Under the pieces are notes generated by a model that made no database searches, was not told the origin of the DNA, and was given only the letters and a program-made list of their open reading frames with translations. A stretch of DNA of 51,298 nt from Planctomycetota bacterium (lineage in GTDB: Bacteria; Planctomycetota; Phycisphaerae; Phycisphaerales; SM1A02). Shown here piece by piece: positions 1-51,298 of this stretch (position 1 is the stretch's first letter; every line of letters begins with the position of its first letter). The position numbers and the translations under genes were made by a program. The stretch is taken from assembly GCA_017859745.1 (NCBI GenBank), contig JAFMML010000019.1:1-51298 (forward strand), written 5' to 3'.

Positions 1-1242
1 GGCGATGGCATTCTCGACTGCCTCGACAACTGCCCAAGCACCGCCAACCCGGATCAGCTCGACTGCGACTCCGACGGCATCGGTGACGTCTGCGAGCTGG
101 ATTGCAATCTCAATGGTGTGCCCGACGACTGCGACATTCTGGATGGGACGAGTCAGGACTCCAACGACAACGGCACTCCCGACGAGTGCGAATTCAACGT
201 CCCCGGCGACTTCGACAATCTCCAAGACGCCTTGGATGCCGCCCAGGACGGATGGTTGATCGACATCGGCAACGGCGTCGTCAGTGGTTCCTACAGCATC
301 GACGGAGTGTCCGTGACGCTCGTGGGCAGCGACGATCCGTCCGACACCGTGCTCGAGGGCGGTGGTGGGGTCGTGTTCATCGTGACCGGAAGCACCGGCA
401 CTCCCACCGTGATCCGAGGCTTCACCATCACCGGTGGCGGGGGCTCATCCGGCCTGAATGGCACACTCGAGGCGGTCGTCTCGCTCGTCGACAGCAACGT
501 GGTGATCGAGGACTGCGTGCTGTCCGGCAACACCGGTGGTGCGATCCATGCGGTGGGGGGCGCTCCGACGATTCGAGATTCCTCGGTCGTGGGCAACTCG
601 ATCGCGGGCGACGGTGCGGGCATCCGACTCGAGTCGAGCGCCGCGCTGATCTCGAATGTGACGTTTGCATCCAACACGGCATCCGGATCCGGCGGGGGCA
701 TCGCCGTCAGCGGCGGATCGCCGGTGATCATGGGATGCATCTTTCAGGACAACGTGGCGACTGCCGGCGGAGGACTGGCGTGGCAAGGTGAAGGCTCGAC
801 GACGGTGGTCGATGCCCTCTTCTCGGACAACGTCGCGGCTGTCGGCGGGGCCATCTACTCGGCACATGGATCGGGCGCACTGCTTCTCGACACCGTCGGG
901 TACTGCGGCAATGGGGAGGCCGCCATCTCCGGCGACGTCGTCGAACTCGGGCCGGTGGTCGGCAGCGACGCTTGCATCGATTGCGATGGCAGCGGTGTCA
1001 TCGATGTGATCGAGATCGCACGAGGGGATCTGGTCGACGCGGATGGCGATGGGACTGTCGACCTCTGCGAGAGCTGCCTCGGGGACATCGATGGCGACGG
1101 CATGGTCGATGGCAGCGACCTCGGCATCCTCCTCTTCGAGTGGGGGGCCGGGCCCTCGGCCGCAGACCTCGACGGAGACGGTCAGGTGTCCGGCAGCGAC
1201 CTCGGCATCCTCCTCTTCGAATGGGGATTCTGTCTCGACTAG
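1..1242 (+). CDS. Secreted beta-helix protein with dockerin-like tail (5' end outside window)
   Basis: The frame is open from base 1, so the N-terminus and signal peptide lie outside the window; 413 codons remain. The first 60 residues are Asp/Cys-rich calcium-binding repeats of thrombospondin type 3 style (DSDGIGDVC, NLNGVPDDC). About residues 65-330 form a right-handed beta-helix, seen as recurring turns such as GGAIHAVGG, GGGIAVSGG and GGAIYSAHG. The last 50 residues hold two dockerin-like EF-hand repeats (DIDGDGMVDGSDLGILLFEWG and a second copy). It is a paralogue of the next gene: both run NVPGD...VTL...G through the helix start. It is probably an extracellular or cell-surface protein; no catalytic residues can be named. 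Family call is confident, function unknown. Confidence 0.85.
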   Translation, partial: GDGILDCLDNCPSTANPDQLDCDSDGIGDVCELDCNLNGVPDDCDILDGTSQDSNDNGTPDECEFNVPGDFDNLQDALDAAQDGWLIDIGNGVVSGSYSIDGVSVTLVGSDDPSDTVLEGGGGVVFIVTGSTGTPTVIRGFTITGGGGSSGLNGTLEAVVSLVDSNVVIEDCVLSGNTGGAIHAVGGAPTIRDSSVVGNSIAGDGAGIRLESSAALISNVTFASNTASGSGGGIAVSGGSPVIMGCIFQDNVATAGGGLAWQGEGSTTVVDALFSDNVAAVGGAIYSAHGSGALLLDTVGYCGNGEAAISGDVVELGPVVGSDACIDCDGSGVIDVIEIARGDLVDADGDGTVDLCESCLGDIDGDGMVDGSDLGILLFEWGAGPSAADLDGDGQVSGSDLGILLFEWGFCLD

Positions 1243-1441
1243 TTCGGGCACCCGCAGGTCGCGGAATCACGGGAATGGCGCGGCCTGGGGAATTCGCCTG
1301 AAGGCACCGGTGGCATGTTGTCAAAGTCGAAAGATGGGTAAACCTTTGGTTGTTGGTTCGAGTTCAGATGGTTGTGGTCGGCGCCGTGGCGCCGGCCAAT
1401 GGACATGACGGGTGTTCCTGGCAAGAACGGAAAGCTGGATC
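1243..1441 (+). other. Intergenic region, possible promoter
   Basis: This 199-base gap separates two paralogous beta-helix genes on the same strand. Its middle (about 1315-1375) is clearly less G+C-rich than the surroundings and holds TTGTCA at 1318-1323 followed by AT-rich sequence, which could be a promoter for the second gene, though no convincing -10 box sits at the right spacing. I see no terminator for the first gene and no small gene. Confidence 0.3.
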
Positions 1442-3817
1442 ATGAACGACGCAATCCACCACTCGCTCACGATCGCTGGTCGATGTGCCGTTGGGACGGT
1501 GGTCGCGATCGCCGCGGCCCTGCCTTCGACGGCGGCCGACTTCGAATCGTGGGCCTTCGAGTCGTCGAAGCTCCAGAGTGGGGGCACCGAGTACTCGGTC
1601 GTGGACGTGTACGCGCAATTCGCGCAGTCCAGTGTTCAGGTGGTCAACGTCTACAACACGAACATCGGCAACGCGGGCGGTTCTCCCTACGTGCAGTCGG
1701 ACTTCATCAACGGCAGTTGGCTTCCGACCCTCGTCAATCCGGCGACGGTGGCCTACGACTCGTTCGTCCTGATCGGTGGGCAACCCGGCGGGACGAACAC
1801 CACGGCGCTCGATCCGAACTTCAACCCCCAGAATGCTCCGGTTCCGCCAGCGAATGCCGGCTGGTACAACTCGAACCCACCGAATCTTCAAGGTCTGAAC
1901 GACTCCTCGACCCTGCGCACCTGGGTCGGGAGGTTCACGGTCGAGGCGACCACGCTCGGTGACCAACTGGTCTTCGATGGATCGGTCAGTTTCGGCGACT
2001 ATCCGGACGGCACACCGCAGCAGGCGACCGGAGCAGGAGTCGGCTACTTCTATCCGACCGACTGCAACGGCAACGGTGTCCCCGATTCGGACGATATTGC
2101 CAGCGGCACTGTCAGCGACTCCAACGGGAACGGCATCCCAGACGGTTGCGAGGCGGACTGCGATCTCAATGGCATTCCCGATGCCTTCGATGAGGATTCA
2201 GACGGCGACGGAGTGCCGGACGCATGTGATGGTTGCCCGACGGATCCGAACAAGACCGAACCTGGTCTGTGCGGATGCGGCGTGGCCGACACGGACACGG
2301 ACAGCGACGGGACGCCCGACTGCAATGACGGTTGCCCGACCGATCCGAACAAGACCGAACCCGGCGTGTGCGGATGCGGCGTTGCGGATACCGACAGCGA
2401 CTCGGACGGCACACCCGACTGCAACGACGGGTGTCCCAGCGATCCCAACAAGATCGCTCCCGGCACCTGCGGCTGCGGCGTAGCGGATACCGACACGGAC
2501 TCGGACGGCACGCCCGACTGCAACGACGGTTGCCCGGCCGACCCGAACAAGACCGAGCCCGGTGTGTGCGGATGCGGCGTGGCCGACACGGACACGGACG
2601 GCGACGGGGTGGCGGATTGCATCGACAACTGTCCCGACCTTTCCAATCCCAGTCAGGCAGACTGCGATCTGGATGGCATCGGCGACGTCTGCGCGATTGC
2701 CGATGGTGCCGCCGACTGCAACGACAACGGCATTCCCGACAGTTGCGACATCGCCGACGGCACATCCGCCGATGCCAACGACAACGGCGTGCCGGATTCC
2801 TGCGAAGAAGTGGTCGTGGTCAATGTCCCCGGCGACTACGCGACCATCGGCGATGCCCTCGCGGCCGTCGAGAACGGGGCCGTCATCGAGATCGAGCCCG
2901 GCACCTATCCCGGTCCGATCGAACTCGCCGGCCTGTCGGTCACCCTGCAGGGGGTCGACGGCGCCGAAGTGATTCTCGATGGTGCGGGACTCGATGGGCC
3001 GGTGGTCACGGTGCTCGCCCCCGACGGAGTAGCCGGCGGATCGCTTGTGGTGTTCAAGCACATCGTGGTCCGCGGTGGATCGATCGGCACGGTCGTCGAT
3101 GGCGTCGAGGGTCCCATCGGTGGCGGCATCGCCATGGTGAATGCTTCGCTGCGACTGGAAGACTGCGTCGTCGAGAGCAACAGCGCCGGCTCCGGCGGCG
3201 CAATCGGCGCGGTGGCCTCGACGCTCGTGCTGTTGGACTCGCAGGTGCGCGACAACGTCGCGACCAACGATGGCGGCGCCTTGTTCGCCAAGGACAGCGA
3301 TGTCGCGGTCGAGAACACCACCCTCTCCGGCAACATTGCGGGAGATCGAGGGGGTGCGATCGGGGCCGTGGGGGGCGAGCTGCTGATCGAGATCTGCGTG
3401 TTCGAGTCGAACACCGCGTCGGCCGAGGGCGGTGCAATCGCCTGGTCGGGCGGCGGCTTCGGTGCTTCGATCCTCGACTCCGAGATCCGCCTGAACAGCG
3501 GCTCCATCGGCGGCGGCATCTGGATCGGCGAAGATGCGTCGACGCTCGAGATCGGGGACTCCGTCGTCTGCGACAACGAGCCGAACGAGATCGAGGGCGG
3601 GTTCACCGACCTTGGTGGCAACGAGATCTGCGGGGCCTGTCTCGGCGACCTGAATGCCGACGGCCAGGTCGATGGCGCCGATCTGGCTGCGATCCTCGGA
3701 TCGTGGGGTGTCTGCGGTGGCGGGGACTGCGCCGTTGCGGATGTCAACGGGGACGGGACCGTCGATGGTGCCGATCTTGCCGCGGTGCTCGGCAACTGGG
3801 GCGTGTGCGCGCCTTGA
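1442..3817 (+). CDS. Secreted beta-helix protein with thrombospondin type 3 repeats and dockerin-like tail
   Basis: 791 residues. The ATG at 1442 is preferred over a GTG at 1412 because GGAAAG lies 7-8 nt upstream and the protein then starts with a signal peptide (MNDAIHH, hydrophobic core to about residue 30, cut near ALPSTAA). Residues 30-195 form an unrecognised N-terminal domain; 200-460 are Asp/Cys-rich thrombospondin type 3-like repeats, including four near-identical 33-residue units; 465-730 are a right-handed beta-helix (repeated GGAIGAV, GGALFAK, GGGIWIG); the last 60 residues carry two dockerin-like repeats ending W-G-V-C-A-P. Likely extracellular and calcium-binding. A strong intrinsic terminator follows. 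Ligand and role cannot be told from the sequence. Confidence 0.88.
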   Translation: MNDAIHHSLTIAGRCAVGTVVAIAAALPSTAADFESWAFESSKLQSGGTEYSVVDVYAQFAQSSVQVVNVYNTNIGNAGGSPYVQSDFINGSWLPTLVNPATVAYDSFVLIGGQPGGTNTTALDPNFNPQNAPVPPANAGWYNSNPPNLQGLNDSSTLRTWVGRFTVEATTLGDQLVFDGSVSFGDYPDGTPQQATGAGVGYFYPTDCNGNGVPDSDDIASGTVSDSNGNGIPDGCEADCDLNGIPDAFDEDSDGDGVPDACDGCPTDPNKTEPGLCGCGVADTDTDSDGTPDCNDGCPTDPNKTEPGVCGCGVADTDSDSDGTPDCNDGCPSDPNKIAPGTCGCGVADTDTDSDGTPDCNDGCPADPNKTEPGVCGCGVADTDTDGDGVADCIDNCPDLSNPSQADCDLDGIGDVCAIADGAADCNDNGIPDSCDIADGTSADANDNGVPDSCEEVVVVNVPGDYATIGDALAAVENGAVIEIEPGTYPGPIELAGLSVTLQGVDGAEVILDGAGLDGPVVTVLAPDGVAGGSLVVFKHIVVRGGSIGTVVDGVEGPIGGGIAMVNASLRLEDCVVESNSAGSGGAIGAVASTLVLLDSQVRDNVATNDGGALFAKDSDVAVENTTLSGNIAGDRGGAIGAVGGELLIEICVFESNTASAEGGAIAWSGGGFGASILDSEIRLNSGSIGGGIWIGEDASTLEIGDSVVCDNEPNEIEGGFTDLGGNEICGACLGDLNADGQVDGADLAAILGSWGVCGGGDCAVADVNGDGTVDGADLAAVLGNWGVCAP
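2228..2623 (+). repeat. Four tandem 99-bp repeats inside the beta-helix gene
   Basis: Units start at 2228, 2327, 2426 and 2525, each exactly 99 bp (33 codons). Each encodes DGCP-x-DPNK-x(2)-PG-x-CGCGVADTD followed by an Asp-rich stretch. The first, second and fourth are almost identical at DNA level; the third is the most diverged in its front half (SDPNKIAPGTC), and the fourth diverges at its end. The unit keeps frame, so unit number can change without breaking the gene. Confidence 0.9.
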
Positions 3818-3863
3818 CGGTCCACGCGGTGGCCCATGACGGTGGGCCGACTCGATACCCTTG

Positions 3864-3895
3864 CGACCCCCGGATGTCCGGGGGTCGTTCTTGTT
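3864..3895 (+). terminator. Rho-independent terminator after the beta-helix gene
   Basis: A perfect 10-bp stem (CGACCCCCGG at 3864-3873 pairing with CCGGGGGTCG at 3878-3887) closes on an ATGT loop and is followed by TTCTTGTT. It begins 46 bases after the stop codon at 3817. It also argues against any start codon for the next gene inside this hairpin. Confidence 0.88.
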
Positions 3896-3935
3896 CATCG
3901 AGCGACTTCAGCCTGCGAGATCGAGGAGAGCTTCA

Positions 3936-4697
3936 GTGACTGGACCAGTGATCGGCGTGCTTGCCGCCATGGACGAGGAGGTCCGCCGCCTGCGCGAGGG
4001 GCTCTCCGACGCCCGCATCCAGCGGACCGGTCGTCGCGACTACCTGCAAGGCACCATCGCAGGTCATCCGGTGGTCGTGGCCTTCTCGCGGTGGGGAAAG
4101 TCCGCCGCGGCCTCGACGACCACCACGATGATCGAGCGGTTCGGCGCCGATCGCGTGATCTTCACCGGCGTGGCGGGGGCCGCCGACCCGGCGCTTGGGA
4201 TCGGCGATGTCGTCGTCGCCTCGTCGCTCGTACATCACGATCTCGACGCGCGACCGATCATCGGCCGCTTCGAAGTGCCGTTGCTCGACATCGTCGAGAT
4301 TCCGACCGATCCCGAACTTCAGCGTCTTGCCCGGGAGGCGGGCGAAGCGGTGCTGTTGCAGGATCTCGCCACGATGATCGGGGCGGAGGAGCGGGAGCGC
4401 TTCGGCATCGACTCCCCACGGGTCCATTCGGGGCTGGTGGGAAGTGGTGATCGGTTCATGGCCGACGCCGCCGAGATCGCGGCGCTGCGGAACGATCTCC
4501 CAGGTCTGCTTGCGGTCGAGATGGAGGGAGCCGCGGTGGCGCAGGTCTGCTACGAACACGACGTCCCCATGGCGGTGCTTCGCACGATCTCCGATCGTGC
4601 CGACCACGCGGCACCGATCGACTTCAAGGGATTCGTCGAGGACGTCGCCAGCCGCTATGCGGAGCGCCTGATCCATCGAATGCTGGAACGCATCTGA
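3936..4697 (+). CDS. mtnN: 5'-methylthioadenosine/S-adenosylhomocysteine nucleosidase
   Basis: Cytosolic enzyme that cleaves methylthioadenosine and S-adenosylhomocysteine to adenine plus the thioribose product, recycling by-products of polyamine synthesis and methylation. The GTG at 3936 has GAGGAG directly upstream and gives 253 residues, close to the usual 230-250; an upstream in-frame ATG lies at the edge of the preceding terminator and is rejected. Diagnostic parts: N-terminal IGVLAAMDEE with Glu14, the GVAGAAD ribose loop near 78-84, VEMEGAA with the substrate-binding Glu197, and ISDRAD with the catalytic Asp220. It converges with the aminopeptidase gene on the opposite strand. A futalosine-hydrolase-like specificity cannot be excluded, but the residues fit MtnN. 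Confidence 0.85.
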   Translation: MTGPVIGVLAAMDEEVRRLREGLSDARIQRTGRRDYLQGTIAGHPVVVAFSRWGKSAAASTTTTMIERFGADRVIFTGVAGAADPALGIGDVVVASSLVHHDLDARPIIGRFEVPLLDIVEIPTDPELQRLAREAGEAVLLQDLATMIGAEERERFGIDSPRVHSGLVGSGDRFMADAAEIAALRNDLPGLLAVEMEGAAVAQVCYEHDVPMAVLRTISDRADHAAPIDFKGFVEDVASRYAERLIHRMLERI

Positions 4698-4742
4698 ATC
4701 GGTGCCGCATCCGTCGTCGTCACATCTGCCGGGTTGCGGGGA

Positions 4743-5870
4743 TCAGGCCCCGAGTCGATCGGGATTGAGCGGCTCGAGCTCGGGCGGGACGAAGATTCCG
4801 TCGCGGCGAACCACCTTCCCGTCGAAGTGGATCTCGCCGCCGCCGAACTCGGGACGCTGGATCGTGACGAGGTCCCAGTGGATCTCCGAGCGGTTGCCGT
4901 TGTCGGCGTCGTCGTAGGCTCGTCCCGGAGTGAAGTGGAAGCTGCCGGCGATCTTCTCGTCGAACAGGATGTCCCGCATCGGCCGAAGGATTCTCGGGTT
5001 GAACCCGATCGCGAACTCGCCGACGAATCGCGCTCCCTCGTCGGTGTCGAGGATCTCCTCGATCGCGGCGGTGCCGGCTCCGCCCGCGCTCGCTTCGACG
5101 ACTCGGCCGCTCCTGAAGACGAGTCGCACGTCGTCGAACGCCTTGCCGTTGTAGACCGTCGGTGCGTTGCAGTGCAGCACGCCCTCGACCGAGTCCCTCA
5201 CCGGGGCGGTGAAGCACTCGCCGTCGGGGATGTTGTGCTCGCCGGTGCAACTGCGAACGGGGATTCCCCGGATCGAGAACGACAGGTCGGTGTCGCCGGG
5301 GCCGACGATGCGGACCCGGTCCGTGGCCTCCATCAGATCCGCAAGCGGCCGAGCGGCCTCGGCCATGCGCGCGTAGTCCAGCGTGCACACCGCGAAGTAG
5401 AAGGACTCGAACTCGCGGGTGGACATGCCGGCAAGTTGGGCCATGCCGGGATTCGGCCACCGCAGAACCACCCATCGGGTGTGGTTCACCCGCTGCTCGA
5501 AGTGGACCGGCGTCAGGTAGTCCCGGCCCCAGGCCTTCTGCTCGTCCGCGGACAGGCCCGCGAGTTCGGAGATGTTGCTGCTGCCTCGGATGCCGACGTA
5601 GCAGTCCATCTTCTCCATGCGATGTCGGTCGCACTCGGCCCAGCATGCCAGTGCCGCCGGATCGGCGCCGCCGACGATCGCCGGCATGAGTCGGCTCGAC
5701 CGCAGCGCGAGATGGGCGTGGCCGCCTTCCGCGCGAATCGCATCGATGAGGGACTCGAGCATCGGTTCGGGCGTGTCCCACGCCTCGATGAGGACGTGCT
5801 CGCCCGCCTTGACGCGGGTCGAATGGCGGGCGAGGAGCGAGGCGAGATCTTCGTGGCGGGTGTTGCTCAT
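4743..5870 (-). CDS. M29 family aminopeptidase (AmpS-like)
   Basis: 375 residues, about 10 % shorter than the typical 410 of thermophilic aminopeptidases AmpS/AmpT. The family uses two metal ions to remove N-terminal residues from peptides in the cytosol. The metal-binding set appears complete: Glu285 (GEFAIG), Glu305 (DEKIAGS), His312 (FHFTPG), His331 and Asp333 (IHWD). The family motif GEHNIPDGE is present as well. There is no signal peptide. No Shine-Dalgarno sequence precedes the ATG; the CACAAT box six bases before it could be a -10 of a leaderless transcript, but this is weak. Convergent with mtnN. Confidence 0.85.
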   Translation of the reverse strand: MSNTRHEDLASLLARHSTRVKAGEHVLIEAWDTPEPMLESLIDAIRAEGGHAHLALRSSRLMPAIVGGADPAALACWAECDRHRMEKMDCYVGIRGSSNISELAGLSADEQKAWGRDYLTPVHFEQRVNHTRWVVLRWPNPGMAQLAGMSTREFESFYFAVCTLDYARMAEAARPLADLMEATDRVRIVGPGDTDLSFSIRGIPVRSCTGEHNIPDGECFTAPVRDSVEGVLHCNAPTVYNGKAFDDVRLVFRSGRVVEASAGGAGTAAIEEILDTDEGARFVGEFAIGFNPRILRPMRDILFDEKIAGSFHFTPGRAYDDADNGNRSEIHWDLVTIQRPEFGGGEIHFDGKVVRRDGIFVPPELEPLNPDRLGA

Positions 5871-5976
5871 GGCGGCATTGTGGCATGAAGCCGCGGACCC
5901 GACAGGGGTCGCGATGGCCGGGCACCCGGGACTGCGAGGTGGGCGAGTGCCGACGAGATCGGGAGCGGTCCATGGA

Positions 5977-6005
5977 GAACGCCCCCCGCGGGGCGGGGGG
6001 CGTTC
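5977..6005 (-). terminator. Strong hairpin downstream of the PepSY gene
   Basis: A perfect 11-bp stem (GAACGCCCCCC at 5977-5987, GGGGGGCGTTC at 5995-6005) with a 7-base loop starts 47 bases after the stop of the minus-strand PepSY gene. There is no T-run on either side, so it may work with Rho or as a 3' stabiliser rather than as a classic intrinsic terminator. Confidence 0.6.
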
Positions 6006-6052
6006 GAGTCCCGACCGATGATTCGGCCGGGGTCAGGGGCGAAGGTGCCGGG

Positions 6053-7195
6053 TCAGTTCCACGCGATCAGCAGCGTGCCCAGTTCGACGCCTCCCGGGAC
6101 CATGTCGCCGTCGAGGTCGTACCCGGGGTTCAGGGTGCCCCAGACCGAGAGCAGCTCGGCGAGGTCGCCGGCATTCACGAGTCCGTTGGCGTCGTAGTCG
6201 CAGGGATGGAAGTTGACTCCGGCGTGGGAGGCGGCGGGATCCTTGCCGAAGGCGTCGACGAGGACGTCGATCTCGAAGCCCATCGAGTTGACCAGCTCGA
6301 CTTCGTAGAAGACGCCGAGGTCCTCGGCCTTCAGAGAGATCTCGTGGACGCCGATCGCATCCGGTTGGGCGACGAGGGCCTCGGCCATCGCGCCGGCGAA
6401 GGTCGTGGTGATGGTGCCCAGCACGTCGATCACCGGCTGCAATCGAGCCAGCTGCGTGCCGGACGGGGTGTAGGAGATCGTTTCGATCATCTCCAGGGTC
6501 GTGGCGTCGAAGATGGTCTGGACCAGCATGCCGTTCTTGGCGTCCCACTGGAGGACTTCGACGACCGTGGCGACGTTGTCGTCGCCGCCGGCCTCGTCCT
6601 CGCCCTTCGCCTCGAGGACCGGAAGGCCGTTGAGGACCACCGCCGCGTCGATGCCCGCAAGCAGCTGATCGGGTGGCAGCACATCGTCGTCCTCGCCCTC
6701 GTCGCCGTGCTCGTTGACGACGGCTCCGGTGGCGGCGTCGACGTAGATCCTGGTCTCGTCGGAGTACTCGATCTGATAGGCGAGGATCCCGGCTTCGAAG
6801 TCGAGCTGGCTCTTCCAGGCGATCGCACCTTCGTCCACCAGTTCACCGGCGATCGCCAGTGCATCGACGAAGTCGATCTGGATCGCCTCCGGATCTCCGA
6901 AGATCGCCTCGTACACCGGAAGCTCCTCGGGATCGATCGGATCGATCTCGATGCCCAGCACCTTGCCGGTGAAGGCGTCGATCTCGATCTGCTCCTCGTC
7001 GACGAGATCCGCGTTCACGAAGCTCGCCTTCCAGAACGCGTCGTCATCGACGTCGCGAAGGTCGATCTGGACCAGAGTTCGATCCGGCGACATCTCGCGA
7101 GCGATCCCGATGGCGTCTTCCATGGGCACGGTCTGGCCCACGGCGATGGCGGGCGTGCCGAGAAGTGCGAGAACGGTGAATCTGAGACGGTTCAT
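6053..7195 (-). CDS. Secreted PepSY-domain protein with dockerin-like tail
   Basis: 380 residues, with a signal peptide at 1-20 (MNRLRF, hydrophobic stretch, cut near AVGQT) and GGAGAG upstream of the ATG. Residues 22-100 and 115-185 read as two PepSY-type units (IEIDAFTGKVLGIE; RIYVDAATGAVVNE). PepSY domains occur in propeptides and inhibitors of secreted peptidases. The protein is strongly acidic. The last 50 residues are a dockerin-like pair (YDANGLVNAGDLAELLSVWG and a degenerate second copy ending LIAWN). The gene is divergent from the sigma/CHAT/subtilase unit, and its tail resembles that of the subtilase, so it could inhibit or partner that protease; this is inference. Confidence 0.8.
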   Translation of the reverse strand: MNRLRFTVLALLGTPAIAVGQTVPMEDAIGIAREMSPDRTLVQIDLRDVDDDAFWKASFVNADLVDEEQIEIDAFTGKVLGIEIDPIDPEELPVYEAIFGDPEAIQIDFVDALAIAGELVDEGAIAWKSQLDFEAGILAYQIEYSDETRIYVDAATGAVVNEHGDEGEDDDVLPPDQLLAGIDAAVVLNGLPVLEAKGEDEAGGDDNVATVVEVLQWDAKNGMLVQTIFDATTLEMIETISYTPSGTQLARLQPVIDVLGTITTTFAGAMAEALVAQPDAIGVHEISLKAEDLGVFYEVELVNSMGFEIDVLVDAFGKDPAASHAGVNFHPCDYDANGLVNAGDLAELLSVWGTLNPGYDLDGDMVPGGVELGTLLIAWN

Positions 7196-7273
7196 GCGGG
7201 CTCTCCAATCAAATGGGGATTCGACTCCCTGACAAAGGACCAGAGCCGCGGCCGGGGTTGCGGATACGACCGA

Positions 7274-7279
7274 TACACT
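7274..7279 (+). promoter_or_regulatory. Possible -10 box before the sigma factor gene
   Basis: TACACT lies 17 bases before the proposed ATG at 7297, in the 101-base divergent gap between the PepSY gene and the sigma gene. It matches the TAnnnT boxes seen before other genes here. No clear -35 box is visible at 17-base spacing. Confidence 0.3.
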
Positions 7280-7296
7280 CGAATGACGATCTTTCG

Positions 7297-7875
7297 ATGC
7301 CCGACGACGCCCGAACGCTGATCGATCGCTGCCTTCATGGCGAAGCCGACGCCTGGCGTCGCTTCGTGGAGAAGTACACCCGGCTCGTCTGGAGCATCGT
7401 TCGGCAGCACCGCCTCGACGAGGCCGACGCCGAGGATGTGCATCAGGCGGTCTTTGCGATCGCGGTCTCCCGTCTGCACCGCCTTCGAGACGCGGAGCAG
7501 ATCGCCGGATGGCTTGCCACCACCACCCGTCGCGAGTGCTGGCGGGTCATGCGTCGTCGCCGTGCGGTCGTCTCGGCCGGGGGCGAGTCCATGACCGAGG
7601 TGCCTGCGAGCGACGCCACCCCCGAGGACGCCCGCGTCTCGATCGAGGAGCGTCAGATCGTTCGAGAAGGCCTCGAGGAGCTCGGCGGCCGCTGCCAGGA
7701 GCTGCTGGAGGCGCTCTTCTCGGCGCCCGGAGAACCCTCCTATCCGCAGATCTCGGCCCGTTTGGGAATGCCGGTGGGAAGCATCGGACCGACGCGGGCG
7801 AGGTGCCTGCGGCGACTGTCGGAGATTCTCGAACGTCGCGGTATCCATGGCGGCGGCCGCGACTCGTCTTCCTGA
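7297..7875 (+). CDS. ECF-like sigma-70 family RNA polymerase sigma factor
   Basis: 192 residues from the ATG at 7297 (MPDDARTL); upstream in-frame codons would add an unlikely Pro/Arg-rich leader. Region 2 spans about residues 5-80 (FVEKYTRLVWSIVRQHRLDEADAEDV, then WLATTTRRECWRVMRRRR) and binds core polymerase and the -10 box. Region 4 spans about 128-182 with a helix-turn-helix (YPQISARLGMPVGSIGPTRAR) for -35 recognition. No region 1.1 or 3, hence ECF type. It is the first gene of a unit with a 225-residue protein, a TPR-CHAT protease and a subtilase, so it probably controls this unit or its targets. No membrane anti-sigma factor lies next to it, which is unusual for ECF factors. Confidence 0.88.
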   Translation: MPDDARTLIDRCLHGEADAWRRFVEKYTRLVWSIVRQHRLDEADAEDVHQAVFAIAVSRLHRLRDAEQIAGWLATTTRRECWRVMRRRRAVVSAGGESMTEVPASDATPEDARVSIEERQIVREGLEELGGRCQELLEALFSAPGEPSYPQISARLGMPVGSIGPTRARCLRRLSEILERRGIHGGGRDSSS

Positions 7876-7925
7876 GCAACCGTTCGACTCGCCCGCCTGC
7901 GGGCGTCCCTTCGAGGAGTCCCTTC

Positions 7926-8603
7926 GTGAGCAACGAGCACCCCGGCGACGAATCTCGACCGTCCTCGGACGGCGCTCGACTGGAGTCGCTCGTGGACGAG
8001 GCCCTGGCAGGCGACCTCGTCTCGTTCGACGCGTCCGCCGACGAGCAGCGGTTCATGCGGACGGTGCGTCTCGTGCGGGACGCCGTCGCTGCGGACGCCG
8101 GCGAGGTCGAGGACCCGTCCCGAGCACGAGCCGTCGCTCGCGCTGTCGAACTCGCCGAGATGCTTCCCGCTCCGACAGGGCCGGATCTGCGCGAGCGCGT
8201 CGCCGCGTGGTGGTCGAGGATGCGGGCGATCGTCGCCGAATGCACCTACGAGGAGACCGGCCGCCTCGCCGCTGCGGGTCTGCGTGGAGGGGCATCGCGG
8301 CAGGCGTCCTACCTGGTCGAGGACGGGCCGTCGGCGTGCGAGATCGATCTCGAGATCGGGATGAGCGACGACGCCGGCTTCTGCCGGCTGCACGGTCAGG
8401 TCCATGCACTCGACGAGTCGATCGAGATGTTCGGGGCCGCGATCGCGGCGGTGTCCGGCGACGAACCGGACGATCCTTCGGCGGTGGGCATCGTCGACGA
8501 CGAAGGCTTCTTCGAACTGACGGTCGCTGCGGGACGCTACGACCTGGCGATCTCGATCGGCGTCGGGCCGGCGGCGCTGGTGCCCGATCTCGAGGTGCCG
8601 TGA
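7926..8603 (+). CDS. Soluble 225-residue protein between sigma factor and CHAT protease
   Basis: The GTG at 7926 has GAGGAG seven bases upstream. The protein has no signal peptide and no membrane segment. Residues 15-95 look helical and are rich in Ala, Arg and Asp; residues 140-225 look like a beta-sandwich of the carboxypeptidase-regulatory type (LHGQVHALDE ... DDEGFFELTVAAGRYDLAI). I do not recognise a named family. Its stop codon overlaps the start of the CHAT gene (GTGA), so the two are translationally coupled. By position it is a candidate partner or inhibitor of the sigma factor, or a substrate of the CHAT protease, in analogy to Csx30; the sequence itself shows no such similarity that I can see. 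Confidence 0.75.
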   Translation: MSNEHPGDESRPSSDGARLESLVDEALAGDLVSFDASADEQRFMRTVRLVRDAVAADAGEVEDPSRARAVARAVELAEMLPAPTGPDLRERVAAWWSRMRAIVAECTYEETGRLAAAGLRGGASRQASYLVEDGPSACEIDLEIGMSDDAGFCRLHGQVHALDESIEMFGAAIAAVSGDEPDDPSAVGIVDDEGFFELTVAAGRYDLAISIGVGPAALVPDLEVP

Positions 8604-11600
8604 ACGACGCGACGACGAGTCCGCGTGGCGATGGTGGTGGAGGTGGAGAGCCCCTCGACCTGGAGGCGTTCGTCGCCCTCGATGCGGCCGTTCGAGACGA
8701 ACGGCTGCAATCGACCGGAGATCCCGACGCCGAGTTGCGGCGTCTTGGGGACGAGGCGGAGCGGGCCGTGTCGACCGATCCTGCCATCGCCCTCGAACGC
8801 CTCGAGATGGTCGGAGAAGCCGCCGATCGGCTTGGGCATCCCGGTGCCGCCGCACGGGCCTCCCGGGGGCGAGTGCTGGCGATGGCCTATCTCGGGCGTC
8901 TCGAGGCTGCCGCGGAGTTCGCGGCCTCGGAGCGAGAGAGTGCCGAGGCCTCGGGCGAGACGATCGAGGCGGCGCGCCTTCGACTTGCGGCGATGCAGCC
9001 CCTTCTGAAGCTCGGAAGGGTGGCCGAGGCGATCGCGGAGGGCGAGGCGGCCGTTCGGACCTTCGACGACGCCGATCGACCCGACCTTGCCGGCCGAGCC
9101 GAGATCAACCTCGGCAACGTCCGCAAGGCCGCGGGAGACGCGTTGGCCGCGCTCGACCATCTCGGCCGGGCGCGGCAGGCCCTCCAGGACGATGCGACGC
9201 TTGTCGCGACCATCGACAACACCAGAGGCGAGGCGCTGCTCGATCTCGATCGCCTTGGAGATGCGCGATCGGCCTTCGAAGCCGCTGGTTCGCACTTCGC
9301 GTCGGCCGGCCACGCCTTCGCATCGGCGATCGTCGAGGGCAACCTCGCCGACCTCGCGGGCCGATCGGGTCATCTCGCCGAGGCGTTCGAGCGGTTCGCC
9401 TCGGCGCGGGCGGCGCTGGGGGATCGCGCCGACGGTCACGCCGCGCGTTTGGCGATGGAGGAGGGGGAGGTCTTCGACGCGGTCGGTCTGCACGACGTCG
9501 CTCTCGAGCGCCTCCGCGAGGCTCGAACTCGCTTCGATGCGATCGGCCTGGCGTACGAGTCGATCCGCGCTGCGCTTGCCGAGGCGTCCGCGCTGGAGAA
9601 CCTGGATCGGCCGGGCGAGGCGAGCGCCACGTTGGCGTCGCTCGACGAGGCCATCGCTCGAGTCGACCATCCGGGCCTGCGGGTGCGCCGCGATGCGAGG
9701 CTCGCCCGGCTCGCAGCGGCGGCGGCACGACGCACCGGAGACGTTCGCGATCGCGCCGCCGCCGAGGCGTTCGGCCGACGCGCCTTCGGCGATGGAGACG
9801 AGACCGACGCCGTGCCGGGGATCTCCGAAGTCGATCGCCTGCGGGTGCTGCTCGATCGATCGAGGTGGCATGAGGATCTCGGTCGGCCGGTGGAGGCGAA
9901 CGCCAGCGCGGAGCAGGCCGAGGCGTTGGCTGGGGAACTGGGCCTGGGCATCGCGATCGCCGAGAGCGGAGTCCGCCGTGCCGAACTCGCCCGTCGCCGC
10001 GGCGACGACGACGCCGCCGTCGAATCCGCCCGTCGCGCCGTCGCCGAGATCGAGCGCACCCGAGACGCCCTCGGTGCCGAACGACTGCGTGCCGCGTTCT
10101 CGGGACGCCGCCTCGGGGCCTACGAGCAGCTGGTGTTGTCGCTGCTGGCCCGAGGAGGAGAATCGGCCACGGCCGAGGCGTTCGAGGTCGCCGAACTTGC
10201 GCGAAGCCGCACCCTGCTCGAGCGGATCGGCAGGCGCGCGGAGGTCGCCGGCGACGGTCCGGGTGCGGGGTCCGAGGACGCGATCGATCCTTCCGATCCC
10301 GAGATTCGCGGCCTTCTGGAGAAGCTGCAGGGGCTGCACGCGAGACTGTCCGCCGAAGCGCGAGACGATCAGCGATCCGGTCTGCCGGTTCGGGTGCGTC
10401 GCGAACTGGCCGAAGCGGAGGCGGAACTCGAGCGACGGCTGGCGGCGCGATCGGCCGTCGGCGGTTCGGCGGCACCCGGTCGGCGTTCGCGGGTCGAGGG
10501 GAGCGAATGGCGTCGTCGTCTCGCGGACGACGAGGCGATCGTCGAGTACTTCGAGGCGTCGGGACGGTGGATCGCGTTCGTCGCCACACGAGATCGCATC
10601 GAGGCGCTTCCGCTCGAACTCGCAACCGGAGAGGTCCACGACGCCCTCGACCGCTTCGCCTTCCGATCCCGCCGACGCCTTCGCGCCAACGGACCGACGC
10701 CCGGTGCTCGAAGCATCGCAGTCGATTCGATCCTGTCGCATCTTGGGAGCCGACTTTGGGGGCCCGTCGCGGGACGGCTCGATGGACGACGTCGCGTGAC
10801 GGTCGTTCCCCATGGGGTGCTGCATGGCGTCCCGTTTGCGGCGCTCGACGTCGGTGAAGGCCCGCTCGTCGCGCATCACCATCTGTCGATCGCTCCAAGC
10901 GTTGCGGTGTGGCTGAGCCTGCGCGAGCAGGCGGCTCGCCGCGAAGCGCCCGGCCGGACCGTCCTCGTCGGTGTCACCGACGACGCCGCCCCCGCCGTCG
11001 AAGACGAGATCCGCGGCATCGCGGCGGCGATCGACCCGACCGGTGGGCCGGTCGCGACATCCGATTCGCGGCCTTCCATGCCGGCCGTGCGTTCCGCCGC
11101 CGCGCCCGAAGTCCTTTGCGGTTGCGAAGCGGGGGCGGACGCGGTGCTGGACCGGCTGGCGGATCCGGGTGTCGGCATGGTGCATCTGGCCTGCCACGGT
11201 CGCTTCCTTCCAGAGGCGCCGCACGCCAGCGGCCTGAGGCTCTCGGACCGTTGGGTCTCGGTTCGCGATCTGATGGCGTTGCCTCGCACGCCGTCGGTCG
11301 TCGTGCTCAGCGGATGCGAGACCGGAGGTCTCTCCGTCCGGCGTGGAGAGGAGGTGCTGGGCCTCGCGAGAACCCTGCTCGCCACGGGGACCCGATCGGT
11401 GATCGCGAGCCTGTGGCCGGTCTCCGACCGAAGCACCTGCGAACTCATGGTGGACTTCCATCGTTGCTGGAGTACGTTCGAAGCCGGGTCCACGGCGTCG
11501 GTCGCCGCGGCGTTGGCGGAGGCCCAACGCGCTCTCGGCCGCTCGACGGGGTTCGAACATCCGGCTCACTGGGCCTCGTTCTTCACGATCGGACACGCCT

Positions 11601-11605
11601 CATGA
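8600..11605 (+). CDS. TPR-CHAT caspase-like protease
   Basis: 1001 residues from a GTG at 8600 that overlaps the stop codon of the preceding gene. Residues 20-640 are helical, Ala/Arg/Glu-rich and read as tetratricopeptide repeats (for example RAEINLGNVRKAAGDALAALDHLGRA and AFASAIVEGNLADLAGRSGHLAEAFERF). About residues 690-1001 are a CHAT domain (caspase HetF-associated with TPRs): VVPHGVLHGVPFAALD, then HLACHG with the catalytic His866, SGCETG with the catalytic Cys906, and the closing HPAHWASFFTIG. Both catalytic residues are intact, so an active cysteine endopeptidase is expected, probably switched on by a partner bound to the TPR part. There is no signal peptide, so it is cytosolic. Its stop overlaps the subtilase start (ATGA). 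Confidence 0.9.
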   Translation: MNDATTSPRGDGGGGGEPLDLEAFVALDAAVRDERLQSTGDPDAELRRLGDEAERAVSTDPAIALERLEMVGEAADRLGHPGAAARASRGRVLAMAYLGRLEAAAEFAASERESAEASGETIEAARLRLAAMQPLLKLGRVAEAIAEGEAAVRTFDDADRPDLAGRAEINLGNVRKAAGDALAALDHLGRARQALQDDATLVATIDNTRGEALLDLDRLGDARSAFEAAGSHFASAGHAFASAIVEGNLADLAGRSGHLAEAFERFASARAALGDRADGHAARLAMEEGEVFDAVGLHDVALERLREARTRFDAIGLAYESIRAALAEASALENLDRPGEASATLASLDEAIARVDHPGLRVRRDARLARLAAAAARRTGDVRDRAAAEAFGRRAFGDGDETDAVPGISEVDRLRVLLDRSRWHEDLGRPVEANASAEQAEALAGELGLGIAIAESGVRRAELARRRGDDDAAVESARRAVAEIERTRDALGAERLRAAFSGRRLGAYEQLVLSLLARGGESATAEAFEVAELARSRTLLERIGRRAEVAGDGPGAGSEDAIDPSDPEIRGLLEKLQGLHARLSAEARDDQRSGLPVRVRRELAEAEAELERRLAARSAVGGSAAPGRRSRVEGSEWRRRLADDEAIVEYFEASGRWIAFVATRDRIEALPLELATGEVHDALDRFAFRSRRRLRANGPTPGARSIAVDSILSHLGSRLWGPVAGRLDGRRRVTVVPHGVLHGVPFAALDVGEGPLVAHHHLSIAPSVAVWLSLREQAARREAPGRTVLVGVTDDAAPAVEDEIRGIAAAIDPTGGPVATSDSRPSMPAVRSAAAPEVLCGCEAGADAVLDRLADPGVGMVHLACHGRFLPEAPHASGLRLSDRWVSVRDLMALPRTPSVVVLSGCETGGLSVRRGEEVLGLARTLLATGTRSVIASLWPVSDRSTCELMVDFHRCWSTFEAGSTASVAAALAEAQRALGRSTGFEHPAHWASFFTIGHAS

Positions 11606-13110
11606 ACGTCCTGCGATCCATCCTCGAATCGTCCCGCGTTGGTCTGCTGCTGACGGCGTGCCTCGGAATCGGAGGGCTCGATGCCCAGCTGCTTGCGGGC
11701 GACGATCGCGATCCGTTGATTCCGGATCAGATCGTGCTGCAACTCGCGCCGGATCGCTCGCTGGATTCGGTGCTGGCGACGCTCGCGCCGTTCGCACCGG
11801 GTCTCGAGGCGGTCGAACAGGTTCCGGGCCGGCCGATCCACCTGCTTCGGTTCGATGTCGAGGGTGACGAGCCTTCCCCCGAACTCGAGCAGGCCCTGCA
11901 GCAGCTGGTCGTCGCGGGTGTGCTCGTGTGGGGCGAGTTCGGCTACGAGGCTCAGACCGGCGAAGGGCGCACCGACTCGCTGTGGGTGACCGGCCTGAGT
12001 CTCGGTCCCGCGGACTATCGAGGGCAGTTCGCCGGCGAGTTGCTGGGACTCGATGCTGCGCACGGGATGGCCCGTGGTGCCGGCGTCGTCGTGGCGATCG
12101 TCGACAGCGGGCTCGACGCCACCCATCCTGTGATCGACGCCCCGATCTCGGCCGCGGCCATCGATCTCGTCGATGGCGGTGTGGCGATCACCGATCCCGC
12201 CGATGGCGTGGACAACGACGGCGACGGCCTCGTCGACGAGATGGCCGGCCACGGCACCTTCGTCGCGAGCCTCGTGCATCTGGTTGCGCCCGAGGCGACG
12301 CTGTTGCCCATCCGCATCCTCGACACCGAGGGTCGCACCAGCGTCTATCTCATGGTGAAGGGCATCGCAGCGGCGATCGATGCGGGCGCCGACATCATCA
12401 ACATGAGCGTGGGCACGACCTACGACTCGGTCGCCATCGAGTACCTCGTGGACGAAGCCGAAGCGGCGGGCATCGTTCTGATCGCCTCGATCGGCAATCT
12501 CGATCGCGAGGAGCCGAAGGAGCATCCCGCCGCAGACGGCGGCGCCTACGGGGTGGTCGCGACCGATCCGCTCGATCACCGGGCCGCCTTCTCGAACTTC
12601 GGCGACTTCGCGGCGCTGGCGGCGCCGGGCACGATCGCCTTCGGCGGCAAGGGTGAACTCGATCCGATCTCCTCGGTGCTCGGTGCGGTTCCGGGCGGCG
12701 GGGTCGGAGGTTGGTCCGGCACGAGCTTCTCGACCGCCTTCGTCGCGGGTGCCGCAGCGCTGGTGCGGGGGCAGCACCCCGAATGGCCCGATGCCGAGAC
12801 GCCGGCGGGAGATCTCGCCGACGAGGTGATGGATCGCCTGCGCGCGAGCGCCGTGCCGATCGACGCGAACAATCCGGGCTACGAGGAACTGCTCGGAGCC
12901 GGCCGTCTCGACGTCGCCGCCGCCGTCGCGCTCGGTCCGCCGGTCCTCGATCCGGCGGACTTCGATGGGGACGGCGTCGTCGGAGGCGCCGATCTGGCCT
13001 TCCTGCTTTCGCACTGGGGTTCGTGTGCGGGTTGCCCCGCGGACCTCGATGGCGACGCCTTCGTCGGCGGCTCCGATCTCGCCGGCCTGTTGGCGGCGTG
13101 GACGAACTGA
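11602..13110 (+). CDS. Secreted S8 subtilisin-like peptidase with dockerin-like tail
   Basis: 502 residues from an ATG at 11602 that overlaps the CHAT stop codon. The N-terminus is hydrophobic with LTAC at 17-20, a fair lipobox, so it may be a lipoprotein anchored at Cys20. Residues 40-130 look like a prodomain; the S8 catalytic domain spans about 150-440 with Asp168 (VDSGLDATHP), His217 (GHGTFVASL), oxyanion Asn299 (SIGN) and Ser375 (SGTSFSTAF). An Asp-rich loop (DNDGDGLVD) sits between Asp and His. The last 55 residues are two dockerin-like repeats (DGDGVVGGADLAFLLSHWG; DGDAFVGGSDLAGLLAAW). All triad residues are present. It is the outward-facing end of the sigma/CHAT unit. Confidence 0.9.
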   Translation: MNVLRSILESSRVGLLLTACLGIGGLDAQLLAGDDRDPLIPDQIVLQLAPDRSLDSVLATLAPFAPGLEAVEQVPGRPIHLLRFDVEGDEPSPELEQALQQLVVAGVLVWGEFGYEAQTGEGRTDSLWVTGLSLGPADYRGQFAGELLGLDAAHGMARGAGVVVAIVDSGLDATHPVIDAPISAAAIDLVDGGVAITDPADGVDNDGDGLVDEMAGHGTFVASLVHLVAPEATLLPIRILDTEGRTSVYLMVKGIAAAIDAGADIINMSVGTTYDSVAIEYLVDEAEAAGIVLIASIGNLDREEPKEHPAADGGAYGVVATDPLDHRAAFSNFGDFAALAAPGTIAFGGKGELDPISSVLGAVPGGGVGGWSGTSFSTAFVAGAAALVRGQHPEWPDAETPAGDLADEVMDRLRASAVPIDANNPGYEELLGAGRLDVAAAVALGPPVLDPADFDGDGVVGGADLAFLLSHWGSCAGCPADLDGDAFVGGSDLAGLLAAWTN

Positions 13111-13137
13111 CACGGCGGGACCACGGCAGGCATCCAC

Positions 13138-13143
13138 TATCAT
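13138..13143 (+). promoter_or_regulatory. Possible -10 box before the first DUF1080 gene
   Basis: TATCAT lies 29 bases before the ATG at 13173 in the gap after the subtilase gene, suggesting that the DUF1080 genes have their own promoter. An AGGAG Shine-Dalgarno follows at 13159-13163. No clear -35 box. Confidence 0.35.
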
Positions 13144-13172
13144 CGCTCGGAACCTTCAGGAGTTCCGAATCG

Positions 13173-13952
13173 ATGTCCACACCCCGCCTTGTCGTCCTCT
13201 CGACGCTCGCCGCCGTTGGTCTCGTCTCCAGCGTCGCCGCGGCCCAGCAGTCCCAATCGGACCCTCGCTACAAGGTCCACGACATGAGCCGGCCGCAGCC
13301 GCCGGTGGTGGACCCGGGCACGCCCTCGTCGCAGGCGAAGGCGGGGACCGCGCCCGCCGACGCCGTCGTCCTGTTCGACGGCACGAATCTCTCGAAGTGG
13401 CGGGCCGGCAACGGCGATGCGGCGTGGAAGGTCGTCGACGGGGTGATCGAGGTCGCGGCGGGCACCGGCTCGCTGATCACCCGCGAGTCCTTCGGAGACT
13501 GCCAGTTCCACATCGAGTGGATGGTGCCGACGTCGCTCGAGCCCGATGGACAGAAGGGCTGCAACAGCGGCGTCTTCTTCATGGAGATGTACGAGGTGCA
13601 GATCCTCCACTCCAACGGCAACGAGACCTATCCCGACGGCATGGCGGGTTCGCTCTACGGCCAGTACCCGCCGCTTGTGAACGCGTGCCGACCGCAGGGC
13701 GAGTGGAACACCTACGACATCACCTTCACGGCGCCGCGCTTCAACGACAACGGCAGCGTGAAGACGCCCGCCTACTGCACGGTGCTCTTCAACGGCGTGG
13801 TCGTGCAGAACCACGTCGAGTTCTTCGGCCGCACCGCCCACATGCGACCCGCGGCGTACTCGAAGCACCCCGATCGCCTGCCGATCTCGATCCAGGACCA
13901 CGGCGACAAGCTGCGGTTCCGCAACATCTGGGTGCGGCCGCTGGGGCAGTGA
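13173..13952 (+). CDS. Secreted DUF1080 (3-keto-disaccharide hydrolase-like) protein, copy 1
   Basis: 259 residues; AGGAG stands 9 bases before the ATG. A signal peptide covers about 1-24 (LVVLSTLAAVGLVSSVAAAQQ). The rest is one DUF1080 domain, a concanavalin-like jelly roll related to GH16: VVLFDGTNLSKWR at the start, DCQFHIEWMVP, NSGVFFMEMYEVQILHS, YDITFTAPRF, and the closing ISIQDHGDKLRFRNIWVRPL. Proteins of this family are numerous in planctomycetes and some cleave 3-keto-glycosides; substrate here is unknown. The next gene is a close paralogue, so the pair arose by tandem duplication. Two downstream genes encode the planctomycete cytochrome/DUF1501 pair. Confidence 0.88.
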   Translation: MSTPRLVVLSTLAAVGLVSSVAAAQQSQSDPRYKVHDMSRPQPPVVDPGTPSSQAKAGTAPADAVVLFDGTNLSKWRAGNGDAAWKVVDGVIEVAAGTGSLITRESFGDCQFHIEWMVPTSLEPDGQKGCNSGVFFMEMYEVQILHSNGNETYPDGMAGSLYGQYPPLVNACRPQGEWNTYDITFTAPRFNDNGSVKTPAYCTVLFNGVVVQNHVEFFGRTAHMRPAAYSKHPDRLPISIQDHGDKLRFRNIWVRPLGQ

Positions 13953-14020
13953 GGCCGGAGCCACCTGCGCCCTTGGAGGCCTCTCCGGGCGAATGATCGA
14001 GATCGATGCAAGGACCTTCC

Positions 14021-14809
14021 ATGAACCCCGCGAAGTCGCCATCCTCCCGACGTGTCGTCGCGATCTGCGGCGGACTGGTCCTGTCCGCGACGGCCTGCGC
14101 CCAGCAGTCCCAGTCCGATTCCCGCTACAAGATCCACGACATGGCTCGCCCGCAGCCTTCGGTGGTCGCGCCGGGGACGCCGTCGACGCAGGCGAACGTC
14201 GGAACCGCGCCCGCGGACGCGATCGTCCTGTTCGACGGCACCGATCTCTCGAAGTGGAGCGATGGAAGCGGCGATGCGAGGTGGCGCCTCGTCGATGGCG
14301 TGATCGAGTCGGTGCCGGGCGGCGGCTACCTGACCACCCGCGAGGCCTTCGGCGACTGCCAACTGCATCTGGAGTGGATGGTGCCCGCGGACCTGAAGCC
14401 CAAGGGCGGGGCCGGCGCCAACAGCGGCGTCTATCTGATGCAGCAGTACGAGGTGCAGATCCTTCGTCGGGAGGATCGTCCGACCTATCCCGACGGCATG
14501 GCCGGCGCGATCTACGGGCAGCATCCTCCACTGGCCGCGCCGGACCTTCCCAAGGGCGAGTGGAACACCTTCGACATCCTGTTCACGGCGCCGCGCTTCG
14601 ACGAGGATGGCAGTCTGAAGACGCCCGCCTACTGCACGGTGATCTTCAACGGCGTGGTCGTTCAGAACCATGTGGAGATCTTCGGTCGTACCGCGGCGGG
14701 GCAGCCGCCCACCTACGCGAAGCACCCGGATCGGATGCCGATCTCCATACAGGACCACGGCGACCGAGTTCGCTTCCGGAACATCTGGATCCGCCCGATG
14801 GGCGAGTGA
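14021..14809 (+). CDS. Secreted DUF1080 protein, copy 2
   Basis: 262 residues from the ATG at 14021, chosen over an ATG at 14006 because AAGGA (14010-14014) then sits six bases upstream. The leader ends in SATACAQQSQS, so Cys may be a lipid attachment site; the first copy has AAAQQ there instead. The DUF1080 domain has the same landmarks as copy 1 (VLFDGTDLSKW, DCQLHLEWMVP, NSGVYLMQQYEVQIL, FDILFTAPRF, ISIQDHGDRVRFRNIWIRP). Both mature N-termini share AQQSQSD-x-RYK-x-HDM-x-RPQP, which is unusual for a mere linker. Loss of some non-core identity suggests the two have different partners or substrates. Confidence 0.88.
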   Translation: MNPAKSPSSRRVVAICGGLVLSATACAQQSQSDSRYKIHDMARPQPSVVAPGTPSTQANVGTAPADAIVLFDGTDLSKWSDGSGDARWRLVDGVIESVPGGGYLTTREAFGDCQLHLEWMVPADLKPKGGAGANSGVYLMQQYEVQILRREDRPTYPDGMAGAIYGQHPPLAAPDLPKGEWNTFDILFTAPRFDEDGSLKTPAYCTVIFNGVVVQNHVEIFGRTAAGQPPTYAKHPDRMPISIQDHGDRVRFRNIWIRPMGE

Positions 14810-14933
14810 CGAGGCACGGGCCGTGGCGGCCTTGCGTCCGCGAACATCCGCGGTCGGCCGAGCGACGTTCGCGGCGTCGAGTTCCGAGTCGATTTCCGCC
14901 AATCGGGCGATGTGTCGGAGACCGTCCGGCGGG

Positions 14934-14939
14934 TAGCAT
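14934..14939 (+). promoter_or_regulatory. Possible -10 box before the cytochrome c gene
   Basis: TAGCAT in the context GGTAGCATCG lies 53 bases before the ATG at 14993. The same GGTAGCATCG string occurs at 44230, just before the PDZ gene. The 183-base gap also has an inverted repeat CCGCGAAC (14838-14845) / GTTCGCGG (14867-14874), perhaps the end of the preceding transcript. Confidence 0.35.
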
Positions 14940-14992
14940 CGGATCTCGCCGGCATCGGTGCCGGCCATGGGATCATGCGTCGAGGAGTCGAG

Positions 14993-17900
14993 ATGCCGCA
15001 GGCCGCTCGAATCGCCACCGACCGCCCCCGACGCGGTCGAACCACTCTTGCGATCGCCGTCGGCGTCGCCGTCGCGGGCGCCGTGGTCGCCGCCGGTCAC
15101 CGGCCGATGCCTTCGGCCGGGTCCGCCGCCGGCGACCGGCACGAACCGCTCTCCTACAACCGAGACGTCCGTCCGATCCTTTCCGACCACTGCTTCCAGT
15201 GTCACGGCCCCGACTCGGCCGCGCGGAAGGCGGACCTGCGACTCGATGTGCGCGAGGATGCGCTTCGTGATCGCGACGGCTTCAAGGCGATCGACCTCGA
15301 GCATCCCGGGGACAGCGAGATCCTCTTTCGGATCCACGCCGACGACCCCCAGCTGCTCATGCCTCCGGCGGAGACCAAGAAGCCGCTGACGGAGGCGCAG
15401 AAGGCGACGCTGGAACGATGGCTTCGCGAAGGGGCGGTCTACGAGCCGCACTGGTCGCTGGTGCCGCCGGAGAAGGTCGAGACGCCACGGATCTCCGGAC
15501 CGGTCTCGTCGGCGAATCCGATCGATGCGTTCGTTCGGGCCGATCTCGAGGCGCGGGGCATCGATCCGGCGCCTCCGGCGCTCCCACACGCGCAGTTGCG
15601 TCGCGCGAGCCTCGACTTGACCGGCCTCCCGCCGTCGCTCGAGGAACTCGACGCTTTCGAACGCGACGTCGCAAGTCTCGGCGTCGATCGTGCATACGCG
15701 ATCGCCGTCGACCGGCTGCTGGCCAGCGACCGCTACGGCGAGCACTGGGCCCGAACCTGGCTCGACGCCGCCCGCTACGGCGACACCCACGGCCTGCATC
15801 TGGACAACGAGCGGGTGATGTGGCCCTATCGCGACTGGGTGGTCTCGGCGCTCAACGCCAACATGCCCTTCGACGAGTTCTCGATTCGACAGCTCGCCGG
15901 CGACCTGCTTCCCGACGCGACGCTCGAGGATCGGGTCGCGAGCGGCTTCGTCCGCTGCCATGTGACGACGTCGGAGGGCGGATCCATCAACGAGGAGTAC
16001 TACGTCAAGTACGCCGTCGACCGGACCGAGACCTTCGCGACGATCTGGCTGGGCATGACCGCCGGATGCGCCGCCTGCCACGACCACAAGTACGACCCGT
16101 TGTCGCAGGAGGAGTTCTACGGCCTGTACGCGTTCTTCAACTCGACCGCGGAGGCGGCGATGGACGGCAACGCCAAGGCGCCGCCGCCGGTCATCAAGGT
16201 GCCCTCGCCGCTCGAACGGGTCCGCCTCGAGGAGTTGGATTCGCGTCGCGCGGCCTTGGCGACGCGCCGGGACGGCGAGCGCGTCGACGCCGATGCGGCT
16301 CAGGCGGCCTGGGCGGCGGATCGACATCGGGAACTGGCGGGTCGCTGGAGGCCGCTGACGCCCTCGGCGGTGTCTGCCCGCAGCGGCACGACGTTCTCGA
16401 TGCTCGAGGACGGCGTGGTCCTCGCCGACTCCATCGAGCCCGCGAAGGACGCCTACGTCTGGGAAGGCGTGATTCCCGAGGATCTCGAGGCGCCGCTGTC
16501 GGCGCTCCGCCTCGATGCCGTCGAGCATCCTTCGCTGCCGCTCGATGGACCCGGCGGCGGCAACGGCAACGGCAACTTCGTGCTGACCGAGATCGTCTTC
16601 GAGGTCGCCCCTCCCGAGGCGGATCCGTCGTCGAGCGACTCGTACGCGCCCGTCGAACTGGTGGCGGCGTCGGCGACCTGGTCACAGCCGACCTATCCGG
16701 TGGCCAACGCCATCGACGGCATCGTCGAGGGTGCCCCCGCGGCGAGGAACGGCTGGGCGGGCCTGAAGGACGGCGACGTGGGCGAGCGGTCGGCGATCTT
16801 CGTTCCGCGCGATGCGTCGGCGCTGGTGGCGGGAGCTCGCCTTCGCGCCACGATGCGGTTCGAGTCCCAGTACCCGAGCCACCAGATCGGCTGCTTTCGG
16901 CTCGTCGGTGCGGCGGACGGCGGCGTGGTGCCGCTCTCGTGGTCGCCGTGGCGACTGGCGGGGCCGATCAAGTTCGAGTCGAGGGCCGACGCCCTGCAGC
17001 AGGGCGTCGCGGCGGCCGAGGATCCGGCGTTCGCCGCCGTCGACCTCGAGTGGGCCGCGAAGCCGGAGTTCGCCGACGGGGCGGTGCATCCGCTTCCCGG
17101 TGGCGCGAATCAGGTGCATCTGCTGCGCCGGACGGTGTCTTCGCCCGCCCCGCGTCGGGTGGTGCTGGGCATCGGCAGCGACGACGGCGTTCGGGTGCTT
17201 CTCGATGGCGAGATCGTCCACGACAACCCCGCGGCCCGCGGTGCGGCGCTCGACCAGGATCGCGTCGAGCTGGAGATTCCGGAGGGCGTCCACGAACTGG
17301 TTCTGCGGATCACCGACTTCGGAGGTGCCTGCGGGTTCGCGTTCCGGGTGATCGAGGAGTCGCTCGGGCCGGAGCCGCTCGATGTCGCCACGGCGCTGGC
17401 CAACGCTCCGGAACGGCGCCGGGAGGCGGAGCGTGCGCTGCTTCGAGAACACTTCCGCAGCCACGTCTGGCCCGAAGGCGTCGCCCTCGGCGAGGAGATC
17501 GAGAAGATCGATGCCGAACGCACCGCACTCGACGGTCGCATTCCCACGACGCTCGTCGCCGCGGAGCTCGAGATGCCCCGTCCGGCGCACGTGCTGGATC
17601 GCGGCGAGTACGACCGACCCCTCGGACTCGTGGAGCGTCACGTGCCCGCGGTCCTGCCGGCGATGCGGGACGAGCACTCGCGGGACCGGCTCGGCCTGGC
17701 CCAGTGGCTCTTCGAGCCTGGGCATCCGCTGACGTCTCGTGTCGCGGTCAACCGGATCTGGCAGCGCTACTTCGGCACGGGCCTCGTCGAGACGGTCGAG
17801 GACTTCGGATCGCAAGGGGCGATGCCGAGCCACCCGGAACTGCTCGACTTTCTGGCGACCTGGTTCGAGGACTCGGAGTGGGACCTGAAGGGCCTTCACC

Positions 17901-18628
17901 GGCTGATCGCGACCAGCGGGATCTATCGGCAGACCGCGGCGGCGGACGCCGAATCGTGGTCGACCGATCCGGCCAACCGTCGTCTGGCCCGCGGGCCCCG
18001 CATGCGTCTCGATGCCGAGGTGATTCGGGATCTCGCGCTGTTCACCTCGGGCCTCCTCGTCGAGCGGCTCGGAGGACCGCCGGTGAAGCCGTACCAGCCC
18101 GACGGGGTCTGGGAGGCGGTGGCCTACGTCGGCAGCAACACGCAGAACTTCGCGCCCGACGACGGCGAGGCGCTGTACCGGCGTTCGCTCTACACCTTCT
18201 GGAAGCGCACGGCGCCGCCGCCCTCGATGGCGACCTTCGACGCGCCCAATCGCGAGAGCTGCGTCGTCGAGCGGGAGCGCACCAACACGCCGCTTGCGGC
18301 GCTGGTGCTGTGGAACGACGAGCAGTTCGTCGAGGCGGCGCGTCACCTCGGGGTGCGGATGCTGGAGGCCGGCGACGACGAGGCGGCCATCGACCGCGGG
18401 TTCCGTCTGGTGCTGAGCCGGTCGCCCAGCGCCGTCGAGGTCGCGTCGATGCAGGACGTGCTGCGCCGGGCTCGATCGGCCTACTTCACCGATCCCGAGG
18501 CGGCGGAGGCGCTGCTCGAGGTCGGGGCGACCCCGGCGTCGGATGCGTTCGAGGCGACCGAGCAGGCGGCGTTCGCGGTGCTCGGCAGCGTGCTGTTGAA
18601 CCTCGACGAGGCGATCAGCAAGGGATGA
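14993..18628 (+). CDS. Planctomycete cytochrome c protein with DUF1549 and DUF1553 domains
   Basis: 1211 residues from the ATG at 14993, which has GAGGAG at 14982-14987. A hydrophobic segment at 18-35 exports or anchors it. The planctomycete cytochrome c domain follows with heme motif CFQCH (67-71) and the LLMPP loop; DUF1549 covers about 170-390 and holds a second CxxCH (CAACH, 359-363); DUF1553 covers about 850-1180 ([44 protein letters not shown]). The unusually long insert between them (about 390-830) looks like a discoidin-type beta-sandwich with a further wing. The family always pairs with DUF1501 and is thought to act on the cell surface, perhaps in redox-linked polysaccharide breakdown; that role is not proven. 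Confidence 0.88.
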
Positions 18629-18668
18629 GGACCGAAGGGCCGCGGAGCCCGGCGACGAGGAGACGGCG

Positions 18669-20195
<1,527 letters not shown>

Positions 20196-20261
20196 CGCCG
20201 TCCCGCAGGTTCGAGCAGACTCGATCGGATTCGTGCGAATCCGATCGACGCACGACACGTG

Positions 20262-22019
20262 TCACTCCGCCCGGGTGCCCTGCATCCACTTGTCGGCGCA
20301 GCGGCCGCCGAGCTGGGCGGACATCTGTCCCTCGCGGACCTCGTAGTTGCCCGACCAGCGCCCCTTCGCGATGCGGCCGACCATCTCGACGAGGCGGTCC
20401 ATCTCCCGCTCGTCGTTGAAGAGTCCGATCGACGCTCGCACCGCTCCAGGACGCTCGGGTCCGAGGATGCGTCGCGCGTGGGGGTGCGCGCAGAAGCGTC
20501 CGTTGCGGACGGCGATGGCACCCTCCTCGCCAAGGATCGCCGCGGCGAGCATGTCCTCGACGCCTTCGATGTTGAAGGGGAGGATCGCCACGCGGTTCTC
20601 GAGTTCGGGAGGTCCGTAGAGCGTCACGCCCTCGATCGCCGACAGGCCGTCGATCGCCCTCCGCAGCAGGGCCATTTCGTGCTCGCGAACGCGGTCCATG
20701 CCGATGCGCATCAGCAGTTCCGCCATGGCGGCGAGGGCGACGATGCCGGCGACGTTCGGCGTGCCGCCCTGATGGCGGTCGGGGCTGGGCATGAAGACCA
20801 CGTCCTCGTCGCCCACGTCGCTGGCGGTGCCGCCGCCGGGGATCCAGGGCGGCGCAGCGTCCAGGACGGCACGGGGCCCGTAGACGAAGCCGGCGCCGAA
20901 GGGGGCGTACATCTTGTGCCCCGCGGCGACCACGAAGTCGATGTGGCCCTCGTCTTCGCTCGGTCGAACGTCGAGACGCTTGTGTGCGAGCAGCTGCGCC
21001 GCATCCACGCAGATCAGCGCCCCGTGCGCGTGGGCCATGCGTGCCAGTCGATCGAGATCGGGCGTCCACCCCGTCAGGTTGGCGGCGCCGGTGACCGCCA
21101 GCAGCTTGACGCGCGTCGACGTCAGGAGCGACTCGACGTGGTCGTAGTCCAGACGTCCCATCGCGTCGATCTCGGCCCGAAGCACTTCGCCGCGGCGACG
21201 GTGGGGCAGGTCGTTGGAGTGGTGCTCCATGCCCGTCACCACCACCGCGCCCTCGCGTTCGGCCATCACGTGGGCGACGAGGTCGCATCCCGCCGTGGTG
21301 TTGGGTGTGAAGACCACGCAGTCCCGATCGAGGTTGCCGCCCACGAACTCGGCGCAGATCTCGTAGCAGCGTTCGAATCGCAGCGTCGCCGAGCGGGCCA
21401 GCGCGTAGCCGGCGCGGTGGACGTTGGCGTACTCGTTCTCGAGGAACTCGGTGTGGATCCGAAGGATCGTGGCGGGGGGATGGGTGGTTGCCGCGTGGTC
21501 GAGGTACGCGAGGGTGCGGCTGGTGCCGCCCTGATCGACGCGGCAGCCCGCGATCGGGAAGTCGGCGCGAATGCTCTCCCAGTCCGCGGGATCCAGCGGG
21601 CCGACGTCCCGGGCGACGCCCGGCCGGTCCCGCGTCGCCGCGAACCGCTCGACGGGATGACCGGCGCCCGACCACGCGTCGATGCCGCCGGCGAGGCTCG
21701 CGACGTGCCGATATCCCATCCGACGCAGGGCGATCGCAGCCAGGGCGGCCCGGTTGCCGGCCTCGCAGTGGACGCAGATCGGCCGGTCGCGGTCGGGGCA
21801 GATGAACTGGACCTCCCGCTCGAGGAGCCCCCGCGGAAGATGAATCGAGTTGGGGATCGTGCCCGCCGCCAGTTCCTCGCGCTCGCGAACGTCGAGCAGG
21901 ACTCCATCCCAGCCCGAGGCGCGACGATCGGCGAACGCGTCCGGCGAGAGCTCCTCGATCTCGGCACGGGCCTCCGCGACGAGTTCGTCGTAGGACTTGG
22001 CGGCAGGGTGGTCGGTCAT
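20262..22019 (-). CDS. Rhodanese-cysteine desulfurase (SufS-like) fusion
   Basis: 585 residues from the ATG at 22019 (MTDHPAAKS). Residues 10-125 are a rhodanese domain with active-site loop CEAGNR, Cys85. Residues 145-560 are a class V PLP-dependent desulfurase: VDAAQ (Asp339 pairs with the PLP ring), AGHKMYAPFG with the PLP-binding Lys369, and VRNGRFCAHP, which places Cys510 where SufS carries its persulfide cysteine. Both sulfur-handling cysteines are intact. The desulfurase would take sulfur from cysteine and the fused rhodanese could receive it, avoiding a separate SufE-like carrier. No suf or isc genes are adjacent. There is no Shine-Dalgarno; TACGAT (minus strand, 22054-22049) may be its -10 box. 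Confidence 0.85.
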   Translation of the reverse strand: MTDHPAAKSYDELVAEARAEIEELSPDAFADRRASGWDGVLLDVREREELAAGTIPNSIHLPRGLLEREVQFICPDRDRPICVHCEAGNRAALAAIALRRMGYRHVASLAGGIDAWSGAGHPVERFAATRDRPGVARDVGPLDPADWESIRADFPIAGCRVDQGGTSRTLAYLDHAATTHPPATILRIHTEFLENEYANVHRAGYALARSATLRFERCYEICAEFVGGNLDRDCVVFTPNTTAGCDLVAHVMAEREGAVVVTGMEHHSNDLPHRRRGEVLRAEIDAMGRLDYDHVESLLTSTRVKLLAVTGAANLTGWTPDLDRLARMAHAHGALICVDAAQLLAHKRLDVRPSEDEGHIDFVVAAGHKMYAPFGAGFVYGPRAVLDAAPPWIPGGGTASDVGDEDVVFMPSPDRHQGGTPNVAGIVALAAMAELLMRIGMDRVREHEMALLRRAIDGLSAIEGVTLYGPPELENRVAILPFNIEGVEDMLAAAILGEEGAIAVRNGRFCAHPHARRILGPERPGAVRASIGLFNDEREMDRLVEMVGRIAKGRWSGNYEVREGQMSAQLGGRCADKWMQGTRAE

Positions 22020-22155
22020 GGGGGAAGCCTGCGGGGGCGGAACCGCACATCGTACGAGGTTCAGGCCGGGCCTCGAGGGGCCGATCGGAGATCGGGGGCC
22101 TCGACGTGGATGAGGCGTTTCCGCATGGGGTGGTGGGCGACCGATTCGCGTCACT

Positions 22156-22161
22156 TATGCT
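22156..22161 (+). promoter_or_regulatory. -10-like box placed for a leaderless transcript
   Basis: TATGCT ends seven bases before the ATG at 22169, so transcription would begin at or next to the start codon. No Shine-Dalgarno is present. This spacing is the reason for choosing 22169 over the in-frame ATGs at 22157 and 22106. Confidence 0.45.
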
Positions 22162-22168
22162 GCATGGA

Positions 22169-23746
22169 ATGCCTGAACGTCCTCACCCGCTGACGTTGCC
22201 GACGCTGTATGCACGGGGGGCGCGGGTCGCTCCGGAATCCACGGTGGTCGCGGCGATGCCTGACGGCCCGCGCCGCCGCTGCTGGCCGGAGGTCCTCGCC
22301 GCGGCCGAACGGACCGCGGCGGCACTCGCCGACGCGGGGATCGGTCGGGGACGGTCCGTCGGGACGCTGCTCTGGAACGAGCACGCCCACCTCGACCTGG
22401 CGTTGGCGGCGCCGATGGCGGGGGCGGCCCTGCATCCGGCGAACCCCCGACTCTCCGACGCCGATCTGGAGTGGACCATTCGCGCAGCGGGAGATCGGAT
22501 CGTCGTCTTCGATGCGGAGTTCGAGACGCGGGTGCGCGATCTCGCCGCGCGCCTGCCCGAGGTCGAACGCTGGATTCGGGTCGGGGACGGCACGTTCGGC
22601 GAGTCGTGGGCGGCGTTCGTCGAGGGTGCGCCGTCGTCGTTCGACGCTCCTTCGATCGACGAGAACGATCCGATGGCGATCTGCTTCACCAGCGGCACCA
22701 CCGGCCATCCCAAGGAGGTCGTCTACACGCACCGGTCCTCCTACGTGCACACGCTGGGTCTCGCGCTCACCGACACCATGCACCTCTCCGGCACCGACAC
22801 GGCGCTCGCCGTGGTGCCGATCTTCCACGCGATCTCGTGGGGGCTGCCGTACGCCGCGGCGATGCTGGGATCGCGGCTGGTGCTGCCGCATCGGCGCACT
22901 GCGCCGGAGGATCTCCTCGATCTGATCGACTCCGAGTCGGTGACCGTCGCGGTCGGCGTGCCGGTGGTCTGGGCCGGCGTGATGCAGGCGGTGCTGCGCG
23001 ATCCAAGGCGGTGGCGGTGCCGTCATCTGCGGCGGGTGGTCTGCGGCGGCGGGGCGCCGAATCTCGAGATGATCGAGTTCTTCCGCGTGAAGTTCGGGGC
23101 GGAACTCATCCACAGCTGGGGCATGACCGAGATCAACCCCGTCGGCACCATGGGTCGGCACGCCGCGACGCCGGAGGAAGCCGCGCTCGAGCCGGTCGAG
23201 GCGCAGGCGATCGCCTTGAAGGCGGGACGGCCGTTGCCCATGCTCGAGGTCGAGATCGTGGACGAGGCTGGATCGGTCTTGCCACACGACGACGAAGCGG
23301 CGGGATCGCTGGTGGTCCGCGGGCCGACGGTTCGGGGCGGCTTCGCTGCGGACGATCCCGAGTCGCTGCCGGGCGGATGGATGAGGACCGGCGACGTCGC
23401 CTCGATCGACGACCGCGGCCGGGTGACCATTCGCGATCGCGAGAAGGACCTGATCCGATCGGGCAGCGAGTGGATCAGCTCGCTTGCGCTCGAACGTCTG
23501 ATCGGCGCGATGCCCGAGGTCGCGTTGGTCGCCGTCGTGGCTCGGCCCGACCCCAAGTGGGAGGAGCGACCGGTGGCGGTGGTCGAACTGGCCCGAGGCG
23601 CATCGCTCGATCTCGAGACGCTGAGGACTCGGCTCGCCGCCACCCTTCCGAAGTGGCAGTTGCCCGACGATCTCCTCGTCCGCGAGATCCCCCTGACCGG
23701 AACCGGGAAGATGGACAAGAGGGCGTTGCGAGAATCGCTCGCGTAG
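22169..23746 (+). CDS. Acyl-CoA synthetase / AMP-dependent ligase
   Basis: 525 residues (MPERPHPLTLPTLYARGA). It activates a carboxylic acid, probably a fatty acid, as acyl-AMP and then as acyl-CoA. The core ATP loop is CFTSGTTGHPKE at about 172-183; then HSWGMTEINP (A5), GWMRTGDVASID (A7), DREKDLIRSGSEWISS (A8) and the catalytic lysine in TGTGKMDKRAL (A10, about 513). The layout and length match medium/long-chain fatty acyl-CoA ligases. Divergent from the rhodanese-SufS gene. Chain-length preference cannot be read from sequence. Followed by a composite extragenic repeat element. Confidence 0.85.
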   Translation: MPERPHPLTLPTLYARGARVAPESTVVAAMPDGPRRRCWPEVLAAAERTAAALADAGIGRGRSVGTLLWNEHAHLDLALAAPMAGAALHPANPRLSDADLEWTIRAAGDRIVVFDAEFETRVRDLAARLPEVERWIRVGDGTFGESWAAFVEGAPSSFDAPSIDENDPMAICFTSGTTGHPKEVVYTHRSSYVHTLGLALTDTMHLSGTDTALAVVPIFHAISWGLPYAAAMLGSRLVLPHRRTAPEDLLDLIDSESVTVAVGVPVVWAGVMQAVLRDPRRWRCRHLRRVVCGGGAPNLEMIEFFRVKFGAELIHSWGMTEINPVGTMGRHAATPEEAALEPVEAQAIALKAGRPLPMLEVEIVDEAGSVLPHDDEAAGSLVVRGPTVRGGFAADDPESLPGGWMRTGDVASIDDRGRVTIRDREKDLIRSGSEWISSLALERLIGAMPEVALVAVVARPDPKWEERPVAVVELARGASLDLETLRTRLAATLPKWQLPDDLLVREIPLTGTGKMDKRALRESLA

Positions 23747-23786
23747 GGAGGGCGGGCGCAGCGCTGCGCTCGCGATCGGCAGGGGT

Positions 23787-23888
23787 CCTCGCGAAGCGAG
23801 GCGTCGACCGGCTCCCGCATCGGGCGCCCGCCCGACGTGCGACGCGGCACCCGTCCGACACGTCCGACATGTCCGACATGTCCGCCTC
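23787..23888 (+). repeat. Composite extragenic repeat element, copy A
   Basis: Starts with hairpin CCTCGCGAAGCGAGG (23787-23801; 6-bp stem, GAA loop) and ends with 9-nt tandem units GTCCGACAC, GTCCGACAT, GTCCGACAT and GTCCGCCTC (23853-23888), with GACGCGG between. The same order of parts is found in reverse orientation at 36294-36393. It lies in the convergent gap (23747-23964) between the acyl-CoA synthetase and the PadR-partner membrane protein. No coding sense. Confidence 0.8.
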
Positions 23889-23941
23889 CGTCGGACTCGA
23901 ACGTCTGCCGCGAAGTCGGGAAGGCAATCGCAGCCGTCCGC

Positions 23942-23956
23942 CCTCGCGAAGCGAGG
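23942..23956 (-). terminator. Extra copy of the CCTCGCGAAGCGAGG hairpin after the membrane protein gene
   Basis: The identical 15-mer recurs eight bases beyond the stop codon of the minus-strand membrane protein gene. It pairs as CCTCGC/GCGAGG with a 3-base loop. There is no T-run, so it may be a 3'-end stabiliser or a Rho-assisted stop. Confidence 0.45.
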
Positions 23957-23964
23957 CGGAGGGC

Positions 23965-26103
23965 TCAGTCCGTCGGATCGTCGGAGGCGGAGGTGTCCAT
24001 CGCCTGCGGCTCGAAGGTGCCGAGTCCCCACTGCACGAGGATGCGGTCGCCCTGAGGCACGTCGCCACGCGCGACGAACCGAAGGAACGGAGAGTCGCCT
24101 TCGTCGTCGCGGCGACGCACCACCGGCACGCCGTCGACCAGCCGGTACTCGCCGTCGGCTCTCGATTCCTCCGTCACGCCTTCGAGATCCTCCGCGACGA
24201 GATCATCCAACGACGTGGGCCACATGTCGCTGCGATCTCGATGCCGAAGCACCGCGGTCCGGAGCGTTGGTCGTCGAGCGGACGAGGTGGGCGTGCGAAT
24301 CCGGGGAGCGTTCGCCATCTGCAGCGTGTCGGCGTTGGAGATCTGGCGAAACGGCGTCCCGAGATCGTCCAGGCCATCCGGGCCGACCGACCAGATCCGC
24401 GGACCGTCCGGGCCGACTTCATAGCCGTACGGCAGTTCGGTCTCGGGATCGGAAGGGACGCGCGACAACTGCCCCGGGACGAGTCGACCGAGATCGTCGG
24501 GCCAGGTCCCGCGGCCTCGTCGGAAGCGCTCCAGGGCGATCGCCAGCGCCGCCGCATCGAGGTCGAACCGCTGTGCCGTCAACGTGTCGATGGCGCTGCC
24601 CACCGCCGGAAGAAGCAGCCCCAGCACGAGGTTGCCGCCCATGAAGACGCCACGCCCGGAGGTCTCGGGCATGATCTCCCGCTCGACCTCTTCGATGCTG
24701 CGGCGGAGATCCCACCACGGTCGACTGCCGTCCTCCTCGAGCGCGGCCACCCAGCGGTCGTACTGGGCCATGGTCTCGGCGCGCCCCGGTGCGAGATAGG
24801 CCAGTGGACCCACGGCGAGTGCCACGGCGCCGATTCCTTCGCCACGATCGGCGGGAGACATGTCCACCAACGGCATGAACTCCGAGAACGCCCAGGGAAT
24901 GAACACGCCGTCGCCCGCGCCGTCGTCGGAGTACATCCGCTGGACCACGTCCTCGAACATGAGACGTTCGATCGAGAGGTCGATTCGCAGGGAGCGTTCG
25001 GGCACGGCGGCGACGGCGTCGGCCAGTCGCTGCAACGACGCCTCGTCGAAGCGTTCGCTGCTGCGTTCGAGCATCGCGACGATCGCCCGGCACGCCTGCA
25101 CGCGGATCGACGCCGCGACGAGTTGCCCGATGAGGGTGTGGTCCTCCTCGGCGTGGCGGGCGACGCCGAACATCGCCGCGAGGTTCGCGGCGGCGCGGGA
25201 CGGATCACGCTGCTCCTCGGCCAGCCGGGCGTCCGCCTCGAGGAGGCGGGTCGCGGCTCGAAGTTCCGAGAGCTGGGGCAGCAGCAGCGACAGCAGCAGA
25301 TTGCCGGGCCCCTCTCGGACGTCGAGCCCGTCGGGGCCTCCCATCGGTGGCGGCGTTCCGAAGTAGATCCGTTCGGCCTCGTCGGCCTGCGACGGATCGG
25401 TGATCGGCGCACGGCCCAGTGCGGATCGGTTCGCGGCCCGCCGCAGCACGTCGAGATCGCTCGATCGGGACTCGAGGATCCGGCGAACGTCCACTGGTTC
25501 GATGTCGCTGCCGTAGGCATCGGTCGAGACCACGCCGTCGAAGCCCTCTTCCCCATGGGCGAAGCGGTCGAGCGTCTCGACGAAGGCATCGCGTCGTTCC
25601 ACCGTGCCGAAGGGGTCGTCGCGGCCGCCGATCCGATGCTCGGACCGGAGCCACGCGAGGCTCTCGAGATACAGCGGCCAGGCCGGCGAGTCGGTCCGGG
25701 GCAGTTGCGATCGATACCTCTCGATCGGATCGAAGGCGATCGTGGGTCGAAGTCCCGCCACGTGGATCGCCACCGCGAGGTACCCCGCCACGACGACGGC
25801 GATGCCGAGACCGCCGATCTGCAGCGTGCGCCGCAGACCGCGATCGAGCACGCTCCGCTTGGCGATGGCGCCATGCCGAAGCTCCCGCGCGGAAACCTTG
25901 GGATCGCCGAAGGCCTCGACGAGTTGTTCGGCGGTACGACCGCGGGCCAGGCCATCGCGAAAGTGGGCCTCGAGTTCGGCGGCGATCTCCGACTTCTCGC
26001 GCCGTCGAAGGCGGGTCCGTCTCACCACCGACCCGACCAGCGACGCGAGCGGCGGCGGAAGCGCCTCTTCGATCGGGCGCGCCTGATCGCGCGGCGGCGT
26101 CAT
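23965..26103 (-). CDS. PadR-linked membrane protein with N-terminal HAAS/permease-prefix-type domain
   Basis: 712 residues from the ATG at 26103, which overlaps the stop of padR (ATGA), so both are made together. Residues 25-75 (RREKSEIAAELEAHFRDGLARGRTAEQLVEAFGDPKVSARELR) match the short helical domain usually found in membrane proteins encoded next to PadR regulators. One membrane segment lies at about 90-115 (IGGLGIAVVVAGYLAVAIHVAG); the remaining 600 residues should be outside the cytoplasm, mostly helical, with a second hydrophobic patch near 500-525. The C-terminal part resembles the Gly/Pro/Asp-rich ends of planctomycete proteins such as type II secretion pseudopilins (PYGYEVGPDGPRIWSVGPDG). 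Function unknown; possibly a sensor. Confidence 0.7.
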   Translation of the reverse strand: MTPPRDQARPIEEALPPPLASLVGSVVRRTRLRRREKSEIAAELEAHFRDGLARGRTAEQLVEAFGDPKVSARELRHGAIAKRSVLDRGLRRTLQIGGLGIAVVVAGYLAVAIHVAGLRPTIAFDPIERYRSQLPRTDSPAWPLYLESLAWLRSEHRIGGRDDPFGTVERRDAFVETLDRFAHGEEGFDGVVSTDAYGSDIEPVDVRRILESRSSDLDVLRRAANRSALGRAPITDPSQADEAERIYFGTPPPMGGPDGLDVREGPGNLLLSLLLPQLSELRAATRLLEADARLAEEQRDPSRAAANLAAMFGVARHAEEDHTLIGQLVAASIRVQACRAIVAMLERSSERFDEASLQRLADAVAAVPERSLRIDLSIERLMFEDVVQRMYSDDGAGDGVFIPWAFSEFMPLVDMSPADRGEGIGAVALAVGPLAYLAPGRAETMAQYDRWVAALEEDGSRPWWDLRRSIEEVEREIMPETSGRGVFMGGNLVLGLLLPAVGSAIDTLTAQRFDLDAAALAIALERFRRGRGTWPDDLGRLVPGQLSRVPSDPETELPYGYEVGPDGPRIWSVGPDGLDDLGTPFRQISNADTLQMANAPRIRTPTSSARRPTLRTAVLRHRDRSDMWPTSLDDLVAEDLEGVTEESRADGEYRLVDGVPVVRRRDDEGDSPFLRFVARGDVPQGDRILVQWGLGTFEPQAMDTSASDDPTD

Positions 26104-26513
26104 GGCCGCAGCCCGTTCGAAGGGGCCAGCCCGGCGGTCGGGATGGCAAGGCGGTATTCGAGAGCTCGTGCCGGATCTGCGGCGAGGCGACCGACGATGC
26201 CCAGCTGTCGCATCGCTCCGGTGACGGCGTTCCACTGGGCGGTATCCGCCGCAAGACGCCGCTTGCCGGTCCCCGTCAGTCGGTAGTACTTGCGGCCGCG
26301 GGGGCCCGAGTCGTCCCAGCGACTTGCGACGAGGCCCTTGCCCTCGAGGTTGTAGAGCATGGGGTAGAGCGTCGACTGGCCCATCGCCAGGACGCCGTCG
26401 GTGCGCTGTTCAAGGGCCTCGACGAGTTCGTATCCGTACATCTCCCGACGCTCGAGCAGCTTCAGGACCGCGACGGGGCCGGCACCGCGCATGAGTTCAC
26501 GATCGAGGGGCAT
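26100..26513 (-). CDS. PadR family transcriptional regulator
   Basis: 137 residues. The ATG at 26513 (MPLDRELMRGAG) is chosen over one at 26546 because GGAG lies seven bases upstream and the start fits the family. PadR-type winged helix at about 5-95: LKLLERREMYGYELVEAL, then STLYPMLYNLEGKGLVASRW for DNA contact and GRKYYRLTGTGKRRL for the wing. A short C-terminal helix gives dimerisation. It overlaps the downstream membrane protein gene by four bases. An inverted repeat CTATG-N5-CATAG at 26534-26548 just upstream is a likely self-regulation site. Ligand unknown. Confidence 0.9.
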   Translation of the reverse strand: MPLDRELMRGAGPVAVLKLLERREMYGYELVEALEQRTDGVLAMGQSTLYPMLYNLEGKGLVASRWDDSGPRGRKYYRLTGTGKRRLAADTAQWNAVTGAMRQLGIVGRLAADPARALEYRLAIPTAGLAPSNGLRP

Positions 26514-26533
26514 GGGGGGCTCCACGGGGGACG

Positions 26534-26550
26534 CTATGCGAGACATAGTA
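26534..26550 (-). promoter_or_regulatory. Inverted repeat and -10 box before padR
   Basis: CTATG (26534-26538) and CATAG (26544-26548) form an inverted repeat with 5-base spacing. On the minus strand TACTAT (26550-26545) overlaps it and would serve as a -10 box 32 bases before the padR ATG. A repressor bound here would block the polymerase, the usual arrangement for PadR autoregulation. Confidence 0.5.
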
Positions 26551-26575
26551 TGCCGAGAGAGGGCGATGTTGGGGC

Positions 26576-26631
26576 GGGCGTCCGTCTGACTTGTCGGACT
26601 TGTCGGACTCTGTCGGACCTGTCGGACGCCC
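26576..26631 (-). repeat. 9-nt repeat array bracketed by an inverted repeat
   Basis: Five units (GTCTGACTT, GTCGGACTT, GTCGGACTCT, GTCGGACCT, GTCGGACGC) fill 26584-26629. A perfect 9-bp inverted repeat, GGGCGTCCG at 26576-26584 and CGGACGCCC at 26623-26631, encloses them and could form a stem 12 bases after the squalene-hopene cyclase stop codon. Related to the elements near 23.8 and 36.3 kb. Confidence 0.75.
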
Positions 26632-26642
26632 GTCCGCTGCAG

Positions 26643-28679
26643 TCACGCTCCCGTGGCGAGCAGCTCGCTCCGCTTCGTGGCGACGGTGCCCCCGTGGGCC
26701 TTCACGAACCGACCCAGCGCCATCAGCGGGAAGTAGAGCCGATAGAGGTGGTACCGCAGGTAGAAGACCTTCGGAAAGCCGGTCCCGGTGAACTCGGTCT
26801 CGCACCACGAGCCGGCGGGATCGCCGTCTGGATTGCGCGAAGGATCCGCCGCGGCCCCGTCGTCGAGCTGCGTCGCGCAGAGCCACGCGATGGCGCGGGC
26901 GAGATCCGGATCGTTCGGCCCGTAGACCTCCTGCAGGATCATCGCCGCCCACGCGGTCTGAGACGCGGTCGAGGGTCCGCTGCCGACGAGCGACTCGTCC
27001 TCGTAGGAGTTCGCGGTCTCGCCGAAGGAGCCGTCCTCCTTCTGGATCGACTTGATCCACGCCCCGGCCCGCTGGATCCACGCGCTCGAGCGCGGCTCGC
27101 CGCAGCGGATCGGACCGATGACCGCCTGCCACGTACCGTAGATCCCGTTGACGCCCCAGCGCCCGAAGAACCAGCCGTCGAAACGCTGATGGCCCTTGAT
27201 GTAGCGGATCGCCCGCTCGATCGAAGGGTTGCTGCGATCGAGGTCGTGCCAGGAGAGGCACTCGAGCACGCGGCCGGTGATGTCGGGGCAGGAGGGATCC
27301 TGCATCGCGTTGTGGTCGGCGAAGGGCACGTGCTCGAGGATCGAGCGGTCCTCGGTGCGGTCGAACGCCGCCCAGCCGCCGTCGGCGTTCTGCATCGAGA
27401 GGATCCACTCGACGCCGCGCCGGCCTGCGGCGGAGTCTTCGTTGCCGCCGGTGCGCTCGAGCGCCATCGCCACCATCGCGGTGTCGTCGACGTCGGGGTA
27501 CCACGCGTTTTCGTACTCGAAGAACCAGCCGCTGCCGCGCGGCCCGCCCGGGACGTTTCGGATCCAGTCGCCGCGGAAGGTGCATTCCTTCGACCGAAGC
27601 CAGGCCGCGGCCCGCGACGCCGAGGCGTCGGACTCGTCGAGTCCGCAGTCGGCCAGCGCGTACAGGGCGATGCCGGTGTCCCACACCGGCGAGAAGCACG
27701 GCTGCAGGCGGATGCGGCCGCTCCGTTCGTCCTCGATCATGAACTCGTCGAGTTCGCGCTCGGCCCGGGCGACCAAGGCGTCGCTGCGGGGTCTCCCCAG
27801 GGCGTGCATCACGATCTGCCAATAGACCATCGGCGGAAAGATGGCGCCGAGACCCGCGGTCGGAGCCGGAGCGTCCTGGCCGGCCCGCTCCTCGATCCAC
27901 GAGATGCATCGCTCGATCGAACGGCCTCTCCACGGACTTCCTCCGAGCGAGCGGGCACCCTTGAGCAGCACGTCCACGGCCTTGAAGAATCCACGCCAGA
28001 ACGCGGGCGAGTCGGCCTTCATGGGAAGGCGATGTCGCGCCTTCTCGTCGACGTAGAGCTCGTCGATGTGCAGATGGCTCGGCAGTTCACGCACGGGGCG
28101 CAGGGCGCTCGTCACCGCGAGCGGCACGATCATCGTCCGGGTCCACGCGGCGACCTTGTCGAGGTGGAAGTAGCACCATCGCGGCAGCAGGACGATCTCG
28201 GGCGGAATCTCCGGCATCGCCTTCCAGGACACCTGGCCGAGACACGCGAGGAAGAACCGGCTGTAGGTGTTGATGCGCTCGGCGCCGCCCAGTTCGTGGA
28301 TGCGCTCGCGGGCCTCCCGCATGTGCGGGGCGTCGATCGGATCGCCGAACAGCTTCAGAACGAAGTAGCCCTTGACCGTCGCGCTCACGTCGATCGCCGA
28401 ACCGGGGTACTGCCCCCAGCCGCCGTCCTTGCGCTGCTGATGGCGGAGCTGGTCGGCGATCCGTCGCAGGGCCTCGGGGCCACGGCCATCTGCGAGCGGC
28501 TGGTCCTCCTGGCGGAGGATCCACTTCATCAGCAGATACTCGCTCTGCAGGATCGAGTCCCCCTCGAGTTCCGCGCACCAGTGGCCGTCGCCGCGCTGCA
28601 GGCTTCGCAACGCCTCGAGCGCTCGGCCGGCGCTGGTTGCGGCGCGATCGATGATGGTGGGCGCGGTGGGGCTGGACAT
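26643..28679 (-). CDS. shc: Squalene-hopene cyclase
   Basis: 678 residues, close to the family's 630-720. The enzyme folds squalene into hopene, the first committed step to hopanoid membrane lipids, and sits on the membrane as a monotopic protein. The protonating motif DxDD is present as DVDD at 396-399 (YPDVDDTAMV). Several QW repeats are visible (QQRKDGGWGQYPG, MQNADGGWAAFDR, IQKEDGSFGET). The WFFGRWGVNGIYGTW block near 520 and the C-terminal TGFPKVFYLRYHLYRLYFPLMALGRF are typical. No Shine-Dalgarno precedes the ATG. No squalene-forming genes (hpnC/D/E) are nearby in this window. Confidence 0.95.
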   Translation of the reverse strand: MSSPTAPTIIDRAATSAGRALEALRSLQRGDGHWCAELEGDSILQSEYLLMKWILRQEDQPLADGRGPEALRRIADQLRHQQRKDGGWGQYPGSAIDVSATVKGYFVLKLFGDPIDAPHMREARERIHELGGAERINTYSRFFLACLGQVSWKAMPEIPPEIVLLPRWCYFHLDKVAAWTRTMIVPLAVTSALRPVRELPSHLHIDELYVDEKARHRLPMKADSPAFWRGFFKAVDVLLKGARSLGGSPWRGRSIERCISWIEERAGQDAPAPTAGLGAIFPPMVYWQIVMHALGRPRSDALVARAERELDEFMIEDERSGRIRLQPCFSPVWDTGIALYALADCGLDESDASASRAAAWLRSKECTFRGDWIRNVPGGPRGSGWFFEYENAWYPDVDDTAMVAMALERTGGNEDSAAGRRGVEWILSMQNADGGWAAFDRTEDRSILEHVPFADHNAMQDPSCPDITGRVLECLSWHDLDRSNPSIERAIRYIKGHQRFDGWFFGRWGVNGIYGTWQAVIGPIRCGEPRSSAWIQRAGAWIKSIQKEDGSFGETANSYEDESLVGSGPSTASQTAWAAMILQEVYGPNDPDLARAIAWLCATQLDDGAAADPSRNPDGDPAGSWCETEFTGTGFPKVFYLRYHLYRLYFPLMALGRFVKAHGGTVATKRSELLATGA

Positions 28680-28797
28680 CGTGGGGCGGATCGCGGTGTT
28701 CGAGCGTGAACAAGCAGGAAGCGGCGATCCTACGGACCGCCGCTCGGGGGATTCAAGGTGCGTCTTCCGGTTCGGGGAGCGCGAACCGGAGTCGGGT

Positions 28798-30069
28798 CTA
28801 CCTGACCTCCTTCAGCGGGACGGGACGCCGCTCCCGAGCCGAGCGGATCGCCGCCTCGAGCACCCGCTGGGTCTCGAAGGCATCGGCGAAGTCCGGGATC
28901 GGGGCGACCGGAGTCCGGCCGGCGAGGTCGAGGGCGATGTCGGCGCACTCGCTCACGAATCCGTGCTCGTAGCCGATCAGGTGGGCCGGCGGCCAGTACG
29001 CCCCCGCGTAGGGATGGTCGTCGCCGTTGGTGCACATGATGCGGCTCCAGCCGCGCAGCTTCGAGGGCAGGGTGTCGTCCCACCAGAGCAGTTCGTTCAT
29101 GCGCTCGAAGTCGAAGCGGATCGAGCCCTTCTCGCCGTTCACCTCGATCTGGTTGCGGTTCTGGTTGCCGGTCGCAAGCCGCGTCGCCTCGAAGGTGCCC
29201 ACGGCGCCGCCGGTGAACCGGGCCAGGAAGAGCACGCAGTCGTCGACGGTGCTGCGGCCGCGCTTGGCGGACGCCCTTCCGCCCTTGCCGGAGATCGCAC
29301 CTCCTCCGCCGCCGGGAATCTCGCGATCGACCACGAAGGTCTTCTCGATCGCCCCGGAGACCTCGCTGAACTCCTCGCCGGTGACGAACCTCGCCATGTC
29401 GATGATGTGGGCGTTGAGGTCGCCGTGGGCGCCCGACCCTGCGACCTTCGAGTCGAAGCGCCACAGGAGGGGCGTGCCGGCGCGGCCCCAGTCCTGCAGA
29501 TAGCTCGCTCGCACGTGGAAGAGCGGACCGAGGCGGCCCTCCATCACCAGTTGCCGGGCGAACGCGATCGCGGGACAGCGGCGGTAGTTGAACCAGACGT
29601 AGGTGCGAAGACCTCGCTTGGCGGCCTTCTTCGCGGCATCCCGCATCGTCCGAGCTTGATCGAGGGTGGCGGCAAGCGGCTTCTCGCAGGCGACGTGCTT
29701 GCCCGCCTCGAGGGCCGCGATCGACATCTCCGCGTGCAGGTTGTTCGGCGTCGCGACGTCGACGAGATCGACCTCGTCGCCCTCGAGCAGGCTCATCCAG
29801 TCGGTGGTGGCGCGACTCCAGCCCCAGCGCTTCGCGAACGCCGCGGTCTCGCGGGAATCGCGGCCTGCGGCGGCGGCGAGTTCGAGGCCGCGCGGCAGAT
29901 CGAAGAAGCGATTCGCGCCGTTCCAACCGGTCGAGTGGGCACGCCCCATGAACTTGGTGCCGACGATCGCGACGCGGATCGGCGAGGTGTCGCGGGACGC
30001 TCGGGACGATCGATTCGTGGCCGCGCTCGCGATCTTGCGGGTCTTGCGACGGGGATCCTTCTTCGCCAT
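28798..30069 (-). CDS. Gfo/Idh/MocA family NAD(P)-dependent oxidoreductase
   Basis: 423 residues; GGAG lies 10-11 bases before the ATG. After a Lys/Arg/Ala-rich extension (1-29), the Rossmann fold begins with VAIVGTKFMGRAHS (about 33-46) and continues to the substrate-lysine motif EKPLA (about 129), with VDVATPNNLHAEM before it. The C-terminal alpha/beta half (about 155-400) holds the GDLNAHIIDMARFVTGE helix with a catalytic His. Members oxidise or reduce sugars and inositols; substrate unknown. The protein lacks a Tat leader, unlike many planctomycete relatives, so it is cytosolic. It is on the same strand as shc, 118 bases upstream of it. Confidence 0.88.
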   Translation of the reverse strand: MAKKDPRRKTRKIASAATNRSSRASRDTSPIRVAIVGTKFMGRAHSTGWNGANRFFDLPRGLELAAAAGRDSRETAAFAKRWGWSRATTDWMSLLEGDEVDLVDVATPNNLHAEMSIAALEAGKHVACEKPLAATLDQARTMRDAAKKAAKRGLRTYVWFNYRRCPAIAFARQLVMEGRLGPLFHVRASYLQDWGRAGTPLLWRFDSKVAGSGAHGDLNAHIIDMARFVTGEEFSEVSGAIEKTFVVDREIPGGGGGAISGKGGRASAKRGRSTVDDCVLFLARFTGGAVGTFEATRLATGNQNRNQIEVNGEKGSIRFDFERMNELLWWDDTLPSKLRGWSRIMCTNGDDHPYAGAYWPPAHLIGYEHGFVSECADIALDLAGRTPVAPIPDFADAFETQRVLEAAIRSARERRPVPLKEVR

Positions 30070-30209
30070 GCCGGGTGGCTCCTGTCGGTGCTGCGGGAGC
30101 CGGTCATGCTAATGCCAACCGATGCCGAGACCGCGACCTCGTCGTGCCGTGGTTGCGGCGCGGACGGATCGCCAACGGGACCCCGATCGCGCCCGCGGCG
30201 GATTCGATC

Positions 30210-30224
30210 GGGGGATCGTCCCCC
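30210..30224 (-). terminator. Hairpin directly after the 141-residue gene
   Basis: GGGGGATCGTCCCCC (6-bp stem GGGGGA/TCCCCC, TCG loop) abuts the stop codon at 30225 on the minus strand. No T-run follows. It could end or stabilise the transcript. Confidence 0.5.
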
Positions 30225-30650
30225 TCAGGCCGAGACCGGCGTGAATCGGACGCCGCTGGCGAAGTAGAAGTTGACGAGATCGCCGGTGGCGAACGCCGCG
30301 GCGTGCTGACCCTCGGCAAGGTGCACCCACATGGGGACCACGACGTCGGCGAGGATCCGATTGCCGGCCTGGTCCACCGCCAGCACGGTGCCCTGCACGA
30401 TGCGGGGATGGCCCAGCACCGGCTCGATGAAGCGCCCCCCCGCAACGGCGCGGTGGAGCTTGAGCGCCTGGCCCGAGATCACGCCGCGGACGCGCTTGCC
30501 CTCGGCCGGAAGCATGGCCGGGTCGCCCTCGAGTTCGAGATGCAGTTCGTAGTCGCTGCCCCCGAGGCGGAGGCCGATGCGTCCGTCGCGGACCCAGGCC
30601 ACTCGTCCCCGGCAGAGGTCGTCGATGGCCTGCACGGCGTCGTTGGACAT
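30225..30650 (-). CDS. Conserved-looking 141-residue protein of unknown function
   Basis: The ATG at 30650 (MSNDAVQAI) has AAGGAAG six bases upstream, a good Shine-Dalgarno that marks it as a real gene. There is no signal peptide or membrane segment. Predicted beta-rich: alternating hydrophobic strands such as RIGLRLGGSDYELHLEL, KRVRGVISGQALKLHRA and NRILADVVVPMWVHLAEG. I do not recognise the family. It lies downstream of the LolD-type ATPase gene with a 209-base gap, which contains a CCGATC-GCGA-GATCGG hairpin (30695-30710) and otherwise nothing I can identify; this suggests a separate transcript. Confidence 0.7.
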   Translation of the reverse strand: MSNDAVQAIDDLCRGRVAWVRDGRIGLRLGGSDYELHLELEGDPAMLPAEGKRVRGVISGQALKLHRAVAGGRFIEPVLGHPRIVQGTVLAVDQAGNRILADVVVPMWVHLAEGQHAAAFATGDLVNFYFASGVRFTPVSA

Positions 30651-30694
30651 GGCGACTTCCTTCCTTGCAGAGCAGTCGGGCAGCGCAGTCGGGT

Positions 30695-30710
30695 CCGATC
30701 GCGAGATCGG
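30695..30710 (-). terminator. Hairpin after the LolD-type gene
   Basis: CCGATC/GATCGG with a 4-base loop, flanked by GGG and CCC that could extend the stem across a bulge. It lies about 150 bases beyond the ATPase stop codon, in the gap before the 141-residue gene. No T-run; weak evidence. Confidence 0.3.
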
Positions 30711-30859
30711 GGCCCAGTCGCGGAGGGGACGTGGTTCGCGAGCCAGACCGGCGCCTCGGTCGAGGGGTTCGGAAGGAGCTCGGAGGCCGGCGGCCTCGGG
30801 GCAGAGGGTAGCCGGTCGGAGCCGACCGGTCAGCCCCCGCCGGGTCTTGCGGCGGCCGA

Positions 30860-31606
30860 TCAGATCTCGGGCGCCCCGTCCACCCGGCCGTCGCGAAGCC
30901 AAAGCGTCCGATCGGCTCGCTCGCCGATGCCGGCATCGTGGGTGACCATCACGATCGTCAGGCCGCGACGGTGCTCCTCTGCGAGCAGGTCGAGGATCTC
31001 GCCGCCGGTCTTTCGGTCGAGGTTGCCGGTGGGCTCGTCGGCAAGCAGCACCGCCGGGCGGTTGGCGAGGGCCCGGGCGATCGCGACCCGCTGCCGTTCG
31101 CCGCCGGAGAGTTCCCGCGGCCGGTGCTTCAGGCGGTGTCCGAGACCGAACCGCTCGAGCAGATCGATCGCACGCTCGCGGATCTCGCTGCGCCGCGATC
31201 TCCAGAGCAGCGGCACCTGGCCCACGAGGGCCGGCAGCACCGCGTTCTCGACGACCGAGAGTTCCGGAAGCAGGTGGTAGAACTGGAACACGAAGCCGAT
31301 CTCGCGATTGCGATAGCGGTCGAGCGCACGGTTGGAGAGGCGTTCGATCGCCCGGCCTCGAAAGCGGACCTCTCCTCCGTCGGCGTTGCGGCCGACGCGG
31401 TCGGCCCGGTCGAGACCGCCGAGGATGTGCAGAAGGGTGCTCTTGCCGGAGCCGCTGGAGCCCATCACCGCGAGCCATTCCCCCTCCCGCACCGCCAGCG
31501 AGGCGCCGTGCAGGACCGGGACCTCGATCGCGCCGAGGCGGTAGGTCTTGCGCACGTCCTGCGCCTCGAGGAGCGGCGTCGCGACGACGGCGGGGGCGTC
31601 ACTCAT
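30860..31606 (-). CDS. LolD-type ABC transporter ATP-binding protein
   Basis: 248 residues. All ATPase motifs are present: Walker A GSSGSGKST (about 50-58), Q-loop VFQFYHLLPELSV, signature LSGGERQRVAIARAL, Walker B VLLADEPTGNLD and switch His in VTHD. The sequence type (DVRKTYRLGAIEVPVLHG) matches the MacB/LolD class, which drives lipoprotein release or efflux from the inner membrane. Its ATG overlaps the end of the permease gene by eight bases, so they form a unit. With one permease gene it would make a homodimeric permease complex. Naming it LolD is a family-level call only. Confidence 0.88.
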   Translation of the reverse strand: MSDAPAVVATPLLEAQDVRKTYRLGAIEVPVLHGASLAVREGEWLAVMGSSGSGKSTLLHILGGLDRADRVGRNADGGEVRFRGRAIERLSNRALDRYRNREIGFVFQFYHLLPELSVVENAVLPALVGQVPLLWRSRRSEIRERAIDLLERFGLGHRLKHRPRELSGGERQRVAIARALANRPAVLLADEPTGNLDRKTGGEILDLLAEEHRRGLTIVMVTHDAGIGERADRTLWLRDGRVDGAPEI

Positions 31607-33239
31607 AGCGAAGCGCCCTCACGGGATCGGTGTCGGCGGCCTTCGCGGCTGGAATCGCCGCGCCGAGGATGCTGAAGACCACCGCCCCGATCATGGTCGC
31701 CCCGGCCCGAAGGAGGTCGACGCGACTGGGAATGCGATCGAAGTAGTAGACGCTTGGATCCCACATGACCGCGCCCTCGTGGCGCGACAGGCCGAAGGCG
31801 ATCGCGGCCAGCAGGATCGTCGCCAGCGACCAGATCAGGCCGTGCAGCAGGGAGCCGCGCCACGCCGCCACGACGGTCGCCAGCAGCGCCGCCGCGGCGA
31901 GTCCGCCGGCGACGATCACCGACCATGTCGGTGCCGCCTCGCCCATCGCGTCGTGGATCGCATTGATGTTGTCGACGACCAGCCAGCCGAGTCCGAGCCC
32001 GACGCAGGCGCCGATCACGCCGATCACGAGTCCCCACTGCAGGAAGATCCAGAGGATGCCCGAGCGCGACGCGCCCACGGCCCGCAGGATGCCGATGTCG
32101 CGGGTCTTCTCGTGGACGATCGCCCAGAAGATCGACAGCACCAGCGCGGCGCTCACCACGTAGATGATCGAGAAGAGCACGTTCATCAGATCGCGCTCCT
32201 TCTCGACCGGGGCGATGAGATCGCGCAGCCGCTCCTCCCACGTCTGGATGTCGACGAAGGAGGGCGGCTTCACCTTCGCCTCGGGATCGTCCCGAAGCTC
32301 GGCGAGGAAGCGGTCGTACGCCGCGGAGACCGCGTACTTGAGTTCCGGTGGCGGGAGGCCGTCGTCGCCGCGCACGAGGATGGTCGTCGCCCGCGACGGA
32401 CTTCGGCCGATGACCAGCGGTCGGCCGTTCTCGTCGCGTTCGCCGTCGGGGTCGTACAGCGGACCGCCGGCCATGCGCAGCAGCCGTTGCCCCTCGGCGA
32501 GGCCGATCATCACCCGCTGGCTGTCGACCTGATAGACCTTGCTGTGGAACTCGTTGGCGATTCGGAATCGCCCCTCGCGAGGCTCGGCGATCCGTCCGCC
32601 GCTCGACACCGGCACCAGCGACAGCGTCACGTCGTGCAGCGGCATCCACGCCTCGCTCGGCGTCGGTCGATAGGTCCCGCGTCTGGTCCGCGAGTTGAAC
32701 GGGGAGATCTCGATGCCGAGGACCATGCCCGGCTCGACGTCGGGATCGTTGATCGCCAGCGCGTCGTCGAGCTTGTGGAAGGTCTCGTCGAGCCGGGGGT
32801 CGCGCTCGTCGAGTTCGGCCCGCTCGTCGTCGGTCGGGGCCCGCCAGTAGACCGCCTCGGCGAAGCCCGTGACCTCCGCGAGCGAACGCGGGTCCACCGC
32901 CCAGACCTGGACCGGCTCGACGCGGCTCTCGCCGTCGCGGCCGTAGGGCATGCGGACGAGGCCGAAGGTTTCGATCAGCGGGCTCGCGGCGTGGACCCCG
33001 GGGGTCTCGTCGAGGATCTCGAGGAACCGCTCGTAGTCGGGAATCCCGACGATCTCGTGGGTGACGACGACGTCGCCCATCAGGGTCCGTCCGCTCGACC
33101 GGAGCATGTCGAGGAAGCCCGTCATCACCGAGACCACGATGACCACGAGGGCCACGTTCAAGGCGACCGCGAGCACCGCGATCAGCGGGATCACCCTCGA
33201 GGCGAGGTATCGGTTGGCGAGCAGCGAGGCGTAGACCAT
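31599..33239 (-). CDS. LolC/LolE-type ABC transporter permease
   Basis: 546 residues. One N-terminal membrane segment at about 15-40 (VIPLIAVLAVALNVALVVIVVSVMTGFLDML), a periplasmic domain of roughly 320 residues, then membrane segments near 370-400, 415-440, 460-480 and 520-540 with the FtsX-like signature (EKTRDIGILRAVGASRSGI). A further hydrophobic stretch with a long loop (WSLATILLAAIAFGL) splits the usual three-helix C-terminal block, which is longer than in E. coli LolC. It closes with AAKAADTDPVRALRYE, standard for the family. It starts 13 bases after nnrE on the same strand. Confidence 0.87.
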   Translation of the reverse strand: MVYASLLANRYLASRVIPLIAVLAVALNVALVVIVVSVMTGFLDMLRSSGRTLMGDVVVTHEIVGIPDYERFLEILDETPGVHAASPLIETFGLVRMPYGRDGESRVEPVQVWAVDPRSLAEVTGFAEAVYWRAPTDDERAELDERDPRLDETFHKLDDALAINDPDVEPGMVLGIEISPFNSRTRRGTYRPTPSEAWMPLHDVTLSLVPVSSGGRIAEPREGRFRIANEFHSKVYQVDSQRVMIGLAEGQRLLRMAGGPLYDPDGERDENGRPLVIGRSPSRATTILVRGDDGLPPPELKYAVSAAYDRFLAELRDDPEAKVKPPSFVDIQTWEERLRDLIAPVEKERDLMNVLFSIIYVVSAALVLSIFWAIVHEKTRDIGILRAVGASRSGILWIFLQWGLVIGVIGACVGLGLGWLVVDNINAIHDAMGEAAPTWSVIVAGGLAAAALLATVVAAWRGSLLHGLIWSLATILLAAIAFGLSRHEGAVMWDPSVYYFDRIPSRVDLLRAGATMIGAVVFSILGAAIPAAKAADTDPVRALRYE

Positions 33240-33252
33240 GCGAGGTCGGCGA

Positions 33253-34086
33253 TCATAGGTCGCCGTCGCGAGGTCTTCGGATCTCGCGGGGCGCTCGCAG
33301 TCCCGCCCGGGACTCGGATACGACGCGGCTGGTCGAGACGCGGGCGAACTCCCGCAGGATCGCCTCGGGCGTGCCCAGCGAGACGACCACCACTTCGCCG
33401 AGGCGGGACTGGGCCGAGAGCTGCAGCATGGCGGGCTTGATCGCCGCGAAGGTCGTGGTGACCGTCGCCCGGACCGAGGCCCCGAGCATCTCGCCGGTGT
33501 CCGCGTCGAGGCCGGAGGGCAGATCGACCGCCACGATCGGGGCCGCGAGTCGATCGAGGGCCTCGATGGCGGCGCGGACCGCGCCCTCGACCGGCCGATC
33601 GAGGCCGGTGCCGAAGATGGCGTCGACGACGATCGAGACCCTTGGATTCCACGCCTTCGGATCGGCGGATCCGAAGCGGATCAGGTTGGACAGGTCCGCG
33701 AGTCGCTCGGCGGAGCGTCGCATGACCGCGGCGTCGCCGCCTCGCTTCGTCGCGGCCAGCGCCGCGATCTCGACGGGAACGCCCTCGACCGCGAGATGTC
33801 GGGCGATGGCGAACCCGTCTCCGCCGTTGTTGCCGCCGCCGCAGACGATCAGCACGGGTCGGCTTCTCGTGGGTTCGGGCAGAAGTCCCTCGTCGATCCG
33901 TGCGAGGATCTCGGCCGCCACGCCGAGCGAGGCCCGTTCCATCAGGAGAAGTCCGGACACGCCCATGCGGTCGTGCATCGCCGCGTCGAGTCGACGAGCT
34001 CCATCGCGATCGAGGACCAGCGTGCGTCGGCGCGGTCGCGGAGCGACGGGGGGCGAAGGTTCGTCGTGGCCGGTGCGGCGGGGCAT
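33253..34086 (-). CDS. nnrE: NAD(P)H-hydrate epimerase (YjeF N-terminal domain)
   Basis: 277 residues from the ATG at 34086, preceded by GGAGG; an upstream in-frame ATG at 34113 is less likely. The enzyme interconverts the R and S forms of hydrated NAD(P)H so that the dehydratase can repair them. Signature parts: CGGGNNGGDGFAIARHL for substrate binding, VDAIFGTGLDRPVEG, and VDLPSGLDADTGEMLG with the conserved Asp. The C-terminal kinase-like dehydratase domain (NnrD) found in the E. coli fusion is absent; it must be encoded elsewhere. An Arg/Pro-rich leader of 25 residues precedes the domain. First gene of the minus-strand unit with the Lol-type exporter. Confidence 0.88.
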   Translation of the reverse strand: MPRRTGHDEPSPPVAPRPRRRTLVLDRDGARRLDAAMHDRMGVSGLLLMERASLGVAAEILARIDEGLLPEPTRSRPVLIVCGGGNNGGDGFAIARHLAVEGVPVEIAALAATKRGGDAAVMRRSAERLADLSNLIRFGSADPKAWNPRVSIVVDAIFGTGLDRPVEGAVRAAIEALDRLAAPIVAVDLPSGLDADTGEMLGASVRATVTTTFAAIKPAMLQLSAQSRLGEVVVVSLGTPEAILREFARVSTSRVVSESRAGLRAPREIRRPRDGDL

Positions 34087-34125
34087 GGGCCTCCGATCTT
34101 CGCAGATCCGCATCCCCGTGCGGAG

Positions 34126-34131
34126 TAGACT
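34126..34131 (+). promoter_or_regulatory. Possible -10 box before the glycosyltransferase gene
   Basis: TAGACT in the context GAGTAGACTTGCGACTCG, 62 bases before the ATG at 34193, in the 106-base divergent gap with nnrE. The same TAGACT box stands at 47991. Confidence 0.35.
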
Positions 34132-34192
34132 TGCGACTCGCCGGTGTCGACGCCCCGAGTCGGGGTGCGTCCGCCGAGGAGACGCTGCGCCG

Positions 34193-35482
34193 ATGACTCT
34201 CGATCACGTCACCACGCTGTTCGCGCTGCTCGCGACGGCGGCGTGCATCGGGGGCACCGCCTACTGGGCGGTGGTGTGGTACCGCCTGCACCGGATGATG
34301 CCGATGATCCCGACGGTGGAGGAGCACGCGGTCGCGGACGTAGACGACACGGACCTCGTCACCGTCGTCGTGCCGGCCCACAACGAGGCCAGGGTCGTCG
34401 CCCGCTGCGCCGAGGCGCTGCTCGCCCAGGACCATCGATCGCTCGAGATCGTCTTCGTGCTCGACCGCTGCACCGACGAGACCGCCGCGATCCTGCGTCG
34501 CACCGTCGGAAGCGACCCTCGCGTGCGGATCGTCGAAAACGATCGATGTCCCGAGGACTGGGCGGGAAAGTGCCACGCGGCGTCGCTCGGGGCCGCGGTC
34601 GCGAAGGGCAGATGGATCGTCTTCACCGACGCCGACGTGCGGTTTGCGCCGCACCTCGTGGGAGCCGCCCTGCGCACGGCGAAGGCCCGCGAATGCGGTC
34701 TTCTGAGCCTCGTGGGTCGCCTCGAGGCCGGATCGTGGTTCGAGCAGGTCCTGCAGCCGCCGGCTGCGGTGGGACTGCTGCGGATCTTCCCGCTCGATCG
34801 CGCCAACCGCCTGCATCGACCACGGGCCTTCGCCAACGGCCAGTTCATGCTGTTCGATCGCCAGGCCTACGACGCCGTGGGAGGTCATGCCGCGGTCAAG
34901 CACGACCTGCTCGAGGATCTCGCCTTCGCGCGACGGGTGAACGAGGCGGGCATCCGGCTCGGCGTGGCGACCGCCAAGGACTCGATGGGGGTCAGCATGT
35001 ATCCCTCCTTCGAGGCGATGCGGCGCGGCTGGCGTCGGATCTTCATCGAGGCGTGCGGTCGGTCCTCGCGGCGGATGCGTCGCTACGCGATCCGTACCGC
35101 CGGTGCGGCGCTGCTTCCCGTGGCCGTGGTCGCGGCGTGCGCCTTCGCGGTCCATGCGTGGAGCGTCGGCCACGTCCCCGCCGCGACGGGCCTCGTCTCG
35201 GTCGCCGCCGCGGCGGTCGTGGTGCAGACGTTTGCGCTGCGTCGCATCTATCGGTCGATGGCGATGCCGGGAACCGCGGTGCTCTGGTTCTCGATCGGAT
35301 GTCTCGTGGTCGCCAACGAACTGCGCCGCGGCGCCCATCACCTCGAGTCGGGACGTCCGGTTCGTTGGGGTGGACGCGAGTACATCCTGCAGTCGTACGA
35401 GGCCTCGACATCGGCCTTGCCGTCGTCCAACGCCGCTTCCGGTTCTCCAGAGTCCCCCGATCGAGTCGCCGAACACGCATGA
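34193..35482 (+). CDS. Membrane-bound family 2 glycosyltransferase (HpnB-like)
   Basis: 429 residues; GAGGAG lies about 12 bases before the ATG. A membrane segment at 5-28 precedes a GT-A domain: VTVVVPAHNEARVV, VFVLDRCTDETA, IVENDRCPEDWAGK, metal-binding FTDADVRFAP, the acceptor motif LLEDLAFARRV and the closing RRGWRRI. Two more membrane segments follow at about 305-355, and a Ser/Pro-rich tail. The segment ENDRCPEDWAGKCHA...TDADV is close to hopanoid-associated HpnB and carotenoid glycosyltransferases, and shc lies 5.5 kb away; a role with hopanoids is therefore possible but unproven. Its stop codon overlaps the surE start (ATGA). Confidence 0.82.
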   Translation: MTLDHVTTLFALLATAACIGGTAYWAVVWYRLHRMMPMIPTVEEHAVADVDDTDLVTVVVPAHNEARVVARCAEALLAQDHRSLEIVFVLDRCTDETAAILRRTVGSDPRVRIVENDRCPEDWAGKCHAASLGAAVAKGRWIVFTDADVRFAPHLVGAALRTAKARECGLLSLVGRLEAGSWFEQVLQPPAAVGLLRIFPLDRANRLHRPRAFANGQFMLFDRQAYDAVGGHAAVKHDLLEDLAFARRVNEAGIRLGVATAKDSMGVSMYPSFEAMRRGWRRIFIEACGRSSRRMRRYAIRTAGAALLPVAVVAACAFAVHAWSVGHVPAATGLVSVAAAAVVVQTFALRRIYRSMAMPGTAVLWFSIGCLVVANELRRGAHHLESGRPVRWGGREYILQSYEASTSALPSSNAASGSPESPDRVAEHA

Positions 35483-36264
35483 AGATCCTCCTCACCAACG
35501 ACGACGGCATCCACGCTCCCGGCATCGTCGCCCTGCACGCGGCCCTCGAAGGCCTCGGCGAGGTGACCACCGTCGCTCCCGCGACCGTCCAGTCGGCCGC
35601 GGGCCACGGCATCACCTTCCACCAGCCGCTGATGTGCCGGCACCTCCGGGTGAACTCGACCATGGAGGGGTGGGCGGTCGATGGGCGTCCCGCCGACTGC
35701 ACCAAGGTCGCGCTGCGAAGCCTCTGGGAGGAACTGCACGGCGAGGGCACCCGCCCCGACGTCACCATCAGCGGCATGAACGTCGGCGCCAACGTCGGGA
35801 TCAACGTGATCTACTCCGGCACGGTCGCCGCGGCGGTCGAAAGCGCCTTTCTCGGCGTGCCCGCGATCGCGGTCAGCCTGCACATCGGCGAGGGCCCGAA
35901 GACCCGCTTCGATCGCGGGGCGTGGATCGCCCGGCAGGCGATCGATCGGGTGCTCGAGCGCCCGCTCGAACCGCACGCGGTGATCAACATGAACATCCCC
36001 CGCACCGAGCGCGACGATGCCCCGATGCCGCCGATTCGGGTGGTGCCTATGAACACCGCCCCGGGCGTGGACACCTACGAGAAGCGGACCAGCCCGTCGG
36101 GTCAGATCTACTACTGGCCGAAGGGCAACGGCATGGAGTTCGCCCACACCGCGGAGGGCACCGACGTCGAGGCGCTGTGGGATCCCGCGGTGACGGTGAT
36201 GCCGCTGTCGTTCGATCTGACCGACCACGCGCGGATGCAGGACTGGCGAGAGCGGCTGGCCTGA
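35479..36264 (+). CDS. surE: 5'/3'-nucleotidase SurE
   Basis: 261 residues from the ATG at 35479, overlapping the glycosyltransferase stop. SurE is a metal-dependent phosphatase of nucleoside monophosphates, with a stress and stationary-phase role in other bacteria. The metal site is complete: LLTNDDGIHAPG with Asp8 and Asp9, the PATVQSAAGHG serine, and SGMNVGANVG with the conserved Asn, followed by YSGTVAAAVESAFLGVPAIAVSL. Length and order match the family. Usually surE neighbours pcm or nlpD; here it is translationally coupled to a glycosyltransferase, a different context. Confidence 0.93.
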   Translation: MKILLTNDDGIHAPGIVALHAALEGLGEVTTVAPATVQSAAGHGITFHQPLMCRHLRVNSTMEGWAVDGRPADCTKVALRSLWEELHGEGTRPDVTISGMNVGANVGINVIYSGTVAAAVESAFLGVPAIAVSLHIGEGPKTRFDRGAWIARQAIDRVLERPLEPHAVINMNIPRTERDDAPMPPIRVVPMNTAPGVDTYEKRTSPSGQIYYWPKGNGMEFAHTAEGTDVEALWDPAVTVMPLSFDLTDHARMQDWRERLA

Positions 36265-36293
36265 CGGGGGTGGGAGATCGTGTCCGGCGCCGG

Positions 36294-36393
36294 GTCGGAC
36301 ATGTCGGACATGTCTGACGGGTCGGACTCGTACCGCGTCGCCGTTCGAGCCGACGCTCGATTCGGACACGAGCCGAGGCCTCGCTTCGCGAGG
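36294..36393 (-). repeat. Composite extragenic repeat element, copy B
   Basis: Inverted relative to copy A. 9-nt units GTCGGACAT, GTCGGACAT, GTCTGACGG, GTCGGACTC occupy 36294-36329; hairpin CCTCGCTTCGCGAGG, the reverse complement of that in copy A, occupies 36379-36393. Read on the minus strand it runs hairpin, about 40 bases, GACGCGG, then repeats, the same as copy A. It fills the convergent gap (36265-36445) between surE and alaS, and the hairpin lies 52 bases beyond the alaS stop codon, where it may end that transcript. Confidence 0.8.
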
Positions 36394-36445
36394 ACAGCCT
36401 GCCGAGCACGCGACGCGGAGGGGCCGCCCGGCACGACTCGGCGCC

Positions 36446-39289
<2,844 letters not shown>

Positions 39290-39451
39290 GGCGTGGACCG
39301 GGAACCTGTCGGGGCGGGAGGGAGGAGCGGCGGCAGGGAGCGATCGCCGCCTCGTCGGCGGATGCGATCGAACGCGGTGCGGTCCGCCGGCGAACACGGT
39401 AGTCCGGCGATCGCAGCCCGCAGTGTCGCCGCTGCGACCGAACATTGCTGC

Positions 39452-40957
39452 ATGCGCCGTCCCGCTCGATCCGACGACCCTTTCATGTCCGCCGCCGAGA
39501 CCACCAGTCAGACGCCTGCCGCCGCCGGGGTGCCGGTCGCGGTCGATCTCGACGGCACCCTCGTCCGCAGCGATCTGATGTGGGAGGGCCTCGTCAGGGC
39601 GATCTTCCGCCGACCCTGGCGCCTCGCCGGAGTGGCGGCGGCGCTCGTGGGCGGCAAGGCGGGGTTCAAGCGGGCCGTGGCCGAGGCCGGCCCGGTCGAT
39701 GCGACGCATCTGCCGTTTCGAGCGGATCTCCTTTCCTGGCTCGGCGAGCAGCGAGCGGCGGGGCGGAGAATCGTGTTGGCAACCGCAGCCGATCGGGCGC
39801 CCGCCGAGGCGGTGGCGGCGGCGTCGGGGGTCTTCGACGAGGTTCTGGCGACGGAATCCGGGCGAAACCTCTCCGGAGCGGCGAAGGCCGAGGCCCTTGT
39901 CGAGCGGTTCGGCGAAGGTGGGTTCGACTACGCGGGCGACCATCCGAGGAAGGATGCCCCGGTCTTCCGCCGCGCCCGAGCGTGCGTGGCGGTCGGCGGA
40001 GCGGGGCTGGCACGAGATCTTCGGGCTCGGGATCGACCGATTGCGGCCTCGTTTGCCGACAACCACTCGGTGACCGGTGCCATTCTCCGAGCGATGCGGG
40101 TCCATCAGTGGACCAAGAACCTGCTGGTGCTGGTGCCGCTGCTGACCGCGCATCTGGTCCTCGACGCGGCGTCCTGGGCGAACGCCGGTCTGGCGTTTCT
40201 CGCCTTCAGCCTCCTCGCCTCGGGCACCTACCTCCTCAACGACCTGAACGACCTCGACGCGGATCGGGCCCACCCGACCAAGCGGCGCCGTCCCATCGCC
40301 GCCGGCGAACTGCCCATTCCGATGGCGCTTGCGACCGCGGCGGTTCTGGTTCTTGGCGGTCTGGCGATCGGCCTGCTGACGCTGCCCTCGGCGTTCGCGA
40401 CGGCACTGCTGGCCTACCTCGGTCTGACCGTGGCCTACACGCTGCTGCTGAAGCGGCACGTGCTGATCGATGTGATCGCGCTGTCGATGCTCTATGCCGT
40501 TCGCGTCTACGCCGGTGCCGCGGCGATCGAGGTGCCGCTGTCCGAATGGCTGCTGGTCTACACGCTGTTCGTGTTCACGAGCCTCGCGTTCCTGAAGCGG
40601 CACGTCGAGCTTCGGCGTCGCGAAGCCGAGGGCGGCGAACATGTCCCCGGCCGAGGCTACGTGCCCGCGGACGCTCGGGTGATCGGCGTCGTGGGTCCGG
40701 CGATCGGCCTGATGTCGGTGATGGTCCTCGCCCTCTACGTGCAGACGCCCACGGTCGAATCGCTCTACGCGAGTCCCGGCCTGCTGTGGCTGCTGCTTCC
40801 GTTGACCACCTGGTGGATCGTCCGGATCTGGTTCCTCGCAGAGCGGGGCGAGGTCGACGACGATCCGGTGGCGTTCGCGATTCGCGACCGCGGCACCCAG
40901 ACGGTGGTGGTGCTGATGGCCGCGGTGGCGATCGTCGCGTGGAAGTGGGGCGGCTAG
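39452..40957 (+). CDS. HAD phosphatase-UbiA prenyltransferase fusion
   Basis: 501 residues; the ATG at 39485 (490 residues) is an equally possible start and neither has a Shine-Dalgarno. Residues 28-205 are a HAD-type hydrolase: VAVDLDGTLVRSD with nucleophile Asp32 and Asp34, then LATAADRAPAEAV and FDYAGDHPRKDAPVF. Residues 210-501 are a UbiA-type membrane transferase with about eight helices and the metal/pyrophosphate motif NDLNDLDADRAHPTKRRRP, followed by YTLLLKRHVLIDVIAL. The UbiA half resembles decaprenyl-phosphate phosphoribosyltransferase, whose phosphorylated product would need a phosphatase, as supplied by the fused HAD domain. Likely role: making a polyprenyl-linked sugar donor; the exact substrate is inferred. 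Divergent from alaS. Confidence 0.82.
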   Translation: MRRPARSDDPFMSAAETTSQTPAAAGVPVAVDLDGTLVRSDLMWEGLVRAIFRRPWRLAGVAAALVGGKAGFKRAVAEAGPVDATHLPFRADLLSWLGEQRAAGRRIVLATAADRAPAEAVAAASGVFDEVLATESGRNLSGAAKAEALVERFGEGGFDYAGDHPRKDAPVFRRARACVAVGGAGLARDLRARDRPIAASFADNHSVTGAILRAMRVHQWTKNLLVLVPLLTAHLVLDAASWANAGLAFLAFSLLASGTYLLNDLNDLDADRAHPTKRRRPIAAGELPIPMALATAAVLVLGGLAIGLLTLPSAFATALLAYLGLTVAYTLLLKRHVLIDVIALSMLYAVRVYAGAAAIEVPLSEWLLVYTLFVFTSLAFLKRHVELRRREAEGGEHVPGRGYVPADARVIGVVGPAIGLMSVMVLALYVQTPTVESLYASPGLLWLLLPLTTWWIVRIWFLAERGEVDDDPVAFAIRDRGTQTVVVLMAAVAIVAWKWGG

Positions 40958-41015
40958 GGTTCGAAGCCGTCGCGACCCGCCTCCGAACTCGACTCGACAC
41001 GGCTCCGAGGACTCC

Positions 41016-41837
41016 ATGAACAAGACCGCCCGTCCCGCCGTTCGCCCCTACATCGGCGGCAACTGGAAGATGAACCTCCGTCTCGCCTCGGCGGTCGAAC
41101 TCGCGGAGACCATCCATGCGGATCTCTCCGGCGACGCGGGCGGACCGCAGCTGGATCCCCGGATCGACGTGGCGGTCTTCCCGCCGTCGCCCTATCTGAT
41201 GTCGGTCGGACGGGCGATGGGGCACGGCCCGCCTTCGTTGGGAGCGCAGGATCTCTCGCCGCACGACGACGGGGCCTACACCGGGCAGGTCTCCGCAGGG
41301 ATGCTCGACGACTTGAACGCCCGCTGGGTGCTCGTGGGCCACAGCGAACGTCGGCACGGCCTCGAAGAGCCCCCGGAGACGCTTCGAGCGAAGCTCGTCC
41401 GAGCCCTCGAGAGCGATCTCGAGACGGTGTTCTGCGTCGGCGAGACCTTGGAGGAACGGGAGTCCGGGGATGCCGAGTCGACCATCGTGGGCCAGGTCCG
41501 AAGCGGTCTGGAGGGCCTCGCCGCACCCACGCCGGAGCGGATCGTGGTCGCCTACGAGCCGGTCTGGGCGATCGGGACCGGCCGGACCGCCCATCCCGAC
41601 GATGCCGAAGAGGCCCATCGCTGGATCCGCCGGACCCTCGGGGAGTTGTATGATCGGGAATTCGCCGCGGCGACGAGGGTCGTCTACGGCGGCTCGGTCA
41701 CGGCCAGCAACGCCGCCGAGTTGTTTCGTCGGCCGGAGATCGATGGCGGGCTCGTCGGAGGAGCCTCCCTCAAGGCCGATTCGTTCGCGGCGATCTGCCG
41801 TGCCGCCGAAGCGCGGCTCGGTCAGACGTCCGCCTGA
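41016..41837 (+). CDS. tpiA: Triose-phosphate isomerase
   Basis: 273 residues; GAGGA lies seven bases before the ATG. It interconverts dihydroxyacetone phosphate and glyceraldehyde 3-phosphate in glycolysis and gluconeogenesis. Catalytic set intact: Asn16 and Lys18 (GGNWKMN), His109 (VLVGHSERR), Glu181 (AYEPVWAIGTG); the phosphate loop is VYGGSVTASNA and the end GLVGGASLKADSF. About 20 residues longer than typical, mostly at the N-terminus and around residues 40-50. First gene of a plus-strand run with secG and yicC, a pairing (tpiA-secG) seen in many bacteria. Confidence 0.96.
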   Translation: MNKTARPAVRPYIGGNWKMNLRLASAVELAETIHADLSGDAGGPQLDPRIDVAVFPPSPYLMSVGRAMGHGPPSLGAQDLSPHDDGAYTGQVSAGMLDDLNARWVLVGHSERRHGLEEPPETLRAKLVRALESDLETVFCVGETLEERESGDAESTIVGQVRSGLEGLAAPTPERIVVAYEPVWAIGTGRTAHPDDAEEAHRWIRRTLGELYDREFAAATRVVYGGSVTASNAAELFRRPEIDGGLVGGASLKADSFAAICRAAEARLGQTSA

Positions 41838-41842
41838 CTGCC

Positions 41843-41859
41843 CGGTCCGCGACGGACCG
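41843..41859 (+). promoter_or_regulatory. Hairpin between tpiA and secG
   Basis: CGGTCCG and CGGACCG form a perfect 7-bp stem with a CGA loop in the 47-base gap. There is no T-run, so partial attenuation or RNA processing is more likely than a full stop. Confidence 0.35.
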
Positions 41860-41884
41860 TCGGCGATTCTGGAGTCTTCCGCCC

Positions 41885-42271
41885 ATGGCGATCCTCGCTC
41901 CCCTCACCGTCGTCTTCATCGTCGCCTCGGTGGCGCTGGTGCTCATCATCCTCGTGCAGCGGCCGCAGGGCGGCGGGCTCGCCGGAGCCTTCGGCGGCGC
42001 CGGCGGTGGCGGCACCGACACCGCGTTCGGCGGACGCACCGGCGACGTGCTGACGGTGGCGACGGTCGGCGCCTTCGTCCTCTACCTCGGCCTGGCGATC
42101 ACGCTGAACATCCTCGACTCGCGACTGCTCGCGCCGCCCTCGCCGGAAGAGGCCGCCACGACGGTGGAGTCCGGCGACGATTCGAACACGGCCGCCCCGA
42201 CGACGCCCGCTCCCGCGGCGCTGCCTTCGCTCGACGACGCCGTCGCCCCGGCGGGGACCACCAGCCCGTGA
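41885..42271 (+). CDS. secG: Preprotein translocase subunit SecG
   Basis: 128 residues. SecG sits in the inner membrane and assists SecYE in protein export. Two membrane helices at about 5-24 (PLTVVFIVASVALVLIILVQ) and 57-77 (VATVGAFVLYLGLAITLNIL) flank the family's cytoplasmic loop RPQGGGLAGAFGGAGGGGTDTAFGGRTGD. The Pro/Ala/Thr-rich tail of 45 residues is typical of longer SecG forms. GGAG precedes the ATG by about ten bases. The stop codon overlaps the yicC start (GTGA). Confidence 0.92.
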   Translation: MAILAPLTVVFIVASVALVLIILVQRPQGGGLAGAFGGAGGGGTDTAFGGRTGDVLTVATVGAFVLYLGLAITLNILDSRLLAPPSPEEAATTVESGDDSNTAAPTTPAPAALPSLDDAVAPAGTTSP

Positions 42272-43158
42272 TCCGTTCGATGACCGGCTTCGGCGCCGCC
42301 AGCGGCGAGGCCGAGGGCAGTCGATTCGCGGTCGAGATCCGCGCCGTCAACGGCAAGTTCTACAAGTCCTCGGTGCGGCTCCCCGACGAGCTGCTGCCGC
42401 TCGAGCCCGAGATCGATCAGGCGGTCTCGAAGCGCCTCGGTCGGGGCAGCGTCACCATCTCGGTCCGCTTCACGCCGGCGCCCGGCGCCGTCGCGGCGGC
42501 GGTCAATCGGGCGGTGGTCGCGGCCTATCTCGAGCAGGTCGTGGCCGCGGTGCCGGAGACCCTCGAGGATCGGGTTCGGATCGATCCGGCCACCCTGCTC
42601 TCGCTGCCGGGAGCGCTCGCGCCGGAGTCCGGGGATCATCTGATCGAGTCGGCCCGTCCGACCCTCGCCCGCCTGGTCGAGGAGGCGTGCGAACGCCTGT
42701 TGGAGATGCGGCGCCGCGAAGGCGCGACGCTGGCGGTGCAGTTGCGGGAGATCGTGGGCGAGATCCGAGATCGACTCGAACGGGTCGCTCGGCGGGCCCC
42801 CGAGGTCGTGGTGGGCTACCGCGAGCGCCTGCGAAGCCGGATCGACACGCTGCTTTCGGAGGTCGGCACGACGCTTCGCGACGAGGACCTGATCCGCGAG
42901 GTCGCCATCTACGCCGAGCGCAGCGACATCGCGGAGGAGGTCATCCGACTGAGAGGACATCTCGAGCAGTTCGAGCAGGCCCTCGTGCCCGAGGGCGGAC
43001 GCCCCGCGGGCCGGGTGCTGGACTTTCTCGCTCAGGAGATGCTCCGGGAGGCGAACACCATCGCCAGCAAGTCCGGCGACTCGGAGATCAGTCGCGAGAT
43101 CGTCGAGATCAAGGGCCTGATCGATCGAACCAAGGAACAGGCCCAGAACGTCGAGTAG
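42268..43158 (+). CDS. yicC: YicC/YloC family endoribonuclease
   Basis: 296 residues from a GTG at 42268 overlapping the secG stop, giving the family start MIRSMTGFG. Members are metal-dependent endoribonucleases; E. coli YicC is linked to degradation of the small RNA RyhB. The N-terminal half holds VEIRAVNGKFYKSSVRLPDELLPLE and the C-terminal DUF1732 half ends GRVLDFLAQEMLREANTIASKSGDSEISREIVEIKGLIDRTKEQAQNVE, which is essentially diagnostic and contains the conserved Glu cluster. The gene is often followed by gmk; here a phosphotransferase-fold gene follows instead. Confidence 0.93.
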   Translation: MIRSMTGFGAASGEAEGSRFAVEIRAVNGKFYKSSVRLPDELLPLEPEIDQAVSKRLGRGSVTISVRFTPAPGAVAAAVNRAVVAAYLEQVVAAVPETLEDRVRIDPATLLSLPGALAPESGDHLIESARPTLARLVEEACERLLEMRRREGATLAVQLREIVGEIRDRLERVARRAPEVVVGYRERLRSRIDTLLSEVGTTLRDEDLIREVAIYAERSDIAEEVIRLRGHLEQFEQALVPEGGRPAGRVLDFLAQEMLREANTIASKSGDSEISREIVEIKGLIDRTKEQAQNVE

Positions 43159-43184
43159 CCCCTCGGCGTCGGCCCCACTCCGCC

Positions 43185-44234
43185 ATGGACGAATCGGAAC
43201 CAGATCCGCCACTCGATTCCCCCGAGGGCGATGGGGGTCGCGCGACCCTCGAGCCCGAGCTCGTCGCCGAGGTGCTCGCGTCCTTCGGCCTGCCCTCGCC
43301 GACGCGGCTGCGGACCATCGAGCGAGGCTCGCGCCGGGTGCCGAAGGTCGTCGTCGAGACGCCCGAAGGCGCCTTCGTGCTGAAGCGGCGACGCCCCGGT
43401 TCGGCGGAGGCGGCGCGATTCACCGCGGGGTTGCAGCGACGCCTCGCCGCGAGCGGGTGCCCGGTGCCTCGCGTGCGCTCGACGATCGAGGGCGATGCGG
43501 TCCTCGAACGCGACGGGCACACCTTCGAACTCGTCGAGTTCATCGCCGGGGAGCGCTATCCCCGCCATCCGGCGGCGGCCGCCTCCGCCGGGCGGACGCT
43601 GGTTCGCCTGCACGAGGAGATGCGAAACCTCGCGGCGCCGGAACGCCTGCACGGCTCCTACCACGACTCGCCCCTGGTTCGCGAGGTGCTGCAGCGCCTG
43701 CAGGAGCGCGGTGAGGAGGCGACCGGCGGTTCGATCACGCCGTCGACGCTCGTGGATCGATACGAGCGGGCCGCCGAAGTCGCCGCGGACTGGTTCAAGG
43801 AACGGCCCCGACGTCTCGTGCATGGGGACTATCACCCGGGAAACCTGATCTGCACGACCGACGCCACGGGCTCGGTGCGAGCGGTGCTGGATTGGGAAGC
43901 GGTCCGTCTGGACCTGCCGCAGGCGGAGTTCGCTGCGGCCGCGGTCCACTTCGCCCTGCCACCCTCTGCGGTCCCGGCGGGACGCCTCGGTCTCGACGAA
44001 TCGCTCCTGACCGCCTTCGCGGAGGGGTTCGGACCGCTTCGCCGCGACACCGCCGAGATCGTCCCCGACCTGATGATCGAATCGGTGGTCGCCGACGTCG
44101 CCTTTCTCCTCGATGGCGGGGTGCGGGGCGAGCGGGCCGCACGCCTCGGAGACACCCTCGAGGGACTGCTCGAGTGGATCGATCGGCAGCGGAATGCGAT
44201 TTCGAAGATCGTCCGCGCCGTGTCGCCTCGGTAG
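43185..44234 (+). CDS. Aminoglycoside phosphotransferase-fold kinase
   Basis: 349 residues from the ATG at 43185, 26 bases after yicC. Protein-kinase-like APH fold: a nucleotide-binding N-lobe (VVVETPEGAFVLKRRRPG with the ATP lysine), then the catalytic loop LVHGDYHPGNLI (about 213-224) with the catalytic Asp, and the metal-binding LDWEAVRLDLPQAEFAAAA. The family includes homoserine, choline, spore-coat and antibiotic kinases, so a small-molecule or sugar acceptor is likely, but which one is not visible. No sign that it gives drug resistance. Confidence 0.82.
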   Translation: MDESEPDPPLDSPEGDGGRATLEPELVAEVLASFGLPSPTRLRTIERGSRRVPKVVVETPEGAFVLKRRRPGSAEAARFTAGLQRRLAASGCPVPRVRSTIEGDAVLERDGHTFELVEFIAGERYPRHPAAAASAGRTLVRLHEEMRNLAAPERLHGSYHDSPLVREVLQRLQERGEEATGGSITPSTLVDRYERAAEVAADWFKERPRRLVHGDYHPGNLICTTDATGSVRAVLDWEAVRLDLPQAEFAAAAVHFALPPSAVPAGRLGLDESLLTAFAEGFGPLRRDTAEIVPDLMIESVVADVAFLLDGGVRGERAARLGDTLEGLLEWIDRQRNAISKIVRAVSPR

Positions 44235-44237
44235 CAT
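44232..44237 (+). promoter_or_regulatory. -10-like box placed for a leaderless PDZ transcript
   Basis: TAGCAT in GGTAGCATCG overlaps the end of the kinase gene and ends six bases before the PDZ ATG at 44244, which has no Shine-Dalgarno. Transcription would start at the ATG itself. Confidence 0.45.
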
Positions 44238-44243
44238 CGCGTC

Positions 44244-45296
44244 ATGCCCATCGGCCGACGAGTCCGATCGCCCAGATCGACACCGACATCGACACCGACG
44301 CCGCCGTCGGCTCGTGGGGTCGTCCCGCGGCTCGTCGTCGGCGTCGTTTGCGCGCTGGCGACGATCGCCGTCGAGGCGCGCGGGCTCGCGCAGGTCCCGC
44401 CGGGCGCCGTGCAGTTCGACACGTCCATTCTCGATCGGGATCTCGGGGCGATCAGGATCGATCCGGAGTTCGCCACCCTGGTCGAGCAGTTGGGCTCGGA
44501 GTCGGCGGCCGCGCGCAGCGAGGCGCAGGCGGCACTGCTGAGCCGGCGGGTTCCGGTCTTCGAACTGCTCGCGGTGCTTCAACGGCCCGATCTCGACGTC
44601 GAGCAGCGCCAGCGTCTCCTGCGGGTCGTGGACGATCAGGTGCGTTCGATTCCGCGCGGTGCGCTCGGCATTCGCATGGAGACCGCCCGCGAGGCCGGTG
44701 AAGGTGTGGTCATCAGCGGCTTCGTGACCGGAATGCCCGCGGAGGACGTGCTGCAGATCGGCGACCGGATCGTGGTCATCGAGGGCCAACCGACGCCGAC
44801 CTCGGTCGAACTGATCTCGGCGGTGCAGAGCCGATTGCCGGGCGAGGTGCTGCGTCTGGAGATCGTCCGCCGTGGCGACGACGGGGTCGAGCGCAAGCAG
44901 ATCGTGGACCTGGTCATCGGCTCGGTGGAGCAGCTCGGGCAGTCGCCGGACGATCCATTCGCGAGGTCGAATCCCGTGCTGGCCCAGCGGGCCAAGTTCA
45001 TCGCGGAGATCGGCCGTCGGTACGGCCCCTCCAGGGTCGAGGTCGAACTCGAACCTCGCACGGCGGCTCCCGCGCCGCCGATCGAGTCCCATCCGGAACT
45101 CCTGCGTCTGCGGCGGTATCTCGAGATCGTCGACTCCGGTGCCGTGAGCGATCCGACGGCATTGGAGATCCTCTGGCAGCGCCGACTGGCTCGCCTGCGG
45201 CAAAGCGCCGTCGATCCCCGGCTCGGTGCGGCCGAGCGGGCGGTGATGCGCGAGGTCGTCGAACGATTCGAGGGGATGCTGCGGGAACGCGGCTGA
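44244..45296 (+). CDS. Exported PDZ-domain protein
   Basis: 350 residues. After a Ser/Thr/Pro-rich leader comes a hydrophobic stretch at 27-50 (VVPRLVVGVVCALATIAVEARGLAQ) that acts as a signal or anchor. Residues 60-125 are helical; a PDZ domain covers about 128-225 (GALGIRMETAREAGEGVVISGFVTGMPAEDVLQIGDRIVVIEGQPTPTSVEL), the type that binds C-terminal peptides in HtrA and site-2 proteases. No protease domain is attached. The C-terminal 120 residues are helical and unknown. Probably a scaffold or adaptor outside the cytoplasm. Nine bases separate it from the kinase gene. Confidence 0.78.
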   Translation: MPIGRRVRSPRSTPTSTPTPPSARGVVPRLVVGVVCALATIAVEARGLAQVPPGAVQFDTSILDRDLGAIRIDPEFATLVEQLGSESAAARSEAQAALLSRRVPVFELLAVLQRPDLDVEQRQRLLRVVDDQVRSIPRGALGIRMETAREAGEGVVISGFVTGMPAEDVLQIGDRIVVIEGQPTPTSVELISAVQSRLPGEVLRLEIVRRGDDGVERKQIVDLVIGSVEQLGQSPDDPFARSNPVLAQRAKFIAEIGRRYGPSRVEVELEPRTAAPAPPIESHPELLRLRRYLEIVDSGAVSDPTALEILWQRRLARLRQSAVDPRLGAAERAVMREVVERFEGMLRERG

Positions 45297-45326
45297 GCCG
45301 CGGTCGGGTTCGCCTCGGCGGGCCGG

Positions 45327-46472
45327 TCAGGCCAGCCGGACCTCGCCGGAACCCTTCACGATGCGACCGAGGCGGAAGACCTGTTCGCCGCTTCGCTCGA
45401 GCTTCCGGGCGATCGCGTCCGCGAAGGTGGGGCGAACGATGAGCGTGAAGCCAACGCCCATGTTGAAGACCCGGAACATCTCCTCCTCGGCGACGCCTCC
45501 GTGCCGCTGCAGGAATCGGAAGATCGGCGGCACCGTCCACGAGGCGAGGTCGATCTCGGCGTCGAGATTCTCCGGAAGGGCGCGGCAGATGTTGCCGGCG
45601 ATGCCGCCGCCGGTGATGTGGGCCATCCCCGAGACCGCCTTCTTGCGGCGGTAGCCCGACAGCAGCTTGAGGATCGGCTTCACGTAGATCCGGGTCGGCT
45701 CGAGCAGGACGTCGAGCAGCGGGCGATCGCCGAGATCGCCGTGAGCCTTCTTCAGGTCGAGCCGCGCCTCCTTCACGATCCGCCGCACGAGGGCGTAGCC
45801 GTTGGAGTGGATGCCCGAACTCGCGAGGCCGATCACCTCGTCGCCCGCCCGGACCCTCACCGGATCGACGGCGCGAGCGAGTTCGACGACGCCGACCGTG
45901 AATCCGGCGATGTCGAAGTCGCCCTTCCGGTAGACGTCGGGCATCTCGGCGCACTCGCCGCCAAGCAGGGCGCATCCGGCGATCTCGCATCCGCGGGCGA
46001 CGCCTTCGACCATCTGGGCGGTCTGTTCGGGATCGAGGCGGTGCAGGCCGAGGTAGTCGAGGAAGAGCAGCGGCTCGGCGCCCTGCACCACGAGGTCGTT
46101 GACGTTCATCGCCACGCAGTCGATGCCGACGGTGTCGAAGACCCCCGCCTCGGCGGCGAGCTTGACCTTGGTTCCCACGCCGTCGGTGCAGGCGACGAGG
46201 ACGGGGTCCTTGTAGTTGCGCTTGAAGAGCTTCTCGTTGTAGTCGAGGCGCAGCATCCCGGCGAAGGCGCCGTGGGAGGCGAGCACGCGTGGCCCGTAGG
46301 TGCGGCGCACGATCGGTCCGATGCGATCGACGGCACGGTCGCCCGCCTCGATGTCCACACCGCTGTCGCGGTAGGTGAGCGATCGCTTGGAGCCCGCGGT
46401 CTTCCTGCGCCCGCCACGCGTCTTCGCGGCGGCCGCCGGTCCTTTCGTTCCGCTGCGGCGTGTTGCGGTCAT
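45327..46472 (-). CDS. purM: Phosphoribosylformylglycinamidine cyclo-ligase
   Basis: 381 residues against about 345 in E. coli. It closes the imidazole ring of AIR in the fifth step of purine synthesis, using ATP. The core starts at LTYRDSGVDIEAGDRAVDRI and includes VACTDGVGTKVKLA (metal/ATP), MNVNDLVVQGAEPLLFLDYL, LLGGECAEMP, GLASSGIHSNGYALVR and MAHITGGGIAGNICRALP. The extra 31 N-terminal residues are rich in Lys, Arg, Ala and Gly (RRSGTKGPAAAAKTRGGRRK). The ATG at 46472 is the only sensible start in that region. Downstream of sucD on the same strand, 37 bases away. Confidence 0.95.
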   Translation of the reverse strand: MTATRRSGTKGPAAAAKTRGGRRKTAGSKRSLTYRDSGVDIEAGDRAVDRIGPIVRRTYGPRVLASHGAFAGMLRLDYNEKLFKRNYKDPVLVACTDGVGTKVKLAAEAGVFDTVGIDCVAMNVNDLVVQGAEPLLFLDYLGLHRLDPEQTAQMVEGVARGCEIAGCALLGGECAEMPDVYRKGDFDIAGFTVGVVELARAVDPVRVRAGDEVIGLASSGIHSNGYALVRRIVKEARLDLKKAHGDLGDRPLLDVLLEPTRIYVKPILKLLSGYRRKKAVSGMAHITGGGIAGNICRALPENLDAEIDLASWTVPPIFRFLQRHGGVAEEEMFRVFNMGVGFTLIVRPTFADAIARKLERSGEQVFRLGRIVKGSGEVRLA

Positions 46473-46509
46473 GGGCGTCGAGTTTCCGGAGCGGGCGAAA
46501 CGGTCGGCC

Positions 46510-47463
46510 TCAGCGGCTCGCGGCGGTGCCTAGGGCGTCCGCGGTGGCGGCGCCGAGATCCGCGGGGCTCTCGCAGACGATCGCGCCGGCCTCGCGAAGG
46601 GCGGCGATCTTCGCCTCGGCGGTGTCGGCGGCGCCGCCGATGATCGCACCGGCATGGCCCATCCGCTTGCCGGGCGGAGCGGTCCGTCCGGCGATGAAGG
46701 CGACGACCGGCTTGGTGGCGTGCTCGCCGATCCAGGTCGCGGCCTCGGTCTCGTCGCTGCCGCCGATCTCGCCGATCATCACGATCGCGTCGGTCTCCTC
46801 GTCGGCATGGAACCGCTCGAGCAGTTCGATGAAGTTGATGCCCTTGATCGGATCGCCGCCGATGCCGATGCACGTCGACTGTCCGATCCCCCGCTGCGAG
46901 CACTGCCAGACCGCCTCGTAGGTGAGGGTGCCGGAGCGGCTCACGATGCCCGCGGCACGCCCGGTGCCGCCGTCGTCGCGGTGGGTGTGGATGTAGCCCG
47001 GCATGATCCCGATCTTGCAGCCGCCCTCGAAGGTGGCGTCGGAGCCCTCTCCGGAGACCCGGCGGCCCGGCGTGATGATGCCGGGGCAGTTCGGTCCGAT
47101 CAGGGTGCATTCGGGATGGTCGCCGAGGACCGCCTTGGTGCGGACCATGTCCTGCACCGGAATGCCCTCGGTGATCGCGGCGATGGTGCGGATGCCCGCG
47201 GCCGCGGCCTCGAGGATCGCATCCGCGGCGAATGGCGGGGGGACGAAGATCATCGTCGCGTCGGCGCCGGTCTCGGCGACCGCTTCGGCGACGGTGTCGA
47301 AGATCGGCAGGTCGTTGGGATCGCGCTGGCCGCCCTTGCCGGGGGTCACGCCGCCGACCATGCGGGTGCCGTACGCGAGGCAGCCTGCGGTGTGGAAGGC
47401 CCCTGCGGAGCCGGTGATGCCCTGACAGAGCACGCGGGTGGAACCGTCGACGAGAATGGCCAT
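46510..47463 (-). CDS. sucD: Succinyl-CoA synthetase alpha subunit
   Basis: 317 residues, about 25 more than typical. With SucC it makes succinate, CoA and a nucleoside triphosphate in the citric acid cycle. CoA-binding Rossmann half: [33 protein letters not shown]; ligase half: [43 protein letters not shown], and the phosphorylated His270 in [10 protein letters not shown]. Short insertions at about 138-147 ([11 protein letters not shown]) and 161-170 ([10 protein letters not shown]) account for the length. sucC is absent nearby, although the two are normally adjacent. TATCCT nine bases before the ATG (minus strand) suggests a near-leaderless transcript. Confidence 0.93.
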
Positions 47464-47472
47464 GGGGCGGGG

Positions 47473-47478
47473 AGGATA
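47473..47478 (-). promoter_or_regulatory. -10-like box close to the sucD start
   Basis: TATCCT on the minus strand (47478-47473) ends nine bases before the sucD ATG at 47463. There is no Shine-Dalgarno. A transcript from here would have a leader of only a few bases. Confidence 0.4.
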
Positions 47479-47490
47479 GCAGCCGGGGAA

Positions 47491-47961
47491 TCACCACTCC
47501 GGAGAGTTGCGACGCTTCTTGATCTCGCCCCGCTGGGACTTCTGCTCGAGGCGCCGCTCCTTCGAACCTCGCGTGGGCTTGGTGGGGCGGCGAACCTTCG
47601 GCCTGCGGGCCGCTCCCGAGACCATCTGCCGCAGCTTGGCGAGGCAGATCTCGCGGTTCTCGTGCTGGCTACGAGAGGTCTCGGCCCTCAGCACCAGTTC
47701 ACCTGCGCTGTTCAGACGCCGTCCCGCGGCAGCCTTGAGCCGAGCCGTCGCCGCCTCGTCGAGCCCCACGAGATCGGCAAGCGACACCCGCAGTTCGGCG
47801 GCGGTGGAGACCTTGTTGACGTTCTGCCCGCCCGGGCCGCCGCTTCGCACGAACTTGAATCGGATGTCGGATTCGCGCACCCGCACCCCTCCGCCGAGAC
47901 GCATCAGGCCCGCGTCGTCGGGATCGGCCGGTTCCGGTGCTGGAGGAGTCGGGGTGGTCAT
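47491..47961 (-). CDS. arfB: Peptidyl-tRNA hydrolase ArfB (ribosome rescue)
   Basis: 156 residues. ArfB enters ribosomes stalled without a stop codon and hydrolyses the peptidyl-tRNA. The GGQ motif is at 44-46 in FVRSGGPGGQNVNKVST, as in release factors, and the basic C-terminal tail that slides into the empty mRNA channel is present (RRPKVRRPTKPTRGSKERRLEQKSQRGEIKKRR). It is too short for a release factor, which rules out prfA/prfB. No Shine-Dalgarno. TACCGT at 47992-47987 (minus) is a candidate -10 overlapping the opposite-strand box for the next gene. Confidence 0.9.
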   Translation of the reverse strand: MTTPTPPAPEPADPDDAGLMRLGGGVRVRESDIRFKFVRSGGPGGQNVNKVSTAAELRVSLADLVGLDEAATARLKAAAGRRLNSAGELVLRAETSRSQHENREICLAKLRQMVSGAARRPKVRRPTKPTRGSKERRLEQKSQRGEIKKRRNSPEW

Positions 47962-47986
47962 CGGAGGAGCGGGCGCCGGACTCGCG

Positions 47987-47996
47987 ACGGTAGACT
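47987..47996. promoter_or_regulatory. Overlapping divergent -10-like boxes
   Basis: ACGGTAGACT reads as TAGACT (47991-47996) on the plus strand and TACCGT (47992-47987) on the minus strand, in the divergent gap between arfB and the DUF4870 gene. Possible two-way promoter. Confidence 0.3.
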
Positions 47997-48101
47997 CGCC
48001 GCGTCGACGAAGGATGCGCGAGCGCTCGTCGCCGGTGCGTCGGGCCCGTCATCGAAACCTCGTCGTCGCGGGTGGGTGAACGTGTCTCGTGGAGGATTGC
48101 G

Positions 48102-48464
48102 ATGAACGAAGGATCTTCGACGACTCCGCCGGAGGAGCGGACCTGGGCGATGCTGGGGCATCTCTCGGCGTTTGCGACGTTCGTGTTGCCGGCCTTCGGA
48201 CACATCATCGGACCGCTGCTGGTGTGGCTCGTGAAGAAGGACACCATGCCCTTCGCCGCGGATCAGGCGAAGGAGGCGCTCAACTTCAACATCACCATCA
48301 CCCTCCTCGCGATCGTGGCGGCACTGTCGATGTTCGTCCTGATCGGCTTCGTTCTGCTGCCGCTCGTCGCGATCTTCTGGTTCGTCTTCACGATCGTCGC
48401 CGCGGTCGCGGCCAACGGGGGAACGACCTATCGCTATCCGCTCTGCCTGCGGCTGGTCGTCTGA
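48102..48464 (+). CDS. DUF4870 small membrane protein
   Basis: 120 residues from the ATG at 48102, with GGAGG at 48091-48095; an upstream GTG at 48072 is rejected on that basis. Begins EERTWAMLGHLSAFATFVLPAFGHIIGPLLVWLVKKD, the classic DUF4870 opening, then FAADQAKEALNFNITITLLAIVAALSMFVLIGFVLLP and a last membrane segment before the short tail TTYRYPLCLRLVV. Three membrane helices; inner-membrane protein of unknown function, widespread in bacteria. The next gene follows after 37 bases on the same strand and could be co-transcribed. Confidence 0.88.
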   Translation: MNEGSSTTPPEERTWAMLGHLSAFATFVLPAFGHIIGPLLVWLVKKDTMPFAADQAKEALNFNITITLLAIVAALSMFVLIGFVLLPLVAIFWFVFTIVAAVAANGGTTYRYPLCLRLVV

Positions 48465-48501
48465 GACGCCCCCGCGGCCTCGCCTCGCCCGAAGGAACTT
48501 C

Positions 48502-49404
48502 GTGCATCGACTCGCCCTGCAACGACTCGTCTGGAGCCTGACGGTGCCAGCCACGCTGCTCGCGACGCCGTCGGTCCGCGCCGCGGACGACGAGCTCCCT
48601 TCGCCGAGGACCTCCGCCGAGTCGATGCCCTCGGCGTGGGAACTCGTGGTCGGCGCCTGGTTGCCGAGGTTCGAGGGCAAGCTGACCTTTGGAAGCGGGG
48701 GCACCGAGATCGAGGCGGGCGATCTGGATCTCGACGACCTCGAGGCGACCCCGGCGGCGGAACTCGCTTGGCGGGGCGACTGGATCTCCGCGGCGGTTGG
48801 CGGGTTCTCGTTCTCGACCTCGGGGAACGCCGAACTCGCACCGGGCACCGTGCTCGACGGGACGACCATCTCGACCGCGACCGCGGCACGAACCACCGCG
48901 TCGGCGTGGTCGGCCGGCGGACGGGTCTCGGTGGCGTTGTGGAAGCCGTTTGCGAGGCAGACGGCCCTTTGGAACGCGCCGAAGGAGAACGTCGCCGGCG
49001 TCGGAGCCCGCGGCTCGAGCATCGATCTGGCGTTCGACGCGACGCTGAGCGTCCAGTACCTGTCGATCTCGCAGCGGATCGAGCCGGTCGGAGCGGCGAT
49101 CGCGAGCTTCGACCACGACGTCCTCGGCCTGGGCCTGGGCGGTGGGTTGCGCTTCCGCTGGAACCCCGGCGAGGTGGTTCCGCCGATCCACGAGATCGGG
49201 ATCTCCGCCTCGGCCGCCATCGGCCCGGCACTGTTCGGCGGCGGGACCTTCGTCGAGCTCCAGGCTTCGCTCGATCTGGAGCTGGTGCCGGGGATCGCCG
49301 CCCGCTTCGGCTACCGCCTCCTCGACTGGACCATCGAGTCCGGGGGCGACCGTTCGGTCGCCGGTCTGCAGGGACTGTTCCTGGGCGGACGAATCCGGTT
49401 CTGA
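48502..49404 (+). CDS. Outer-membrane beta-barrel-type protein
   Basis: 300 residues from a GTG at 48502, with AAGGAA six bases upstream. A signal peptide spans about 1-27 (LVWSLTVPATLLATPSVRAAD). The mature part is made of alternating amphipathic strands (AWELVVGAWLPRFEGKLTF, ISAAVGGFSFSTSG, GLGLGGGLRFRW, EIGISASAAIGPALFGGGTFVELQASLDLEL) with Gly/Ser-rich turns and ends in an aromatic residue, GGRIRF, as barrel proteins do. Family not recognised; it could be a porin-like or structural barrel. Its presence fits a diderm cell with an outer membrane. Confidence 0.68.
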   Translation: MHRLALQRLVWSLTVPATLLATPSVRAADDELPSPRTSAESMPSAWELVVGAWLPRFEGKLTFGSGGTEIEAGDLDLDDLEATPAAELAWRGDWISAAVGGFSFSTSGNAELAPGTVLDGTTISTATAARTTASAWSAGGRVSVALWKPFARQTALWNAPKENVAGVGARGSSIDLAFDATLSVQYLSISQRIEPVGAAIASFDHDVLGLGLGGGLRFRWNPGEVVPPIHEIGISASAAIGPALFGGGTFVELQASLDLELVPGIAARFGYRLLDWTIESGGDRSVAGLQGLFLGGRIRF

Positions 49405-49489
49405 ACGCGGATGCGAGGCCCGGCCGGCCCTGCCGTTCCCAAAGCGGATTTCGTCTCGATTGCCGGGAACGACCGACGCCCTCGCGGGG

Positions 49490-49495
49490 TACCGT
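49490..49495 (+). promoter_or_regulatory. -10-like box placed for a leaderless metallophosphoesterase transcript
   Basis: TACCGT ends seven bases before the ATG at 49503, which has no Shine-Dalgarno. The spacing equals that before the acyl-CoA synthetase gene and differs by one base from that before the PDZ gene. Confidence 0.4.
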
Positions 49496-49502
49496 TCGGA
49501 CG

Positions 49503-50426
49503 ATGGCGAGTTCGCCCGAAGAGACCACGCCTCCGGATCGACAGGAGCAGATCGACGCTCGGCGACGCAACGGCAAGTACCGCCGGGCAAGCCTGCGGCA
49601 TCGGATCGTCGCGGTTGCCGCCAACACGATCGCACGAGGTGAACTCACCCGCCGGCACGTGGCTCAGCCGATGGTGGTCCGACATCACGAATGCGTCCTG
49701 CCGGAGTGGCCGGCGGCGTTCGACGGGGTCCGCATCGCCCACTACAGCGACCTGCACATGGGGAGTCTGCTGCCGCTCGAGCGGGGCCTCGAGGCGATCG
49801 AGCTGGTGCGGCGGACCGAAGCGGATCTGGTCGCGTTCACCGGGGATCTGGTCGATCTGGACATCGACGGCGTCGAGCCGCTCGTCGAGGCGATGGCCTC
49901 CATCCGGCCGTCGCTGGGACATCATCTGGTGCTGGGCAACCACGACCACCTCGACGATCCGCGGGGCCTGGTCGATCTGGCCCGAGAGGCGGGCCTTTCG
50001 GTCCTGCAGGACGAGTCGGTCGCGCTCCAGCACGGCGGGGGAGCGCTTCGCCTTGCCGGCATCGACTGGGGCCGGGGAGCGAAGGAATGCCGGGTCCGGG
50101 TGGACAGCGTCTGCAACCGTGCGGGGGGACCGATCCATCTGCTGCTCGCCCACAACCCCCAGGCGTTCCCGGAAGCGAGTCGCCGTGGCGTCTGCCTGAC
50201 CTTGTCGGGCCACACCCATGGTGGGCAGGTCGCCCGCCGGAAGAGGCCGGATCACAACCTCGCGATCGCCCATCGGTTCCGCTCGGGCTTCTATGCCCGA
50301 GACGAGCGGGCGCTCTTCGTGACCAAGGGTCTCGGCGCCTGGTTCCCGCTGCGACTCCACTGCGACCCGGAGGTCGTCGTGCTCACGGTGCGGCGGGGTT
50401 CGTTCGCACTGCCGCCGGCGGGATAG
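49503..50426 (+). CDS. Calcineurin-like metallophosphoesterase (YkuE/UDP-diacylglucosamine-hydrolase-like)
   Basis: 307 residues. The two-metal site is complete in order: IAHYSDLHMG (about 77-86), TGDLVDLD, GNHDHLDD, LLLAHNPQAF and SGHTHGGQV. The layout matches the YkuE/YaeI subgroup, phosphodiesterases that act on phospholipid-like substrates at the membrane, but this protein has no signal peptide and the leader (EETTPPDRQEQIDARRRNGKYRR) is hydrophilic and basic. The end GLGAWFPLRLHCDPEVVVLTV is typical of the family. It has its own leaderless-type promoter box. Substrate unproven. Confidence 0.85.
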   Translation: MASSPEETTPPDRQEQIDARRRNGKYRRASLRHRIVAVAANTIARGELTRRHVAQPMVVRHHECVLPEWPAAFDGVRIAHYSDLHMGSLLPLERGLEAIELVRRTEADLVAFTGDLVDLDIDGVEPLVEAMASIRPSLGHHLVLGNHDHLDDPRGLVDLAREAGLSVLQDESVALQHGGGALRLAGIDWGRGAKECRVRVDSVCNRAGGPIHLLLAHNPQAFPEASRRGVCLTLSGHTHGGQVARRKRPDHNLAIAHRFRSGFYARDERALFVTKGLGAWFPLRLHCDPEVVVLTVRRGSFALPPAG

Positions 50427-50785
50427 GACGTCGGAGCGATCCGGCGGGGGTGTTCGCCGAATCGTGGACAGGCATCGATCGGCACCGGCGACATGGAAAG
50501 ACGGTCGGTGGCACGAAGAGGTACGCCGCAGACCATCCGGGCGGCCGGTCTCGCCGTTTGGGGTGCGATCGGATCAGGTCCGACTCCGGATGAAGGTGCC
50601 GGACGTCGTGAGAATCGTGCAATCCCGGCGCGGCGGCGTCGTACGACCCCCCACAAGGCGGTCCCTGCGCAAGTGGGAGATCCGCGTTCATGGGAGCTCG
50701 ACTCGAATCTTGACGAGGTCTTGGGGAGGTCTCGCCGGTCTCGCCGGTCTCGCCGGTCTCGCCGGTCTTCATGGGAGCATGGGTG
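50427..50785 (+). other. 359-base gene-free region
   Basis: No convincing gene: the open frames here are Arg-rich, overlap one another and lack start signals. It contains the GGTCTCGCC tandem repeat at 50728-50768 just ahead of the serine hydrolase gene. No recognisable terminator for the metallophosphoesterase gene and no clear promoter were found. Confidence 0.6.
50728..50768 (+). repeat. GGTCTCGCC tandem repeat
   Basis: Four perfect 9-nt units (50728-50763) and a partial fifth (GGTCT). It lies 17 bases before the start codon of the serine hydrolase gene, in the presumed leader. The period is the same as in the GTCGGACAT arrays elsewhere in the window, but the unit differs. Confidence 0.9.
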
Positions 50786-51298
50786 ATGAGCGAGCGACGG
50801 AGTGTGGTGGCGAGTGTGGTGGCGGTTGCGGTGGCGGCGATGCTGCTTGGCGAGGGTGCGGCGCTCTCGCAGGAAGCTGCTTCGGGCCGACGCGACCTGT
50901 CCGACCCATCTGGGGCCGGCGACCCTTCCGAGTCGGCGTGGCGGGAGGCGGGTGATGCGGCCGCGGAGTATTCCGAGGCCTTGGGAGGCCGCGCCCTGCT
51001 CGTCGTCCGCGATGGCGACATCGTCTTCGAGCGGTATGCCGACGGGTGGACCCCGACTCGCCGGCACATGCTCGCCAGCGGCACCAAGAGCTTCGTTGGC
51101 GTGCTCGCCGCAGCGGCGGTCCAGGACGGCCTGCTTGCGTGGGACGAGTCCGCCGCGGACACCCTGACCGAGTGGCGGGAGCACCCCGGCAAGTCTCGAA
51201 TCACGGTGCGACAGCTGCTCGAACTCTCGAGCGGACTCGAGCCTGGCGACGGGATCGTCGGTTGGGGCGGTCGCCGCTCGGCACGCGAGGGAGCTCCC
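50786..51298 (+). CDS. Beta-lactamase-family serine hydrolase (3' end outside window)
   Basis: 171 codons from the ATG at 50786, with GGGAG eight bases upstream, running off the window. Signal peptide about 1-29 (VVASVVAVAVAAMLLGEGAALSQ). The serine hydrolase domain begins near residue 55: ALLVVRDGDIVFERY, then the nucleophile motif SxxK as Ser98-Gly-Thr-Lys101 (SGTKSF) and ITVRQLLELSSGL, characteristic of class C beta-lactamase/DD-peptidase relatives (Pfam Beta-lactamase). Most members with this look are esterases or peptidases, not antibiotic-resistance enzymes. The Tyr-x-Asn motif and C-terminus are not in the window. Confidence 0.82.
   Translation, partial: MSERRSVVASVVAVAVAAMLLGEGAALSQEAASGRRDLSDPSGAGDPSESAWREAGDAAAEYSEALGGRALLVVRDGDIVFERYADGWTPTRRHMLASGTKSFVGVLAAAAVQDGLLAWDESAADTLTEWREHPGKSRITVRQLLELSSGLEPGDGIVGWGGRRSAREGAP

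Follow-up and report, generated by a model that had tools for sequence, protein, structure and literature searches.

Organization of the locus

The stretch of DNA analysed here, hereafter the window, is the 51,298 nucleotides of contig JAFMML010000019.1 from a planctomycete of the Phycisphaerales (assembly GCA_017859745.1). Four genes on its forward strand code for an ECF-like sigma factor, a protein of 225 residues called X below, a TPR-CHAT protease and a subtilase of the S8 family:

7274..7279, + strand: -10-like box TACACT, 17 nt 5' of the sigma start codon; may be a promoter element of the operon
7297..7875, + strand: ECF-like sigma factor, 192 aa; PF04542 (Sigma70_r2) 2.6e-9, TIGR02937 5.5e-20
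7926..8603, + strand: X, 225 aa, GTG start; anti-sigma-like N-terminal domain, linker, beta domain
8283..8285, + strand: codon of Arg120 of X, the proposed P1 residue for CHAT
8600..11605, + strand: TPR-CHAT protease, 1001 aa, GTG start; PF12770 2.4e-49 (residues 712-998), TPR_12 0.0051
11195..11197, + strand: codon of CHAT catalytic His866, by alignment
11315..11317, + strand: codon of CHAT catalytic Cys906, by alignment
11602..13110, + strand: S8 subtilase, 502 aa; PF00082 (Peptidase_S8) 4.7e-35
12958..13103, + strand: two dockerin-like repeats at the subtilase C-terminus; repeat family D2

A first-pass annotation had described four same-strand genes, the last three joined by stop/start overlaps, and had judged the active sites of both proteases intact; the coordinates and the protein sequences agree on both points. 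The X stop and the CHAT start share GTGA (8600-8603), the CHAT stop and the S8 start share ATGA (11602-11605), and a gap of 50 nt separates the sigma gene from X. His866 and Cys906 of CHAT, and Asp168, His217 and Ser375 of the subtilase, are all present in the window proteins. The region-4 signature GSIGPTRARCL of the sigma factor is widespread in the sigma alignment. The unit had also been called CRISPR-free, which holds within the scope tested: the window has no array-like repeat, and the organism's own genome has no match to Cas1.

Separate promoters for the sigma gene and the protease genes, which the same annotation had listed as a sign against a common unit, were not detected: a scan covering sigma-70-type promoters returned no two-box site between positions 7000 and 13300. 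Two terminator-like matches lie near the end of the CHAT gene, against a shuffled mean of 2.2. The TACACT box is found close upstream of the sigma gene in 10 of 43 upstream regions of the family (shuffled mean 0.37, maximum 3 in 300 shuffles), a count that is not independent because the carriers belong mostly to one genus; no -35 partner was identified for it. An ECF-type autoregulatory promoter was also considered and rejected, as dyad counts upstream of the sigma gene did not clearly exceed those of shuffled sequences (for 4+4, 4+3 and 5+4 the maxima did not exceed those of the shuffles, and for 5+5 the maximum was 4, the same as the highest of five shuffles). Autoregulation is thus unsupported, no ECF-type two-box motif having been found upstream of the sigma gene.

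Conservation of the four genes

Within the family of the window organism, linkage was tested in loci fetched by the CHAT gene alone. Gene counts are six-frame profile matches, and loci with short flanks or a partial CHAT were left out of the family counts, among them L047, in which the CHAT match ends at model position 220 and no S8 lies in range. X and the sigma gene were found upstream of CHAT, on the same strand, in 27/27 upstream-testable CHAT-chosen loci, S8 was found downstream in 34 of the 35 that were testable on that side, and all four genes were present in 25 of 26 fully testable ones; the association therefore goes beyond chance. When all upstream-testable family loci are taken together, the sigma gene adjoins X in 48/48, and X, sigma and CHAT occur together in all 48. 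No sigma gene was seen next to X in L026, L048 and L049, and L026 carries X, CHAT and S8 with no visible sigma gene beside X.

The gene order is also kept outside the window genome, a point on which the first-pass annotation had made its proposal depend: it recurs in loci of the family, and other families also have the four genes together, S8 then lying before the sigma gene (L129/L167, L130/L169, L132, L133, L135, L137) or after CHAT (L168, L170, L171). That the order is altered while the membership is kept favours function over passive inheritance. The actinobacterial CHAT loci L161-L163 gave no sigma or X match nearby at E up to 1. These observations support the view that sigma, X, CHAT and S8 form one conserved unit.

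Protein X resembles a soluble anti-sigma factor

X had been described as a protein of no recognised family, and this is so for the window protein taken alone, which gave no match in Pfam, NCBIfam or PADLOC, and neither zf-HC2 nor CarboxypepD_reg at E up to 1. Its relatives, in contrast, carry an anti-sigma-like domain. Among 41 members of the X family, zf-HC2 was matched in 9 (best 2.8e-4) and CarboxypepD_reg in 12 (best 4.2e-5), both at E up to 1. Searched against the PDB, the family profile gave five anti-sigma chains among the 13 matches listed, all at profile positions 1-78: 3hug (E 0.047), which we take to be RslA, DdvA 8rlz (0.2), MucA-type 6in7 (0.8), RseA 1or7 (0.84) and 8z6g (1.2). 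No single one of these is significant, and two designed helical-repeat proteins hit that stretch of the profile as well (0.12 and 7.5). Zinc-ligand-like residues occur in several relatives, one of them acidobacterial, with H-x4-C-x2-C found in X of L026, L129, L130, L132, L133, L135 and L136; this spacing is one residue longer than that of the zinc motif Hx3Cx2C, which is absent from the window X, the N-terminal domain of which is shortened and zinc-less. In each of seven loci with a match only to the N-terminal part (L144, L147, L148, L149, L151, L152, L153), the gene immediately upstream codes for a sigma factor. An N-terminal anti-sigma domain in the X family is thus indicated by several weak but concordant results.

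This domain is followed by a second, beta domain of carboxypeptidase-regulatory-like type. Single-sequence AlphaFold2 models of the X proteins of the window and of L026 were of low confidence (pLDDT 44.8 and 39.8) and lend no support to a fold. X has no transmembrane-like stretch (maximum 19-residue hydropathy 1.32). Judged from its family, the most likely identity of X is that of a soluble anti-sigma factor of class-I type. The earlier statement that the unit lacks an ordinary membrane anti-sigma factor accordingly needs to be narrowed: it is true only in the sense that none is membrane-bound, since the relatives of X reveal a protein of anti-sigma type.

The proteases and a candidate cleavage site

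With a PF12770 domain and both catalytic residues, the third gene product is a CHAT protease. In an alignment of 71 rows, position 866 is His in 55/55 rows with a letter (16 gaps) and position 906 is Cys in 56/56 (15 gaps); both residues are also intact in 5/5 further loci. Glu918, in a column acidic in 54/55 family rows and Gly in 10/15 outgroup rows, was examined as a possible S1-pocket acid for Arg and is kept as a lead only, the residue being Ala in one of the five further loci.

The most conserved position of X is Arg120, found in 66 of 67 sequences and in 64/64 of those with a CHAT match in the locus. The residue before it is hydrophobic in 66/67 and the one after it is G, S, D or A in 61/67; in a low-confidence model it falls within a short predicted linker between the two domains. 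X rows short of the linker and the duplicates L124-L128 and L131 were left out of these counts, and placing the column requires insertions in a few rows (L048, L108, L109, L138). From this pattern we propose Arg120 as a candidate site of cleavage by CHAT. The Arg is also kept in two X copies with no CHAT match in the fetched locus, L048 and L145 (= L164), the latter lacking the anti-sigma domain, so the residue may serve otherwise, for example structurally.

The N-terminus of the subtilase resembles a signal peptide, and its C-terminus carries dockerin-like repeats; the match of the protein to the GC-type dockerin model NF041540 (0.0018) is under the model cut-off. Repeat family D2 also occurs in two other window genes, at 1-1242 and 1412-3817, both with a match to Dockerin_1. 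The D/H/S triad is found in 53/54 rows, the remaining sequence reaching its contig end before the Ser.

A proposed protease-controlled sigma switch

The first-pass annotation had suggested a protease-controlled sigma switch related to that of type III-E CRISPR. This proposal is partly supported: the unit is conserved, X is a probable sigma inhibitor and no internal promoter of sigma-70 type was detected. The genes are linked, their products show domain homologies, the active sites are intact and the linker Arg is near-invariant; together these features lead us to regard it as probable that the operon is a cytosolic switch in which CHAT cuts X after Arg120 and frees the sigma factor. The N-terminal anti-sigma domain of X would hold the ECF-type sigma factor inactive in the cytosol. 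A signal, read by the TPR superhelix or by the beta domain of X, would activate the cysteine protease, which would then cut the linker after Arg120; with its two domains parted, the inhibitor would be destabilised and would let go of the sigma factor, which could then launch a transcriptional response. The subtilase, secreted and bearing dockerin-like repeats, would most likely act outside the membrane, as part of that response or of the machinery producing the signal.

A purpose in conflict, against invaders or by self-killing, with CHAT cutting several proteins and the sigma branch as one arm, appears unlikely, if the least so of the three alternatives we weighed. It overlaps with the proposed switch in mechanism and differs in purpose. 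In keeping with it, PADLOC gave a match of the CHAT core to BovA (2.2e-8) and one of S8 to a subtilase model (1.9e-9), but none for the sigma factor or X. The unit is patchy: CHAT was detected in 53 of the 181 genomes of the family, and the congeneric genome G178 yielded neither X nor CHAT. A role in conflict has been proposed for cyanobacterial neighbourhoods of this kind: genes for an ECF sigma factor and DUF1822 have been described alongside caspase-EACC2 genes by Kaur et al., 2021 (PMC8195603), and in cyanobacterial plasmids genes for S8 (nearby in two plasmids), an uncharacterised protein of ~470 aa, DUF1822, TPR and CHASE2 are grouped. Against this parallel, similarity between the profiles of X and DUF1822 is undetectable (hhalign probability 0.1), which led us to reject X as a DUF1822 relative. 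PF08852 found no match in the own genome, but none in the control genomes either, so this negative is uninformative by itself.

Alternatively, X could be an anti-sigma factor controlled by binding, with CHAT docking on its linker or beta domain as in a partner switch and the protease serving another substrate. The constant company of X, sigma and CHAT in the 48 testable loci and the Arg kept where CHAT is not matched would fit this, as would the report in PMC11106740 that Craspase recognises its substrate by structure and not by sequence; but the catalytic His and Cys are invariant wherever testable, and the conserved Arg lies in the predicted linker among protease-site-like neighbours, so we think this improbable. 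We see a similarly small chance that the subtilase is the input, extracytoplasmic proteolysis being relayed to CHAT or X and the sigma factor answering envelope stress or contact with prey or a polymer: S8 accompanies the trio almost without exception, on one side of it or the other, and looks secreted, but X lacks a transmembrane segment and no inward-signalling membrane component was identified among the genes of the unit. This last idea does not conflict with the cutting step in the switch that we favour.

Comparison with known systems

Known modes of control of class I anti-sigma factors include site-1, site-2 and Clp proteolysis and redox sensing, and the known ECF switches under protease control rely for the most part on membrane-bound anti-sigma factors and on proteases of the envelope. 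X resembles class I factors of the RslA, MucA, RseA, RsiW and ChrR type in its N-terminal domain, in the position of its gene directly after that of the sigma factor and in zinc-ligand-like residues that only part of the members have; the zinc motif is an optional feature, lacking in about 44% of class I factors, and about 35% of them, like X, have no transmembrane helix (PMC7406223). Its beta domain, its linker with the conserved Arg and its partnership with a CHAT protease set it apart. RseA and RsiW are cited as examples of protease-controlled anti-sigma factors in PMC10028731.

The cyanobacterial EACC2-caspase neighbourhoods share with the unit a caspase-like protease, an ECF-like sigma factor and an additional protein of unknown function. 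Unlike the window unit, they include CHASE2 fusions, and a search of L123, L154 and L160 with profiles of the window-type sigma factor and X gave no match at E up to 1.

A close parallel is the type III-E CASP/Craspase system (Csx29, Csx30 and CASP-sigma), in which the TPR-CHAT protease Csx29 cuts the sigma inhibitor Csx30, as described in PMC10028731. Both have a TPR-CHAT protease with a His/Cys dyad, an ECF-type sigma factor and a soluble candidate inhibitor. The window CHAT is nevertheless not a Csx29 by NF041237, on which it scores 28 bits against a cut-off of 300, and Csx29/TPR-CHAT structures align to the CHAT profile only over positions about 890-983. X, with 225 residues and its anti-sigma-like and beta domains, differs from D. 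ishimotonii Csx30, numbered to 565 in that source; no Csx30 chain was among the 13 PDB matches listed for the X profile, and X has no NCBIfam match. The nearly constant subtilase partner is a further difference, as is the proposed conserved cleavage site, since Csx29-type proteases cut non-conserved sites in Csx30, according to PMC11106740; the Csx29 precedent therefore does not require a conserved site.

We found no earlier description of such a switch in the open-licence literature, which omits most subscription papers and preprints, and the sole TPR-CHAT sigma switch found there is tied to CRISPR. Kept together across several bacterial families, the four genes suggest a CRISPR-free switch, not described before, whereby a protease would free a sigma factor from its inhibitor. 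More tentatively, they may represent a CRISPR-free class of regulated proteolysis in the cytosol: a TPR-CHAT protease specific for Arg would release an ECF sigma factor by cutting a soluble anti-sigma factor of class-I type at a conserved hydrophobic-Arg|small site, and a secreted subtilase would be dedicated to the system. The class would span several families within one phylum and, with no visible sigma gene, at least one acidobacterium. Such a switch in several families, free of CRISPR, would point to wider control of sigma factors by caspase-like proteases and would offer a route to the origin of the type III-E switch; it also names a specific candidate cleavage site. If this is correct, type III-E CRISPR would be an RNA-guided Cas7-11 attached to a pre-existing design of protease, anti-sigma factor and sigma factor.

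Organization and conservation of the four-gene unit

All four genes of the unit lie on the + strand at the positions proposed in the first-pass annotation, and the GTGA and ATGA overlaps that it described do join the X, CHAT and S8 genes:

7297-7875 (+), sigma factor
7926-8603 (+), X, a soluble protein of 225 amino acids
8600-11605 (+), TPR-CHAT protease
11602-13110 (+), S8 peptidase, a secreted subtilase

The window is an entire contig (C17) of a genome of 3.24 Mb in 147 contigs, in which CHAT gave a single match at the search threshold; the presence of a DUF1501 gene, and of a neighbour gene whose product has PSCyt1/PSCyt2/PSD1 domains, fits a planctomycete origin. The sigma gene and a PepSY-domain protein gene (6053-7195) are divergent, with 101 bp between them, and a tandem pair of 3-keto-disaccharide hydrolase-like (PF06439) genes (13173-14809) lies directly 3' of the subtilase gene. 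A tandem repeat (2129-2722; 99-bp spacing, five overlapping copies reported) falls within the gene for a dockerin-bearing protein (1412-3817).

The unit is patchily distributed: relatives of X (query P0002) and of TPR-CHAT (query P0003) were found in 23 and 53, respectively, of the 181 genomes of the window's family, own genome included, and neither was found in G178, a genome of the same genus. Sixty neighbourhoods, part of the places listed for X or CHAT matches, were fetched (23 by X, 37 by CHAT) and scored together with the window by six-frame profile hits (61 loci, with no CHAT match at L048 and L049). The first-pass annotation had proposed looking for the gene order in other genomes; with the window counted, all four genes were present at 41 of 43 fully testable family loci, X and sigma as same-strand genes at 48/48 loci with sufficient upstream sequence, and S8 at 51 of the 53 loci that have enough sequence downstream and whose CHAT match extends to the end, these loci being relatives of one another and the counts not independent events. 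The testable loci without S8 were L042 and L080; L047, where the CHAT match stops early and no S8 is in range, falls outside this count by the testability rule. Loci chosen by CHAT alone gave 27/27 for X plus sigma, 34/35 for S8 and 25/26 for all four genes. The four-gene unit is real and conserved.

An X profile search of the phylum matched 194 of 392 genomes, most of the matches listed being partial and covering only the N-terminal anti-sigma region or only the beta region. Outside the family, X and CHAT matches occurred together at 12 of the 30 loci returned (L129, L130, L132-L139, L142, L143), and at 10 of these a sigma gene sits immediately upstream in the same orientation (exceptions, L134 and L142). 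S8 lies upstream of sigma at L129, L130, L132, L133, L135 and L137, and downstream of CHAT at L168, L170 and L171. On an acidobacterial MAG contig (L026), the sole locus from one of the searches, X, CHAT and S8 are consecutive, and no sigma gene was recognised nearby.

X as a putative anti-sigma factor

The description of X as belonging to no recognised family holds for the window protein alone, which had no match in Pfam, NCBIfam or PADLOC, but not through its relatives. Among the 41 members of the family alignment (A1; domain scan at E up to 1), nine matched zf-HC2 (best 2.8e-4) and 12 matched CarboxypepD_reg (best 4.2e-5). The family profile matched 13 chains among PDB sequences (E up to 10): the best, NOMO2 (2.1e-7), covers the beta domain, and five are anti-sigma N-terminal domains, each weak alone (0.047 to 1.2), within profile positions 1-78, a region also matched by two chains of designed helical-repeat proteins (0.12, 7.5). 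Sigma was directly upstream at all seven fetched loci with N-terminal-only X matches (L144, L147, L148, L149, L151, L152, L153), and a local profile recovered the N-terminal domain in all but L151.

X of L026, L129, L130, L132, L133, L135 and L136 carries H-x4-C-x2-C, whereas the class-I anti-sigma signature given in PMC7406223, Hx3Cx2C, is one residue shorter; the same paper puts class-I proteins without a zinc motif at ~44% and those without a transmembrane helix at ~35%. The N-terminal domain of the window X is a shortened, zinc-less form, and no membrane-like stretch was found in a sequence scan of the protein. Because of the family domain and profile matches, the adjacency to sigma, the zinc-like pattern and the lack of a membrane stretch, X is read as a soluble class-I-type anti-sigma factor, a reading that for the window X rests on its family. 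It is very probably the sigma inhibitor of the unit.

As for the sigma gene itself, TACACT stands 17 nt upstream of its start codon. Of 43 family regions, 10 carry TACACT shortly before sigma, against a mean of 0.37 and a maximum of 3 in 300 shuffles; most of the carriers belong to a single genus. The family upstream regions yielded no ECF-like two-box motif, and a sigma-70 scan of 7000-13300 returned no site. A housekeeping-type promoter ahead of sigma would be the simplest reading.

The proteases and a conserved linker arginine

The catalytic residues are intact wherever the alignments cover them. In the 71-row CHAT alignment, His866 is His in 55/55 and Cys906 is Cys in 56/56 rows with a letter at the column; for S8, 53 of 54 rows keep the whole triad, and the remaining one (L113) is cut off before Ser. 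Five further loci agree for both proteases. By eye, most family S8 proteins begin with a signal-peptide-like segment and end in dockerin-like repeats. Proteolysis by CHAT is a likely mode of control of the unit.

Arg120 of X, which a low-confidence model places after a long helix and ahead of the first strand, is the most conserved position, present in 66 of the 67 sequences spanning the linker (entropy 0.11 bits; column placement requires insertions in L048, L108, L109 and L138); next come Phe196 and Gly157 (63/67 each) and Gly194 (62/67). With the Arg taken as P1, a hydrophobic residue (L, V, F, Y, I, A, M) occupies P2 in 66/67, and the P1' position holds G, S, D or A in 61/67. Separase and metacaspases are examples of other clan CD proteases known to take Arg at P1. 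Arg120 is kept in 64/64 X proteins with a CHAT match at the locus; of the three without, L048 and L145 have Arg and L049 has Gly, a single case noticed post hoc. Arg120 is a plausible candidate for the cut position.

The L049 protein is encoded by an orphan X copy (5409-6044), on a 13.5-kb contig where no sigma, CHAT or operon-type S8 was matched. At L165 (2-2554, +), an S8 gene is followed by genes for two short X-like proteins that lack the anti-sigma domain and, by eye, for a histidine-kinase-like protein; L164 (2762-3492, -), a short contig of the same genome, encodes a kinase and two short proteins resembling these, and has no S8 match. Neither CHAT nor sigma was matched in either. The beta module may be linked to S8 more generally.

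Comparison with known systems

ECF sigma and DUF1822 genes occur in the caspase-EACC2 neighbourhoods of cyanobacteria, according to Kaur et al., 2021 (PMC8195603). On two cyanobacterial plasmids (L154, 899-11311; L160, 882-11311), an S8 peptidase gene is divergent from genes for a ~470-aa uncharacterised protein, DUF1822, TPR and CHASE2 proteins. At L157, the C-terminus of a relative of the ~470-aa protein resembles a sigma factor (TIGR02937, 5.8e-6, below cut-off), and the L154 protein gave no TIGR02937 score; the window-type sigma and X profiles had no match in L123, L154 or L160. X was rejected as a DUF1822 relative. Because profile comparison detects no relatedness between the two, the cyanobacterial layout is, as judged from sequence, a parallel to the window unit and not a case of shared membership.

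In type III-E CRISPR, Csx29 cleaves Csx30, the N-terminal domain of which binds CASP-sigma (PMC10028731). Against the Csx29 model (cut-off, 300), the window CHAT reached 28 bits, and Csx29-type structures align to window-type CHAT over the CHAT core only; a single-sequence PDB search with CHAT returned no match at 0.1. The Craspase sites in Csx30 are described as non-conserved in PMC11106740, whereas the Arg site proposed for the present unit is conserved.
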